A stretch of 64,000 nt of DNA, taken from assembly GCA_903908605.1 (NCBI GenBank), contig CAIVSQ010000507.1:1-64000 (forward strand), in the 5' to 3' direction. Below are positions 1 to 64,000 of this stretch, in pieces (position 1 is the stretch's first letter; every line of letters begins with the position of its first letter). The position numbers and the translations under genes were made by a program. The notes beneath the pieces are model-generated. The model was not told the DNA's origin. It made no database searches and saw only the letters and a list, made by a program, of their open reading frames with translations. The DNA comes from an uncultured Anaerolineae bacterium. GTDB taxonomy: Bacteria; Chloroflexota; Anaerolineae; Anaerolineales; Villigracilaceae.

Positions 1-102
1 AAACCTGAACGGCCAAGATGACGATATTTCATATAATTTTTCTCCTCATACTAAATAAATGTTACTTTCTTAGATTGAAATGCTCAAACTGCCAAGTTTA
101 TC

Positions 103-678
103 CTATTCCTGAAATTCTTCAACCTGGTAAATCTGCACATCTATGTGCTTTTGCCGCCACAGGCTGTGCGCAGCACCCATTTTTTCACAAAGGTGGTTGA
201 GGAATTCGGTTGCACCCGGAATTTGATCCCAAACCTGTGGCAGAAATGTCGCCCGTCGTGAACCATCGCGCAGAATAACCCCATCAACCCCGGGCCGTAG
301 CTTCTGTAGTAAATCAGCAGGATCCTGGTAAATCAATACCTGCGGATCGGATAAACGTGAAACTTCAATATGGATATAAGTCAACTCGCTTGGACGCACC
401 GGCGGAAAACGGTAATCTTGCAGCGCAGCAGCCATGGCATGTTCACAGACATCCTGGTAAAGCGCTTGATAAGCCTGGAGAGCACCGATACACCCGCGCA
501 GCCTGCCATTTTCGGTGAGGGTAACAAAAGAAGCACCTTGCGCGCGCAAAGCTGGTGTAAGGCTATCCTCATCAACGGGAGACAACTGCTTACCACGCAC
601 ACTTGTTTCGAGTGCATCCCGGGCAAGCAACAGCAGGGTATGTCTTTCAGCATCCGAAAGGCGATCAGGCATTTTCAC
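103..678 (-). CDS. amrA: AMMECR1-domain protein (AmmeMemoRadiSam system protein A)
   Basis: 191 aa; FVTLTENGRLRGCIGALQAYQALYQDVCEHAMAAALQDYRFPPVRPSEL matches the AMMECR1 core as recalled; start GTG 678 or ATG 672. Confidence 0.85.
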   Translation of the reverse strand: MKMPDRLSDAERHTLLLLARDALETSVRGKQLSPVDEDSLTPALRAQGASFVTLTENGRLRGCIGALQAYQALYQDVCEHAMAAALQDYRFPPVRPSELTYIHIEVSRLSDPQVLIYQDPADLLQKLRPGVDGVILRDGSRRATFLPQVWDQIPGATEFLNHLCEKMGAAHSLWRQKHIDVQIYQVEEFQE

Positions 679-698
679 CTCTTGAGCAACTGGAAGGT

Positions 699-1187
699 TC
701 AGATAGGATTAATTTTTTGATACCCACGGTTGAAATAAAGCAGGGGATCAGTTCCAACGCCCGACTCGGCAGATAGCACTTCGCCAATGAACAAGGTGTG
801 GGTTCCAGATCCAATGGTGGTCACCACACGACAATCCAGCTGGGCCAGGGCATGCTTGAGCATTGGTGTGCCACTGACAAGCGTCAAAGTTTCGATGCCA
901 GTGAAGCGATCCATATCATCCGCCACGCGCCCGGCGAAACGATCTGAAAGCTCGACCTGCCCGGAATCGAGAATGCTCACACCAAAATGATGTGACTGCA
1001 TAACAAGTTCGTGCGTGCGTGTATTTTGCGCGAGGGATACAAGTACTTGAGCCGGGACGAGCGATACCGACGTAAAAGCACTGACTGTCATCCCATGCTG
1101 AACCCCAGAATGTGCAGCTGTGACGATGGTAACGCCTGTGGCCCAAAAACGCATGGCCTGACGTAATTGTTCAGATTCTACGGTCAT
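699..1187 (-). CDS. Flavin reductase-like FMN-binding domain protein
   Basis: 162 aa; ...RFWATGVTIVTA...GMTVSAFTSVSLVPAQVLVSLAQNTRTHELV... typical of flavin reductase family. Confidence 0.88.
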   Translation of the reverse strand: MTVESEQLRQAMRFWATGVTIVTAAHSGVQHGMTVSAFTSVSLVPAQVLVSLAQNTRTHELVMQSHHFGVSILDSGQVELSDRFAGRVADDMDRFTGIETLTLVSGTPMLKHALAQLDCRVVTTIGSGTHTLFIGEVLSAESGVGTDPLLYFNRGYQKINPI

Positions 1188-1357
1188 TTTATCTCCAGAG
1201 TTTTTTTGATCATACTTCCCGGTGAAAAGAACGTCAAGCTATAAACGTTTTTTCCTTAAGACACCCATTTTCTATACATTTAGTCATTCGCTACCACACC
1301 CATCTATTTTGCTTACCCTCTACACGAAATATTTCAGGTAGTATATAATGGTAATCT

Positions 1358-2143
1358 ATGGAAAATTTCACAGAACCGTCCGATAGTGGAGCGGTTGTTA
1401 ATCCTCAACAACGCCGGAAATATCGATCCCCTCGCTTGCTGCAAAAGACATTAATTACAGCCGCTGTGGTTGCGACCCTATTTGTAGCGTTTTCACCGAC
1501 TTCTTTTTCAGGAGGGTGGCGTGAACAGCTTGCCACCATGTTAACGCAAGAACCAGAAGCTGTGTTACCCATAGGGACTGTACGTCCATCAATAAAAATT
1601 GGTATTGTCGCCGGGCACATGGGGAATGATTCAGGCGCTGTTTGCGCAAATGGGACCACTGAAGCAGACGTAAACCTGAAGATTGCGACGATTGTAAAAC
1701 AAAAATTAGACGCACTAGGCTACAAGACCGACTTGCTCAAAGAAATGGACCCCCGGTTGGATGGATACCGAGCTGCCGTCCTTGTATCGATTCATAACGA
1801 CTCCTGCGACTTTGTTAATGATCAGGCCACTGGCTTCAAGGTAGCGGCAGCCATGAGTTCACGTGATACAAACCTGGCCAACCGCCTGGAAGCATGCCTC
1901 AAAGATCGCTATCAGCGTGAGACCAACATGCCACTGCACGATAGCGTCACCAATGACATGACCTTTTACCACGCCTTTAATGAAATCGATCCCGGTACTC
2001 CGGCCGGAATCATAGAAACGGGTTTTCTCAATCTCGATTATGAAATTCTGACAACCAACACCACCGTGGTGGCAACTGGTGTCGCAAATGGGATATTGTG
2101 TTTTATTAATAATGAGAATATTGAGCCACCGGCTGCCCCCTAG
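1358..2143 (+). CDS. N-acetylmuramoyl-L-alanine amidase (Amidase_3), membrane anchored
   Basis: 261 aa; N-terminal TM segment, GIVAGHMGND...EADVNLKIATIVKQKLDALGY...VSIHNDSC...GIIETGFLNLD. Confidence 0.8.
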   Translation: MENFTEPSDSGAVVNPQQRRKYRSPRLLQKTLITAAVVATLFVAFSPTSFSGGWREQLATMLTQEPEAVLPIGTVRPSIKIGIVAGHMGNDSGAVCANGTTEADVNLKIATIVKQKLDALGYKTDLLKEMDPRLDGYRAAVLVSIHNDSCDFVNDQATGFKVAAAMSSRDTNLANRLEACLKDRYQRETNMPLHDSVTNDMTFYHAFNEIDPGTPAGIIETGFLNLDYEILTTNTTVVATGVANGILCFINNENIEPPAAP

Positions 2144-2164
2144 CCAACCCAATAAAGGTAAATT

Positions 2165-3646
2165 ATGAATCCTAATCAGTCCGCCGCCTACAAAAACCTT
2201 GAGCTGGCCCAACAAGCTCTGAAAAGTGGTGATAAAGATACCGCCAACCGCTTGGCAGCTCAGGCAGCCGAACTGGCTCCCGAATTGGAAGAGGTCTGGC
2301 TGCTGATGGCGGCGTTGACAGGTCCACGCGAAAGCATGCAACACCTGCAAAAGGCACTACAGATCAACCCCAATAGCGAACGCGCCCGAAAAGGGATGAC
2401 ATGGGCCTTGGGTCGTATGAAGCAGGACCGCGAGACTGAAACACCCAACGTTGCTTCGTTACCAGTTGAACCCGTTCAGGCCCAGCAACCTGTAGGCACC
2501 AGCGAACCGGAACCTGCACGACCACAAGTATCCTGGCAGGTATCACCTGTATCACAACCAGAATCCAATGTCGAAGAAGAACCCGAAGTCGCTTTCCAAG
2601 AAGATGTAGTAGAAGAAGTAAAAACAAAAACAGCCCCTACTGACATTCCCACTACCAAAAACAAGGGCGCTTTTATGCGCTCAAGGTCATCGTTGTTACC
2701 ACTGCTGGTCGTTTTACTCTGCCTGGTGCTCGCATGGGCTGGTTGGAGAAGTGTCACACCAGTGGCAGCATTCCTGAGCGACAAGCTGCTCAGTAGCCCC
2801 AACCGTGGCCCCGCCTGGGCAGAAGTGAATATTACAAAACCAGATAACCTGCTGGCCGAACCGCTGCTGCCAGTGGCCCCATTGCCGCCGACCGCTGCGC
2901 CTCTTGAAGCGACCCTGCCACCCTCTTCAAGCCTGGCAACCCTCACACCCACAGAGTCCGCGATTGCAACCAGCCTGCCCAGCCTGACCCCTATACCGCC
3001 AACAGCGGTACCCCCAAGCTCTACCCCTGAACCAACCAATACAATGCCTGTTGCCACGGCCTCGCCCCTGCCGACAGATACAGCCCTGGCACCGGTGACA
3101 CTTGTGCCGACAGTCCAACCCACGAATGTCCCAGAGGCGACCCCAACCGCGTTGCCAACCGATAGCGTGGGACCAACCTCAACGCCCGATTTGTTCACAC
3201 AGGCATCTCCTACCCCGCTGCCAACGGATACCGCACTACCGGGGCCGACCCTGTATGTTCCACCCACGCCCCGACCGGGAACCGGTAGCGGTGCTGGACA
3301 CTGGCTTGATGTCGATTTAACCAATCAAATGCTCTATGCGTATGATGGCAATACACTGGTGAGTTCATTCGTCGTTTCGACGGGAACATGGGAACACCCC
3401 ACTGTGACCGGTCAGTACCGAGTTTATATCAAGTACAAATATACCGATATGTCCGGTCCAGGTTATTACCTGCCAAATGTACCCTTCACAATGTACTTCT
3501 ATCAGGGCTATGCTGTGCACGGAACCTATTGGCACAATAATTTCGGCACACCCATGAGTCACGGCTGTGTCAACCTGAGCATCCCCGATTCCGAATGGGT
3601 ATATAACTTTTCAACCGTTGGCACCCTTGTCAACGTCCATTATTAA
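2165..3646 (+). CDS. L,D-transpeptidase (YkuD) with N-terminal TPR-like region, TM helix and Pro/Thr-rich linker
   Basis: 493 aa; C-terminal HGTYWHNNFGTPMSHGCVNL catalytic motif; N-terminal TPR-like helices; long P/T/S-rich linker. Confidence 0.9.
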   Translation: MNPNQSAAYKNLELAQQALKSGDKDTANRLAAQAAELAPELEEVWLLMAALTGPRESMQHLQKALQINPNSERARKGMTWALGRMKQDRETETPNVASLPVEPVQAQQPVGTSEPEPARPQVSWQVSPVSQPESNVEEEPEVAFQEDVVEEVKTKTAPTDIPTTKNKGAFMRSRSSLLPLLVVLLCLVLAWAGWRSVTPVAAFLSDKLLSSPNRGPAWAEVNITKPDNLLAEPLLPVAPLPPTAAPLEATLPPSSSLATLTPTESAIATSLPSLTPIPPTAVPPSSTPEPTNTMPVATASPLPTDTALAPVTLVPTVQPTNVPEATPTALPTDSVGPTSTPDLFTQASPTPLPTDTALPGPTLYVPPTPRPGTGSGAGHWLDVDLTNQMLYAYDGNTLVSSFVVSTGTWEHPTVTGQYRVYIKYKYTDMSGPGYYLPNVPFTMYFYQGYAVHGTYWHNNFGTPMSHGCVNLSIPDSEWVYNFSTVGTLVNVHY

Positions 3647-3662
3647 TCCCCCGGGAAAAAAC

Positions 3663-4241
3663 ATGCATACTTCTTTTCAGTACACCCAATACATGCTAAA
3701 ACGCCAGGTTTTCGCCCTGACCGGCAAGCTGCGCTTTTACAACGCCAGTGGCGAACTGGTGATGTTTTGTGAACAAAAAATGTTTAAACTGCGAGAAGAT
3801 ATCCGGGTATTTGCCGATGAACAAAAAACCCAGGAAATCCTGGCGATAAAGGCACGGCAAATTATTGATTTTTCGAGCGCCTATGATGTCATTGATAGTA
3901 CCAGTGGCGAAAAAGTGGGCACCCTGCGACGAAAAGGCTTTAAATCGATCCTGCGTGATGAATGGGATGTACTGGACGCCAACGAACAAGTTATTGGTAG
4001 TCTCTTTGAAGACAGCATGGGACTGGCATTGCTACGCAGGTTCCTCCTGGGATCACTACTCCCGCAGAATTACGACATCACCCTCGGCAGCGGACGTGTT
4101 GCTGATATCAAACAACGCTTCAATCTTTTCAGGTATGAACTTGACTTGGATTTTCGTATGGATGAAACCATGAAGCTGGACCGCCGCCTGGGTCTCGCGG
4201 CAGGCACTCTGCTTGCGATCGTGGAAGGGAAGCAGGAATAA
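3663..4241 (+). CDS. LURP-one-related / scramblase-like protein
   Basis: Internal ATG at 3663 of ORF 3618-4241; MLKRQVFALTGKLRFYNASGELVMFCEQKMFKLREDIRVF resembles the YxjI/LURP-one beta-rich fold. Confidence 0.7.
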   Translation: MHTSFQYTQYMLKRQVFALTGKLRFYNASGELVMFCEQKMFKLREDIRVFADEQKTQEILAIKARQIIDFSSAYDVIDSTSGEKVGTLRRKGFKSILRDEWDVLDANEQVIGSLFEDSMGLALLRRFLLGSLLPQNYDITLGSGRVADIKQRFNLFRYELDLDFRMDETMKLDRRLGLAAGTLLAIVEGKQE

Positions 4242-4242
4242 C

Positions 4243-4674
4243 ATGAGTCGTCAGGCACTCTTTGCAGGCCTGGTTTTCGATGAGTATGACCGGCCGCTAC
4301 AAGCTGGTTTCATTGGTACCGACCCCGCTTATATTATGGATGACGCCGGGTTTTTACGCCACATTCCGGCCGAACAGATCGATCGCGTCATACTGAATGA
4401 AATGAAAAAGATGATCCAGGGGAATGAAGGATTTTTAAGCGAACAAGCCGCAAAAATGATGGGCACGGATGACCTGTTCAGCAAGGCCATGATTGAAAAC
4501 CAACTAAAACACATTGACAAACAATTTGAAATGTTGTTTGAAGTGGGTATTCCGGAAGACATGCGCGCTTACCTGGGCATGTCCGGGTTTAAAGTAAAGG
4601 TTGATTATCACGGGCAGGTTTTGGAAGTTCACTCCGGCGGCGGGTCGGGCGATGAAGGCGGTGGCGACGAATAA
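4243..4674 (+). CDS. Conserved-looking hypothetical protein, Gly-rich C-terminus
   Basis: ATG 4243 immediately after the upstream stop; likely co-transcribed with the LURP-one gene; no family recognised. Confidence 0.6.
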   Translation: MSRQALFAGLVFDEYDRPLQAGFIGTDPAYIMDDAGFLRHIPAEQIDRVILNEMKKMIQGNEGFLSEQAAKMMGTDDLFSKAMIENQLKHIDKQFEMLFEVGIPEDMRAYLGMSGFKVKVDYHGQVLEVHSGGGSGDEGGGDE

Positions 4675-4700
4675 GCATGATTGTCTGTCGCTTTGGATTG

Positions 4701-6629
4701 TTATTCCACCGTGGGCAAGTTCGATGGCAGCACCACCGTAAACTTGGTGCCCCGACCGAGCACTGATTCCACCCATACGCGACCAGAGTGATTTTCAACG
4801 ATTGATTTCACGATTGCAAGCCCCAATCCTGTCCCCCGGGTAGAACTTGGGGCATTGTTGGCACGGTAAAACTTTTCAAAAATGTGCGGCTGATCCGCGG
4901 GGGAGATGCCAATTCCAGTATCTGCCACTTCAAAAATAATCTGATTTGACTCACTACGCAGACTGACCTTGATACGGCCATTTTCAGGTGTGTACTTGAC
5001 CGCATTGACAAGCAGGTTGTCAATCACCTGACGCAGGCGCAACGGATTGCCGCGCATGACCGGCAAGTCCGGCGCAATATCAAAGATGATTTCTTGGTGC
5101 TTGTCTTCAATTTGATGTTGTAAATTATCGAGGGTATAACGTAAGATGGTACCAAACGCCACATCATCCTTCATCGCATCAAAACCAGCCTCAATTCGGC
5201 CCAGGTCAAGCAAGTCATTGATCAATTCTGTGATGCTGTGCGCGCTGACCTGAACGTGTTTTACAAATTCCTTTTGTTGTTGATTCAACGGGCCAACCCG
5301 GTCTAGCAGCTCTATGTAACCGATAATGGAAGTCAGCGGGGAACGCAAATCATGGGATATTGTGTGAACAAAGTCACTCTTCAACTGGTCCATCATTTTG
5401 AGGTGAGTAATCTCCTCCAGGGTAAGCACTGAACCGATTGCATGGATAGGGGTATATTGCGAATTATAGACCCTCCCATTTTCCAATGAGATTTCCTGGT
5501 TCTTAAGTGGGAGATCAAGAGCAGAATTGACCATTACTTTGAAGTCGGTGTTCTCAATGAATTCGGTTATTCGTTTTCCTATAACATCACTATCACCCAG
5601 GTCGAAAGCATTCCTGGCAGCCGGGTTGATTATCAACACCCGTTTTTCCTGATCCATGAGAATAACGCCATCCTGTATGTTCGCAAGGATAGTCTGAAGT
5701 TTTTCCCGCTCGCTTTCGGAGGCTGCATATGACCTGGCATTCTGAATTGCGATGGTGGCAAAATCAGCCAGCACGCTCATTAACAGCTCATCGTGCTGGG
5801 TAAATGACCGTTTTGGACTGCGGTTATCCACACCCAGGACACCGATCACCTGGCCGTTATAAGAGAGCGGCACGTAAACAAGCGCGTATACCAGGAAGGA
5901 TGTTTTGATTTTATTGGGGGAATCCTGACAAAAGGAAATCGGTTTTCCGGTCTGAATTACTTGACCGGCGAGCGAATCATTGACAGGTAAGCGGAATGTG
6001 TGTGCATCCTGGTCATCAAAATTACGGCTGGCACGCATGTACAGATCCTGCGTGGATTCATCCAATAGCAGCAAGTGGCCTTCCTCGGCGCTGGTCAACT
6101 CAACTGCTGCAGTAACGACACTGGTTAATACACTATCCAGATCCAATGAAGCAGCGATGGATCGGCTAAGATTTACCAGGGCTTCCATATCGCTGACCCT
6201 GGCTTCAAGTGAGGCCGTGGAACGTTTGACTTCACGGCGCACCCAATCACCTGTTTTTCTTGCGCGATTTTGGCTGTCCACAATGGACTGCATGATCAAG
6301 TTGATTTTTAATGGGGGAAATAAATAATCACTCAAACCGGCCCGCATGACCTGAATCACCTGATCTGGGTCATGCTTGAAAGCATAAAAAATAATCGGCA
6401 GAGTTGGAAATCGATCCAGGGTATGTTTTGCCAGATCCAGACCCGACTGGTCACCTAGCCGTTCTGAAACAACCAGGACAGCGGGGTTGATTTCGCGCAA
6501 GGCTCTTTCCAGGCCATCGGGATCCTTGACAACAACCGGGACAACACCAGCGGCACGTAATGCACGCTCGAGCAAATCAAGCGTGGAAGATGGTTCCATG
6601 GCAAGCAAAATGTAATCGATTGAGGACAT
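4701..6629 (-). CDS. Hybrid sensor histidine kinase: (pseudo)REC-GAF-PAS-HisKA-HATPase_c
   Basis: 642 aa; H-box DFVHTISHDLRSPLTSIIGYIELLD; N/G boxes DNLLVNAVKYTPENG, DTGIGISPADQPHIFEKFYR, GTGLGLAIVKSIVENHSG. Confidence 0.93.
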   Translation of the reverse strand: MSSIDYILLAMEPSSTLDLLERALRAAGVVPVVVKDPDGLERALREINPAVLVVSERLGDQSGLDLAKHTLDRFPTLPIIFYAFKHDPDQVIQVMRAGLSDYLFPPLKINLIMQSIVDSQNRARKTGDWVRREVKRSTASLEARVSDMEALVNLSRSIAASLDLDSVLTSVVTAAVELTSAEEGHLLLLDESTQDLYMRASRNFDDQDAHTFRLPVNDSLAGQVIQTGKPISFCQDSPNKIKTSFLVYALVYVPLSYNGQVIGVLGVDNRSPKRSFTQHDELLMSVLADFATIAIQNARSYAASESEREKLQTILANIQDGVILMDQEKRVLIINPAARNAFDLGDSDVIGKRITEFIENTDFKVMVNSALDLPLKNQEISLENGRVYNSQYTPIHAIGSVLTLEEITHLKMMDQLKSDFVHTISHDLRSPLTSIIGYIELLDRVGPLNQQQKEFVKHVQVSAHSITELINDLLDLGRIEAGFDAMKDDVAFGTILRYTLDNLQHQIEDKHQEIIFDIAPDLPVMRGNPLRLRQVIDNLLVNAVKYTPENGRIKVSLRSESNQIIFEVADTGIGISPADQPHIFEKFYRANNAPSSTRGTGLGLAIVKSIVENHSGRVWVESVLGRGTKFTVVLPSNLPTVE

Positions 6630-6648
6630 ACCTCAAATTCACCTTGGT

Positions 6649-7812
6649 TCAGGACCGGGACTGGGTTACCACTTGTTGCCCGAGGACTGAAAGAATTTCC
6701 TTCAGATCATTCCTGGTCTTATCCAGGGTCTGTTTCTGCCCGGCGGTAATTGCGCCCTTTTCTTCCGCCAATAACGAATCGAGCGATCCCAGCGATTTCA
6801 CCAGGCTGGAGCCAATCTCACGCTGCATACGCAGCACGGCCTCATTCATACGTTTTTCCCCTTGCTGAGCCGCTTCTGCGTTATGCGCGAGGGCGCGGAA
6901 CAAACGCGCATTAACCATGGAGATGGATGCGTAATCCGCGATGGCTTCAGAGAGGGTATGTTCACCTTCACCAAAAGGCTTTTCGGCTTTTCGGACAACA
7001 ATCAACAGACCAATGGCATCACTTTTAACTTTTACCGGCACTACCATGGCTGCCTGACCTAGTGCCGCAATTTTAAAGCGACGTAAGGGCTGCCCATGAA
7101 TCGACAAAGTTTCGCCGGAAGCCGAAACCAATTGACTTAGTCCATCATCAATCGGCTGGCCCAGCTTGCGTGCCAGTGCGTCGGGGAGGTTACGATGGGC
7201 TGCCAATACATAGGCATTACTCTTGTCGTCCTTGAGCATCAACCAACCCATATCCGCTTCTGTTACCGTTGTAACCGCTTCGACCAGTTTATCAAACAGC
7301 ACACGCTGATCAGTAATGGAAATCACTGCGCGCCCAACCGAGAAAATCGTACCGAGGTCACGTACACGGCGTTGAAGTTCCGCATTGGTCTGCTTGATTC
7401 TGGCGTCCAGAAGTTCACGCGAACGACTTTCACGCACATGCTTTAGTGCGCGTTCAACGCATGAAACCACCTCTGCCTCACGGGCAGGCAGCATAAGGTA
7501 ATCACTAGCGCCCAATCGAAAGGCCTGAATGACGCCGGCTTCCTGGCCTTTTTCCGCCATAACAATGATAGGCAAAGTCACATTTTGGGATTGCAAGGCT
7601 ACCATCAAATCCTTACCGCTGAGACCAGGCAGGTTCAAGTCAATCAGAATGACATCCGGCGATTGTTTAAGAACCTGCTGAATGGCACTTGCGCCATCCA
7701 AGGCCAGGCTCACATGGTAACCCATTGGTTTTAACGCCTGGCGCGCAATCAGGTCACCAGCAATCGGATCATTTTCGACAACAAGGATTTTTTCGGACGA
7801 GGTAGTAGCCAT
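6649..7812 (-). CDS. Response regulator receiver-GAF protein without recognisable output domain
   Basis: 387 aa; ILVVENDP...DVILIDLNLPGLSGKDL receiver; GAF-like middle region; helical C-terminus; upstream of and co-directional with the kinase. Confidence 0.88.
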   Translation of the reverse strand: MATTSSEKILVVENDPIAGDLIARQALKPMGYHVSLALDGASAIQQVLKQSPDVILIDLNLPGLSGKDLMVALQSQNVTLPIIVMAEKGQEAGVIQAFRLGASDYLMLPAREAEVVSCVERALKHVRESRSRELLDARIKQTNAELQRRVRDLGTIFSVGRAVISITDQRVLFDKLVEAVTTVTEADMGWLMLKDDKSNAYVLAAHRNLPDALARKLGQPIDDGLSQLVSASGETLSIHGQPLRRFKIAALGQAAMVVPVKVKSDAIGLLIVVRKAEKPFGEGEHTLSEAIADYASISMVNARLFRALAHNAEAAQQGEKRMNEAVLRMQREIGSSLVKSLGSLDSLLAEEKGAITAGQKQTLDKTRNDLKEILSVLGQQVVTQSRS

Positions 7813-7904
7813 ACCAATTTATAATAGCATAAATCTTCATTTTTGGCGGAAATTTTTTTCCGAGTAATGCCCATGAATACAACACAATTCTGCGAAGGAA
7901 ACGA

Positions 7905-9518
7905 ATGAAAAAAAATAACGCCTGGTGGTATGACGGTATCATCTATCAGATATATCCTCGTTCATTTGCCGATTCAAATGGGGATGGCTTTGGCGATCTT
8001 GTCGGTATTACATCGCGACTGGATTATCTGCACGAATTGGGGGTTGATGCCATCTGGTTATCTCCATTTTTCCCCAGCCCGGATGCCGATTTTGGGTATG
8101 ATGTCAGCGATTATACGGATGTCGATCCGCGCTATGGCAGCCTGGCCGATTTTGATCAGTTGCTGGCTGCCGCGCATGAAAAAGGTATTCGTGTAATACT
8201 GGACATGGTGCTAAACCATACATCAGACCAACATGCCTGGTTTATGCAATCACGCCTCAGCCGTGAAAACCCGCAGCGGGACTGGTACATCTGGCAGAAC
8301 CCAGGGCCAGGTGGTCGTGTGCCCAACAACTGGCAAGCCAGCTTTGGCGGCAGCGCGTGGGAATTTGATCCTACTTCAGGTCAATATTACCTGCACTCTT
8401 TTCTAAAAGAACAACCCGATCTCAACTGGCGCTGTCCCGCTGTCCGGCAAGCCATCCTGGATGTTTTCCGGTTTTGGCTGGAACGTGGTGTCGATGGTTT
8501 CCGATTGGATGTGTTCAACGCTTATTTCAAAGATAGTCAATTTCGAAGCAACCCGCCCCGTTTCGGTCTACGTGTTTTCGACCGCCAGCAACATATCCAC
8601 GATCTCAACCAACCTGAAATGATTGACCTACTGCAAGAGTTGCGCAAGTTGTTGGATAGCTACCCCGACCGGTATGCCGTTGGGGAAACTTTCATCACCC
8701 CCACAGAGAAAGCCATGCAATATGTTGGGGATGACCGCCTGCACGCGATCTTTAGTTTCGACTTTTTCGAATCGCAACTATCCTTTCCATGGAAACCGCG
8801 TTGGTTGATGGACCGTACGATCCAACGGGACAAGCTTTTTGACAAGGCTGGGGTACAGCCGACAACAGTGCTGGGCAACCACGACCAGATCCGCACAGCA
8901 AGCCGCTACTGCAAAGATGGAACAGATCACCAGGCGCGGATCGCAATGGCGCTCCTGCTGACCCTGCGCGGTACCCCCTACCTGTATTACGGTGAAGAAA
9001 TCGGCATGCGAGATATCCAATTATCCCGGGCCGAAATAATGGACCCACCTGGTAAAAAATACTGGCCCGTGTACAAGGGTCGCGACGGCTGTCGCTCACC
9101 GATGCAGTGGTCCAGCGAGCTGAACGCAGGCTTTTCCAGGTCCAAGCCATGGTTAAAGGTCCACCCCGATTATCCCAATCGCAATGTAGCCGGGCAACAG
9201 ACAGATCCGGATTCCATGCAAAATTTTACGCGCAAGTTAATCGCTCTGCGGCGCGCGCATGCAGCCCTGCGTGGGGATAATTTTCGCTTGTTACCTCAAA
9301 GGGAAAAAAGCGTGATTGCGTTTGAACGCAAACAGGACGATGAGCAAATCCTGGTTTATTTGAATTTCAGCGGGGCAAGCCGCACAGTCACCATAGAGAC
9401 AACCGGCGCAAACCAGGCAGCGCAAATCCTGCTAACCAGTGGTACACGCCAGGGACTCAACCTGACGGACAGCACAATCAGCCTGCAGGCATACGAAGTT
9501 CTGATATTGAAGGTGTGA
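7905..9518 (+). CDS. GH13 alpha-glucosidase / alpha-amylase family glycosidase
   Basis: 537 aa; WWYDGIIYQIYPRSFADSNGDGFGDL, DMVLNHTSDQHAWF, GVDGFRLDVFN, VLGNHDQ, LYYGEEIGM. Confidence 0.94.
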   Translation: MKKNNAWWYDGIIYQIYPRSFADSNGDGFGDLVGITSRLDYLHELGVDAIWLSPFFPSPDADFGYDVSDYTDVDPRYGSLADFDQLLAAAHEKGIRVILDMVLNHTSDQHAWFMQSRLSRENPQRDWYIWQNPGPGGRVPNNWQASFGGSAWEFDPTSGQYYLHSFLKEQPDLNWRCPAVRQAILDVFRFWLERGVDGFRLDVFNAYFKDSQFRSNPPRFGLRVFDRQQHIHDLNQPEMIDLLQELRKLLDSYPDRYAVGETFITPTEKAMQYVGDDRLHAIFSFDFFESQLSFPWKPRWLMDRTIQRDKLFDKAGVQPTTVLGNHDQIRTASRYCKDGTDHQARIAMALLLTLRGTPYLYYGEEIGMRDIQLSRAEIMDPPGKKYWPVYKGRDGCRSPMQWSSELNAGFSRSKPWLKVHPDYPNRNVAGQQTDPDSMQNFTRKLIALRRAHAALRGDNFRLLPQREKSVIAFERKQDDEQILVYLNFSGASRTVTIETTGANQAAQILLTSGTRQGLNLTDSTISLQAYEVLILKV

Positions 9519-9630
9519 CATCCCTGAGCGAAAAACATGGCTGATCCGTCCTTGGAATGAAAACAACGGAATTCCATAAGGAAACATATGTCAACAGCCC
9601 ACAAACCCACTTCTCTGTTCGCGCTATACT

Positions 9631-11274
9631 ATGGATATGGATAATATACTTGGAATAAGCACGGCTGGTTGGTCAGATTCGGCGGATGCACCGTTGAGCC
9701 GTTTTCTGCCGCCAATTCCCGAAGGAACCAGCCGATCTTTTTTGGCCAGCCTGCCAGCATCAAATGCCTGGGTGCTTGACCCTTTTGCAGCCCTGCCGCG
9801 CTTACCTGTTGAAATGGCACGCAGCGGACAGCGCGTGCTGGTCACTGCCGGAAACCCGGTCAACCGCTTCCTGCTAGACCTGGCCGCTCACCCGCCGCGC
9901 GAACATGACTTGCAGGCTGCCCTGGCAGAAATGGCGATGACCCGCAAAGAAGGTAAGCGCCTCGAAACTCACCTGCTGGCTCTTTACAACACAATCTGTG
10001 AAAACTGTGGGCGAGTGCTGCCTGCCGAAGCTTTTTTATGGGAAGGCAAATCTGGCAAGCTGGTAGGACGTATCTATAATTGCAGCTGCGGAGACGGGGG
10101 TGAACATGAGGTCACACAAGCTGACCTGGACAATGCGGCTTTTTGGGCCCGTACGGATGGGTTGCACCGCTCCCGGGCACTCGAACGAGTAACGCCCGGG
10201 AACGACCCTGAACGGGGGGCTGTGGAAGAGGCGCTTCAATTTTACCCACCCAGGGCAGTCTACGCCCTGGGGACCATGATCAACCGGCTGGATAGCCTAT
10301 CCACATCAGTGGAACGCAGGCGTTGTATCAGCGCGCTGTTACTACATGCCGCCGACCTGGCCAACGCACTATGGCCTCATGGAAACGAACGACCCCGGCC
10401 GAGACAGCTCAGCTTTCCAGGTGTGTACCGGGAAAATAATGTATGGATGGCGCTGGAATCCGGCATCAAAGCTTGGGCGTCCTCGGAAAGCAGTGTTGCG
10501 CTAACGCTTTGGCCAGAGGACCCCCCAGAAAGTGGCGGAGTGTGCATATTTGAAGGACCACTGCGCGACCTGGCAGAAGACCTGCACGAACACTCATTTA
10601 AAGCCGTAGTAACTGCCATACCACGCCCCAACCAGGCTTTCTGGGCACTTTCCACATTGTGGGCGGGGTGGTTGTGGGGCCATGCTGCCGTGGGACCATT
10701 CAAAACAGTTTTACGCCGGCGCCGCTACGACTGGCAGTGGCATACCGAGGCACTCAGGGCGCTGCATCTCAACCTGGTCGAACTATTGCCCACCGAGACA
10801 CCCATTCTTGGCATGCTAGGGGAAGCCGAAGCTCCCTTTCTCAGCGCCGCCTTCCTGGCAGCCAAAACCAGCGGGCTGGATCTGATACACACAGATATAC
10901 GCAACGAGACAGGTACCGCCTTGTTTTTTTGGAAAACGATTCACAGAGATCCGAAGAAACAAGACAAAAAACCAAAGAACACCAAGAAAATATTAAAGCT
11001 AGATGTAAACTATACCCGCAAAATCATCCGGGAAATCTTGGAAGAACGCGGACAACCGGTGGCTTATTTACAACTTCACATTGCAATATTATCCGCCCTC
11101 GGGGATAAGGGAATGCTTGCTTGGGGCGATGAAATGATTTCCAATCTGGAAAAGAATATTCACACAGCACTTGAAGAGCACGATTTTACAAATATTGATG
11201 AGCATTCCGCTGTAGAAAACGGGCGCTGGGCACTCGAAAAATGGACCCGGCAGCAAACCTTAAAGGGACTGTAA
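9631..11274 (+). CDS. Zn-ribbon-containing DNA-methyltransferase-like protein with degenerate catalytic motifs
   Basis: 547 aa; VLDPFAALPRLPVEMARSGQRVLVTAGNPVNRFLL (SAM motif I-like), CENC...CSC Zn-ribbon-like, KAVVTAIPRPNQAFWALSTLWAGWLWG in the position of a DPPY-type motif. Confidence 0.6.
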   Translation: MDMDNILGISTAGWSDSADAPLSRFLPPIPEGTSRSFLASLPASNAWVLDPFAALPRLPVEMARSGQRVLVTAGNPVNRFLLDLAAHPPREHDLQAALAEMAMTRKEGKRLETHLLALYNTICENCGRVLPAEAFLWEGKSGKLVGRIYNCSCGDGGEHEVTQADLDNAAFWARTDGLHRSRALERVTPGNDPERGAVEEALQFYPPRAVYALGTMINRLDSLSTSVERRRCISALLLHAADLANALWPHGNERPRPRQLSFPGVYRENNVWMALESGIKAWASSESSVALTLWPEDPPESGGVCIFEGPLRDLAEDLHEHSFKAVVTAIPRPNQAFWALSTLWAGWLWGHAAVGPFKTVLRRRRYDWQWHTEALRALHLNLVELLPTETPILGMLGEAEAPFLSAAFLAAKTSGLDLIHTDIRNETGTALFFWKTIHRDPKKQDKKPKNTKKILKLDVNYTRKIIREILEERGQPVAYLQLHIAILSALGDKGMLAWGDEMISNLEKNIHTALEEHDFTNIDEHSAVENGRWALEKWTRQQTLKGL

Positions 11275-11278
11275 TTGA

Positions 11279-11307
11279 TAATTAATGCTTGAAACACGCA
11301 TTAATTA
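11279..11307. repeat. AT-rich inverted repeat between the MTase-like gene and the lipoprotein gene
   Basis: TAATTAATGC-N9-GCATTAATTA, 10-bp perfect arms. Confidence 0.45.
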
Positions 11308-11412
11308 ATGTCCAACTTATGTAATATGTCACTATTGTAATCACTGACATGGTTGTATAATCTTAAAAAAAAATATTTATCTAATTCGGTTGAATTGGAG
11401 GATACTGTGGGG

Positions 11413-12402
11413 ATGTATAAAACGCAATCGCCGTGGATATACTTGATCAGCGTTTTTACTTGCCTGTTTCTCGCCAGTTGCGCCGCCGAAGCCCCTACCG
11501 CACCAACCACACTCGCCCCCTGTCAATCCATCAATCCATTAATCTATACCGGTGATCAATACCCGGAAATGCAAAGCAACGAAGCGAAAAAAGTCGCCGA
11601 GGAAATTTTTGCTTTTGCACAAAACGGTGATATTCCCAAGGCCCGGCGCGAAGCGCTGCGATTCCTATGGTATGAAACCGAACGCTGGTCAGATGTGCAG
11701 TACCGGTCCTTTGAAGGCGGTCTGCCAAGTATCAGGGTTATCACCACATTCCTGACTCCCGGGTTGGTCAGGGCAATCGTGCTAAATCACCTCGTGTACA
11801 AGTATGACCCTCAAAATCCCCCCAACCTGGAGCAGGAAACACGATTGCGCCTGGAAGAATTGGACAAGCGCAATGAATTTGGTTTCCTGCTTATCATTCA
11901 ATCCGATACATCCACCATCCCGCATAATTTTTCCATCGCAGCGGGTGATATTTTGCTGCGTACCACTGCCGGGCGGCAGGTAAGCAGCACGCATAATGAC
12001 AATTTTGTAAATATACCGTTGCCTGGAATGGGGATCTACTCAGGCCTGTTGTTTTACCCTGCGGCAGCAATCATCAACAACAACTGCAGTCCTGTACTTG
12101 AGCCCAACATGGAAACATCCCTGTTGATGGTGGTCGATAATGCACGCTGGGCCGACCAGGTAAACATCGGCTTCACCTGGCATTATTCCATTCCGCTGTT
12201 CGTGGAGTTGAACAAACCCCTTTTTGACTTACGCAACGAACCGGTCGATAACCAAGACTATCTGAACGATGCCCCACAGATAGACATCCAATTCACCAAT
12301 GATAGCTTTAAGAATGGCGAGAAAAATAATATCGTCTGGCGAGAGGTCGGACGCTATATCTGGAACAAACTGATTCTCGACAATGTACCACAGGTACGAT
12401 AG
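11413..12402 (+). CDS. Hypothetical lipoprotein
   Basis: ATG 11413; signal peptide with lipobox-like LFLASC; no known domain recognised. Confidence 0.65.
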   Translation: MYKTQSPWIYLISVFTCLFLASCAAEAPTAPTTLAPCQSINPLIYTGDQYPEMQSNEAKKVAEEIFAFAQNGDIPKARREALRFLWYETERWSDVQYRSFEGGLPSIRVITTFLTPGLVRAIVLNHLVYKYDPQNPPNLEQETRLRLEELDKRNEFGFLLIIQSDTSTIPHNFSIAAGDILLRTTAGRQVSSTHNDNFVNIPLPGMGIYSGLLFYPAAAIINNNCSPVLEPNMETSLLMVVDNARWADQVNIGFTWHYSIPLFVELNKPLFDLRNEPVDNQDYLNDAPQIDIQFTNDSFKNGEKNNIVWREVGRYIWNKLILDNVPQVR

Positions 12403-12429
12403 GGCAGGCTATTCCCTTTGAAACAATAA

Positions 12430-12457
12430 GAGACCCCCGCTTTTACCCGGAGGTCTC
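12430..12457. terminator. Hairpin between convergent genes (lipoprotein / class A PBP)
   Basis: GAGACCCCCG-N8-CGGAGGTCTC, one mismatch. Confidence 0.6.
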
Positions 12458-12502
12458 ATTTCTTGAGCAATAAACTTGTTTGTCACTCCAATCTTGGATA
12501 TG

Positions 12503-15500
12503 TCAACCGGTGATGCCCGGCTCTGGGGTGGGGCTTGGGTCAACAACCCCTGGGGTGGGAACAGGCTCAGTGGGTGTCGGCACAACCGGGGGTATATCCG
12601 TTGGGACAGGCGGAATATCTGTCGGGCTTGGTGGAATTTCGGTGGGCAGCGGTGGTGGGGTAAGCGTGGGTACTGGGCTGGGTGTGGGCATCTCAGTCGG
12701 TGGAGTGTAATCAACACGAAAATGAACCACTTTTTGGGCAAATCCACCGTCAGCATTTTCAATGCGCAAACGCAAGCTGTAGTCCCCGTTCCCGAGTTCC
12801 GCCAGATTCCATGTCATGATGTCACGGGGGTCAGGAACCTGGGCATCGGTATTGAATAGCACCTGCCAGTCATTATCGGCGGGGTCGAGGCCATGCGCAT
12901 ATTCCAGTTTCCAAATCTCAAATTCGGTTGTAGCACTGGCGACAACTCGGAGGTCGACAAACTCATCAGTAAGCACATCACCGTCTTGGATATTCTCGAT
13001 CGAAAGGCGGACATGCGGCGAGCTATCCTTACATTCCTGATCAGGTGTAAAGAAGATTGGCCGTTCAAAACCCAATTCAGCAGCAAAAGCCCGCCCGGCA
13101 TCATCTTTACGCAACCAGTACTGCGCTTCCTTATCTTTGACATTCAATGTCATCTTCTTGTCAACATAATCGGCACATGCCGGGGTCGCCAACAGTCCAG
13201 TCCAGGTATCCAGGGTCACTTCTTTCCACAAATCTTGGTCGGCTGGCAAGGGCGGCTGATCAGCAGCAAACACTTCGCCACGTTGCAAGGGACACCATGT
13301 AGAGGGTTCGGTACCTGATACCGCACAAATAACACGATCAACGATACCGGCAGGGCGTTGGAAGGAGGTGGGCTCGCCTCCGGTAAGAACCGGTATGGCA
13401 TAGGTCATAAAGCCAGCCCAAATAGGTGCCGCACCCGAAAGACCAGTAGTATTCTGCATGGGGGTGTAATCTGCATTGCCGACCCAGACACCCACAGCAA
13501 GATCAGGGCTATAACCCATTGTCCAGTTATCGCGAAAATCATTGGTAGTACCTGTTTTAGCTGCCACCCGGTTATTAAAACCAAGGTTGATAACCGGGTT
13601 ATTACCAAACATGGGCCGGCGGGCCTCGTAATCTGATAGCATGGACGAGATCAGGTAAGCGTGTTCGGGTCTGATGACCTGCTCACCAGCCGGCGGGGTA
13701 TATTGGTAGATCAGATTTCCAGCGTTATCGGTAATTTTCAGGATGGAAACGGGTGGAATTTTCAGGCCATTGTTGGCGAAGACGGCGTAAGCACCGGTCA
13801 TCTCCAGCAAGCTGACTTCGCCGCCACCGAGAGCGAGGGCCAAGCCATAATCCGTGCGGGTAAGACTGGTAATGCCCAATTTCCCGGCCATGCCTATCAA
13901 CCCTTCTTTTGCGGGTGTGGCCGGATCGTCATAAATCCCCACATACTGTAGAGCCTTTACCGCCGGGATGTTGTATGAATTGGAAAGCGCGGTGCGCATG
14001 GTAACTGGGCCATGGAAACGGCCGTCATAATTAACCGGCAAGTATGGGGCGCTGGTGTCGTTAGGATCCCCTGAAGGTGCAAAGCTGCTGGGAATATCCC
14101 AAATCAGAGTGGAAGGTGTCCAGCCTTTTTCGAAAGCAGCGGCGTAGGTAAAGGGCTTGATGGATGAACCCGGCTGCCGGGTCTGGCTGATAGCCATGTT
14201 GACCTGACCCTGGATGGCATCATTATAAAAATCGGTTGAGCCAACCATGGCAAGGATCTCACCGCTGGTGGGTTTAATTGCTACCAGGGCACCATCCAGG
14301 GCGTTATTAGCAATCAACGCGGCAACCTGATCCTTGACAATTTGCTGAGCGGTATCCTGCATGGCAGCGTCCAGTGTTGTTGTGACACTAAAACCGGAGC
14401 GGTAAAGTGTCTGGGCGTCAAACTGGTTTTCCAACTGGGCACGCACAAACTGCACCCAATGCGGGAAGCGCATCTGTATATCAGGGGCAGGGAAAGTAAA
14501 TTCCTCGATTTGCTTGCTGGCTTGCAGGGCAGCATCAATATCCACGCAAACCGGGCTGGTGTCATTTGAAACCTGGATGCAATTACGCGTAACACTTAAA
14601 TCGTATATTAAGGAAAGCACATCGCGATGGCGCCCAAGGGTGACATCACGATTGGAATGCACATCGTAGACAGAGGGCGCTTGGGGAAGCCCTGCCAGGA
14701 AAGAAGCCTGGGCCAGGGTCAGATCATCGGCAAGACGACTGTTTTTGGAAGTTCCTTCAGGATGGCGGGGCGTGGGCTGCCCATCAATCCCCAGGCCAAA
14801 GTATGTTTCAGCGGCAGCTTCGATGCCATAAGCCAGGTTGCCATAATATATCTCGTTGAGATAAAGCTCAAGAATGTCATCCTTGCTGTAGCGCCGGGTA
14901 ATTTCTGCCGCGAGGATGATCTCTCGCAACTTTCTCATATAGGTGCGTTGAACACGTTCGTCGGGTGAGAGCAGCAACGCGCGGGCCAACTGCTGAGTAA
15001 TGGTGGAGCCACCTGTTCCCTGCCCGCCAGTGGTGAAGTTTTCCCAGACTGCGCGCATAATGGCGACCGGGTCAAAACCCGGGTGGGTGTAAAAATCCTT
15101 GTCTTCTGTGGCAATGGTGGCAGCAACCAGGTAGGGTGAAATTTCACCAATTTTTACAAATGTACGCCGGCCGGCATTAGGATCGAGAATTTCATACAAC
15201 GGGTTGCCATTGCGGTCAAGGATGCGGGTGGTTTCAAATTTGGCAGAACGTTGGCGTAAATCATCGACCGATGGCAGAGTTTTGGCAATGGCATTGTAGG
15301 CCATCACTGCCGCGATAGCCGCGATAATGATGAAAAAAACTACCCCAAAAAGCGTCACAACCAGGCCGCGAACCAGGCAACCCCAGCCACCTGATTTTCC
15401 CACTGCCCGGCGACGCGGGCTATAAGTCGATCTAGCCCCTGTGGGAATGGCTACAGGGTTGACCGACGTGGCATTCAAATCGAGCTGATCGACCTGCTCG

Positions 15501-15664
15501 GGAAGTTGAAAATCCGGGTACGGATTATTGCCATAATCGGGAAAGAGCGGCGGTGGGCTGGTACGATTGGACGAACCGCCACCAGGAGACATGGTCTGCG
15601 ATTTTGCCGGATCGCTGTTGGGCTGCCGGCGAGGGGGAACCTGGTTTGGTTGAGTATCTGGCAT
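12503..15664 (-). CDS. Class A penicillin-binding protein (transglycosylase/transpeptidase) with Pro/Thr-rich tail
   Basis: 1053 aa; ATEDKDFYTHPGFDPVAIMRA, GGSTITQQLARALLL, SxxK in RQPGSSIKPFTYAAAFEKGW, SNSYNIPAVKAL, AAKTGTTNDFRDNW. Confidence 0.95.
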   Translation of the reverse strand: MPDTQPNQVPPRRQPNSDPAKSQTMSPGGGSSNRTSPPPLFPDYGNNPYPDFQLPEQVDQLDLNATSVNPVAIPTGARSTYSPRRRAVGKSGGWGCLVRGLVVTLFGVVFFIIIAAIAAVMAYNAIAKTLPSVDDLRQRSAKFETTRILDRNGNPLYEILDPNAGRRTFVKIGEISPYLVAATIATEDKDFYTHPGFDPVAIMRAVWENFTTGGQGTGGSTITQQLARALLLSPDERVQRTYMRKLREIILAAEITRRYSKDDILELYLNEIYYGNLAYGIEAAAETYFGLGIDGQPTPRHPEGTSKNSRLADDLTLAQASFLAGLPQAPSVYDVHSNRDVTLGRHRDVLSLIYDLSVTRNCIQVSNDTSPVCVDIDAALQASKQIEEFTFPAPDIQMRFPHWVQFVRAQLENQFDAQTLYRSGFSVTTTLDAAMQDTAQQIVKDQVAALIANNALDGALVAIKPTSGEILAMVGSTDFYNDAIQGQVNMAISQTRQPGSSIKPFTYAAAFEKGWTPSTLIWDIPSSFAPSGDPNDTSAPYLPVNYDGRFHGPVTMRTALSNSYNIPAVKALQYVGIYDDPATPAKEGLIGMAGKLGITSLTRTDYGLALALGGGEVSLLEMTGAYAVFANNGLKIPPVSILKITDNAGNLIYQYTPPAGEQVIRPEHAYLISSMLSDYEARRPMFGNNPVINLGFNNRVAAKTGTTNDFRDNWTMGYSPDLAVGVWVGNADYTPMQNTTGLSGAAPIWAGFMTYAIPVLTGGEPTSFQRPAGIVDRVICAVSGTEPSTWCPLQRGEVFAADQPPLPADQDLWKEVTLDTWTGLLATPACADYVDKKMTLNVKDKEAQYWLRKDDAGRAFAAELGFERPIFFTPDQECKDSSPHVRLSIENIQDGDVLTDEFVDLRVVASATTEFEIWKLEYAHGLDPADNDWQVLFNTDAQVPDPRDIMTWNLAELGNGDYSLRLRIENADGGFAQKVVHFRVDYTPPTEMPTPSPVPTLTPPPLPTEIPPSPTDIPPVPTDIPPVVPTPTEPVPTPGVVDPSPTPEPGITG

Positions 15665-15668
15665 ATTA

Positions 15669-16136
15669 TTATGTGCCGCGGGTCTTCACCAACACCGTCC
15701 ACGAGCCTTTCATGCTGGTTTCACCGTTCTGCTTGACAACGTGTGCGCCAAGTGTAACCGAACCACCACCCAAGCGAGGCAGTGCCTTGGTTTCGACCAC
15801 GTCCATTTCGACATGGATGGTATCGCCAATAAAAATAGGTTTGACGAATTTCCATTCACCAACTTCACGGAAGGCAATGACATTTGCGCCAAGCACCCCG
15901 GTTTGAACCGCCAAGCCTGAAGCAACCGCCAACCCGAGCAAACCATGGGCAATGCGCTGCCCAAAAGGAGTGGCTTTGGCAAATTCAGCGTCAGTATGGA
16001 TCTGGTTAAAATCGCCCGAAAGACCAGCGAAAGAGGCGATATCGTGCTCGGTGATTGTGCGCCCGGCGGAGCGCATCTTTTGACCAACCTGAAAATCATC
16101 AAAGAATAAACCAGAGTTTAATGGCAAATCGGACAT
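15669..16136 (-). CDS. MaoC-like dehydratase / hotdog protein
   Basis: 155 aa; FDDFQVGQKMRSAGRTITEHDIASFAGLSGDFNQIHTDAEFAKATPFGQRIAHGLLGL. Confidence 0.92.
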   Translation of the reverse strand: MSDLPLNSGLFFDDFQVGQKMRSAGRTITEHDIASFAGLSGDFNQIHTDAEFAKATPFGQRIAHGLLGLAVASGLAVQTGVLGANVIAFREVGEWKFVKPIFIGDTIHVEMDVVETKALPRLGGGSVTLGAHVVKQNGETSMKGSWTVLVKTRGT

Positions 16137-16264
16137 GCTCTTCTCCTGTAAAACTTAATATATGGTTACATCCGGCGTATTTGCGATGGACCTTCTTATT
16201 ATAAACGTCGAAGGGAGTGAAAAAGTTTCACTTTGAGACTTCCAATTGGCGTATAATTTTTTAT

Positions 16265-16645
16265 ATGGAAGATCTCATTTCGTACCATTTCATCGATGAA
16301 GCCATCGAGGTTTCATTTTTTACCCCACCCGTTTACGAAAAAAGCCCCACCTGCCCGGACAATTTTCGGTGGCATGGGGAGCTTTTTGAAATCAAGGAAC
16401 ATCTCGCGGAGTGGTCGGATTTCACCCGGCGAGGACGGGCGGCACGTAACATGCAACCCGGGCACATGACGGTCGCCGCTGGACGCGGTTCACTGGGAGT
16501 TGGACGTTTCTTTTTCCGTGTTAGCACCCAGGCAGGACGAATTTTTGAACTATATTACGACCGTGCTCCGAAAGACGCGCTGCACCGCAAAGGTGACTGG
16601 TACCTTTACCGGGAACTGGGACCCCGGGGAGCCAATGTTGCGTAA
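16265..16645 (+). CDS. DUF6504-like protein
   Basis: Start ATG 16265 inside ORF 16217; FIDEAIEVSFFTPPVYEKSPTCPDNFRWHGELFEIKEHLAEWSDFTRRGRAARNM...GVGRFFFRVSTQAGRIFELYYDRAPKDALHRKGDWYLYREL. Confidence 0.75.
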   Translation: MEDLISYHFIDEAIEVSFFTPPVYEKSPTCPDNFRWHGELFEIKEHLAEWSDFTRRGRAARNMQPGHMTVAAGRGSLGVGRFFFRVSTQAGRIFELYYDRAPKDALHRKGDWYLYRELGPRGANVA

Positions 16646-16669
16646 ACCAGGGTAAGTAAATATCGATAA

Positions 16670-17308
16670 TCAGGATTGTCTGGCATGCTGGGAAGCATAC
16701 ACAATGGCCTGGTTACGATCCTCGAGGTTAAGTTTTTTCAAGATATTAAATACATGCACTCGAACCGTAGATGGGCTGACGCTAAGATGACGGGCAATTT
16801 GCTCATTGGAAAATCCCTTACCAACCAGTGCAAGGACATCCTCTTCCCGCTCGGTCAGTACCCCAAGGGACGTATCAGCCTTGTGGCCACGAACACCGCT
16901 CATTAATTTCAGAACAACATCCTGGGGCAGGTAGGGTTTACCCGAGGCTACTACACGCAACCCCATAATAAACTGATCACTGGAAGCGTCCTTAAGCACA
17001 TAACCAAGGGCACCTGCCTGAACAGCCGCGATGACTAATTCATCATTAACCGAGCTGGTAATTGCGATGATACGCGCGGAGGGATCGGCTTTCAAGATTT
17101 CTCCGATGGCCTGCACCCCGCTCTTGACAGGGAGATTGAGATCCATGACGATCACATCGGGACGCAGTTCATGCGCAGCGGATATGGCGCGTTCGCCATC
17201 TTCAATTTGTCCAATCACGACAAAATCGTCCTGGAGCGAAATGGCTGTCCGCATTGCCTCGCGGAACATCGGGTGATCATCAACAATAAGTACGCGGTAT
17301 GGTTTCAT
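16670..17308 (-). CDS. NarL/LuxR-family response regulator
   Basis: 212 aa; VLIVDDHPMFREAM, DVIVMDLNLPVKSG, C-terminal LTEREEDVLALVGKGFSNEQIARHLSVSPSTVRVHVFNILKKL. Confidence 0.95.
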   Translation of the reverse strand: MKPYRVLIVDDHPMFREAMRTAISLQDDFVVIGQIEDGERAISAAHELRPDVIVMDLNLPVKSGVQAIGEILKADPSARIIAITSSVNDELVIAAVQAGALGYVLKDASSDQFIMGLRVVASGKPYLPQDVVLKLMSGVRGHKADTSLGVLTEREEDVLALVGKGFSNEQIARHLSVSPSTVRVHVFNILKKLNLEDRNQAIVYASQHARQS

Positions 17309-17332
17309 GTAATTCCTCTTCGATCAGGCAGC

Positions 17333-19249
17333 CTACGACATATTAACTGACATATTAATTATTGTACCCGAACCTGGGGAAGAGAGTATCTTTAACTGAC
17401 CTCCCAAACGCTCTGCGCGTTCGGTCATCGTGGAAAGCCCTAGGCCACCTCGGCGAACATCTGCAGGAGAAAAGCCCTTGCCATTGTCACTGATGTTCAA
17501 TTCCAAATGTTGATCATCCCCTTCAACCGTGACTTCCACCTGCGTGGAACGGGAATGCTTAAGGGAGTTATTAAGCGCTTCCATGGTAATGGAGTACAGC
17601 TCCCGGTCCCATTCATGAGGCCATACAACCGTCTCGGAAATAACCAACTTCGCTTGCACATTTGCACGGCGTTCAACGGCATCAAGGCGGGTTTGTATGG
17701 CTTCAACAAAATGAATCTCATCCGCAGAAACCAGGCGCAGTTCATACAACAACAGGCGCATTTCACGCAAAGCCAGCTGCGCACTGGCAGATAGATGGTC
17801 GAGTGTGGATTTCAAACTGTCAGGTTTGGTCTCAGCGGTCTTTCGGGCAATATCGGCTGTAAAGACAAGACTGTGCAAGGACTGCACAACTGAGTCGTGT
17901 AAATCTCGAGCCAAGCGCCGGCGCTCATGCTGAGTGGCATCGTAAGAAGTCAATTCACGCATCTGAGCGTTCTGGAGAATAACACCTAATTCATCGGAAA
18001 GCGCCCCAATTAAAGAAATTTCCTCAACCTTGAATTTATGAGGAAGTTCCCAAAAACAGGCGAAAATACCAAAGTCCTGTTCCTGAACTCTGACCAGCTT
18101 TGTTGTACAAGTCAGGAAACCCGCCTGGCGAATTTCCGCTGGAAAATCATCGGGAACCCTGCCATCCACCCTGGCGATCACATTCGAGTTATTAGGCAAC
18201 CATTCAAACTTCAAAGTAGCCAGCTGGCTACCCTCCATTACCTCAATACCATTGGAGACCGAACAGGCTAACAAGTTCATTTCATTGGTGGATTCATAAT
18301 AACAAACAGCACTGCAATCTAATGTGATACGGATTCTCTCGAGCGACTGTTCGAGTACGCTTTGCAAGGGGAGTGATTTTCCGCTTAACAATATCATTTC
18401 ATAGAGACCGGCAAGTTTCTGAGTCTGGTCTGCCATTTGCCTTGCAAGCGTATCCTGAACTTCAAATAGGTGCTTCTCTAATAAACCACGTGTGTAAATT
18501 TCACCTTCAAGACCCCTGATGGTCGTCCTTAGCTGTTCAGTTTGTTGTACCACCACGCGACGCAAATCGGTAAATACAATCCCTGATATGATCAGGCCGA
18601 GGAAGGAAAAACCTATCGGCATCAGGTTGATCCCGAGGGCATTTTCAGGCAACAGACGGTAAACAACATAAGAAGAATAGGGCAACATGATGCCAACAGC
18701 CAACAAGACAGCATTATTCCGTTGCCACCCCACTGTGCTTCTGATCACCAAAAGAATAAGAAACAAGGATATACCAAGCAAAATCAACTGGTAGACAGTC
18801 CACAAAGAAAACAAAGGACCATGTGGAGGAACAAAAATGTCTTTCATGAAAGGACCCGCGTTAACCTCACCATAGGCAAGGTGATGAAGCGGGTTACTCA
18901 CCCCCATGATAAAAAAACCAAACGTAATCATCCAAAGCACTGGGAAAAAATGGCGGGGAAGGTCGTTTATTTCAAAATATTCGCAAATAAAATTGATCAA
19001 CAATGTGTTGAACAGTAATGTAAAGAGCCCCTCCCACAAAATAAAGAACATTTTCAAACCAACATCTTGGGCAGAAACTTCCAAGGCGCTAAAAGAAGCC
19101 CACAAAGAAATCAGGAACATGATGATGGCAAGTTTTATCAGGCCAGGTTGATTACGCTCCTGCCAGTTTATCCATGCCGCCACCAGTGTGACAAGACTGG
19201 CGAGAATGTATAAGTAAATCGTCGAATTAAATTCCCAAGCAACCATCAT
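17333..19249 (-). CDS. Membrane sensor histidine kinase (HisKA_3, NarX-like) with N-terminal multi-TM region
   Basis: 638 aa; RRRLARDLHDSVVQSLHSLVFTADIARK; ALNNSLKHSRSTQVEV; DNGKGFSPADVRRGGLGLSTMTERAERLGG; adjacent to NarL-type RR. Confidence 0.93.
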   Translation of the reverse strand: MMVAWEFNSTIYLYILASLVTLVAAWINWQERNQPGLIKLAIIMFLISLWASFSALEVSAQDVGLKMFFILWEGLFTLLFNTLLINFICEYFEINDLPRHFFPVLWMITFGFFIMGVSNPLHHLAYGEVNAGPFMKDIFVPPHGPLFSLWTVYQLILLGISLFLILLVIRSTVGWQRNNAVLLAVGIMLPYSSYVVYRLLPENALGINLMPIGFSFLGLIISGIVFTDLRRVVVQQTEQLRTTIRGLEGEIYTRGLLEKHLFEVQDTLARQMADQTQKLAGLYEMILLSGKSLPLQSVLEQSLERIRITLDCSAVCYYESTNEMNLLACSVSNGIEVMEGSQLATLKFEWLPNNSNVIARVDGRVPDDFPAEIRQAGFLTCTTKLVRVQEQDFGIFACFWELPHKFKVEEISLIGALSDELGVILQNAQMRELTSYDATQHERRRLARDLHDSVVQSLHSLVFTADIARKTAETKPDSLKSTLDHLSASAQLALREMRLLLYELRLVSADEIHFVEAIQTRLDAVERRANVQAKLVISETVVWPHEWDRELYSITMEALNNSLKHSRSTQVEVTVEGDDQHLELNISDNGKGFSPADVRRGGLGLSTMTERAERLGGQLKILSSPGSGTIINMSVNMS

Positions 19250-19294
19250 TCCGCCCGAAGATACTAAATTATCCTGAATAAAACGAGTCGGCTG

Positions 19295-20032
19295 TTACTG
19301 AATAAAATTCCAAACTGCAGGACCACTAAGAGGATAATGCTTCGCGATGATCTGCAAATCCAGAACATTAATGACACCATCGTTATTGAGATCCGCCGCA
19401 GCAGGAACAGAGCTATTGTAATTGATGCCAACTGATAAAAGATCATACTGGTCGATCAATCCGTTATCATCAAGATCACCAGGCACAAGCTCAATCGATG
19501 GAGCGGTTAACACACCGGTACCAAGCGTAATTGTCCCCTGTGCCTTCAAATAGCCCGGGGCGCTGGCCACAATTGTATAAGTACCCGTAGCAGCAAACAG
19601 GGAAAAAAACCCACTTGCATCCGCCTCAGCCAGGGTGACCAGGTTGCCTGCGGATAATAGGGCGACAGTCACTTTTTTGCCAGCGACAACCATGCCTTTA
19701 ACCTGGGGAAGATTGGGATCGATGGTTGCAAGGGTTGTTGGTGACGGAGGTGGAGTGACAGTGGGAGTCACACCCAGTGGGGTCAGCGTAGCCGGTGGAA
19801 TAATGGTTTCCTCAGGCAGGGAAGTTGCACCCGGCTGCGGAGTATCTGTGCTGAGCGGCGTGGGAGTGATGACCACCTGGATGCTGTTCCCCTGGTACTG
19901 GCTGTTTACAGCGGCAGCAACTCTGCGCGGCAAACCATGGCTGGCGCGCGCGCTGGTGATCATACCAGGGCTGGCAATGAGGATAAGCCCGAGGAACAGG
20001 CTGATAAGAAATTTTTTGTAATCCTTGATCAT
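19295..20032 (-). CDS. Secreted dockerin-type protein with carboxypeptidase-regulatory-like domain
   Basis: 245 aa; N-terminal signal/TM; P/T-rich linker; GDLDDNGLIDQYDLLSVG and ADLNNDGVINVLDLQIIAKHY duplicated Ca-loop motifs. Confidence 0.82.
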   Translation of the reverse strand: MIKDYKKFLISLFLGLILIASPGMITSARASHGLPRRVAAAVNSQYQGNSIQVVITPTPLSTDTPQPGATSLPEETIIPPATLTPLGVTPTVTPPPSPTTLATIDPNLPQVKGMVVAGKKVTVALLSAGNLVTLAEADASGFFSLFAATGTYTIVASAPGYLKAQGTITLGTGVLTAPSIELVPGDLDDNGLIDQYDLLSVGINYNSSVPAAADLNNDGVINVLDLQIIAKHYPLSGPAVWNFIQ

Positions 20033-20353
20033 GCAGGTAACACGCTTCCTTGAATTCCACCGGGTGCTCGACCCGGCCCCGGCGAAAGTCAGTGAGTAAA
20101 ACCATCATCCAATCAGCAGAAAACCAATATTTTTACCTGCAGAATTTTACTCAATAAATGATGAAACGTGGGAGAAATATTCCCCGACCTCCAGAATAAA
20201 CCCACGTTGGAAAAGCATCCAACATTCTGCACCGTAAAGACGGCAGGATTTCCCCAATCCGTTCAAAATGCAGTGCAACAGGTGATTTTACTTCAATGGA
20301 AAACCGCAATTTGTGTGCGCGGTTATTATATAATCAACCCGGAGGAGAAAACC

Positions 20354-21127
20354 ATGACCCAATCTTTCATCCTGACTGAAACCCGAGAGCACGTCGGATT
20401 GATCACGATCAACCGTCCACAAGCCATGAATGCGCTCAATCCTCAGTTATTGAGTGAGTTAATGGACGCTCTGGCTCTATTGGACGCTGATAACGAGACA
20501 CACGCGATATTGCTGATTGGCTCAGAACGCGTCTTTGCCGCCGGGGCAGATATCAAGTTTATGGCAGGCTTTTCCGCGCAGGAAATGCGCGCAAACGGGT
20601 TCGTAGAGCTATTTGATGGCCTACGCCAGGTGCGCAAGCCGGTGATTGCAGCGGTGAGCGGTTTTGCCCTGGGCGGTGGTTTTGAGCTGGCACTGGCCTG
20701 TGACATGATTATCGCTTCTGAAAGTGCACGTTTTGGACTACCGGAAGTCACGATCGGAGTCATCCCAGGTGCTGGCGGAACCCAGCGGCTGGCTCGCGCT
20801 GTGGGCAAAGCATTGGCGATGGAAATCATCCTCAATAACCGCCTGCTGACTGCGGCCGAAGCTCTGCAATTCGGGCTGGTTAACCGGGTGGTACCAGTTG
20901 AACTCATCCTCAGAGAAAGCCTGGCTTTCGCGGCTGAAATCGCCCAGCGTGCTCCTCTCGCCGCAGCAGCGGCAAAACAGGCTATTAACAACGCTTTTGA
21001 AGAGCCGCTGACCGCCGGTGTGGCGGAAGAACGGCGGCTGTTTTACGCTTTGTTTGATAGCCAGGATCAAAAAGAAGGCATGCAAGCCTTCATCGAAAAA
21101 CGTAAACCAACCTGGCGCGGCGAATAA
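20354..21127 (+). CDS. Enoyl-CoA hydratase/isomerase family protein
   Basis: ATG 20354 with ggaggag RBS; GLITINRPQAMNALN, FAAGADIKFMAG, SGFALGGGFELALACDMIIASE, GVIPGAGGTQRLARAVGKALAMEIILNNR. Confidence 0.95.
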   Translation: MTQSFILTETREHVGLITINRPQAMNALNPQLLSELMDALALLDADNETHAILLIGSERVFAAGADIKFMAGFSAQEMRANGFVELFDGLRQVRKPVIAAVSGFALGGGFELALACDMIIASESARFGLPEVTIGVIPGAGGTQRLARAVGKALAMEIILNNRLLTAAEALQFGLVNRVVPVELILRESLAFAAEIAQRAPLAAAAAKQAINNAFEEPLTAGVAEERRLFYALFDSQDQKEGMQAFIEKRKPTWRGE

Positions 21128-21146
21128 CCCGCAGAAAACAGCACGT

Positions 21147-21929
21147 ATGTTGACTATCAATGATCTGACCACAGCCTTCACAACGCTCGGCTTGCAAAAC
21201 AAGGCGGTCATTGCGCACGCCTCGCTGAGCACCTTCGGCCCAGTGGAGGGTGGCGCAGAGACGTTTGTTGCGAGCCTGGCACGCACCACCGGCGCGATCA
21301 TCATGCCAACACACACGTATAAAACCATGGTGACCCCTTCCACGGGACCGGCAAATAATGCGATCAACTACACGCGCGGGCAGCCATGGAACAGGCTGGC
21401 GGTCCCTTTTCGACTCGATATGCCAGCCGATTCGTTAATGGGGGCTGTGCCAGAGATGCTGCGAAAATGGCCAGGAGCGCAGCGCTCAAATCATCCGATC
21501 CTGTCTTTTGCCGGGTTGGGTGTGGATGCTATTTTGGACAGCCAGACAATCGCGGAACCTTTCGCCCCAGTCGAAAAAATTGCAAACATGGATGGATGGG
21601 TGCTGCTGCTGGGTGTGAACCACACAACCAACACCAGCATGCACTATGCCGAAAAATTGGCGGGTCGCAACCAATTCACCCGTTGGGCAATGACGGAAGC
21701 CGGCGTCACAGCCTGCCCAGGTTTCCCAGGCTGCTCAGTAGGCTTCAATGCCATCGAAGCGGAAGTACAGATTTTTACCAAAACCATCACCGTGGGTCAG
21801 GCCATAGTACGAGCGCTACCTTTACGTGGCCTGATCGTACGGGTAATCGAGATGATCAAAAAAGACCGGCATGCCCTGCTGTGCATGAATAATGATTGCG
21901 AACGCTGCGCGGAGTGCCGCCGGTTCTAA
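21147..21929 (+). CDS. AAC(3)-family aminoglycoside N-acetyltransferase homologue
   Basis: ATG 21147; VIAHASLSTFGPVEGGAETFV...GAIIMPTHTY...SNHPILSFAGLG...GWVLLLGVNHTTNTSMHYAE; Cys-rich tail CMNNDCERCAEC. Confidence 0.88.
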   Translation: MLTINDLTTAFTTLGLQNKAVIAHASLSTFGPVEGGAETFVASLARTTGAIIMPTHTYKTMVTPSTGPANNAINYTRGQPWNRLAVPFRLDMPADSLMGAVPEMLRKWPGAQRSNHPILSFAGLGVDAILDSQTIAEPFAPVEKIANMDGWVLLLGVNHTTNTSMHYAEKLAGRNQFTRWAMTEAGVTACPGFPGCSVGFNAIEAEVQIFTKTITVGQAIVRALPLRGLIVRVIEMIKKDRHALLCMNNDCERCAECRRF

Positions 21930-21945
21930 CCGTGGCAAATAAAGC

Positions 21946-21983
21946 AAAGCAATGCCGGCGACTGTTTCGCCCGGCATTGCTTT
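21946..21983. terminator. Hairpin between convergent AAC(3)-like gene and dnaE
   Basis: AAAGCAATGCCGG-N12-CCGGCATTGCTTT, 13-bp perfect stem. Confidence 0.7.
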
Positions 21984-22058
21984 GGGGTTTAATAACAGAA
22001 TTGATCTCAATACCATTCGTGTAGAATGGACGGCGCCTAAGCCTTGAAGCTGACCAGG

Positions 22059-25000
22059 CTAGTGGTAGGTGATTTCCTCAATGCGCCAGGTTTCCTCACC
22101 CATCAGGTTTTTAAGACGCCTGAGGGTTTCGGGGGTGATGCGGGTGGTGTCGTTGGGGAAATCCAGCAGGTGACCACGGCCGTTTTCAAAGACCTGGAAT
22201 TGGAAGCGATCCTTGCCTGGGTGAGAGATAAGGATGAGGTAAACATTCTTGATACGACGGCGGTCACGATCATTATCACCGCTGGGGCGCAAGTAGACAG
22301 TGATCAAGCGCGGCGGTAAGCTATCATCTTTACGTTCCTCAAGCATGGGTGGAACGATGGGGGGCAAGGTGGTTGGCAGCGTGGCAGGTGTCACGTTTTG
22401 AACCAAATCAGCAGGCGCGGCGGTGCCCGGACGAGCAGAAGTCGTGGACTGCGGTTCGGGACGGGTCGCGGCTGGTTCGGTCATCGGCTCAAAATGCTCG
22501 AAGGCAATGATGTCATCCATGGGAGTAGGCGGCGCGAAAGATGACCGGTCGACAGAGAGATATGATTCCCAGTCGGGCGGGAACTCGGGCTCGGGCGGCA
22601 TATCGGGCTCATCGGGTTCAAGCGGCACAGAAGCCGCAGGTCCCTGCTGCCGGGCAGCCGGGAGAGGAGAACTGGCTTTAGGCTGGGGAGTAACCGGCTG
22701 GCTGCGGACGGCAACCGGCGGCTGCGAAGCTGGTGACTGCTTCGACGGTGGCTGGACGGACAAAGTCTGCGGAACAGGTTTGAAGGTGGGCTGTTGAATC
22801 GCAGTTGGCAGAGGTGTCTCAAAAGCAGCAACCTTAACATCGACCTGGGTGCGAATATCGTCTACCAGGATCTTGCCTGGGGTGCTGGTGGCATCGAGTT
22901 TGCCATCGACTATGACGACCTTGCCGTCCTCGCAGAGGGCACGGAATTTTTCCCAGGTCTTGGGGAAGAGGACCAATTCGAGGTTACCATGCAAATCCTC
23001 GAGGGTGACGAAACCCATCATTTTGTCAGTCTTGGTCTTGAATGGTCGCACCGTAACAACCATGCCTGCAACGCGTACGCGTTCCTCGTGTGCAGCGTCT
23101 TGCAAGGTAATGGCATTATGGCTGACAGCCTGGGTGAGCAATTCGGCATACCCGGACAATGGATGATCGGAGAGATAAACACCGATGAGTTCTCGTTCCC
23201 AGCCAAGTGATTCTTTTTTATCGCTTTTTATTCCAGTAGGCAGAGTGATGCTTTCCTCCTGGACACCGGATGAACCACCAAAGAGGGAAAGCTGACCACT
23301 TTCCACCGAGCGGAAATGGCTGGCACTGGCTGCAACAATGCGCTCAAGGGCGGCAAGCAGGGTAGCGCGATCACCGAAACAATCGAAGGCACCAACCTTG
23401 ATCAGGCATTCCAAAGCACGCTTACCGACCGAACGCAGATCCACACGCCGGGCGAAATCGTTCAAATCGAAGAATATCTTTTCGCTGCCATCAGACTGAA
23501 CACGCCCGGCAACGATCAGGTCAGCCGGTCCCTGACCAACGTTCTTGACGGCCCCAAGACCAAAACGGATGGCAGGGCGGGTGGGACCATCGGGCTGATC
23601 TGGGTTGGTGGGGCGATCTTCAATGGTGAAGTCATAACCAGAATGGTTGAGGTCTGGCTGCAGGACATCAATGCCCATGGCACGTGAATCGGAGATATAC
23701 AGGGCAATCTTGGTCGCGTCATCCTTGAAGACGGACATCAGCGCACTCATGTATTCGGCGGTGTAGTGGGCCTTGAGGTAGCCAGTCTGGACTGAAATCA
23801 GGCCATAGTCGGCAGCATGGGATTTATTGAACCCATAGCGAGCAAATTTCTCCCAGTCTTCAAAAATGGCCGTGGCAGTGTCCTTATCCATGGTCCTTTC
23901 TGAAGCGCCCTTGATAAATTTCTCCTTGTGCTTAACGATCTTGTCAGCCTGTTTCTTGGAGATGGCTTTGCGCAGATCATCAGACTCGGAGCGGGTATAA
24001 CCAGCAAGGTCAACCGCCGCGCGCATAATCTGTTCCTGGTAAACAGGGATACCGTACGTATCGCCAAAGATAGGGGCAAGCGCGGGGTGACGGTACTCGA
24101 TCATTTCCTCGCCGTGCATACGCTTAATGTACGATGGAATGAAGTCCATCGGGCCTGGGCGGTAGAGAGCAACCATGGCGATAATGTTGTCAAGATTCTT
24201 GGGCTTCATCTCAATTACCCAGCGAGTCATACCACTGCCTTCCAGTTGGAAGACACCGGCGGTCTGCCCACGGCCCATGAGTTCAAAGGTGGAGGCGTCA
24301 TCGGTTGGGATATTTTCGAGAGTGAGGATGACCCCATGGCGCTCCTCAATCACATCACAAGCACGGGCCATGACGGTAAGAGTGGAGAGACCGAGGAAAT
24401 CAACTTTGAGCATACCCATGCTATCGAGGATACCCATTTCGAACTGGGTGACCGTTTTAACCGGGGATTCTTCGGCGCCAGAGGTGGGGCGATGAATGGG
24501 CAGATAATCGGTGATCGGACGGTCGGCAATGACCAATCCGGCAGCATGAGTACCGGCATTCCGCACAACGCCTTCCATGTGGATGGCGGTGTCAATTAGA
24601 TTTTTGACCTTGGGATCGGCGTTGTAAGCAGCCTTGAATTCGGGAACTTCATTAAGGGCTTCAGTCAGGGAGATGGGTTTGCCTGGAACGTTGGGAACCA
24701 ACTTTGCAATCTTATCCACCTCGGGGATGGGGATGTCCATGACACGTGCCACGTCGCGCAAAGCGCCACGAGCAGCCATGGTACCAAAAGTTATGATCTG
24801 GGCGACCTTGTCATCACCATACTTGCGGGCGGTGTACTCAAGCATTTCAGAGCGGCGATCATCGCGGAAATCAAGGTCAATATCGGGCATGGAAATACGC
24901 CCAGGATTTAGGAAACGTTCAAAAAGCAGGTGGTGCTGGATAGGGTCAACCAGGGTGATGAACAGCGAATACGCCACTAACGAGCCGGCGCCGGAACCAC

Positions 25001-26078
25001 GCGTGTTGTACCAGATGCCGTGTTCCTTGGCATGCCGGCAAAGATCCCACACGATCAGAAAATAAGCATCAAAACCCATGGTATGAATGACACCGAGCTC
25101 AAAATCCAGGCGATCACGGATTTCACTGTCATTTTTATTAGCGCCATAACGACGTTCGAGGCCAAGCTCGCACAGGTAAAGGAGGTAAGATTCAGCCGTG
25201 TAACCGTCGGGAACAGGGAATTCGGGCAGATGATAGCCCTTGAAACCAAGGTCAACCTTGCAACGTTCGGCGATCTCAAGCGTGTTGGAAAGCGCATCAG
25301 GGATTTCAGAAAAAAGCTGGCTCATCTCCTGGGGAGAGCGCAGATAAAAAGTCTGCGATTCGTACCGCATACGATCGGGATCACTGAGCAGCTTGCCGGT
25401 CTGTATGGCGAGAAGAATATCCTGGTACTTGGCGTCGCTAGCTTCAATGTAGTGAACATCATTGGTGGCAACAAATTTGGCGGAATAACGTGCACCCAGC
25501 TCAACCAGTTTTTTATTAAGGCTCACCAATTCAGTGATATTGTGCTGCTGTAACTCAACATAAAAACGGTCAGGGCCAAAGACATCATAGTACCAGTTCA
25601 TACGGCGAACAGCTTCCTCAGGCTTTTCATCGATCAGCTGACGCGGAATTTCGGCGGACATACAACCGGAGGTGGCGATCAGGCCTTCGGAGTGTTCGGC
25701 AAGAAATTCGTGGTCGATGCGCGGGAAGTAGTAGAAGCCATCCATCTGGGCGGCAGAGGTGATCTTAAGCAGATTACGGTAGCCGACTTCGTTTTCAGCC
25801 AACAAAAGCAAGTGACTTGATTTTTTATCGAGCTTGGAATCGCGGTCCTGCATGCGACGGGCTGCCATATAGGTTTCGACGCCGATGATGGGTTTGATGC
25901 CCGCTTCGTTGGCGGCGTTGTAAAACTCAATGACGCCGAACATGGTGCCGTGATCAGTGATGGCCAGGGCAGGCATGTCCATTTCCTTGGCACGTTTGAC
26001 CAGCTTCTTGATGTTAGAGAAACCATCGAGGAGAGAATAAACAGTATGTGTGTGCAGGTGGACAAATGATTCGGCCAT
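22059..26078 (-). CDS. dnaE: DNA polymerase III subunit alpha with ~200-aa Pro-rich insert near C-terminus
   Basis: PHP domain FVHLHTHTVYSLLDGFSNI; NTRGSGAGSLVAYSL; PDIDLDFRDDRR; GFNKSHAADYGLI; clamp-binding-like QLSLF (23280-23294). Confidence 0.95.
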   Translation of the reverse strand: MAESFVHLHTHTVYSLLDGFSNIKKLVKRAKEMDMPALAITDHGTMFGVIEFYNAANEAGIKPIIGVETYMAARRMQDRDSKLDKKSSHLLLLAENEVGYRNLLKITSAAQMDGFYYFPRIDHEFLAEHSEGLIATSGCMSAEIPRQLIDEKPEEAVRRMNWYYDVFGPDRFYVELQQHNITELVSLNKKLVELGARYSAKFVATNDVHYIEASDAKYQDILLAIQTGKLLSDPDRMRYESQTFYLRSPQEMSQLFSEIPDALSNTLEIAERCKVDLGFKGYHLPEFPVPDGYTAESYLLYLCELGLERRYGANKNDSEIRDRLDFELGVIHTMGFDAYFLIVWDLCRHAKEHGIWYNTRGSGAGSLVAYSLFITLVDPIQHHLLFERFLNPGRISMPDIDLDFRDDRRSEMLEYTARKYGDDKVAQIITFGTMAARGALRDVARVMDIPIPEVDKIAKLVPNVPGKPISLTEALNEVPEFKAAYNADPKVKNLIDTAIHMEGVVRNAGTHAAGLVIADRPITDYLPIHRPTSGAEESPVKTVTQFEMGILDSMGMLKVDFLGLSTLTVMARACDVIEERHGVILTLENIPTDDASTFELMGRGQTAGVFQLEGSGMTRWVIEMKPKNLDNIIAMVALYRPGPMDFIPSYIKRMHGEEMIEYRHPALAPIFGDTYGIPVYQEQIMRAAVDLAGYTRSESDDLRKAISKKQADKIVKHKEKFIKGASERTMDKDTATAIFEDWEKFARYGFNKSHAADYGLISVQTGYLKAHYTAEYMSALMSVFKDDATKIALYISDSRAMGIDVLQPDLNHSGYDFTIEDRPTNPDQPDGPTRPAIRFGLGAVKNVGQGPADLIVAGRVQSDGSEKIFFDLNDFARRVDLRSVGKRALECLIKVGAFDCFGDRATLLAALERIVAASASHFRSVESGQLSLFGGSSGVQEESITLPTGIKSDKKESLGWERELIGVYLSDHPLSGYAELLTQAVSHNAITLQDAAHEERVRVAGMVVTVRPFKTKTDKMMGFVTLEDLHGNLELVLFPKTWEKFRALCEDGKVVIVDGKLDATSTPGKILVDDIRTQVDVKVAAFETPLPTAIQQPTFKPVPQTLSVQPPSKQSPASQPPVAVRSQPVTPQPKASSPLPAARQQGPAASVPLEPDEPDMPPEPEFPPDWESYLSVDRSSFAPPTPMDDIIAFEHFEPMTEPAATRPEPQSTTSARPGTAAPADLVQNVTPATLPTTLPPIVPPMLEERKDDSLPPRLITVYLRPSGDNDRDRRRIKNVYLILISHPGKDRFQFQVFENGRGHLLDFPNDTTRITPETLRRLKNLMGEETWRIEEITYH

Positions 26079-26466
26079 AATCACCCTGGTGAGGAAAAAG
26101 ATAAAATCATTATAGCATCCCGGCCGAAGTTTTACCGGACGCTTGGCTTAAAAAAAGTCGAACAAAAGTTCTCTTTAACATTAGCGCTTCCTAAAAAACA
26201 GGACTGGCAGGCACACAGTCGGGGACGCGAATTAATTTTTCGCCTTGTATGGCTATGTACATGTTAGGGCAAATCGGGGAATAATCAGCCTGGTGACAGG
26301 CTAATTTTGGACCTATCGTATTTTCAGGGTCGCAAAACCTATAATTTAGGCTATATTTAGCGGCTGGTACTATGCTATCAAGCTTCCTGTCCTGGCATGT
26401 TAGGATAGTCGCTACTGACAATTTAGTTATCAATATTCATTCAATCAGCCACCCCGGAGGCTCGGA

Positions 26467-27027
26467 ATGTCCCATAAAAAAGCTGCTTCGTCGTCAACAC
26501 CAGGCAAGGCAAGACTGGCAAAAATCATTGAGCAAAATATCCATACGATTGTCAGCACGCGCCGGACTGCCGCCAACCAGCGTACATTTGAAGAAAGGTT
26601 GGCCGATGCGATCACCGCATTTTCGGGGCGTATGTATTTTGTTTATTTTCACATTGTCTGGTTTGGAGTATGGCTGCTGATTAATATGGGCTACCTGGGC
26701 GTCCAACCGTTTGACCCATACCCATTTGGATTGTTGACGATGATCGTTTCGCTGGAGGCGATATTCCTGGCGACTTTTGTGTTGATCAGCCAAAACCGTT
26801 TAAGCGCGGAAGCTGATCGCCGCGCAGATCTCGACTTGCAAATTGGCCTGCTCACCGAGTATGAGTTAACCCGGGTGTTGAAAATGCTGGATGCAATTCA
26901 AGATAAGATGGGAATAGAAAATGATACCGATGAGGAATTAATTGATCTTGAGCGAGATGTTCATCCCGAGGATGTATTGGAAGAAATGGACGAAATTCAA
27001 CGGCGATTAAACAAGTTGAAGAAGTGA
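26467..27027 (+). CDS. DUF1003 membrane protein
   Basis: 186 aa; FEERLADAITAFSGRMYFVYFHIVWFGVWLLINMG...FDPYPFGLLTMIVSLEAIFLATFVLISQNRLSAEADRRADLDLQI. Confidence 0.92.
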   Translation: MSHKKAASSSTPGKARLAKIIEQNIHTIVSTRRTAANQRTFEERLADAITAFSGRMYFVYFHIVWFGVWLLINMGYLGVQPFDPYPFGLLTMIVSLEAIFLATFVLISQNRLSAEADRRADLDLQIGLLTEYELTRVLKMLDAIQDKMGIENDTDEELIDLERDVHPEDVLEEMDEIQRRLNKLKK

Positions 27028-27058
27028 TATTTTTACATTATAGATGGATAAACGGATT

Positions 27059-27955
27059 TTAGAATTTTAACAGGGATGACAGAAAGTGTGGCATGAAGCG
27101 TTGTGTATCCAATTCCATGGGGATGTTGACCGGTAGAGAACCATCCCCCGGTTGAGTGGGATCGTAGGGCTGGCAATTTTCAATTCTGCCAGAACGAAGC
27201 CCTGTTTTCTGAACTGACAGGGAACAGAGATTTTCGTCGAACAGCGTTTTCTCAATGAGGTAGGCGGCCGCCACCACATCCCAGGGGAAAAAGCCTTGAG
27301 CACGGAAGAACACCTTTCGGTTGAGGTCAAGCCAGGGCGAAATGGCCTTGACCAGGTAGCGCGAAATAGGGCTGTCGTGGTTCTCAAGCATACGCAGGTG
27401 TTCCTGGCGAAAGACAGCCTTGGAACATACATCCATGGTAATAAGTGTTTTTTGGACAGGCGCAGACAGGGCGATAGAGGCCGCCTGTCCATCTAGATGA
27501 AGATTAAATTCCCCGAAGATGGAAAATGGCTTGAAATGAAGTGAACCACCCATAACAACAAGTTCACGCAAATTGGGAGCGAAGCCTGGGTCAAGCATCA
27601 TAGCCGTGGCAATGTTGGTGAGAGGGCCAAGTGCCAGCAGAGAAATTTCCCCAGGGGTAGCACGTACTGTTTCAATCAAGTAATCTACCGCTGGGTTCGG
27701 TCGCCCCAAATCCGATTTTGATGCCGCCCCTTTGTAAACCGGGATATCCAAATGGGCAAGATCGAGGAGATTTTTTGCCACCTGGTAGCCGCGATCGGCG
27801 CTAACATTGCCGAAGTTGATGGTGATCCCTCGAACTTGAATGTCGGTTGACGCTAACAACAGCAGAAAAGCCAGTCCATCATCCACATCGCGATTGGGTT
27901 CGCCTGTGGCCGGATCAGAATCAATCAGCACCTGTTTTGTAAGCATATGGCACAC
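27059..27955 (-). CDS. Inosine-uridine-preferring nucleoside hydrolase family
   Basis: VLIDSDPATGEPNRDVDDGLAFLLLLAS...TINFGNVSADRGYQVAKNLL...LLALGPLTNIATAM...LVVMGGSL. Confidence 0.93.
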   Translation of the reverse strand: MCHMLTKQVLIDSDPATGEPNRDVDDGLAFLLLLASTDIQVRGITINFGNVSADRGYQVAKNLLDLAHLDIPVYKGAASKSDLGRPNPAVDYLIETVRATPGEISLLALGPLTNIATAMMLDPGFAPNLRELVVMGGSLHFKPFSIFGEFNLHLDGQAASIALSAPVQKTLITMDVCSKAVFRQEHLRMLENHDSPISRYLVKAISPWLDLNRKVFFRAQGFFPWDVVAAAYLIEKTLFDENLCSLSVQKTGLRSGRIENCQPYDPTQPGDGSLPVNIPMELDTQRFMPHFLSSLLKF

Positions 27956-28051
27956 CTCTCAAGAGAAACATAAATGATAATGACCTGGGCCAAACAGACC
28001 TGGTTTTATAAAGATGTTCGCAAAGCTACCCTGCTTGACGGCACAGCAGGC

Positions 28052-29776
28052 TCAGCCACGCCGTGCAAGCCAGTCAAGCAGTTGCTCGGTCGGCCAGGCG
28101 TTGATAATGTCGGCTGGGGTAAGCCAGGCGCGGCGGGCAATGGCCACACCAAAGGGAAGCATATCCAAGTCAGATTCAGAATGAGAATCGGTATTAATGC
28201 TGATGGGAATGCCCATGTCACGCGCACGGCGGGCATAGATATCCTCTAGATCCAGTCGGGCGGGATTGGCGTTGATTTCAAGGGCCACGCCAGTTTCCGC
28301 TGCGGCAGCAAGCACGGCATCCATATCCAGATCAGCACCCTCCCGGTCTGGGATGAGGCGTCCGGTGGGATGACCGATGATATCGACGTGCGGATTTCGA
28401 ATGGCATTGATCAGGCGCTGGGTGACCTTCTCCCGAGGCTGTCGCAAAGATGTATGTAGGGAAGCCAGAACCAGGTCGAGCGAAGCGAGAAAATCATCGG
28501 GGTAATCAAGCGAACCATCAGCGCGAATTTCAACCTCGGAGGCGTGCAGAATACGGATGGTATCGCCAAGCTCACGCTGGGCGGCCTCAATCTCGCGCTG
28601 CTGTTCGACATGGCGTTCCATGCTGAGGCCACCGGTAACACCCAGGCTAACGGAATGATCGGTAAAAGCAATAACACGCATGCCGCGTCGGGCAGCGGCA
28701 CGGGCCAGCTCCAGGATGGTTAATTTGCCATCCGACCAGGTGGAGTGGGTTTGCAGGTCAGCATGGATATCGGCAACCTCGATAAGACGTGGAAGGTTGC
28801 CCATTTTGGCAGCCTGGACCTCGCCGCGATCTTCACGCAGCTCGGGCGCGATCCAGGGTAATCCAATCGCCTGATAAACCGCCTCTTCCGTGGCGCAAAG
28901 AATCTCACCGGAGCCATCCGTGCGGGTAAGGGCATGTTCTGAGAGAGAAAGACCTTTTTCGAGGGCGAGTTGGCGCAACTGCACATTATGATCCTTGGAA
29001 CCGGTGGCGTACTGCAAGGCTGTGCCAAACCGTTCGGGCGGGTGAACCCAGAGCTGAGCGCGCAGACCATCCGCAAATTCGATGCTGGCCTTGGTTTCGC
29101 CTTTGCCAAGCACACGGATGACGCCAGGCAAAGTCGTAAAGGCAGCCATAACCGGGGTTGAATCGGCAGAAGCAACCAGGATATCCAGATCACCGACGGT
29201 GGAGCGCATACGACGCAAGGAACCAGCGGTGGAGGCAGCCACCACACCGGGGATTTTTTTGAGCTCAGAGATAATATGTTGTGCAAGCGGGTAGGCACGC
29301 CCAATGGGAATTCGCCCGGAACGGCGTGCGAGAGATTCAATCCCGAGCAAGATCTGTGCTTCTGATTTTTCGCCCATGCCAGGCAGGCTGCGTAATTTTC
29401 CAGCGGAGGCAACCTCGCCTAATTCTGCCAGGGTGGTAATACCCAGTTCCTTCCAAATGAGGGCAATCTTTTTGGGTCCCAAGCCCGGCACCTGCAGCCA
29501 TTCAGCCAGCGAGGGCGGGATTTCGGTTTTGAGGTTCTCAAGAAAACCCAGGCGGCCGGTGGAAAGAAGTTCGTCGATCTTTTCAGCAATGGCCTTACCC
29601 ACTCCAGGTATTTCGCGCAGCTTGCCTTCTTTCCAATACTCGCTGGCTGCACGACCAAGCGAGAGCAGGTTCTCGGCAGCCTTGCGGTAGGCTAGCGTGA
29701 CGTAAATCACCTCGCCCTTGATTTCGAGCAAGTTGGCAATCAACGTAAAAGTATCGGCAAGTTCACGGTTGTTCAT
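28052..29776 (-). CDS. polX: DNA polymerase/3'-5' exonuclease PolX (Pol X + PHP)
   Basis: EIPGVGKAIAEKIDELLSTG; GSLRRMRSTVGDLDILV; PHP motifs DLQTHSTWSDG, AFTDHS, INTDSH. Confidence 0.94.
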   Translation of the reverse strand: MNNRELADTFTLIANLLEIKGEVIYVTLAYRKAAENLLSLGRAASEYWKEGKLREIPGVGKAIAEKIDELLSTGRLGFLENLKTEIPPSLAEWLQVPGLGPKKIALIWKELGITTLAELGEVASAGKLRSLPGMGEKSEAQILLGIESLARRSGRIPIGRAYPLAQHIISELKKIPGVVAASTAGSLRRMRSTVGDLDILVASADSTPVMAAFTTLPGVIRVLGKGETKASIEFADGLRAQLWVHPPERFGTALQYATGSKDHNVQLRQLALEKGLSLSEHALTRTDGSGEILCATEEAVYQAIGLPWIAPELREDRGEVQAAKMGNLPRLIEVADIHADLQTHSTWSDGKLTILELARAAARRGMRVIAFTDHSVSLGVTGGLSMERHVEQQREIEAAQRELGDTIRILHASEVEIRADGSLDYPDDFLASLDLVLASLHTSLRQPREKVTQRLINAIRNPHVDIIGHPTGRLIPDREGADLDMDAVLAAAAETGVALEINANPARLDLEDIYARRARDMGIPISINTDSHSESDLDMLPFGVAIARRAWLTPADIINAWPTEQLLDWLARRG

Positions 29777-29783
29777 GGAATCC

Positions 29784-31151
29784 TCAATCAAGATCGGCAG
29801 GGAGAACTTCGGCAGCGACTTGTTGGATCAAAGTCCAAATATCAGCCAACCAAGTCAAATGTTCTGGCTTCATCAGAACAGAACGCAGGCAGGTGATGGT
29901 CGGGCTGTCGGGTAGCATTTCGGCAGGCAAATTGAAAAACTCGACAGGCAGGTTGGCAAGCGCCAGGTAGAGGTGTTTTTGCTCGGCGGCGGCGAAAAAG
30001 TGGCGGGACAGTTCGGAGGCTGCGCTGACAGAGGCAGCACGCGGCACCCAGAAAATGATATCCAGCTCAGGTGGAAAGGCAACCACAAAACGTGGATCCG
30101 CCTGGATTTTTTGCCAGAGGGAGAGAGCCGCGTTTCGCCCACTTTCCAGGCCCACGGCAAATTCACCACCAGGCACAAGGGGCAGTAGCTTGTGGGTAGC
30201 CCACAGCCCAACAGCAGTTGCGCCAGCGCGCGAGCACTCCAGGCTGATCTCGCCAAGATGAAGCTCGCTTGAACTGAAGTAGGTGTAGGGGGAATCATGT
30301 TTGTAGAAACGGCCAACGGATGGGTCGCGGAAAAGCACACACCCACAACCATAGGGCTGGAGCCCATGCTTATGCGGATCAACAACGATCGAATCAGCCT
30401 CAGACACGCATTCAAAAGCACGGGCAGTTTGCGGCGAGAGGTTGCCAGCCAGGCGAAAATAACCACCATAAGCAGAATCAACATGCAAGCGAAAACCATA
30501 CTGGTCACGCAAGCGCAGCAACTCAGGAAGTGGGTCGATGGAGCCAGTTGCGGTGGTACCCAGGGTGGCGACCAGGGTGCCGACTCCCCCCTGATCCAGA
30601 CGCTCCTGCAGGGCCTGCAAATCCATGCGGCCGTACAAATCATTGGCAACCGACTCGAATTTTAGATTTAGTACGGCACTGATACGGCTGTGGGTGTAAT
30701 GAGCCTGCCGGGAAGCCAGGATGGTGCCGGTGGGATCAAGCCGACCGGAAACCCACAGAGCCTCCAGGTTGGCCATCGTGCCACCACTGGTCAGGTGGCC
30801 CAGGAAGGTATCCCAACCAAACATGTGGGCGATTTCAGCGACGGCTTCCTTTTCCATCTGGGAACTTGCCTTGCCGCCATCGAGGGCATGATTGTTGGGG
30901 TTGATCCACATGGCGAGCATATAAGCCAGGCGGGCAACCGGATGGGGTGGCTTGAGCATTTGGCCGGCATACAGCGGGTGGAAATAGGGGTAATTATCTT
31001 GCATACGATCGGCGACCTGCATCAGGACAGTTGCCGCTGCTGGGTCAAGAGCAGGAGCACTAAATGGTTTAAGATCGGAAAAGCCAGTGTTAAGTTTTTC
31101 CAAGGCTGCAATTAAAACCTTAAGGGAATCGGTTTCAAGGTTGTTGGCCAT
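29784..31151 (-). CDS. PLP-dependent decarboxylase (group II family)
   Basis: 455 aa; HLTSGGTMANLEALWVSG; HVDSAYGGYFRL; SIVVDPHKHGLQPYGCGCVLF (PLP Lys). Confidence 0.9.
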   Translation of the reverse strand: MANNLETDSLKVLIAALEKLNTGFSDLKPFSAPALDPAAATVLMQVADRMQDNYPYFHPLYAGQMLKPPHPVARLAYMLAMWINPNNHALDGGKASSQMEKEAVAEIAHMFGWDTFLGHLTSGGTMANLEALWVSGRLDPTGTILASRQAHYTHSRISAVLNLKFESVANDLYGRMDLQALQERLDQGGVGTLVATLGTTATGSIDPLPELLRLRDQYGFRLHVDSAYGGYFRLAGNLSPQTARAFECVSEADSIVVDPHKHGLQPYGCGCVLFRDPSVGRFYKHDSPYTYFSSSELHLGEISLECSRAGATAVGLWATHKLLPLVPGGEFAVGLESGRNAALSLWQKIQADPRFVVAFPPELDIIFWVPRAASVSAASELSRHFFAAAEQKHLYLALANLPVEFFNLPAEMLPDSPTITCLRSVLMKPEHLTWLADIWTLIQQVAAEVLPADLD

Positions 31152-31184
31152 ATAGTCTCCTCTGTTTCATTAAGACAGAAATCA

Positions 31185-32453
31185 TTACGAAAGGGCGGTG
31201 GATACAAGCGCCTGTATGTGCGCGTGCAAATGCGCAGGTTGGATGACATCCAGGTCAATGGAGCCAGCCTGGAGGAAACGAGCAAAGCGGACCAGACCTT
31301 TGGCAAGCGCATTAGCAAAGTCGGCATCGTCTGCACTGGCTTCCTGTTCCAACCAGAAACCTTTGACCTGCAATGTCATGCTCTTACGTTCCAACCTGGA
31401 ATCGATCCGGGCAACCAGGTTGTCGCCGTACAGGATCGGCAACGTGTAATAACCCCAACGACGCTGCTCAAGTGGTTTGTAGACTTCCCAAATATAATCG
31501 AAATCAAAAACCTGGCGAGCCCGCCCCCGGGCACTGACAATCTCGAGAGGTGCCAGGAGGGTGACTTCCTGGCTGGTATCTGGCCCAAGAGGCTGCCACT
31601 GCACAGGGGTTGCGCCGCGTTCAAGCGTTTCGAGCAATGGCAGGTCGGCACTGAGAACGATCCAATTATCCTTTGAACCTTCCACCTGCAGCGGGGTGAT
31701 GATGTTTTGGTCACGCAGGGTGGCAAGACAGGTACGCGCCTCTGGCCAGGAGAGCTGGCTATGCAGGTAGCCGGAGAGCTCGTATGCCCAGCGCTTCTCA
31801 CGCAGCAAGCCCATGAAAGCAACTGCCTTGCTGGAAAAATACTCCTGGGCTTGTTCGCGAGTGGACGGATAAGCGTATTGAGCTGGCACCACCCGTTCGG
31901 CGAGATCATAATAGCGATCGAAGCCTTTGCGGTGATGGATCATGATCTCACCGCCGAGCCAGAGAGCAAACAGCGCCAGGGCGGTATCCTTGCGACCACG
32001 GTAACTGTTGACACGTTGGTTACCTTGAAAATCACGATTACCAAGCGGGCCACGTTCACGCAGAGCCGTCAGCACCTGGTTGACCAGCTCTGGATTTTCA
32101 ATGTAATAACGACCCCAGCGTGTGTGTGGCTCACGAAATGACTGCATGGCAGGCTGCCAAAAGGGCAGCTCGCGCATGGGGTAAAGGAAGAGGCCACCGC
32201 CGTAGTCAAAAAACTCGCGACGCTGGTAAGCCGCACGCTGCAGATATTCGGGCTGGTAATCCAGCACCCGCGCGTGCATGGCGATATCCTGGCTGCGAGC
32301 AATGACATTGAGCGGGTCAAGCTGGAGAGCTTCAGCGCTATGCAGGGCCGCAGTGGTACCGTCCTCACCAGCAAAACGGCGACCAGGCCAAAGGCCCTGG
32401 CGGCCAAGCACAAAACGCCGAAAGGTAACCCGGGAAATGGAGATGGGATTCAA
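31185..32453 (-). CDS. YcaQ/AlkX-family winged-helix DNA glycosylase-like protein
   Basis: 422 aa; LHSAEALQLDPLNVIARSQDIAMHARVLDYQPEYLQ carries a QxD-type motif (QLD) in the position used by the YcaQ/AlkX family. Confidence 0.85.
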   Translation of the reverse strand: MNPISISRVTFRRFVLGRQGLWPGRRFAGEDGTTAALHSAEALQLDPLNVIARSQDIAMHARVLDYQPEYLQRAAYQRREFFDYGGGLFLYPMRELPFWQPAMQSFREPHTRWGRYYIENPELVNQVLTALRERGPLGNRDFQGNQRVNSYRGRKDTALALFALWLGGEIMIHHRKGFDRYYDLAERVVPAQYAYPSTREQAQEYFSSKAVAFMGLLREKRWAYELSGYLHSQLSWPEARTCLATLRDQNIITPLQVEGSKDNWIVLSADLPLLETLERGATPVQWQPLGPDTSQEVTLLAPLEIVSARGRARQVFDFDYIWEVYKPLEQRRWGYYTLPILYGDNLVARIDSRLERKSMTLQVKGFWLEQEASADDADFANALAKGLVRFARFLQAGSIDLDVIQPAHLHAHIQALVSTALS

Positions 32454-32501
32454 TAAAATAAGATCCTATCGGCGGCAGGATAAGCCGCGATAAGGGTGAA
32501 T

Positions 32502-34202
32502 TTAATCATATCCCAACAACCGGTGAATCTCATCGTTTTTGGGAGCGGCTGTTGTGCCAAGCAGATCACGCCAAAAAGCATCATCATAGCGACGTGATTT
32601 AACCGGCAGAGGCATGGGCACGCCCCAACCCAGCAGCAAGACCTCTTCCTTGGGTTGCAGGCGGGCAAGCATCCCCTGAATGGCCTCACGACCAGATAAG
32701 CCGGAGAGCACAGCACGAATATCATCGTCATCACCAAGCCAGCCACTAATGCGCGTACCAAGTTGCGACATGACTTCATCATAAATCTGCGAGGGCCGCT
32801 GGTCAACGATCAACAGGGTGACATAGTACTTGCGCAGTTCGCGTGCAATGGTGGCAAAGGTGGTCTGGGCAGCCATTTCGCGATTGAGAAGCTTGTGAGC
32901 TTCCTCCACCACGATCACCAGCGGGCGAGGCTCGTGGGTGCCGTGAGCACGGAAAGCGTTGGTGCGTTTTTCCCAGGCTTCACGGATGTGGCGGGTGAGT
33001 AAATTGGATACCAGCAAGTAATCCAGATCGGATTCGTGATCACCAAATGAGAGGACGACATGCTTGCCAGCTGCAAGCGAGTCGATGATCGATGCAATGC
33101 CATCCGAAGCAGGTTTTTCGACAATATAGCTCTTGCCAAACAAACGGCGCAGCTTGTCGTGCAGGGCCTCGGCAGCCATTATGTTGACGCCATTGGCCAA
33201 AGCCCAAGCGGCGACACTATCGGGATGCGGCACCTTCTTCATGCGACCATTGTCATCTTCCTGTTCAATTTCTTCACGATTCATGGCTTTAAAACGGGCA
33301 AACCATTCATTTTTGAAGGAGGTGAAAAGGGCATTGAGTGTGGTGGCAGTGGTTTCTTTAAGGTTCAACTCTCGGGAGAGCATTTCCACATCCGCTGCGG
33401 AGATGGCCTGCATGGCAATTTCCAGGTTGAAATCTGGCACCTGGTTGCCACGGATTTTCGCACCAGCACCCAGGCCAACCACCTGCAGCTTGCCGCGAAA
33501 CTTGGTTTTCAGGCCAATAACTGGCAGCTTGGTATCTGAAGCCAGGTCATCAAAACCGTATTCGTTATGCATATCCAGGACAAGCACAGAGGCTTTGTCA
33601 TAATGCATCAGGCCAGCAAGCACCAACCGGGTCAGAAAGGATTTACCGGTGCCAGTAGCGCCAAAAACACCAGATGAACGCTGGACAAACTTCTCCAGGT
33701 TTATACAGACCGGGTGACCCTGTTCTCTGGTATAGCCGATGACGAAGTTCCCTTCCTTATCGGGACTTCCAAAAATGGTGGCGATATCTTCCGCACTGGC
33801 CAGGGAAACGGGCGCGTGGTGAAGCGGAACGGTCTTAACCGGTAATGGGCGAGAATCTTCCTTATGGCTGGCTCGCCAGGTTTTATATTCGGGGGAATCC
33901 ATTTCCGGACCACGCTCAAGCATGAGGGCGGGGAGAATTTCGAGGTTGGTGTAAAGCGTCTGTCCGTGCAGGGCGCGGGCCAGGCTGGCGGGCAGGCGCG
34001 CTTCAGATTGTTCATCGGCAAAGCGGGGGTCAGTGGCACCGAGCTTTAGGTCGGTGGCAAGCCCGTAAAAGCGGTAATTGCCGCTGTCGATGACGACGAA
34101 ACCACCTTCCTGCACGTCGAGCGGGTTGACGGTCAGGCGCGCGGAGAAGGATTCCTTCAAACCACCACCGACGATATAACCTATTTGTTGGTTTTCAGCC
34201 AT
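32502..34202 (-). CDS. herA: HerA-type ATPase/translocase (DUF87-like, N-terminal HAS-barrel-like region)
   Basis: 566 aa; Walker A GVFGATGTGKSFLTRLVLAGL; Walker B RPLVIVVEEAHKLLNRE; followed upstream by NurA. Confidence 0.9.
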   Translation of the reverse strand: MAENQQIGYIVGGGLKESFSARLTVNPLDVQEGGFVVIDSGNYRFYGLATDLKLGATDPRFADEQSEARLPASLARALHGQTLYTNLEILPALMLERGPEMDSPEYKTWRASHKEDSRPLPVKTVPLHHAPVSLASAEDIATIFGSPDKEGNFVIGYTREQGHPVCINLEKFVQRSSGVFGATGTGKSFLTRLVLAGLMHYDKASVLVLDMHNEYGFDDLASDTKLPVIGLKTKFRGKLQVVGLGAGAKIRGNQVPDFNLEIAMQAISAADVEMLSRELNLKETTATTLNALFTSFKNEWFARFKAMNREEIEQEDDNGRMKKVPHPDSVAAWALANGVNIMAAEALHDKLRRLFGKSYIVEKPASDGIASIIDSLAAGKHVVLSFGDHESDLDYLLVSNLLTRHIREAWEKRTNAFRAHGTHEPRPLVIVVEEAHKLLNREMAAQTTFATIARELRKYYVTLLIVDQRPSQIYDEVMSQLGTRISGWLGDDDDIRAVLSGLSGREAIQGMLARLQPKEEVLLLGWGVPMPLPVKSRRYDDAFWRDLLGTTAAPKNDEIHRLLGYD

Positions 34203-34231
34203 AGATAACTCCTCTGGTTTACATGTCGCAG

Positions 34232-34828
34232 CTAATAGACTTCACCCAGGGCACCCAGAACGCTCATCAGGGTGGGGTAATCATCACGCAACAGGGTAAT
34301 TAATTCCTGGGTAGCGGCTTCCTTCCAGCGGTCACCGTTTGAGCCATGCGCCAGACCGGCTTGCTGGATATGGGCGGCGATGATTTCACCCACGGGCGCG
34401 TCTTTGGCACGCAAAAGATGTCGAAAATAACCAAAACGACCAGCGCCAGTGAAACGCACAAGGTCTGCATCATCACACAGGTAAATACGATCCAGGCTGA
34501 GCGGTGGGCGGGGCGGTAGCAGATGGGAAATTTTGCCGTTCTGTTCATAACCCACTGAAAGGACGGACATTTCTACTGGCACAATGCGGCGCTCGCGATT
34601 GTCTCGTAATACCTCCTCGCTAACCTGTTCGACGGTGGCAAGCTGGCGCACCAGGCCATCATCATCGATATGAATATCGTAAATCAAGCCATACACTGAG
34701 TAATCCCGTTCCAGTTTTGCGCGGACCAGCGCACCCAGCGAGGGGGCATCAAACTGAGAAACCGAACATCCGGCAATAAAACCGGTGGTACCGGCGCGCA
34801 GCAGTCTTCCAATTTCAAAGGTGGACAT
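34232..34828 (-). CDS. Uncharacterised HerA/NurA-linked protein (possible HAS-barrel-like)
   Basis: 198 aa between herA and nurA, same strand, 29 bp and 20 bp gaps; FEIGRLLRAGTTGFIAGCSVSQFDAPSLGALVRAK... beta-rich N-terminus. Confidence 0.6.
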   Translation of the reverse strand: MSTFEIGRLLRAGTTGFIAGCSVSQFDAPSLGALVRAKLERDYSVYGLIYDIHIDDDGLVRQLATVEQVSEEVLRDNRERRIVPVEMSVLSVGYEQNGKISHLLPPRPPLSLDRIYLCDDADLVRFTGAGRFGYFRHLLRAKDAPVGEIIAAHIQQAGLAHGSNGDRWKEAATQELITLLRDDYPTLMSVLGALGEVY

Positions 34829-34848
34829 AAAGGCTCCTGTAATGGGAA

Positions 34849-36048
34849 TTAATACGACGATCTACCGGGCAGGTCCTTGGCAGCCTGCTTATAAGAGCCA
34901 TCATCGAGCTCGGCATCCTGACGGCGCAGTTCAAGCATAAGCATTTGCTCGAGCTGTTGTCTTTCTTGCAGGGTGACGACAGCAGTCTCATGAGCGCGAT
35001 GCAACAAGTAAGGGTAAGGATTGGAACCCATCAGGCGGCATTGGCTGAGCAATACAGCATGCAGCAAACCAAGCTTGGCCGGGTCACGGGCTACCCAGGC
35101 CGGAATTTCCACACGGACCGGCCATGGCTGCTGTTTGGTGCCAACATTCAAGTAGAAGAAATGCAGCGCCAGGCTGCCGTTGTAATATTTTTCAGAGCGG
35201 GTTTGGATGGCAAAAACAGCAGAACGTTCGCCAGGGGGAAGCAGCGATCGACCTTTCTCTCCATACAACCAGCGATCACTGACACCCAGCAGGGGATGAT
35301 ACCTGCGCAAGGCTTGCAGATCGTCGGGCCCAGCAATGGCAATTTCAAGCAGGCGTGCCACAAGATCAGAGGAGGGTTTGTCTACATAGCCTGCCGTGGT
35401 GATGCCAAGACGGCAGAGATCGCGAAGCACGTTGAGGTATTCGGCGAGTTTCTTTTCAAACTCGGCGGCGTTATCACCATCGCGCTCGCCCCAAAGCTCG
35501 AGCGGGCCGTCGGTAAAGGTGACGATTGGACCTTGACCAGGATCAACAACGCCAGCAAGGTCAAACAGGCGTTGACGTTCCTGTTTATCGCGCCGCAAGG
35601 CTACCATGCTCTCGTTTAAAGGCCTACCATCGCTAGTGAGCAGGTCGGTATCAAAGAGCAGCTCACTAAGCGTGCTGACCAGCGGAGCTTGCCCTGAGTT
35701 GTGAATGTAGACCAACGCACCGACGTTAATCAAGCCGTATTGGACCTGCATGTGACGGTCCGGGTTGATCTGCGAGCCATCGGCTGCGATCAGAACGGCA
35801 CTGACAGGTAATTCCGGCGGGGCAGCATGAAAATCAAGCGGTTCATCAACGGGAAGCGCGCAGCGGAGGTTGGGATCAGCTTCCAGGGCCCGACCCACTT
35901 TGTAGCGCAGCCCATCCAGGTCGGTGGCATAATCACCCAGTAGCTTGCGCGCCAGGACCTGGCGCAGCTGAATATCACGCTGGCGTTCCTTGACCATCGA
36001 GCCAATTTCTTTAATTTTCTGGTAAACCTGTTGAAAATCAATCGCCAT
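34849..36048 (-). CDS. nurA: NurA-domain nuclease
   Basis: 399 aa; VLIAADGSQINPDRH; IVTFTDGPLELWG; TTAGYVDKPSSDLVARLLEIA motifs; adjacent to herA. Confidence 0.9.
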   Translation of the reverse strand: MAIDFQQVYQKIKEIGSMVKERQRDIQLRQVLARKLLGDYATDLDGLRYKVGRALEADPNLRCALPVDEPLDFHAAPPELPVSAVLIAADGSQINPDRHMQVQYGLINVGALVYIHNSGQAPLVSTLSELLFDTDLLTSDGRPLNESMVALRRDKQERQRLFDLAGVVDPGQGPIVTFTDGPLELWGERDGDNAAEFEKKLAEYLNVLRDLCRLGITTAGYVDKPSSDLVARLLEIAIAGPDDLQALRRYHPLLGVSDRWLYGEKGRSLLPPGERSAVFAIQTRSEKYYNGSLALHFFYLNVGTKQQPWPVRVEIPAWVARDPAKLGLLHAVLLSQCRLMGSNPYPYLLHRAHETAVVTLQERQQLEQMLMLELRRQDAELDDGSYKQAAKDLPGRSSY

Positions 36049-36451
36049 GTGTATGTATCCAACCCGGCTTTGCGAGCAGAGGGTGACCGAAAAACCTGGC
36101 CAAATAGCTACTCACCACAGCCTTATAAAAGAGAATGTATATGGTTGAAACAAAAAGCCCAGAGATATGGTGGGCAGGTGGATGCCGCTTAAAGATAGAA
36201 CATTTGTTAGGATTTTACAAGACAATCAAGGAAAATACAAGCACCTGGGTATTTTGGATGCTGCTCAATTTGGCGGAAAAGGCTTCCACCAGAAAACCCG
36301 CATGCTGGGCCTTTATTTCACTCCTGGTACCCTTTCAAAAACTCAGTTTGAAGCTTGACAGTTGAATTATCCCGAAAATTGTTTACACCGGGAACTTTTG
36401 GGCAAGTCAGGCGTCTTGTATGTAATCAAACAAACTTTAGGAGCTTATAAA

Positions 36452-37180
36452 ATGAAAACAAAAATTTCGATAGTTACCCTGTTTCTTCTTCTCGCGGTGC
36501 TGATGAGCGCTTGCAGCCCGGCTGTAGCGCCCACTGCCGTGGCCAATCAACGTTCCCTGATGGTGAGCGGCACCGGCAAAGTTAGCCTGCAACCCGATAT
36601 CGCTTATATTTATGTTGGAGTGCATACCGAGAAACCCACCGCAGCCGAATCGGTATCGGAAAATAATAGTAAGACCCAGAAGTTGATCGATTCGCTGAAA
36701 TCGACTGGTGTGGACGCGAAAGATATCCAGACCATGAACTTCAGCATCTGGCAGAACACCCAGTACGGCACAGATGGAAAATCAACCGGCTCCAACTACG
36801 CCGTGGATAACACTGTATACCTGACCGTGCGTAACCTGGAAAACCTGGGCGCGCTGTTGGATGCTGCAGTGAGCGCTGGCGCTAACAATATCAACAGCAT
36901 CCAATTCGATGTGGCCGACAAGAGCAAGGCAATGAGTGAAGCACGAGCCGAGGCAGTCAAGACCGCCAAGACCCAGGCTGCCGAACTGGCCGCCGCCGCA
37001 GGTGTCAGCCTGGGCGAAATCCAGAGCATCTCTTACTCAGATGCCGGTTACTCACCGATCTTGCTGGGCAAGGGCATGGGTGGCGGTGGTGACGCAATGG
37101 TACCGAACGCTTCCGTGCCGATTAGCACAGGCCAGATGGAAATCACTGTCAGCGTCACGGTTGGGTTTGAAATCAAATAA
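36452..37180 (+). CDS. SIMPL-domain (DUF541) lipoprotein
   Basis: ATG 36452; lipobox LMSAC; LMVSGTGKVSLQPDIAYIYVGVHTEKPTAAESVSENNSKTQKLIDSLKSTGVDAKDIQTMNFSI. Confidence 0.92.
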   Translation: MKTKISIVTLFLLLAVLMSACSPAVAPTAVANQRSLMVSGTGKVSLQPDIAYIYVGVHTEKPTAAESVSENNSKTQKLIDSLKSTGVDAKDIQTMNFSIWQNTQYGTDGKSTGSNYAVDNTVYLTVRNLENLGALLDAAVSAGANNINSIQFDVADKSKAMSEARAEAVKTAKTQAAELAAAAGVSLGEIQSISYSDAGYSPILLGKGMGGGGDAMVPNASVPISTGQMEITVSVTVGFEIK

Positions 37181-37191
37181 ATAAGATCGTC

Positions 37192-37229
37192 AGCACCGGG
37201 CAGCATAAACGCTCCCGGTGCTTTTTTAT
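37192..37229 (+). terminator. Rho-independent terminator after SIMPL gene
   Basis: AGCACCGGG-N13-CCCGGTGCT followed by TTTTTATTT. Confidence 0.8.
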
Positions 37230-37316
37230 TTCCGCATGGCGAGGACAAGTTTTTCAAAACAGCAAGCGGGTATAATCACTTGAATCTACGTCAATTTAAA
37301 AATGGAGGAGCAAAAA

Positions 37317-38210
37317 ATGCTCAAAGTCGGTTATATCGGTCTCGGGTTGATGGGGAAATCCATTGCCCGTAATATACTTAAAGCCGGGTTCCCGGTGGTC
37401 GTACACAACCGCAGCCGGGCAGCGGTCAATGAACTGGTGGCGGAAGGTGCCCAGGAAGCGCACTCACCGGCTGAAGTGGCCGGGCAGGTGGATGTCGTTT
37501 TCACCAACCTGCCTGATTCTCCAGATGTGGAAAAGGTGGCGATTGGCCCGGACGGTATCATTGAGAACGCAAGGCCCGGGCTGGTGTTCGTGGACAACTC
37601 CACCATCAAGCCCGCTACCGCACGCATGCTTGCGGCTCGAATGGCGGAAAAGGGCGTATTTGCCCTGGATGCCCCGGTAAGCGGTGGTGACATTGGCGCG
37701 CGTAATGGAACCCTGACCATCATGGTCGGCGGGGATGCAGGCGCGCTGGAAAAGGTCTTGCCGGTCTTCCAGGCTATGGGCAAGACAGTCACGCACGTAG
37801 GTGAAGCCGGTGCTGGACAGGTGGCCAAGGCCGCCAACCAGATCATGGTAGCGGCTCAGATGGTTGCCTTGGCAGAATTATTGGTTTTCTCGCAAAAAGC
37901 GGGGGTGGATCCACAGAAGGTGGTGGATGCGATCAAGGGTGGTGCGGCGCAGTGTTGGACGTTGGACGTGAAGCCCCCGCGCCTGTTCGTGGGTAACCGC
38001 GCACCAGGCTTCAAAGCCTATATGCAAGCCAAAGACCTGAATATCGTGCTTGAAACTGCACGTGAATACGGCGTACCGCTACCCGGCACGGCCGAAAACG
38101 CGCAGTTGTTTAACGCCATGCTGCAAATGGGCATGAGCGAGTTGGATAACTCGGCAGTGGTGGGCGTGATTGAAGCGCTGGCGGGGATCAAATTACAGGA
38201 AAAACAATGA
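37317..38210 (+). CDS. NAD(P)-dependent oxidoreductase (3-hydroxyisobutyrate dehydrogenase-like)
   Basis: VGYIGLGLMGKSIARNILKAGF; FVDNSTIKPATARMLA; DAPVSGGDIGARNGTLTIMVGG; HVGEAGAGQVAKAANQI. Confidence 0.94.
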   Translation: MLKVGYIGLGLMGKSIARNILKAGFPVVVHNRSRAAVNELVAEGAQEAHSPAEVAGQVDVVFTNLPDSPDVEKVAIGPDGIIENARPGLVFVDNSTIKPATARMLAARMAEKGVFALDAPVSGGDIGARNGTLTIMVGGDAGALEKVLPVFQAMGKTVTHVGEAGAGQVAKAANQIMVAAQMVALAELLVFSQKAGVDPQKVVDAIKGGAAQCWTLDVKPPRLFVGNRAPGFKAYMQAKDLNIVLETAREYGVPLPGTAENAQLFNAMLQMGMSELDNSAVVGVIEALAGIKLQEKQ

Positions 38211-39082
38211 CCGTCCTGAAACGCGCCTGGCCAACCATCTACGATTACATACTGGTGATCCTGGGGACTGTGATCCAGGCGGTGGCCCTCCGTATTTTCT
38301 TTGTTCCAGCCAACCTGGCCTCGGGTGGGGTAAGTGGTATCGCACAGTTGATCAACCATTACACCCACTGGCCAATCGGTATGATGGTGTTTTTTGGCAA
38401 CCTGCCGCTCTTCTTGCTGGGTTGGCGTTACCTGGGTGGGCGCCGCTTCGCACTGCGCACTGCCACGGCCATCCTGACGCTTTCGTTCATGACCGACGCA
38501 CTGCTCTGGTTGCCCTTTTTCCCACGGAATGGGCTGACAAACGACCTGGTGCTAAACTCGCTCTACGGGGCGGTGATTTCAGGTGTTGGCTACGGGTTGG
38601 TCTACCGTGGCCAGGGAACCAGTGGCGGCAGTGATATCCTGGCGCGAATTTTGAATCATTACCGCGGGATCCCAATCACGCAAAGCTACCTGATGACAGA
38701 TGCCCTGGTGATACTGGGTGCAGGTTTTATCTTTGGCTGGGATAAAGCCCTGTACGCAATCATCACGCTGTATGTCAGCGGGCTAGTGGTGGATACAACC
38801 ATGGAAGGCTCTGGAACAGTGCGCACAGCACTGATCATCACCTCTCAGCCAACCCAGGTCGCCGAAAACATCCTGAATGAGATGGAACGCGGGGTAACTG
38901 TGCTTTCAGGGACAGGAGCATACACAGGCAAGGACCGACCGGTCTTATACACGGTAGTGACGCGCTCCGAGTTGCAAGTGCTAAAATCGATCGTTCATCA
39001 GGCCGACCCGGCCGCTTTCATGGTGATCGGTGCAGCGCATGAAGCATTAGGCGAAGGCTTCCAACCATTCAAAAAACAGTAG
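38207..39082 (+). CDS. YitT-family membrane protein (DUF161/DUF2179)
   Basis: 291 aa; LGTVIQAVALRIFFVPANLASGGVSGIAQLINHYTHWPIG; RGQGTSGGSDILARIL; 4-nt overlap with preceding gene. Confidence 0.92.
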   Translation: MTVLKRAWPTIYDYILVILGTVIQAVALRIFFVPANLASGGVSGIAQLINHYTHWPIGMMVFFGNLPLFLLGWRYLGGRRFALRTATAILTLSFMTDALLWLPFFPRNGLTNDLVLNSLYGAVISGVGYGLVYRGQGTSGGSDILARILNHYRGIPITQSYLMTDALVILGAGFIFGWDKALYAIITLYVSGLVVDTTMEGSGTVRTALIITSQPTQVAENILNEMERGVTVLSGTGAYTGKDRPVLYTVVTRSELQVLKSIVHQADPAAFMVIGAAHEALGEGFQPFKKQ

Positions 39083-39091
39083 TTAACAGCA

Positions 39092-39122
39092 AAACAGGCG
39101 GGCTGACCCGCCTGTTTTTATT
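39092..39122 (+). terminator. Rho-independent terminator after YitT gene
   Basis: AAACAGGCGGG-ctga-CCCGCCTGTTT followed by TTATT. Confidence 0.82.
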
Positions 39123-39148
39123 ATTGCATCCTCCACAAGTCACCCTGC

Positions 39149-39835
39149 TCATTGGCCATATTGACCAATGACCCCTGCAACCAGGGCAAGTTGACCGATG
39201 TGATAGGTAATCATCAGCAGCAGCCGGCCACGGCGCACAGGTCTAACAAACTTGTTCCAGGCCAGCAGCAGGTCGGATGTGACAAATGAAACTGCGCCAA
39301 AGCTGACCAAGTAGGCAGGGTTGGAGAGCCAGTCAGTACGAAAGAGAGTCAGCAGGGCGGAAAACAACATGAGCGAAATGACGACGGCATATAAGCGCAC
39401 GGGTTCCACCAGGGGTTTAAGACCTTTGCGACGTATGGCAAGCAAGATCCGACGCGCAGGTGGCATGGCAATAAATAGGACCATAACCGCCACACCAAAG
39501 GTCATGGAACTGAAAGCAGGTGTCGGCGAATTAAAGCCAAGGATATAAGCGCAGTGCGCCAGTAAAAAAGCCCCCAACCCAAGGATAAAGCCACGGCGCT
39601 GGTTGGATAATAGCAGCAAGACATCACCAGCCAACGAAAGCAAGATGCCCAACCCAAACCAGGGCAGGGGCGACCGTATACCACCACGCACAAGCAACAA
39701 GGCAAACAGGAAAACCATCACACCTGGCTTGGCAAAATATTCAAGCTTGCGCCAGCCCTTGTATATGGCAAGCCATTCCAACAAGGCTGACAGACAAGCG
39801 AGAACAATAAGAACCGTGGGCAGGGTCAATTGCAC
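39149..39835 (-). CDS. YhhN-like (lysoplasmalogenase family) membrane protein
   Basis: 228 aa; multi-TM; KLEYFAKPGVMVFLFALLLVRGG; LSLAGDVLLLL; GLGAFLLAHCAYILGF. Confidence 0.82.
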   Translation of the reverse strand: MQLTLPTVLIVLACLSALLEWLAIYKGWRKLEYFAKPGVMVFLFALLLVRGGIRSPLPWFGLGILLSLAGDVLLLLSNQRRGFILGLGAFLLAHCAYILGFNSPTPAFSSMTFGVAVMVLFIAMPPARRILLAIRRKGLKPLVEPVRLYAVVISLMLFSALLTLFRTDWLSNPAYLVSFGAVSFVTSDLLLAWNKFVRPVRRGRLLLMITYHIGQLALVAGVIGQYGQ

Positions 39836-39844
39836 AATGCGGGC

Positions 39845-40771
39845 TTACTTTTTCTTTTTAGGTTCGATTTTATAACCAAAACGGCGTAGGGCGGAGTCGT
39901 CATCGCGCCAGTCTTTCTCAACCTTGACACGCAGTTCCAGGAAGACCTTGCGACCGCTCATCGATTCAATCTCCTGGCGGGCAGTGATACCAATTTTCTT
40001 TAGCATGCTGCCGCCTTCGCCAATCATGATACCTTTTTGCGAATCACGTTCCACGAAAACGGTGGCGGAAATGTGAGCGCCCTTATCTCCACGTTCAACA
40101 AACTCATCGATGCGGACATTGACCCCATGCGGAACTTCATTGCGCAGATGGATCAGGCAGGCTTCTCGCACCAATTCGGCGGCGATTTCGCGTTCGTAAA
40201 AATCGGTGATCTGGCCTTCATCAAATTCAGGTTCGCGCATGGGCATTTTAGCAACCAGCGCTTCGAGCAGTTCATTGCGGCCTTCGCCACGCGTGGCACT
40301 GAGTGCATAGACCTCGGCGTTTGTGACCATGTCAGTGTATTCTGCAGTTTTTAACACCAACCGGTCGGCTGGCAGCATGTCGATCTTATTGATGGCAAGC
40401 ACAAGGGGAGCGCGCTTTTTCATCTGCGCCAGAGTGGCAGCAATGCGCTGATCCTCCTCAGTAGGGCCATCACTGGCATCCACCAGCCAGAGGATGACAT
40501 CCACCTGGTTCATAGCCTCGAGAGCTTCCTGGTTCAAAAAATCGCCCAGGCGATGGTGCGAAATATGAATGCCGGGTGTATCGAGAAACACCAATTGGTA
40601 TTCATCGTTGGTGAGAATGCCCATCTGGCGACGCCGGGTGGTTTGAGCCTTTGGTGTAACAGCGGCAATTTTCTGCCCGAGAAAGGCGTTGACGAGGGTG
40701 GACTTGCCCACATTGGGGCGGCCGATAATGGAAATAAAGCCGGATTTCTTTTCAGTCATTTTTTCTTCCAA
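39845..40771 (-). CDS. era: GTPase Era
   Basis: 308 aa; SIIGRPNVGKSTLVNAFLGQKIAAVTPKAQTTRRRQMGI; LDTPGIH; NKID; C-terminal KH domain IMIGEGGSMLKKIGITARQEIE. Confidence 0.96.
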   Translation of the reverse strand: MEEKMTEKKSGFISIIGRPNVGKSTLVNAFLGQKIAAVTPKAQTTRRRQMGILTNDEYQLVFLDTPGIHISHHRLGDFLNQEALEAMNQVDVILWLVDASDGPTEEDQRIAATLAQMKKRAPLVLAINKIDMLPADRLVLKTAEYTDMVTNAEVYALSATRGEGRNELLEALVAKMPMREPEFDEGQITDFYEREIAAELVREACLIHLRNEVPHGVNVRIDEFVERGDKGAHISATVFVERDSQKGIMIGEGGSMLKKIGITARQEIESMSGRKVFLELRVKVEKDWRDDDSALRRFGYKIEPKKKK

Positions 40772-41628
40772 TTAACAACAGCTATAGATGAGATGATCAG
40801 GACGGCGCCCGTGGCAAGCTGCCAGGAAAGCTCTTCGCGTAAAAAGATGACGCCAAGCAGCACGCCGCCAAGTGGAAAGATATAGGTCACCAGGGTTGCC
40901 CGGGTAGGGCCGATCTCGTGAACCAGGTAATACTGCATAATCATGGCCAGGCCGGTGCCCAGCACGCCCAACCATAACAGGGCCAACCAGGTGATGGGCA
41001 TTTGCGGAATGGCGAAAGGCGCTTCAGCCACTGGAGCCGCCACCAACATGACAGCACTGGCGCTGAAAAGCGGCAACATGCCGCGAACCTGCCCAGGAAC
41101 ATCAGCGGTATGCTGGCGGGCAAAAATATAGCTACCAGCATAGGAAAGCGAGGCAAGGATGACAGCCCCCTGGCCAATGACCGAGTTATGGACGTTGGAG
41201 TTGAGGTCCTTGCTAAGCAGCAAAACGACACCGCCGAAGCCAATCAATAACCCTGTGATCCTGGGCAAGGTAATTTTGTCATCATTCAGAAAAAAATGAG
41301 CCAGGATGATGGTGAAGAGCGGTACTGTGGCATTCAGGATGGAGGCCACGGCAGATTCGATGCTCAGCTCGCCCCAGGTAATCAGGAAAAAGGGCACCGC
41401 CACATTGAAAATACCGAGCACAATAAAAATGCGCCAGGTTTTCCAATCACGCGGCAGACGAATGCGCAGGATGATGGCTACTGCCAACCCCGTCAACAAA
41501 CCAAACACGACCCGATAGGTCACCAGGGTTAATGGACCGATTTCGGCGAGGGCGATTTTGATCCACAAAAAAGAGGCGCTCCAAATGGCGCCCAATAAGA
41601 TAAAAACTGTCCAGTGTTTGGTTTGCAA
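40756..41628 (-). CDS. DMT/EamA-family transporter
   Basis: 290 aa; 10 TM pattern, GAIWSASFLWIKIALAEIGP, LGVIFLREELSWQLATGAVLIISSIAVVN. Confidence 0.92.
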   Translation of the reverse strand: MQTKHWTVFILLGAIWSASFLWIKIALAEIGPLTLVTYRVVFGLLTGLAVAIILRIRLPRDWKTWRIFIVLGIFNVAVPFFLITWGELSIESAVASILNATVPLFTIILAHFFLNDDKITLPRITGLLIGFGGVVLLLSKDLNSNVHNSVIGQGAVILASLSYAGSYIFARQHTADVPGQVRGMLPLFSASAVMLVAAPVAEAPFAIPQMPITWLALLWLGVLGTGLAMIMQYYLVHEIGPTRATLVTYIFPLGGVLLGVIFLREELSWQLATGAVLIISSIAVVNWKKK

Positions 41629-41659
41629 AGAAAACTCCTTCTTTTCAGTTTATCACAAT

Positions 41660-42229
41660 CTACCGGGCATCATGATACCCCTGGCCTGGGGTGTTATCGC
41701 TAAGGAATGGGGCAGCATAACCCGGCACGCCTTCAAGATTCAACAACCAGGTTTTGGTGGATAAGCCCTGCCCGGCACCATAACCATGCAGTTTGCCATC
41801 AGCTCCAACCACACGATGGCATGGAATGACCAGCGGCATGGGGTTGGTGGCTTCAGCGCGCCCAACCGCCCGGGCCGCACGCGGACTACCAACCTGGATG
41901 GCGACCTGTTGGTAGGTGCGAGTCTGCCCAAAAGGAATGGCGCAGGTAGCTTGCAGCGCAGAACGTTGAAAATCCCCCATGGCGGACCAGTCAATGGGCA
42001 GGTTGAATTCTCGCCTCAGGCCTGAGGCGTATTCCTCCAACTGTATGATGACCTGTGTTGTGCAGGATGGGTCGGTTTCAATACTGGCGGCATGCCGGCG
42101 GTTCAAGTTGGCGCGAAAGCTGACCTGATCAACTGGGAATTCCACAGCCACTAGGCCATTTTCAGAAACAGCGACCCAGATTTCACCGAGGGGAGTTGAA
42201 TTTGTGCTGGCAATATAAATGATTGTCAT
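41660..42229 (-). CDS. ogt: Methylated-DNA--[protein]-cysteine S-methyltransferase
   Basis: FGQTRTYQQVAIQVGSPRAARAVGRAEATNPMPLVIPCHRVVGADGKLHGYGAG (PCHR active site). Confidence 0.95.
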   Translation of the reverse strand: MTIIYIASTNSTPLGEIWVAVSENGLVAVEFPVDQVSFRANLNRRHAASIETDPSCTTQVIIQLEEYASGLRREFNLPIDWSAMGDFQRSALQATCAIPFGQTRTYQQVAIQVGSPRAARAVGRAEATNPMPLVIPCHRVVGADGKLHGYGAGQGLSTKTWLLNLEGVPGYAAPFLSDNTPGQGYHDAR

Positions 42230-42517
42230 GGGAGTCTCGCTTGTTCGAATAAATAAGGGGCAGGCTACAGGTGAGGCTTACCGGGCAGTATAGGCACTTC
42301 ATATGAACGCTGGAAATTGTTTATGTTGCCTGAAAAATAAAAAATACGGGATCAACCAACGATTAGCACTGCCAGAACAATAAACACCTGCCTTGTGAAG
42401 AGCCAGATCGATACCGGTCCCCAGCATGGCGAGCATTTTCCAGCCGGAGGGTAGATGAATTGGTGACCGCAACCAAAATGGATAACTTCGAAAATATCTT
42501 AAGCCAGTCTGTAAAAT

Positions 42518-43765
42518 TTATAACACCAATTCCAGCAGGGGGATTTCCATTTCCTGCGGAGTCAAGCCACCGTGATGGCCCAAATATCTCTGTTCGAAGC
42601 GACCCTTTTCATACCACCACACAGATTGATAACGATAGGGCAGCACGACCAGGTTGGCAACACGGGCACGAAAACGGTCTGAAACCAGCGGGCCAAAGTA
42701 GCCAAGCGAGATCAAATCTTCGGTCTTGACCACGTCAGCAACACCGGCCAAGCCAGCGCTCAACAAGTGATGCACTTCCTCAAGACGATCGTCCTTGATG
42801 TACAGGAACATGTCCCGGCTGGATCCGGCGGGCACAAGCGGATCACCCTTACGATTGGTCTTGAACATTTTTCCAATGCCCGGAAACGCCTTGTTTAAAT
42901 AGACAGTTGTAGCGGGATTCACCTCAACCTGGCCGTGATCGGCGCTAAGCAGTACCAGGGTTTTGCCTTTGGTGTAAATTTTCTCCAGGAAATGCCTGGT
43001 CATCACATGCATAAACATCTCTACTTCGGCCTCCACCTGGAGCGAGTCGGGACCATATTCGTGGCTGACCGAGTCAATTCGATCGTAATAGAGGAAAAAG
43101 TAATTTTTGCCATTGGCCTGGTTAACTGCAATAGTGAGGTTCGTCAGTCCTTCGGGCAGAGATTTATAGCCACGGGTCAGTGCACCCTGAAACACCTGGT
43201 TGGAATAGGTGGATGGGGTGTATTCGCGATGTTGAAAGATGGAAGAGTGGACTCCCAGACCGGCAAGCCTTTGATAGAGAGTACCCGAAGGATAGAGGCG
43301 TTGCGGATCAGCCCCGGCCTTTTTAAGTTGGTCGCGCTCCGTGGTACCCGAATACGAGAACAGCAGCGGAGCAATGATGGCATCCAATGAAGGCTCGTAA
43401 TAAATCCATTCAAAAACACCGCTTTCGCCCACATTCAAGCTGGTATGCATGCAAGTGACATGTGCCGCTGTGGTGGAGGGAAACTGGGAAGTCAGCTTGC
43501 TGACCCGGCCATCTTGTGAAAACTGCTCCAGGAAGGCGTGCGAACCAAATTTTTCGAAGTGACGCCAGCCGAAACCATCGACAAAACAAAAAACTAGATT
43601 TTCAACATTGGGGTACTGCTGCGCCAGGCGCCCCTGGCCGGCAAAAAAGGACTCAATCGTGGATGGCAGACCGGCAAAACCACCGGCATCATACTTTGGC
43701 TGGATAAAGGATGGATGCAAATAGATTACCTCTTGAAATTGATCATGGCCAGCCCGACAATACAA
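42518..43765 (-). CDS. Alkaline phosphatase superfamily phosphodiesterase
   Basis: 415 aa; LVFCFVDGFGWRHFEKFG; FPSTTAAHVTCMHT; FFLYYDRIDSVSHEYGP; LLSADHGQVEV metal-site motifs; start uncertain. Confidence 0.82.
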   Translation of the reverse strand: MYCRAGHDQFQEVIYLHPSFIQPKYDAGGFAGLPSTIESFFAGQGRLAQQYPNVENLVFCFVDGFGWRHFEKFGSHAFLEQFSQDGRVSKLTSQFPSTTAAHVTCMHTSLNVGESGVFEWIYYEPSLDAIIAPLLFSYSGTTERDQLKKAGADPQRLYPSGTLYQRLAGLGVHSSIFQHREYTPSTYSNQVFQGALTRGYKSLPEGLTNLTIAVNQANGKNYFFLYYDRIDSVSHEYGPDSLQVEAEVEMFMHVMTRHFLEKIYTKGKTLVLLSADHGQVEVNPATTVYLNKAFPGIGKMFKTNRKGDPLVPAGSSRDMFLYIKDDRLEEVHHLLSAGLAGVADVVKTEDLISLGYFGPLVSDRFRARVANLVVLPYRYQSVWWYEKGRFEQRYLGHHGGLTPQEMEIPLLELVL

Positions 43766-44157
43766 ACCAGGACACCCAGGAAATTAATGAAGTTGAGTTT
43801 TTCCTTGAACACCAATGTACCCAGGAAAACCAGGAGAAGGGAAGCAACCACGTTGACCATAATCCCGAGGAAACTCAGACCACCACCAGCGCGGTAAGCC
43901 AACAAAGTGCTCACCTCAACACCCGCAATCGCCAATCCAAGCGCAAAGCTGGCCCAATTGAGCTTTTTGAATGCATCGGCAAGATTGCCAACCGGAAAGA
44001 CAAAAAGAAGCAACAGGGTGAGAACAAGCGAAACCAGGTAAGTCACGCTTAAAGCCAGCGCAGGGTTTACCTCGCCAGGGGTTAATTTCTGAAAGAGGTT
44101 ATAAAGAACTGTCGAAAAGGCGGCAAGCCCGACCGTAATAATCAGAGTAATAGACAA
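43726..44157 (-). CDS. EamA/EmrE-like small membrane protein
   Basis: 143 aa, ~5 TM; SFLGIMVNVVASLLLVFLGTLVFKEKLNFINFLGVLVCIVGLAMINFKR. Confidence 0.8.
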   Translation of the reverse strand: MSITLIITVGLAAFSTVLYNLFQKLTPGEVNPALALSVTYLVSLVLTLLLLFVFPVGNLADAFKKLNWASFALGLAIAGVEVSTLLAYRAGGGLSFLGIMVNVVASLLLVFLGTLVFKEKLNFINFLGVLVCIVGLAMINFKR

Positions 44158-44305
44158 AGGACGCTCAATTCTGCAGTTCGCAACTTACAAAGTTGTCAGA
44201 TGTGGTGTGCACGTAGGGCAACCGTAGGGTAACCGTCAAGTATGCTTTGGGGGTTGGTGATAAATTTAGACTGTAAAAAGTGATTTCTCTTCTCCTCCTT
44301 TGAAA

Positions 44306-44336
44306 AGAGAGCCGGGGTCGGCGTCCCCGGCTCTCT
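44306..44336. terminator. GC-rich hairpin in divergent region; T-tail (TTTTC) only on minus strand
   Basis: AGAGAGCCGGGG-tcggcgt-CCCCGGCTCTCT, 12-bp perfect stem. Confidence 0.55.
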
Positions 44337-44364
44337 CGATTCTACCACCTCGTTACGTTATAAT

Positions 44365-44395
44365 GTGCCATGCACCCTTGTTAGGTGTATGGCAC
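44365..44395. promoter_or_regulatory. Hairpin directly 5' of the prephenate-dehydrogenase-like gene
   Basis: GTGCCATGCACC-cttgtta-GGTGTATGGCAC, 12-bp stem with one G-T pair; preceded by TATAAT 44359-44364. Confidence 0.45.
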
Positions 44396-44414
44396 TTCTT
44401 ATTAAGGAGCAAGC

Positions 44415-45398
44415 ATGACCGTTCAGATAACTGTTATTGGCCTTGGGCAAATTGGAACGTCCATCGGCCTTGCACTCGCCAAACACACAGACCAAATTGC
44501 CCGGGTAGGATATGACCGGGCACTGGAAATTCAGAACAAAGCCAAATCACTGGGCGCTTTTGACTCAGTTAAATTCACCCTCCCCTCTGCAATTGAAAAT
44601 GCCGATGTAGTCATACTGTGCCTGCCGTTCGACCAGGTGGAGGAAACCCTGCAGCTGATCGCAGAGAACTTGCGTGAAGACGCGGTCATACTGGATTTTT
44701 CACCTCAAAAAATAATTGCACAAAAGTGGTTTGAACAGCATGTACCTGTTGGCAGGCATTACGTGGGCATGGTGGCATCGATCGGACCGAAATTTTTGGA
44801 TATGATCGACGAAGGCGTCGACGCAGCTCGGGCTGATTTGTTTGGGCGAGCCACGATCGGTATTGCCACAGCACAAGGCACCTCTTCGCAGGCATTAAAA
44901 TTGGCTGCCGACCTCGTAGACATGATGGGCGGGCAGGCGATCTTCCTGGATATGCTCGAAGCAGATGGGATGTTGATGACCACCCACCTTGTGCCGCAGT
45001 TGATTTCGGCGGCAATACTCAATGCAACCGTAGACCAACCCGGTTGGAGCGAAGCACGCCGTTTCGCTGGTAGACCGTATGCGCGAGCAACCTCCGCAGT
45101 GGCAATGGATAAGATTGAAGCACTGGCACAGGCGTTGATATCCAACCCGGGCGGCGCGACACACGCGTTGGATAACGCCATTGGGGCTCTGACGCATTTC
45201 CGTGCAGCAATTGCACGCGGCGATCAGGCCGACCTGGTCAGGCGGCTAAAAATGGCCGTGGAAGATCGCGATAACTGGCTGGCGGAACGTCACCGGGCAG
45301 ATTGGGATAGTGCAAAAGATAAAACAGAAGCCCCCAAAGCCGGAGATTTCATCAAATCGTTATTCATCGGCGTACGCTCGAGAGGAAAAAAGAAATAG
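44415..45398 (+). CDS. Prephenate dehydrogenase-like NAD-binding protein
   Basis: 327 aa; ITVIGLGQIGTSIGLALAKHTDQIARVGYDR; ADVVILCLPFDQVEETLQLIAENLREDAVILDFS; VGMVASIGP. Confidence 0.85.
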   Translation: MTVQITVIGLGQIGTSIGLALAKHTDQIARVGYDRALEIQNKAKSLGAFDSVKFTLPSAIENADVVILCLPFDQVEETLQLIAENLREDAVILDFSPQKIIAQKWFEQHVPVGRHYVGMVASIGPKFLDMIDEGVDAARADLFGRATIGIATAQGTSSQALKLAADLVDMMGGQAIFLDMLEADGMLMTTHLVPQLISAAILNATVDQPGWSEARRFAGRPYARATSAVAMDKIEALAQALISNPGGATHALDNAIGALTHFRAAIARGDQADLVRRLKMAVEDRDNWLAERHRADWDSAKDKTEAPKAGDFIKSLFIGVRSRGKKK

Positions 45399-45402
45399 CA
45401 AG

Positions 45403-45672
45403 ATGCCTTTTTATTGTTATATCGTTCAATGCAGTGATGATAGCTATTACACCGGCTGGACAACCGATCCGCCCCGCCGCGAAAAACAACACAATGCCGG
45501 GACCGGTGCACGCTACACACGCATGCACCGCCCGGTGAAAATGGTATATATAGAAGAACAGGCCGACCGGGTGAGCGCGATGAAAAGAGAACTGGCGATT
45601 AAAGCCATGCCCAGAGCAAAGAAAGCCAGGCTGGTGGCATCTCAGCAGCAGGAAGCTAATCTAATTACCTGA
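45403..45672 (+). CDS. GIY-YIG nuclease-domain protein
   Basis: ATG 45403; FYCYIVQCSDDSYYTGWTTDPPRREKQHNAGTGARYTRMHRPVKMVYIEE. Confidence 0.93.
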   Translation: MPFYCYIVQCSDDSYYTGWTTDPPRREKQHNAGTGARYTRMHRPVKMVYIEEQADRVSAMKRELAIKAMPRAKKARLVASQQQEANLIT

Positions 45673-45734
45673 GGCAGACCTGGCAAGAACAGAGATAACC
45701 AAGGGGGGAATGTTGTAAAATTCAATGAATGAAT

Positions 45735-45762
45735 ATTCCCTGTCACAGGGTTGACAGGGAAT
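45735..45762. promoter_or_regulatory. Perfect inverted repeat ATTCCCTGTCA-N6-TGACAGGGAAT upstream of wHTH regulator; candidate operator next to TATAAT (45765-45770)
   Basis: 11-bp arms 45735-45745 and 45752-45762, directly 5' of a -10-like hexamer. Confidence 0.6.
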
Positions 45763-45792
45763 GATATAATTTCAGCCGCTGAATTTTAGATT

Positions 45793-46269
45793 ATGGAACC
45801 TACATACGAAACCACACGAGATTTATCCTTGCTCGATAATATTGAGCATCAACCGGATGTAACCCAGGCCGATCTTGCAACGCAGCTGGGCATCGCGGTC
45901 GGCACAGTCAACTGGCATCTAAAACGCCTGATATCAAAGGGCTATGTCAAGGTCATGCGGGCCGAGCGGCGCAAGCTGCGCTACCTGATTACCCCCGAAG
46001 GCCTGGCCCTGCGTGCGCGCCTGACAGTGGATTATGTTGAACAACAGTTCAACCTGTACCGGCGCGTACGGCAAAAGGTGAAGGAGTACGTGGACCTGGT
46101 GAAAAATGCCGGTCACGCGCAACTGCGACTGGTTGGTGAAGGCGATGTGGCAGATATCTGCCGGCTGACCTGCTTGGAGCAGGATATCAGCATTATTGAT
46201 CAGCCGGGCATTCCCACCCTGGAAGTGCGCGGTTTGAGCGTGGTTCTGACGGACTTCGAGGAGCAATGA
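45793..46269 (+). CDS. Winged helix-turn-helix transcriptional regulator
   Basis: 158 aa; LLDNIEHQPDVTQADLATQLGIAVGTVNWHLKRLISKGYVKVMRAERRKLRYLITPEG; first gene of the polysaccharide cluster. Confidence 0.88.
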   Translation: MEPTYETTRDLSLLDNIEHQPDVTQADLATQLGIAVGTVNWHLKRLISKGYVKVMRAERRKLRYLITPEGLALRARLTVDYVEQQFNLYRRVRQKVKEYVDLVKNAGHAQLRLVGEGDVADICRLTCLEQDISIIDQPGIPTLEVRGLSVVLTDFEEQ

Positions 46270-47267
46270 ACCCGACGCAAAAGCATGTGGTTGTTACAGG
46301 TGGGGCGGGCTATATCGGCTCGCTGCTGGTGGCACAATTACTGCAGCAAGGGCAGCTGGTGACCGTGATCGATAACCTGCTGTTTGGCGGCGAATCGCTC
46401 ATGACCTTCCTGTCACACCCGAATTTTCACTTTGCAAAAGCGGATGTGACAGAGGGACGCAGCCTGCGTGACTCGCTACCCAGGGCCTGGCCCCGCCCAG
46501 ATGTGGTTTTCCACCTGGCGGGTATTGTCGGGTTCCCGGCCTGCCAGGCCGTGGGAAAACAAGCCGCCTGGCATTACAACGTGGACGCCACCAAGAGTGT
46601 ATTCGAGCAGGCCGAAAGCCTGCAGGTAGGCAGATTTGTCTATCCTTCGACATACAGCGCCTATGCAGCCTCAACCGATGGGCGCCCGGTGACAGAAGAA
46701 TCGCCGCTCAACCCGCAATCTTTGTATGGCGAAACCAAGATGGCCGCGGAAGAATTCTTGCTGCCACGAGGCGCAGTGATATTCCGCCTGGCCACACTTT
46801 ACGGCGTGTCACCACGTACACGCTTTGACCTGACCGTCAATCAGTTTGTGTTGGACGCATTTATCAAACGTGAACTCTTGATTTACCAACGCGGTTATTC
46901 GCGTTCGTTTTTGCATGTGCAGGACGCCGTGCGCGGTCTGCTGCTTGGGATCACCGCGTCGGATGAGAAAGTGATCGGAAAAGTCTACAACCTGGGCACA
47001 GACAACGGTAATTACACCAAGGACCAGATTGTGCAATTGGTAATCAAGCGCCTGCCTGAAATCTTCGTGGAGTACAAGGACCTGACCTTCGGCGGAGACA
47101 TGCGCGACATCACGGTCTCTTTTGAAAAAATCAAGCGCGAACTGGGGTTTGAAGCCCGGTTAACGGTCGATGATGGCGTGCGCGAAGTAGTCAACACACT
47201 GCGCCTGGGATTGATCCGCGAACCTCAACACGAGCGCTACCGAAACGCGCATTTTATCGTAAGATAA
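46266..47267 (+). CDS. NAD-dependent sugar epimerase/dehydratase (SDR)
   Basis: VVTGGAGYIGSLLVAQLLQQGQLVTVIDNLLFGG; YPSTYSAYA; YGETKMAAEE; 4-nt overlap with the regulator stop. Confidence 0.92.
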   Translation: MNPTQKHVVVTGGAGYIGSLLVAQLLQQGQLVTVIDNLLFGGESLMTFLSHPNFHFAKADVTEGRSLRDSLPRAWPRPDVVFHLAGIVGFPACQAVGKQAAWHYNVDATKSVFEQAESLQVGRFVYPSTYSAYAASTDGRPVTEESPLNPQSLYGETKMAAEEFLLPRGAVIFRLATLYGVSPRTRFDLTVNQFVLDAFIKRELLIYQRGYSRSFLHVQDAVRGLLLGITASDEKVIGKVYNLGTDNGNYTKDQIVQLVIKRLPEIFVEYKDLTFGGDMRDITVSFEKIKRELGFEARLTVDDGVREVVNTLRLGLIREPQHERYRNAHFIVR

Positions 47268-47296
47268 TATTTTCAGCCGTAGAACGGGCGACCTGA

Positions 47297-48286
<990 letters not shown>

Positions 48287-48358
48287 CCAGCGGGCTACAC
48301 ACACCAACGAGCACACGCGCCGGGTAATACCGGCCCGTGTATGCGGATAATAAAAAGA

Positions 48359-49204
48359 ATGCCTGAAATTACAAAAGTTGAACCCAATACCATTTATATT
48401 CGCCCCACCAGCGGGTTTGCTGCATTAAACCTGGCGGACCTGTGGCAATACCGCGAACTGATTGTGTTCATGATCTGGCGTGACATCAAGGTGCGTTACA
48501 AACAGACCCTGCTTGGTGCACTGTGGGCAGTCATCCAGCCAGTAATGACCATGCTGGTCTTCAATTTCCTATTCAACAATGTCGCCAAGGTTTCCTCAGA
48601 CGGCATCCCCTACCCTATTTTTTCTTTCACCGCGCTGCTGCCCTGGGGTTTGTTCACGACCGCGCTCAACACCGCCAGCCGATCGCTGACATCGAATCAC
48701 AACATGATCACCAAGACCTATTTCCCGCGTCTGGTGCTACCAATAGCCTCGGTCTTGGGTGGTTTGGTCGATTTTGCGATCGCCTTTGTTATCTTGTTTG
48801 GGATGATGTTCTATTACAAGGTGACGCCGACCGTGACCGCGCTGTGGGCTGTGCCACTGTTCGTGCTGCTGGCAATTATTACTGCCTTGGGCGTGGCGCT
48901 CTGGTTGTCGGCCATCAATGTGCAGTACCGCGATGTCGGTTACGCGCTGCCATTCATCACCCAGTTTTGGCTGTTCATCACCCCTGTGGCCTATTCATCC
49001 AAGGTAATCGCGGACAAGTGGCAGCTGGTGTACGCCCTGAACCCGATGGCAGGCGTGGTAAACGGATTTCGCTGGGCCCTGCTTGGCTCGGGCAGCGGAC
49101 CCAACTTGCTTGTGGCAATTTCGACCGTTATCTCACTGGTAATCCTGGTTACTGGCCTGGTGTATTTCCGCAATATGGAACGCACCTTCGCAGATACGAT
49201 TTAA
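48359..49204 (+). CDS. wzm: Polysaccharide ABC transporter permease (Wzm/TagG-like)
   Basis: WQYRELIVFMIWRDIKVRYKQTLLGALWAVIQPVMTMLVFNFLFNNVAKVSSDGIPYPIFSFTALLPWGLF. Confidence 0.93.
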   Translation: MPEITKVEPNTIYIRPTSGFAALNLADLWQYRELIVFMIWRDIKVRYKQTLLGALWAVIQPVMTMLVFNFLFNNVAKVSSDGIPYPIFSFTALLPWGLFTTALNTASRSLTSNHNMITKTYFPRLVLPIASVLGGLVDFAIAFVILFGMMFYYKVTPTVTALWAVPLFVLLAIITALGVALWLSAINVQYRDVGYALPFITQFWLFITPVAYSSKVIADKWQLVYALNPMAGVVNGFRWALLGSGSGPNLLVAISTVISLVILVTGLVYFRNMERTFADTI

Positions 49205-49257
49205 CCCTGCACAGCGCATCCTTTTCACTCCACAAATAAAAACATCCTCCGGATTCT

Positions 49258-50526
49258 ATGACCATCGCCATTAAAGTCGACTCGATCAGTAAACGTTATA
49301 AAATCGGCACCGCGCCGGGCAAATTCCGTTATGGAATGCTGCGCGACCAGATCGCCGCCATCCCACGCAAACTCTTCAGACGCGAAGAAGGCCGGGCCGG
49401 GATTGATTACATTTGGGCACTCAAGGATGTTTCCTTTGACTTGGAAGAGGGGCGCGTACTCGGAATCATTGGTCGCAACGGCGCTGGTAAATCCACGCTG
49501 TTAAAGGTACTTTCACGTGTAACCGAGCCAACCAAAGGCACAGTAAGCGTACGCGGGCGCGTGGGTTCACTGCTGGAAGTGGGCACGGGCTTTCACCCCG
49601 AGCTAACCGGGCGCGAAAATATTTACCTGAATGGCGCCATCCTGGGCATGAAGCGTACTGAAATTGAATCAAAATTTGATGAGATCGTCGAATTCTCGGA
49701 AGTCTCACAATTCATAGACACACCGGTCAAGCGTTATTCCTCGGGCATGTACCTGCGGCTGGCCTTTGCTGTTGCGGCGCACCTGGAACCGGAAATCCTG
49801 GTAGTTGACGAGGTGCTGGCGGTCGGCGATGCCGAATTCCAGCGTAAATGCCTGGGTAAGATGAACGATGTGGCAGCCCAGGGACGCACAGTGTTGTTTG
49901 TGAGCCATAACATGAGCGCCATCCTGCGGTTAACCCAGGAAGCGGTGGTAATGCAAAAAGGTTCACTGGTCCTGCGCGCCTCGACCAATGAGGCTGTCGA
50001 CTTTTACCTGGCCTCAGGGCAATCGCAGGCTGGGGAACGCACATGGGAAGCTGATGAAGTCCCAGCCGCATCCGCGCCTTTCCGCCCGCTGGCACTAAAG
50101 ATCTACGATCCACGCGGGGCAGTAGCAGACAGTGTACGCTCCGTTGAGCCCCTGACGATTGAGATGAAATACCAGCTTAGCGCACCAATTACCGGATTGC
50201 GAGTGGGTATTTACCTCAGTACCGTGCGCGGCGAGTATGTTTTCACCTCCTTCGACGTGGATGATGCCGCCCTATATGAAAAACATTCCACCCGCCAGGC
50301 TGGTCATTATGTCAGCCGCTGCACCATCCCTGGCGATTTACTGAACGAAGGCCGCTACATCCTGGGCATCAATGCCAGTTCTTTTGGTGTAAAACGCTAC
50401 TTTATGGATGAAAATGCGCTCGGGTTCACCGTCGACCCATCCGCGGCCCCCGGAATGCAGTGGGCTGAACAACGGCAGGGGCCCTTCCGCCCACGACTAA
50501 ACTGGTCCATCGAAAACACCGATTGA
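49258..50526 (+). CDS. wzt: Polysaccharide ABC transporter ATPase with C-terminal Wzt-like substrate domain
   Basis: IIGRNGAGKSTLLKVLSRVTEPTKGTVSVRGRVGSLLEVGTGFHPELTGRENIYLNGAILGM; YSSGMYLRLAFAVAAHLEPEILVVDEVLAVGD; beta-rich C-terminus. Confidence 0.95.
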   Translation: MTIAIKVDSISKRYKIGTAPGKFRYGMLRDQIAAIPRKLFRREEGRAGIDYIWALKDVSFDLEEGRVLGIIGRNGAGKSTLLKVLSRVTEPTKGTVSVRGRVGSLLEVGTGFHPELTGRENIYLNGAILGMKRTEIESKFDEIVEFSEVSQFIDTPVKRYSSGMYLRLAFAVAAHLEPEILVVDEVLAVGDAEFQRKCLGKMNDVAAQGRTVLFVSHNMSAILRLTQEAVVMQKGSLVLRASTNEAVDFYLASGQSQAGERTWEADEVPAASAPFRPLALKIYDPRGAVADSVRSVEPLTIEMKYQLSAPITGLRVGIYLSTVRGEYVFTSFDVDDAALYEKHSTRQAGHYVSRCTIPGDLLNEGRYILGINASSFGVKRYFMDENALGFTVDPSAAPGMQWAEQRQGPFRPRLNWSIENTD

Positions 50527-50527
50527 T

Positions 50528-50556
50528 AATCAGCGGGCCTATCAGCCCGCTGATTT
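50528..50556. terminator. Hairpin between wzt and the following GT gene
   Basis: AATCAGCGGGC-ctatca-GCCCGCTGATT, 11-bp perfect stem, no long T-run. Confidence 0.55.
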
Positions 50557-50574
50557 CCCCAAGAATAACTTCTC

Positions 50575-52143
50575 ATGACGATTAGAGACCTGCTCGGAAA
50601 AATTCCATATTCGGCCGAAATCGTTGACGCCTTACGCCCGGGACGCCCCCAGACGCGCTATAACCTCTCTCAACTCGAGCAGGCCCTGCCAACCGCGCTG
50701 ATGCAGGCACGCCCACTGGCCCTCGAAAAACCTATTGGGCAGCGCGTGGTCATTTTTGCAACCCTGCACTACTGGGTGGAGCAGGCCGCGATCATCGGGC
50801 TGGCACTGCGCGCGCGCGGCAGCCAGGTGACAATTGCCTACCTGCCCTACGGTGATTGGCGCAAACCGGTGCCCTCTTTTGACCTACGCCGGCAAGACCT
50901 TTACACGCGGCGTATCCTTGCACCGCTCAACGGGCTGGTGCAGGCCGTCTCGCTGCTGGGAATGGGCAAGTCCACCCGCCTGCCGGCCGAGTTAGAAAAG
51001 GCTGTCGAAACCGCATCGGCGTTTGACACGATGTACACCATGCAGGTGGAGGATTTCGACCAGGATTCTGAGCTGTACAAACTACGGATGGAGCGCAACC
51101 GTGCCGCAGCACAGGCCGCAATGGAATTTTTGCAAAAGGAACCCGCAGATAGCGTGCTGATCCCCAATGGGTTGGTAACCGAGTTGGGCATTTTTTACCA
51201 GGTAGCGCGCCATCTCAAGATCAATACCGTCACCTATGAATTTAATGACCAGCGTGAACAAATCTGGTTATCGCAAAACAACATCGTCATGCAGCAAAAC
51301 ACCGATGCGCTGTGGGCTGCCCGGGGCGAAACCCCATTAACAGAAGCTGAACGTGAAAAAATCGCCGGGTTGGAAAACGCACGCACCAGTGCAGGAAAAT
51401 ATGGCAAGGGAACACGCTTCTGGCAGGATGTGGCCTCGGTGGGTGGAGAAGCCCAACGCAGCGCGCTCGGGCTGGACGAACGCCCAGTGGCCCTGCTGGC
51501 AACCAATGTACTGGGCGACAGCCTGACACTTGGGCGCAATATCTTCACCAGCTCGATGGCAGAGTGGATCACAAAGACCGTGCAATATTTTGCCACGCGC
51601 CCTGATGTGCAGCTGGTGGTACGCGTGCACCCGGGTGAACGGCTGATGAAGGGACCCTCCAGCCTGGATGTGATCAAGGCAGCGCTACCGGATATGCCCG
51701 CTCACATCAAACTGATCGCGCCGTTGGAAAAGGTGAACACCTACGACCTGATGGAAATTGCCGGGTTGGGACTGGCATATACCACCACGGTGGGGATGGA
51801 AATGGCAATGCGCGGCGTACCGGTTCTTCTGGCAGGGCAGACGCATTATCGCGGACGCGGTTTTACCTACGACCCGATCTCTTGGCAGCAGTATTATGAT
51901 ATGGCAAACAAGCTGCTGGCGGATTTGCCATCCCATCGGCTGAACCCTGAGCAAGTGGAAAAAGCCTGGAATTATGCCTACCGCTTTTTCTTTGACTTCC
52001 CAATGCCCTTCCCCTGGCGGCTAATGCACTTTTGGAAAGACTTGGAGCAGTGGCCACTCGAACGGGTGCTTTCGAATGAAGCCCAGGCAGAATTTGGCAA
52101 AACCTTTGATTATCTCGCCGGGCAACCGGTAATTTGGACGTGA
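50575..52143 (+). CDS. GT-B-fold capsule-type glycosyltransferase-like protein (KpsC/KpsS-like)
   Basis: 522 aa; VQLVVRVHPGERLMKGPS...IKLIAPLEKVNTYDLMEIAGLGLAYTTTVGMEMAMRGVPVLLAGQTHYRGRGFTYDP. Confidence 0.65.
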   Translation: MTIRDLLGKIPYSAEIVDALRPGRPQTRYNLSQLEQALPTALMQARPLALEKPIGQRVVIFATLHYWVEQAAIIGLALRARGSQVTIAYLPYGDWRKPVPSFDLRRQDLYTRRILAPLNGLVQAVSLLGMGKSTRLPAELEKAVETASAFDTMYTMQVEDFDQDSELYKLRMERNRAAAQAAMEFLQKEPADSVLIPNGLVTELGIFYQVARHLKINTVTYEFNDQREQIWLSQNNIVMQQNTDALWAARGETPLTEAEREKIAGLENARTSAGKYGKGTRFWQDVASVGGEAQRSALGLDERPVALLATNVLGDSLTLGRNIFTSSMAEWITKTVQYFATRPDVQLVVRVHPGERLMKGPSSLDVIKAALPDMPAHIKLIAPLEKVNTYDLMEIAGLGLAYTTTVGMEMAMRGVPVLLAGQTHYRGRGFTYDPISWQQYYDMANKLLADLPSHRLNPEQVEKAWNYAYRFFFDFPMPFPWRLMHFWKDLEQWPLERVLSNEAQAEFGKTFDYLAGQPVIWT

Positions 52144-52147
52144 CCCC

Positions 52148-52981
52148 ATGAGCGAAACAAAACAAAAAGTACGCGAATTTTATGATGAGATTGGCTGGCA
52201 GCAAGAAGCAGACGGAAATTATCAGAACGCCCGCTATGAAGACCTGCGGCCTGTTTCTGCCGAATATATTCACCGCACCCGCTTGCGTGTCAACCAGGGC
52301 CTGATTCCAAATGGAAAGCTGCTGCTGGATGCCGGCTCCGGCCCTGTGCAGTATGATGATTACCTGACCTATTCCAAAGGCTATGAAAAAAGGGTCTGCC
52401 TGGATATTTCCATCCAGGCCTTGCGCGAGGCACGCGAACGGATTGGCTCGCACGGGCTGTTTGTGGTGGCCGACCTGGCGAACCTGCCCTTTAAAGCAGA
52501 TGTTTTTGACGGCGAAGTCTCGATGCACGCCATCCACCACCTGGCGCTGGATGAACATCCACGCGCCTACCAGGAACTGTATCGCGTACTGAAACCCGGC
52601 CGGAAAGCCGCCATCGTCAATGGTTGGCACGAACCACTGCTGAGCCGCATGGCTGAGCCGCTGATCGGGTTGATGCGCAAACTCTCAGGGAAATCAGCCA
52701 AGAAGAAAAAGAACTGGCTGGATGAGGACGACCCAGCCGGGACCTTTGTGCGCAAGATGACCCCTGAATGGCTAAAGAAGGAAATCGGCAGCCTGATGCC
52801 AGTTGAAATTCGCCCGTGGCGCAGCATGTCCACCCGGCTGCTGCGCTGGTTCATCCACCCCAAGCTGGGCGGGAAAATATTCCTGCGCTTTGTCTTTTGG
52901 CTGGAAGGTGTTTTTCCGCGTTTCTTTGGCGAAAATGGTCAGTACCCGTTGATTGTGATCTCAAAACCCGCTGGCAAATAA
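52148..52981 (+). CDS. Class I SAM-dependent methyltransferase
   Basis: KLLLDAGSGPVQYDDYLTYSKGYEKRVCLDISIQALREAR; FDGEVSMHAIHHL; YRVLKPGRKAAIVNG. Confidence 0.9.
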   Translation: MSETKQKVREFYDEIGWQQEADGNYQNARYEDLRPVSAEYIHRTRLRVNQGLIPNGKLLLDAGSGPVQYDDYLTYSKGYEKRVCLDISIQALREARERIGSHGLFVVADLANLPFKADVFDGEVSMHAIHHLALDEHPRAYQELYRVLKPGRKAAIVNGWHEPLLSRMAEPLIGLMRKLSGKSAKKKKNWLDEDDPAGTFVRKMTPEWLKKEIGSLMPVEIRPWRSMSTRLLRWFIHPKLGGKIFLRFVFWLEGVFPRFFGENGQYPLIVISKPAGK

Positions 52982-52999
52982 ATAAGCTGGCGCAGGTAT

Positions 53000-53800
53000 A
53001 TGGCAAAATTCACCGACCAGGCCTACCTGGAAAACGAGCAGTACCGCGATTCATCCAACCTGGATACGCGCGCCAACCTGCACGACAGGTTCAGCACCAA
53101 TCCACAAGGCTGGTTTGCATGGATGTTTGATACACTCGAAACGTTGCCAGGGGAAGGCAAGGTGCTGGACCTGGGCTGCGGCGCAGGCGGCTTATGGCGC
53201 AGCCATCCGGAGCGCATCCCGGCAGGCTGGATCATCACACTGGGCGATTTATCAGAAGGCATGCTGTTGTCAACCTGGCGCAGGCTGGTGGTCACCAAGC
53301 GGGCGTATAAATATGAGAAAATGGATGCCCAGCAGATCCCTTACCCGGACGGCAGTTTTGACATTGTGATCGCCAATCACATGCTCTATCACGTGCCAGA
53401 CCTGCCCAGGGCACTGCGAGAAATCCGGCGGGTGCTTAAACCCGGCGGAAAACTGGTAGCCAGTACGGTTGGAAAAATTCACATGCAAGAAATCGAAGGT
53501 TTGATCAAGCAGATCGGCTTGGGCCCAAGTTACACACCCTTCCAGGCCGCCTTCTCCCTCGAGAACGGGCAGGCTGAGTTAGAGAAATACTTCCAAGACG
53601 TAAAGTTAATGCATTATGAGGACAGCCTGCGAATTACAGAAATTGAGCCACTGATTGCTTACATCCGCTCGCGCAGCGGTGCGGCAGAAGTACTACCCGA
53701 GCAATTTGAAACGCTGCGGACCTTTCTGGAAGCGGAAATGCGTGCAAAGCAGGCTCTGCTGGTGCATAAGGACAGCGGTCTGTTTCTGGCAACTTGCTAA
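53000..53800 (+). CDS. Class I SAM-dependent methyltransferase
   Basis: GKVLDLGCGAGGLWRSHPERIPAGWIITLGDLSEGML; YPDGSFDIVIANHMLYHVPDLPRALREIRRVLKPGGKLVAST. Confidence 0.94.
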   Translation: MAKFTDQAYLENEQYRDSSNLDTRANLHDRFSTNPQGWFAWMFDTLETLPGEGKVLDLGCGAGGLWRSHPERIPAGWIITLGDLSEGMLLSTWRRLVVTKRAYKYEKMDAQQIPYPDGSFDIVIANHMLYHVPDLPRALREIRRVLKPGGKLVASTVGKIHMQEIEGLIKQIGLGPSYTPFQAAFSLENGQAELEKYFQDVKLMHYEDSLRITEIEPLIAYIRSRSGAAEVLPEQFETLRTFLEAEMRAKQALLVHKDSGLFLATC

Positions 53801-53940
53801 AACCCCGCCCGTCCTGAAGCGACCGGCCGTTCTATATGATGTAAAATCAATACGCTGAAATTATCTCGGGGAACGGAGAAACAAGCCGTTCCACCATCCC
53901 AGGCAGAGAATGGGATATTGTCATAATCTCTGGAGGCAAA

Positions 53941-54948
53941 ATGGACTGGACAGATAAAGTAGTACTTGTCACCGGCGGCACAGGCTCGTTCGGTAAAAAA
54001 TTCATCAAGACCCTGCTGGCTGAAAAACATCCCAGGAAGATCATCATATTCAGCCGCGATGAGCTCAAGCAACACGAAATGCGCGTTTCTGGCTACGATG
54101 ATCCGACCCTGCGCTATTTTATTGGGGATGTGCGCGACCGCGAACGACTGGTTCGCGCCATGCACGGTGTCAATATCGTTGTGCACGCAGCAGCCCTCAA
54201 GCAGGTGCCTGCTTGTGAATATAATCCGATGGAGGCAGTCAAAACCAACATCATCGGCACATCAAACGTACTCGAAGCCGCCTTAGACTGCGGCGTTAGC
54301 AAAGTCCTGGCACTCAGCACCGACAAAGCAGTCAGCCCGGCCAACTTGTACGGCGGAACCAAGCTGGTGGCCGAAAAACTGGTGATCCAATCGAACAACT
54401 ACGCAGCCGGATCATCGACACGCTATTCGTGCGTGCGTTACGGCAACGTGGTCGGCTCGCGCGGCTCAGTGGTACCTCTCTTTATCAAGATGCGCGCGGG
54501 CGGCAAGATCACAATCACCGATGAACGCATGACCCGCTTCTGGCTTTCGCTTGAGCAGGGCGTCCATTTTGTAATGGACTGCATCGAGCAAATGGAAGGC
54601 GGGGAAGTTTTCGTCCCGAAGATCCCGAGCACCAAGGTCATCGACCTGGCTCGCGCGATCGCCCCGGATGCACAAATCGATATCATCGGCATCCGTCCCG
54701 GCGAAAAACTGCACGAGGACCTGCTTTCAGAAGATGAAGCCCGCAATGCCGTCGAACGTGAAAGCATGTACATTATCCGGCCACCCGAGACACTCTGGAA
54801 CCGCAACCTGCATTACGCCGGTGACCCACTGCCCGAAGGTTTTTCGTATACCAGCGACAACAACAGCGAATGGCTGAATGTGGAAGGCATTAAGAAATAC
54901 ATCGCGCCTTTTGAGGCCGATTTTCTGAACGGAAAACTGGAAGGTTAA
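53941..54948 (+). CDS. pseB: UDP-N-acetylglucosamine 4,6-dehydratase-like SDR (PseB-like)
   Basis: VVLVTGGTGSFGKKFIKTLLAEKHPRKIIIFSRDELKQHEM; HAAALKQVPACEYNPMEAVKTNIIGTSNVLEAA; STDKAVSPANLYGGTKLVAEKL. Confidence 0.9.
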   Translation: MDWTDKVVLVTGGTGSFGKKFIKTLLAEKHPRKIIIFSRDELKQHEMRVSGYDDPTLRYFIGDVRDRERLVRAMHGVNIVVHAAALKQVPACEYNPMEAVKTNIIGTSNVLEAALDCGVSKVLALSTDKAVSPANLYGGTKLVAEKLVIQSNNYAAGSSTRYSCVRYGNVVGSRGSVVPLFIKMRAGGKITITDERMTRFWLSLEQGVHFVMDCIEQMEGGEVFVPKIPSTKVIDLARAIAPDAQIDIIGIRPGEKLHEDLLSEDEARNAVERESMYIIRPPETLWNRNLHYAGDPLPEGFSYTSDNNSEWLNVEGIKKYIAPFEADFLNGKLEG

Positions 54949-54989
54949 CCTGCGGGTCACGGCACGCTGGCAACCAAGGATAAAGAACC

Positions 54990-55910
54990 ATGAAGCGAAT
55001 ACTGGTCACCGGCGCATCGGGTTTGCTGGGTCTAAATTTTTGCCTGGCGGAAACAAGCCACCACAGCATTGTGGGGGTGGACCGCGGCAAGCTCTCTGGC
55101 ACACCTTTTGAATTAATACAGGCCGATCTGCTGACGCCCAATGCGCCAGATCGTGTGCTGGAGATGGCGCGTCCGGATGCCGTCATTCATACTGCTGCCA
55201 ATGCCAATGTAGACGCCTGCGAAACCGATCCTCAGGGTGCCCGGCGTATGAACGCCGAACTGCCTGGCGAACTGGCGCAAGCTTGCGCAAAAAAAGACAT
55301 CCAGTTCATCCACATCTCTACCGATGCGGTCTTTGATGGAACGTTGCAGGGTGTTTACACGGAAAACGATATCCCCAATCCGCTGGGGGTGTATGCGCAA
55401 ACCAAGCTGGCAGGTGAACAAAATGTACTTTCAGCCAACCCGCGCGCCATGGTCGCGCGGGTTAACTTTTTTGGCTGGTCACTGCCTGGAACGCGCTCGC
55501 TCTCGGAATTTTTCTTTAACAAGCTCTCAACCGGCGAACAATGCAACGGTTTCACAGATATCTTTTTTTGCCCGTTGTTCGTGGGGGACCTGGCAGATAC
55601 TCTGCTGCTGATGCTGGATAAAAATCTCTCAGGCCTGTACCATGTGATCGGTTCGGAAGCCCTCTCCAAGTATGATTTCGGGCAGCACATCGCGCGGCAG
55701 TTCGGTTTTAATCCCGCGCTGGTTATCCCCAGATCAGTGGAAGATTCAGGCTTAAAAGCGCGTCGTTCCCACAACTTAAGGCTTTCCATCAACAAGTTAT
55801 CCACAGATTTAGGCTCAACCATCCCCAACGTATCCACCGGAATTGAACGGTTTTATACACAGGCTCAACAGGGTTATCCACAGAAAATGCGTAGTTATCA
55901 ACAGGTATAA
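54990..55910 (+). CDS. RmlD-like nucleotide-sugar 4-keto reductase
   Basis: ILVTGASGLLGLNFCLAE; HTAANANVDACETDP; FIHISTDAVFDGTLQGVYTENDIPNPLGVYAQTKLAGEQ. Confidence 0.88.
   Translation: MKRILVTGASGLLGLNFCLAETSHHSIVGVDRGKLSGTPFELIQADLLTPNAPDRVLEMARPDAVIHTAANANVDACETDPQGARRMNAELPGELAQACAKKDIQFIHISTDAVFDGTLQGVYTENDIPNPLGVYAQTKLAGEQNVLSANPRAMVARVNFFGWSLPGTRSLSEFFFNKLSTGEQCNGFTDIFFCPLFVGDLADTLLLMLDKNLSGLYHVIGSEALSKYDFGQHIARQFGFNPALVIPRSVEDSGLKARRSHNLRLSINKLSTDLGSTIPNVSTGIERFYTQAQQGYPQKMRSYQQV
55797..55903 (+). promoter_or_regulatory. Cluster of DnaA-box-like 9-mers in 3' end of RmlD-like CDS
   Basis: TTATCCACA 55797-55805; TTATACACA 55853-55861; TTATCCACA 55874-55882; TTATCAACA 55895-55903; all + strand; weaker GTATCCACC at 55830-55838. 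Confidence 0.55.
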
Positions 55911-55969
55911 GCCAAAAACAGGCATTTTTTTAAATAGACCTGCAAGTAAAAACAAAAAGCGAGGAATGA

Positions 55970-57037
55970 ATGGAATTTAAAATTGGCAACCAGACCATCG
56001 GGCTCAATCACCCCACCTATTTCATTGCTGATATAGCCGCCAATCACGATGGCGACCTGGATCGAGCGAAACTGCTGATACGCCTGGCAAAAGAAGCCGG
56101 CGCAGACGCAGCCAAATTCCAAAACTTCCAGGCCCCCAAGATCGTTTCAGATTACGGTTTTAAGAACATGAACAGCCAGGTCAGTCACCAGGCAAGCTGG
56201 AAGAAATCAGTTTTCCAGGTCTACTCGGAAGCCTCGGTTCCGCTTGGCTGGACGCCGATATTAGTTGAGGAGTGCCAGAAGGTCGGGATCGAGTATTTCA
56301 CCTCACCCTACGACTTTGAATCAATCGAAGCCGTCGATCCTTATTTGCCAGCCTATAAAATTGGTTCCGGTGAAATCGACTGGATTGAATCACTGCAGTT
56401 GATGGCCTCAAAAGGCAAGCCCGTGCTGCTCGCGACCGGTGCTTCCAATATCGGCGAGGTACAAAAAGCGGTGCACGCCATCCTGGTGATCAACAAACAG
56501 CTTGTGCTGATGCAATGCAACACCAACTACACCGCCAGTCCTGAAAACTATCGCTATATCAACCTGAATGTATTAAAGACCTACGCAGCCATGTTTCCTG
56601 ATGTTGTGCTTGGTCTGTCAGATCACACCCACGGCAACTCAACCGTGCTGGGCGCAGTAACATTAGGCGCGCGCGTGATCGAACGTCACTTTACAGATAG
56701 CAACAATCGCGAAGGACCCGATCACAAGTTTGCCATGAACCCCGAAGCCTGGGCCCACATGGTGGACGAAACACGCCTGCTGGAAAAAGCCCTCGGCGGG
56801 GCAGATAAATTCATCACCGAAAATGAACAGGATACACAAGTAGTGCAGCGCCGCTGTCTGCGCGCCGCACGCGACATCCGCGCGGGCGAGACCATTACGC
56901 GCGAGATGGTGGATGTACTCCGCCCGGCAACCCCGGGAGCAATCAAACCCGACCAGGTTGCAAACGTGGTCGGCACCAAGGCGCTTAACGATATGCCCTT
57001 CGGAAAAGAACTGCGCTGGACAGATCTAGTCGCCTGA
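55970..57037 (+). CDS. NeuB-family nonulosonate (sialic acid-like) synthase with SAF domain
   Basis: FIADIAANHDGDLDRAKLLIRLAKEAGADAAKFQ; YKIGSGEI; LLATGASNIGEVQKAV; LGLSDHTHGNSTVLGAVTLGARVIERHFT; C-terminal SAF-like RAARDIRAGETITREMVDVLRPATPG. Confidence 0.94.
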   Translation: MEFKIGNQTIGLNHPTYFIADIAANHDGDLDRAKLLIRLAKEAGADAAKFQNFQAPKIVSDYGFKNMNSQVSHQASWKKSVFQVYSEASVPLGWTPILVEECQKVGIEYFTSPYDFESIEAVDPYLPAYKIGSGEIDWIESLQLMASKGKPVLLATGASNIGEVQKAVHAILVINKQLVLMQCNTNYTASPENYRYINLNVLKTYAAMFPDVVLGLSDHTHGNSTVLGAVTLGARVIERHFTDSNNREGPDHKFAMNPEAWAHMVDETRLLEKALGGADKFITENEQDTQVVQRRCLRAARDIRAGETITREMVDVLRPATPGAIKPDQVANVVGTKALNDMPFGKELRWTDLVA

Positions 57038-57055
57038 TCCCCGAAGATAAGACGC

Positions 57056-58174
57056 ATGAAAGTTATTTATTTTTCGTTGGATTACACCCCACACGATCAA
57101 CGATTCCTGGCAGCACTGGCAGAAACGCAGCACGAAATTCATTACGTGCGCCTGCAGCGTGGAAATCGCCAGACCGAGGATCGACCTGTGCCGCCCAGCA
57201 TACATCAGGCCCAATGGGCTGGCGGGCAGAAACCATTTGAATGGCGCGACCTGCCACGCCTGGTATTGGATTTTAGACGCTTGCTGAGGGAAATCCAACC
57301 AGACCTGGTGCATGCCGGACCGATACAGACCTGCGCCTTCATTGCCTGCCTGGCTGGCGCCCGCCCGCTGCTGACCATGTCGTGGGGTTTTGACCTGATG
57401 AAGGATGTGGAACGCGGAGCTTGGTGGCGATTCGCTACCCGCTATACGCTGGAACGCAGTCGTTATTTCACCAGTGACGCGTTTGTCACGCGCGACAAGG
57501 CGGTAGCGTATGGCATGCAGCCCGAGAAAACCGTGGTGTTCCCATGGGGCGTTGATCTGGAACATTTCACCCCGAAACCACGCGAAAATCCTACCGGGGG
57601 CCAACCTGAAGACGGCTTCACGCTGTTCTGCAACCGCAGCTGGGAAGCCAATTACGGCGTGGATGTGTTGGCGCGGGCATTTGTACAGGTTGCGCGACAA
57701 AAAGAAAATATCAGCTTGCTGCTATTGGGCGGCGGCTCACAGGGAAGCTACATACGGCAGATCCTGGAAAGCGGCGGGGTGCTGGATCGAGTCAGCTTCC
57801 CGGGTCATGTTGGCCAAAAAGACCTGCCACGCTTTTACCGCATGGCGGATATCTATATTTCCGCCTCGCACGTGGATGGTTCTTCGGTGTCGCTGATGGA
57901 GGCCCTGGCTTGCGGGCTGCCCTGCCTGGTTTCGGATATTCCGGCCAACAAGGAATGGGTCTTTGAAGGCGAAAACGGCTGGCTCTTCACGGATGGAGAT
58001 GCAAACGCGCTGGCGGAAAAAATATTAAAGGCAATGGAAGCACGCGCCAATCTGCCCGCCATCGGACAAAATGCACGCCTGTCAGCTCAGGAAAAAGCCA
58101 ATTGGCCCAAGAATTTCCAAAAGCTGCTGACAGCCTATGAAAAAACTCAAACAGGAAGCAATGCACATGCCTGA
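57056..58174 (+). CDS. Family 4 (GT-B) glycosyltransferase
   Basis: 372 aa; FPGHVGQKDLPRFYRMADIYISASHVDGSSVSLMEALACGLPCLVSDIPANKEWVFEGENGWLFTDGD. Confidence 0.93.
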   Translation: MKVIYFSLDYTPHDQRFLAALAETQHEIHYVRLQRGNRQTEDRPVPPSIHQAQWAGGQKPFEWRDLPRLVLDFRRLLREIQPDLVHAGPIQTCAFIACLAGARPLLTMSWGFDLMKDVERGAWWRFATRYTLERSRYFTSDAFVTRDKAVAYGMQPEKTVVFPWGVDLEHFTPKPRENPTGGQPEDGFTLFCNRSWEANYGVDVLARAFVQVARQKENISLLLLGGGSQGSYIRQILESGGVLDRVSFPGHVGQKDLPRFYRMADIYISASHVDGSSVSLMEALACGLPCLVSDIPANKEWVFEGENGWLFTDGDANALAEKILKAMEARANLPAIGQNARLSAQEKANWPKNFQKLLTAYEKTQTGSNAHA

Positions 58175-59003
58175 AATCGTCGCCATCATCCAGGGCCGCA
58201 TGGGTTCCTCGCGCCTGCCCGGCAAGGTTCTGTTGGATATCGCCGGAAAACCAATGCTACAACATGTCATCGAGCGTGCCATGCTGGCTCACAGCCTGGG
58301 CAAAGTGGTGGTCGCCACCAGCAGCGCGGAGGCAGATGACCCAATCGCCGATTTTTGCGCGGCCAGGGATGTGGAGTGTGCTCGTGGTTCACTTCATGAT
58401 GTTCTGGACCGCTATTATCAGGCTGCCCTGAACCAACAAGCAGATGTGGTTGTGCGAATCACGGCTGATTGCCCGCTAATTGATCCAGAACTGGTCGATC
58501 AGGTGGTTCGCACAGTAGTGCATTCCGGCAAAGCTGTGGATTTCGCCGCCAACCGCCTGCCACCGCCCTTCGGTCGCACCTTCCCGATTGGGCTGGACGT
58601 GGAAGTGTGCACATTCGCTGCCCTGCAACGCGCCTGGCAGGAATCGAAGGAAACCTTCCATCGTGAACATGTCATGCCCTACCTTTACGAGGGGGTCAGT
58701 CTTACAACGGTAAACGCTCAGCTCGCGCAAGGAATTTCACCGCGCGGGTTTTCGATCGCCTTGCTAAACCATGTTCCCGACCACGGTACGCTGCGCTGGA
58801 CGGTGGATACCCCCGAAGATTTGCATTTCGTGCGCGAAGTATTTACACGTTTATATGCCAGTGGAAAGAGCAACTTCACATGGTACGATGTGCTTGAGAT
58901 CATTCAGAGCGAGCCTGAGCTGGCCGCCATCAACGCAGAAATCCGCCATAAAACCATGACCGAAGTGGATGAAAGAAACGCGCGAAACGAAGGCAAGGTT
59001 TGA
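58137..59003 (+). CDS. SpsF-like cytidylyltransferase-family protein
   Basis: EIVAIIQGRMGSSRLPGKVLLDIAGKPMLQHVIERAM; ARGSLHDVLDRYYQAALNQQADVVVRITADCPLIDPELVDQVV; start 58137 or 58161. Confidence 0.88.
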   Translation: MKKLKQEAMHMPEIVAIIQGRMGSSRLPGKVLLDIAGKPMLQHVIERAMLAHSLGKVVVATSSAEADDPIADFCAARDVECARGSLHDVLDRYYQAALNQQADVVVRITADCPLIDPELVDQVVRTVVHSGKAVDFAANRLPPPFGRTFPIGLDVEVCTFAALQRAWQESKETFHREHVMPYLYEGVSLTTVNAQLAQGISPRGFSIALLNHVPDHGTLRWTVDTPEDLHFVREVFTRLYASGKSNFTWYDVLEIIQSEPELAAINAEIRHKTMTEVDERNARNEGKV

Positions 59004-59004
59004 T

Positions 59005-59913
59005 ATGGGCGCATACTTGACCATCTTCTCGGCTCCCAAGCCATTTACCGACCCACACATTGCCACCATTCAGCGCAACGCGATCACTTCATGGACAAAG
59101 CTACCAGACGTGAATGTGATTTTATTGGGAGACGAAGCCGGGCTAGCGGAAATCTCGCAGGAGCTGGGCCTGAAGCACATCCCAGGCATCCCGCGCAGTC
59201 CAAGCGGCGCACCGCTGATGGATGCCATGTTCCGGCTGGCACGTGAAAACAGCCAGACACCGCTCTACTGCATAGTGAACGCCGACATCTTGTTGTTTGC
59301 CGACCTGGTGGAGACCGCGCGAAGCGTGGCCGCAAAACGCGAAAAATTTGTGCTGCTTGGCCAACGCTGGGATATGGACCTGACCAGGAATCTGGATTTC
59401 TCTGGCGATTGGTCGAGTAACCTGCTCACTGAGCTAAAACAGACCGGTCAGTTGCACCGTCCGGCTGGTTCGGATTACTTTTTATTTCCAGCAGCCTGCT
59501 ACCAGGCATTGCCAGCTTTTGTAATCGGCCGGGCAGGCTGGGACAACTGGATGATTTTTCACGCCCGTAAAATGGGCTTCGCAGTCATCGACGCCACACA
59601 CGACATCGTGATCATTCACCAAAACCACAATTATGCCCACCTGCCCGGTGGACAGCCACATTACAATCACCCTGAAACGAACGAAAACATCCGGCTGGCA
59701 GGCGGGCGTGCCATGACCCGTTTTACCCTGTTGGATACAAATTACCAACTATCAGCTGGGCAGATTTTGCCCCAAAAACTGGATTCAAACCGCCTCTGGC
59801 GCAGGCTGGAAGCGTGGCCGCTGCTGGCTTTGGGCTCCACCAGGATGTCAAATGCCATCTGGCGCTTACACAAGTGGCTGCGACGCGCCGAATCAGCCAA
59901 CTCAAAAGGATAA
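59005..59913 (+). CDS. Glycosyltransferase-like protein of uncharacterised family
   Basis: ATG 59005; YLTIFSAPKPFTDPHIATIQRNAITSWTKLPDVNVILLGDEAGLAEI...PLYCIVNADILLFADLV (DxD-like NAD). Confidence 0.65.
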   Translation: MGAYLTIFSAPKPFTDPHIATIQRNAITSWTKLPDVNVILLGDEAGLAEISQELGLKHIPGIPRSPSGAPLMDAMFRLARENSQTPLYCIVNADILLFADLVETARSVAAKREKFVLLGQRWDMDLTRNLDFSGDWSSNLLTELKQTGQLHRPAGSDYFLFPAACYQALPAFVIGRAGWDNWMIFHARKMGFAVIDATHDIVIIHQNHNYAHLPGGQPHYNHPETNENIRLAGGRAMTRFTLLDTNYQLSAGQILPQKLDSNRLWRRLEAWPLLALGSTRMSNAIWRLHKWLRRAESANSKG

Positions 59914-59923
59914 CAGGACGTAA

Positions 59924-60871
59924 ATGCGTAAAGGTCAAAACCCCGCCAAATTTGTCAACCAGGTCGCCAAGCCAGAAAGAATTACGGTGGCGCTGCTCAA
60001 CTATATTCCCTTCATCAGTGGTTTTTACAGCGAAGCGCTGGAAGTATTGAAGGTCAGCATGGAATCGATGCGCAATGAGCCCGGGCTGCCCTTTGACCTG
60101 TTGGTTTTTGACAACGGCTCCTGCGCCGAGGTGCGCGACTTCCTGGTGACTGAAAAAGAAGCCGGTCGCATCCAGTACCTGCTATTGTCTGAAAAAAATC
60201 TAGGCAAAGGCGGCGCATGGAATATCATGCTGGCAGGAGCGCCGGGCGAAATCATTGCCTATACAGATAGCGATGTGCTTTTTTATCCACAATGGCTTTC
60301 GCGCTCCGTAGAATTGCTTGAAAAATTCCCGAACGTGGGCATGGTCACCGGGCGGCCTTTCCGCACGAATCCAGATTATCACAGCTCCACGCGCGCCTGG
60401 GCTGCGGCAAACGCCGAAATTGTGACCGGAGGCTTTATTCCTTGGGAAATTTTCTGGGAGTTCAACCGCTCGTTGGGCCAGGATGAAGCCGAAAACCGCA
60501 AGATATTTAGCGAAACACAGGATTGGAAGATCTCCTACCAGGGATTGACCGCCATGGCAGGTGCATCACACTGGCAGTTCACAGCCTATAAATCCGTGCT
60601 GGCCCAATTTTTACCCTTCGATATGGACAAACCCATGGGCCAGGTAAAACAACTTGACCTGCGCATGAATGAACGCGGCTTTCTACGCCTGATGCTACCC
60701 GACCCATTGACCATGAATCTCTCAAACACCACGGATTATGTGCGCGGGAAGGTCGGCGTACAAAACAAGATAACAAAGCGTTCATTCCTGCAACGCATCG
60801 TTAATGTCCCCCCGGTTAAAAAATTACTACTCGCAGTGTATGACCAGATTTTTAAATGGTACTATTCGTAA
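59924..60871 (+). CDS. Family 2 (GT-A) glycosyltransferase
   Basis: LPFDLLVFDNGSCAEVRDFL; NLGKGGAWNIMLAGAPGEIIAYTDSDVLFYPQWL. Confidence 0.88.
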   Translation: MRKGQNPAKFVNQVAKPERITVALLNYIPFISGFYSEALEVLKVSMESMRNEPGLPFDLLVFDNGSCAEVRDFLVTEKEAGRIQYLLLSEKNLGKGGAWNIMLAGAPGEIIAYTDSDVLFYPQWLSRSVELLEKFPNVGMVTGRPFRTNPDYHSSTRAWAAANAEIVTGGFIPWEIFWEFNRSLGQDEAENRKIFSETQDWKISYQGLTAMAGASHWQFTAYKSVLAQFLPFDMDKPMGQVKQLDLRMNERGFLRLMLPDPLTMNLSNTTDYVRGKVGVQNKITKRSFLQRIVNVPPVKKLLLAVYDQIFKWYYS

Positions 60872-62030
60872 GCCGCTGGTAAAACTCAAGCGCACGCTGC
60901 ATACCGCGCGCATAATCTGCCCGCTCTGTGATGATCGCCGTGTTTAATTGCGCGGCTTGCTCCCGCAGGGCGGGTTCGTTTAAACCACGCAGGATAGCCG
61001 CTGCCAGGGCGGCAGGATCGGTGGCATCCACCAACAGACCGTTACGCCCGGGGATAATCCACTCGCGGATGGAATCCAGATCACCAGCAACCGGAAAACA
61101 GCCACAGGCCAGTGCTTCGAGCAGGCTGTTCGGGGTACCATCATGAGTCGTGGGAGAAACCACAACCTGCGCCGAGCGAAAGAGGTCAGCCAGCTCAGCC
61201 TGGGAACGTTGCGGCAGCAACTCAACGGCGTGACCAATGCCCAGTTTTTCGACCCAATCAAGCACCTGGGCCTCACCCATCATACCGGTACAAGCAAAAC
61301 GGGCATCCGGTCTTTCCTTGAGAACAAGTGGAATAGCCTGGAAAAAGGCCTCATTGCAGACATAGGCCCGAAATCCACGCGGGTTGACCACCAGCGACCC
61401 AGCCGCAGGGCTGCCAGCCGGTGAAAATAGGTCAGCGCGGATGCCGCCACTACCGGGGATAACCAGGGTGGGCTTGCGCGTTGAAAAACCCCATTGTTTG
61501 CCCAGGCGAATATCCCGCAAGCAATCAGCATGCAGTCCATCGGCCACATTTAGGGTCCATTCGGTATAGTGACACATAAGCGGAGTGGAGGGCGCATGCA
61601 GGGTGAAATCATTTCCCCAGACTGACACCAACAAAGGCGCCAAACCGGCTGCTTCCGCCGCCAGCATACCCTCATAGGGAATGCGCATCGCATGCACCAG
61701 GTCCGGCTGAAAACGCTGAATCATCCCGCGCAAACGGGCAGCCGAGCCAGGAATGGTCAGCGGCCCAAGCCATTGGCGAATGACGGTACGCAGGCGCAAC
61801 GTGGAGGCTCCCCAGAGAGCACCTTTTCGACGCGCAGGCTGGTTAGGCGCCTGCCCCGCTGATTTGACAGAGGAGAAGGCCACCGGTAGAAACTCATAGG
61901 CGCTCAAAGCAAGGTCTGGCTGGCAAGCAAAAGTGGAGGCAAGGAATACCTCGTCCCCACGTTCAGCAAAATAGCGCATCCAGTTCAGCGCGGTTGGAGA
62001 GCGGCCATCGGCCACAAAGAGCAGTTTCAT
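60852..62030 (-). CDS. Family 4 (GT-B) glycosyltransferase
   Basis: 392 aa; LPQRSQAELADLFRSAQVVVSPTTHDGTPNSLLEALACGCFPVAGDLDSIREWIIPGRNGLLVDATDP. Confidence 0.93.
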   Translation of the reverse strand: MKLLFVADGRSPTALNWMRYFAERGDEVFLASTFACQPDLALSAYEFLPVAFSSVKSAGQAPNQPARRKGALWGASTLRLRTVIRQWLGPLTIPGSAARLRGMIQRFQPDLVHAMRIPYEGMLAAEAAGLAPLLVSVWGNDFTLHAPSTPLMCHYTEWTLNVADGLHADCLRDIRLGKQWGFSTRKPTLVIPGSGGIRADLFSPAGSPAAGSLVVNPRGFRAYVCNEAFFQAIPLVLKERPDARFACTGMMGEAQVLDWVEKLGIGHAVELLPQRSQAELADLFRSAQVVVSPTTHDGTPNSLLEALACGCFPVAGDLDSIREWIIPGRNGLLVDATDPAALAAAILRGLNEPALREQAAQLNTAIITERADYARGMQRALEFYQRLTNSTI

Positions 62031-62047
62031 CCGTTAAACCACCATGT

Positions 62048-62614
62048 TTATTGTTTTGTAAACCACATTCGGCCCAGGAAGTTTTCGCCCTTAATAAACT
62101 GGTGAAAGACTGCAACCAGGACGTGTTGGGCAACCAACAGCAGTAAGATCAAAGAAAGCGAGCCATGCCAGGCACGCGCCGGATATATATCAAAAGTTAC
62201 CGGGAGCGGTGCACCCGAAACAATGGTGGTAAGTAAATTCGCGGGTAAAGCGATTGCAATGCCAAGCAATGCCATCAAGGCCGTGAAGAGGTAAAGCAGC
62301 GGATGGACGTAAACATTTAGCTGATCAAGCATGGCGGGTTTTTTGGCAAACAGGGTGGATGCCTGGGCCGCGCGCCGAGCCGGTTTAAAAACCAGGGCAC
62401 GCAGAATAAAACGGGCGATCACAATCATGAAAATTGCGATGCCAAGAAACATGTGCACAGCCAATGGCACCAGTTTGCCACCCGCGTTGGATGTCCTGGT
62501 CAGGCTGGTCAGCCCAATCGCAAAGGTAATAAAAACAAGGAGAGCCATCAACCAGTGCAGGATAACCCAAAGTGGGCGAAATCGTTTTTTTGCAGACATG
62601 CGCTTTTCACTCAT
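62048..62614 (-). CDS. Cytochrome b561-like membrane protein
   Basis: 188 aa; PLWVILHWLMALLVFITFAIGL; VHMFLGIAIFMIVIARFI; His residues in TM helices; four predicted TM. Confidence 0.82.
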   Translation of the reverse strand: MSEKRMSAKKRFRPLWVILHWLMALLVFITFAIGLTSLTRTSNAGGKLVPLAVHMFLGIAIFMIVIARFILRALVFKPARRAAQASTLFAKKPAMLDQLNVYVHPLLYLFTALMALLGIAIALPANLLTTIVSGAPLPVTFDIYPARAWHGSLSLILLLLVAQHVLVAVFHQFIKGENFLGRMWFTKQ

Positions 62615-63022
62615 CTAATTTGGATAACGAAGATCAAGTATAGTCGAGAGATGAATGAAAGACAAGCTAACCTTTTATCGAATCGAGAGGGGGGGGTATT
62701 GCTTTTTTTATTTTCTAAAATCCAGCAGCGAAACTGCGGGCGGGTAAAGATTGTGCCAACTTTTCAAAGTGGGGTAGACTTAATATAACAGAACCCCAAA
62801 ATCGGAAACTCAAAGGAAACTGGAAGACTGTCCCTTTGATACAGTCTCGAAAACCCGTTTTGTGCTTAACAATAAAATTACCTGAATGACCGACCACTAC
62901 AAATGGAGTGGATTTTCCAGATCTCCAATAATAAAGGTAAAATGATGCATATCCGGCAGGCCACTGGCAAATATCAACGCCAGCGACCGGGCATGTGATT
63001 AATAAACTTACAGGAGTATTCA

Positions 63023-63817
63023 ATGAAAAATTCAGCTTTATTTTCTTCCAAGAGACCGATCATCGGCATGATTCACTTGCTGCCACTGCCTGAAGCACCT
63101 TTATACCAAGGCAACTTGGATGCCATCTACGAACGCGCCATGCGCGAAGCCGCCGCGCTGCAATCTGCAGGCGTTGACGCACTGATCGTGGAAAACCTGG
63201 GGGATGAGCCCTATCTGCCCGCCGAACTGACCCCTGCACAGCTGGCACTGATGGCTGCCATCACGCGCGATGTGATCCGGGCGGTCAGCATCCCGGTCGG
63301 GGTAAACTGCCAGTTCAACGCCTGGCAATCCGAGATTGCGGTGGCTCATGCCAGCCGAGCCGCCTTTATTCGTGTGGAAGTGTTTGTGGATACGGTGTTA
63401 ATGGCCCAGGGCCTGGTGCACCCGTGCTCGGCACAGATCCGACGATACCAACAAACCCTGGGAGCGCAGAACGTGGCACTTTGGGCGGATATCCAAACCA
63501 AGTACACACGCAACATCCTACCGCAAACGATTGAGCAATCCGCGCTGGACGCCCAGGCAGCCGGCGCAGATGTGCTCATCGTAACAGGAGCGGCTACCGG
63601 AAAAGCGACCCCGTTGGACGTGGTCGCCCAGGTCAAACAGGTCGCCAGCATACCGGTGGTGGTTGGCAGCGGCACAAATGCAGCCAACGTAACCCAGGTG
63701 CTGTCTGTGGCAGATGGCGCCATTGTGGGCTCTTCGTTGAAGGAAGGCGGACGCGCTGAGAATGAAGTCTCTTCGCAAGCAGCAAAGGCATTCATGGCTG
63801 CCGCGCGCCAGGCCTGA
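63023..63817 (+). CDS. BtpA/SgcQ-family TIM-barrel protein
   Basis: RPIIGMIHLLPLPEAPLYQGNLDAIYERAMREAAALQSAGVDALIVENLGDEPY; PVVVGSGTNAANV; VGSSLKEGG. Confidence 0.93.
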   Translation: MKNSALFSSKRPIIGMIHLLPLPEAPLYQGNLDAIYERAMREAAALQSAGVDALIVENLGDEPYLPAELTPAQLALMAAITRDVIRAVSIPVGVNCQFNAWQSEIAVAHASRAAFIRVEVFVDTVLMAQGLVHPCSAQIRRYQQTLGAQNVALWADIQTKYTRNILPQTIEQSALDAQAAGADVLIVTGAATGKATPLDVVAQVKQVASIPVVVGSGTNAANVTQVLSVADGAIVGSSLKEGGRAENEVSSQAAKAFMAAARQA

Positions 63818-64000
63818 CCTTGCTATTTTTTACTTGCTGGGATTGGCAATATTCGAATTAGCCTAACCATGCAAAACCTGCTCGGTGATGGACTTGGCTG
63901 TGAAGGAATCTATTTCGGAAAAGAGCTATTTATCAGGTCTTGAAGAAGCGATCACATCCCCCTAACTGATGAGATAGTTCGTACAAACGAAAATCTTAAC

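Follow-up and report, generated by a model that had tools for sequence, protein, structure and literature searches.

A Zn-ribbon DNA methyltransferase relative with rewritten catalytic motifs, probably maintained as a non-catalytic core protein in Chloroflexota

Background

Catalytically dead methyltransferases with new roles, as named in the literature, are mostly eukaryotic (PMC1282579). In yeast mitochondrial transcription factor B, a bulky Tyr occupies the glycine loop, and motif IV is poorly conserved (PMC1282579). In the Type IIG proteins described in PMC4389544, the nuclease domain is N-terminal.

Here we analyze a gene located at positions 9631-11274 (+ strand) of the window, that is, the whole stretch of 64,000 nucleotides of DNA under study. 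This DNA comes from an Anaerolineae-type Chloroflexota assembly. The gene is an intact open frame with an ATG start and no internal stops, and encodes a protein of 547 amino acids. A preliminary description, made from the sequence alone, interpreted the product as an inactive or repurposed paralogue of Zn-ribbon methyltransferases, a reading that is now supported by homology, fixed motif loss, the lack of an alternative motif and purifying selection. The family is unnamed in every family library searched here, and no description of it was found in the literature searched. Pfam, NCBIfam and PADLOC models and PDB sequences gave no reliable match to the 547-aa protein, and all its PHROGs matches were above E 0.05.

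Results

By profile comparison and predicted fold, the protein is a relative of DNA methyltransferases. In hhalign searches, the profile of the window's group aligned over residues 23-447 with one built from six active-type Zn-ribbon methyltransferases (E 2.9e-16), and the wider-family profile aligned with active Zn-ribbon methyltransferases at E 3e-37, each value coming from a single profile-profile comparison. The curated PF01555 profile did not match the 547-aa protein itself, and members of its order showed weak matches to DNA methyltransferase profiles of PADLOC and PHROGs, covering the region from motif I to the Zn ribbon (E about 0.001-0.07). Alignment-based searches of the phylum recovered diverged homologues of about 790-1000 aa. 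Among the phylum homologues, one (L072) exceeds the PF01555 cut-off and another (L070) is at the cut-off; the former also matches annotated plasmid DNA methyltransferases (best E of 3e-21 in tblastn and 5e-28 in blastp). A piece of an active-type Zn-ribbon methyltransferase relative is present elsewhere in the same genome as the window (G000:C532:12005-12547, E 3.1e-40). In one locus (L088:3347-6553), a frame of 1069 aa combines a methyltransferase-like part with an Fe-S/NAD domain of the dihydroorotate-dehydrogenase-B type, and might represent two genes.

The AlphaFold model of the 547-aa protein, built from nine input sequences, contains a Rossmann-type core (mean pLDDT 78.5, pTM 0.79), as the preliminary description would predict. 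In the model, the strand of residues 47-50 leads into the motif-I loop and then a helix (57-64), the strand 68-73 ends near N75-P76, and PRPN and a further helix (335-349) come after the strand 323-329; the altered motifs discussed below thus sit at the canonical strand ends for motifs I, II and IV. A fold search with this model returned, at the top, nearly exclusively SAM methyltransferases; as with the long form of the protein, no match had an E-value below 0.001, and the fold searches carry supporting weight only.

For comparison across the phylum, we used an alignment of 99 sequences, 92 from Chloroflexota family members and 7 from outside methyltransferases. The CENC...CSC insert, previously described as Zn-ribbon-like, was recovered in this alignment as C123-x2-C126 ... 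C151-x-C153 (9997-10089, + strand), with each Cys present in 90 of the 92 family rows. This four-cysteine ribbon follows LYxTxC, which fits the Zn-ribbon methyltransferase subgroup (PglXI/PDLC03312 kin). Residues 163-250 (10117-10380, + strand), which connect the ribbon to the second half of the fold, are helical according to the AlphaFold secondary structure, and in hhalign they align with the equivalent region of the active methyltransferases. The comparison with COG1743 proposed earlier holds for the general Zn-ribbon layout and fails for the DUF1156 (COG1743) domain, which was found neither in the 547-aa protein nor in its genome; among active enzymes, the protein's closest relatives belong to the PglX-type and Type II Zn-ribbon methyltransferases.

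The motifs that define active enzymes are rewritten. The motif I equivalent, VLDPFAALPR (residues 48-57; 9772-9801, + strand), aligns with DPFCGSG of active methyltransferases and has lost the FxGxG loop, reading DPFAALPR. The DPFxGxG motif of the active Zn-ribbon enzymes maps to residue 50, with the same columns given by hhalign. The string first noticed in the single sequence lies at residues 48-82 (motif I to beta2), and the replacement of its glycine loop by AALPR is confirmed. In beta2 and the next loop (VLVTAGNP, residues 68-76; 9832-9858, + strand), alignment and model indicate that the acid following beta2 is lost and N75-P76 are invariant. The motif IV equivalent, AIPRPNQAFWALSTLWAGWLWG (residues 329-350; 10615-10680, + strand), replaces DPPY: when the protein is aligned with active Zn-ribbon enzymes, AIPRPN (residues 329-334) occupies the exact DPPY column. 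The DPP(Y/F) of these enzymes maps to residue 329 in all six sequences that have the motif, and hhalign agrees, which bears out the placement of AIPRP in the preliminary description. A complete catalytic motif, which would argue against a loss of function, was sought at all other positions of the 547-aa protein and was not found. The DPPE at residues 297-300 was considered as motif IV and rejected; its D varies among homologues. Thus, compared with an active N6/N4 methyltransferase (PF01555), the Rossmann-type core is present, and both motif I (FxGxG) and motif IV ((D/N/S)PP(Y/F/W)) are absent.

These changes are conserved in the lineage and are not an oddity of one sequence. Among 56 aligned homologues from the order and near kin, the second motif-I glycine is replaced in every case (P in 54, S or A in 2), and N75, P76, P331, R332 and N334 are invariant; the consensus of motif IV within the order is (A/S)-(L/I/V)-PRPN. 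Residues 329-350 show the highest conservation in the order (3.47 bits versus a protein mean of 2.35), with the best-conserved 15-residue segment, 333-347, reaching 3.60 bits, and the second-ranked segment is a basic stretch, FKTVLRRRRYDWQWH (residues 357-371; 10699-10743, + strand). In the 99-sequence alignment, the motif-IV column shows (D/N/S)PP(Y/F/W/H) exclusively in the outside methyltransferases (0 of 92 family members). The full DP(F/W)xGxG is found in the outside methyltransferases and in three of the 92 family members (L074, L081, L083), and other glycine-rich motif-I loops are retained in L069 and L073-L077. The partial motifs among early-branching members include DPWAGTG in motif I and, in motif IV, RPPY (L069), SPPR (L071), SPPG (L070), DPPR (L067, L121) and NPPQ (L119). 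This graded motif-IV series makes the alteration traceable across the family and rules out an alignment slip. Two very diverged members of 762-784 aa (L084:175-2460 and L136:6013-8364), from genomes of ~1.1 Mb, are almost devoid of methyltransferase motifs. Judging from the alignments, the motif changes are fixed in the family; outside the order of the 547-aa protein, the loss of activity is less certain because the early branches retain partial motifs.

Most of the homologues are longer, their chain continuing C-terminally into a winged helix and a domain that resembles Type II restriction endonucleases. In members from other classes, the latter domain has E, D and, in most cases, E-V-E at constant positions; the catalytic D...E-x-(E/K) is retained in most members of these classes and is replaced in the Anaerolineae members read, for example, by YALLASAVI in place of LFEVEWTAML. 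The domain matches plasmid proteins in tblastn, one of which is annotated as a Type II restriction endonuclease, and blastp gave an E-value of 5e-13. The PADLOC REase_II model matches these plasmid proteins at 3.8e-11 and 9.9e-15, and L071 itself at 8.5e-5. In the fold search with the long form, FokI ranked first (E 8.7e-3). The nuclease-like domains had no matches in PDB or Pfam.

Both the winged helix and the nuclease-like domain are missing from the genus of the window and its near kin. In the alignments, the 547-aa protein ends in a C-terminal tail (residues 438-547; 10942-11271, + strand) without either, and a scan of all frames of the window found no remnant of the C-terminal half downstream. 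These short forms comprise one clade (SH-aLRT 99). Given that the long members carry the nuclease-like half and the short forms are a single clade without a remnant, the ancestor was likely a single-chain methyltransferase-winged helix-nuclease fusion, presumably a working restriction-modification enzyme. Accordingly, the earlier observation that no restriction gene adjoins this gene is correct for the window and does not extend to the family, most members of which have a restriction-endonuclease-like domain in the chain itself.

Homologues were found as one copy per genome in 84 of the 90 genomes of the bacterial family to which the window belongs. In a family from another part of the phylum, 37 of 38 genomes have the gene, which is split across contigs in two of them; the genomes are mostly drafts or metagenome-derived, so that absence from a single genome can reflect incompleteness. 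In several lineages of the class, no strong match to the protein family was found. The search outside Chloroflexota was partial, covering plasmids, phages and one genome-collection scan, and therefore the family may reach further. For the closer pairs of homologues, dN/dS is 0.08-0.19, with two pairs near saturation (dS above 2); by this measure, the gene is under strong purifying selection. The combination of a retained fold, fixed motif loss and purifying selection is that of a pseudoenzyme.

In most of the Anaerolineales loci mapped, a divergent response-regulator/kinase gene pair lies upstream of the homologue; in the window, genes for a response-regulator histidine kinase and a response-regulator/GAF protein occupy 4701-7812, divergent from the gene analyzed here. 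The conservation of this pair across Anaerolineales speaks for vertical inheritance. In other classes (L073-L083), a TPR protein of ~290 aa is encoded near the homologue in ten loci, and DNA polymerase X within a few kb in six. A DNA polymerase X relative is also present in the window, at about 28052-29791. In one locus only, a helicase and an exonuclease-like gene, MrfA/MrfB-like by eye, lie directly downstream of the homologue (L070:4205-7736). Prediction of the function from the neighbors was rejected because the gene context differs between classes and is too inconsistent. The close active relatives are sporadic, with strong matches in about 7 of 41 genomes, and those on plasmids belong to loci of BREX-like or other defence types. 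Each of the 60 family genomes searched encodes one or more PF01555 methyltransferases that exceed the cut-off; two PF01555 enzymes, encoded by frames of about 360-400 and 400-480 aa, apparently occur in almost every family genome.

Discussion

The best reading of these observations, with a probability of roughly 0.6, is that a fusion of methyltransferase and nuclease has become a core protein that lacks catalysis and probably binds DNA. Under this scenario, the vertically retained, single-copy Chloroflexota family descends from a Zn-ribbon DNA methyltransferase that shared its chain with a winged helix and a domain of the Type II restriction-endonuclease kind. A complete motif IV is present in no member examined. 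The window's order has additionally lost the SAM loop, the acid after beta2 and the catalytic residues of the nuclease, and the window's clade lacks the nuclease half altogether. What remains is a Zn-ribbon protein in the shape of a methyltransferase, in which a basic stretch is conserved and the pocket was first rewritten and then frozen. Such a protein would not bind SAM and would most likely bind DNA without methylating it, perhaps with a base or a DNA end lodged in the former target pocket, as a structural, regulatory or repair-related factor, analogous to mitochondrial transcription factor B. Given that the fold, the Zn ribbon and the basic stretch are kept and the rewritten pocket is frozen, a non-catalytic nucleic-acid binding protein appears to be the simplest interpretation. 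A more specific and more tentative version, which we consider possible rather than probable, is that this phylum-wide core gene derives from a domesticated restriction-modification fusion and encodes a methylation-independent DNA reader. Its nuclease may retain cutting activity in other classes of Chloroflexota, and would have been silenced in Anaerolineae and afterwards discarded in the window's clade.

The best of the alternatives, although unlikely in our assessment, is that the protein assists a separate, active methyltransferase, either as its non-catalytic subunit or as its activator. A candidate partner would always be available, considering the PF01555 enzymes in all family genomes searched, and there are precedents for such subunits, namely, METTL14 with METTL3, Gcd10 with Gcd14 and DNMT3L with DNMT3 (PMC1282579). 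However, no methyltransferase gene was noticed adjoining a homologue in the loci mapped, and one genome (G104) lacks the gene yet keeps PF01555 methyltransferases; both are weak counterpoints. Somewhat less likely still, the invariant PRPN pocket could support a different reaction, or activity with another cofactor, which is conceivable: the former active site tops the conservation of the protein, beyond what a simply dead pocket would need. Nevertheless, a known catalytic signature is absent, both SAM-binding elements are lost, and a role in binding or folding predicts such conservation equally well.

A role in defence against phages or plasmids, for instance in sensing DNA modification and, originally, in guiding the fused nuclease, would accommodate the BREX-like and other defence-type plasmid loci of the nearest active relatives and the nuclease-like motif retained outside Anaerolineae. 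We nevertheless regard this as improbable: a near-universal, single-copy gene with a neighborhood constant across genera does not show the patchy pattern of defence, no defence genes were noticed beside homologues in the loci mapped, and the nuclease motif is lost in Anaerolineae, with the entire domain gone in the window's clade. That both catalytic sites are gone could also suggest a decaying pseudogene or a chance frame, but this explanation is effectively refuted by the low dN/dS, the residues invariant in 56 homologues and the presence in 84 of the 90 genomes.

In the present case, a bacterial phylum seems to have fixed a dead methyltransferase as a single-copy core gene, with intermediates documenting the loss of motif IV, of the SAM loop, of the nuclease residues and, finally, of the nuclease domain. 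Should the domestication version hold, the protein would represent a novel class of chromosome factor in bacteria, one whose base pocket is conserved. The family is a clear target for a search for function, and a caution that methyltransferase-like genes need not methylate.

Among known systems, the family resembles the Zn-ribbon methyltransferases (PADLOC PglXI PDLC02541, MTase_II PDLC03312; PF01555), such as the Halorarius halobius plasmid protein WP_255152833, with which it shares the order of parts: motif I, the ribbon behind LYxTxC, a helical (Y/F)TxRN region and the motif IV column. Those enzymes, however, retain the motif-I glycines and DPP(Y/F) and belong to defence-type loci, whereas the window's family has lost both motifs and is stand-alone; the context of BREX PglX (pglZ, brxC, brxA/B beside the gene) is absent in the window and the related loci read. 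The C-terminal domain of the long homologues is homologous to proteobacterial plasmid proteins resembling Type II restriction endonucleases (REase_II PDLC03534; WP_137954020, WP_008652084) and shares with them the D...E-V-E motif; the plasmid proteins are separate polypeptides of about 420 aa, whereas the counterpart domain is eroded in Anaerolineae and absent from the 547-aa protein. In combining a methyltransferase and a nuclease-type domain in a single chain, the long homologues resemble Type IIG fusions; unlike these, they have the nuclease-like domain at the C-terminus, behind the winged helix, have lost the methyltransferase motifs and represent a vertical core gene, and the 547-aa chain has no restriction-endonuclease domain such as Type IIG and Type II fusions contain. 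With mitochondrial transcription factor B and other non-catalytic Rossmann relatives, the family shares the loss of the glycine loop and motif IV and the retention of the fold, probably also in a new role; mitochondrial transcription factor B differs in that it belongs to the rRNA dimethylase subfamily, is eukaryotic and has a known function.
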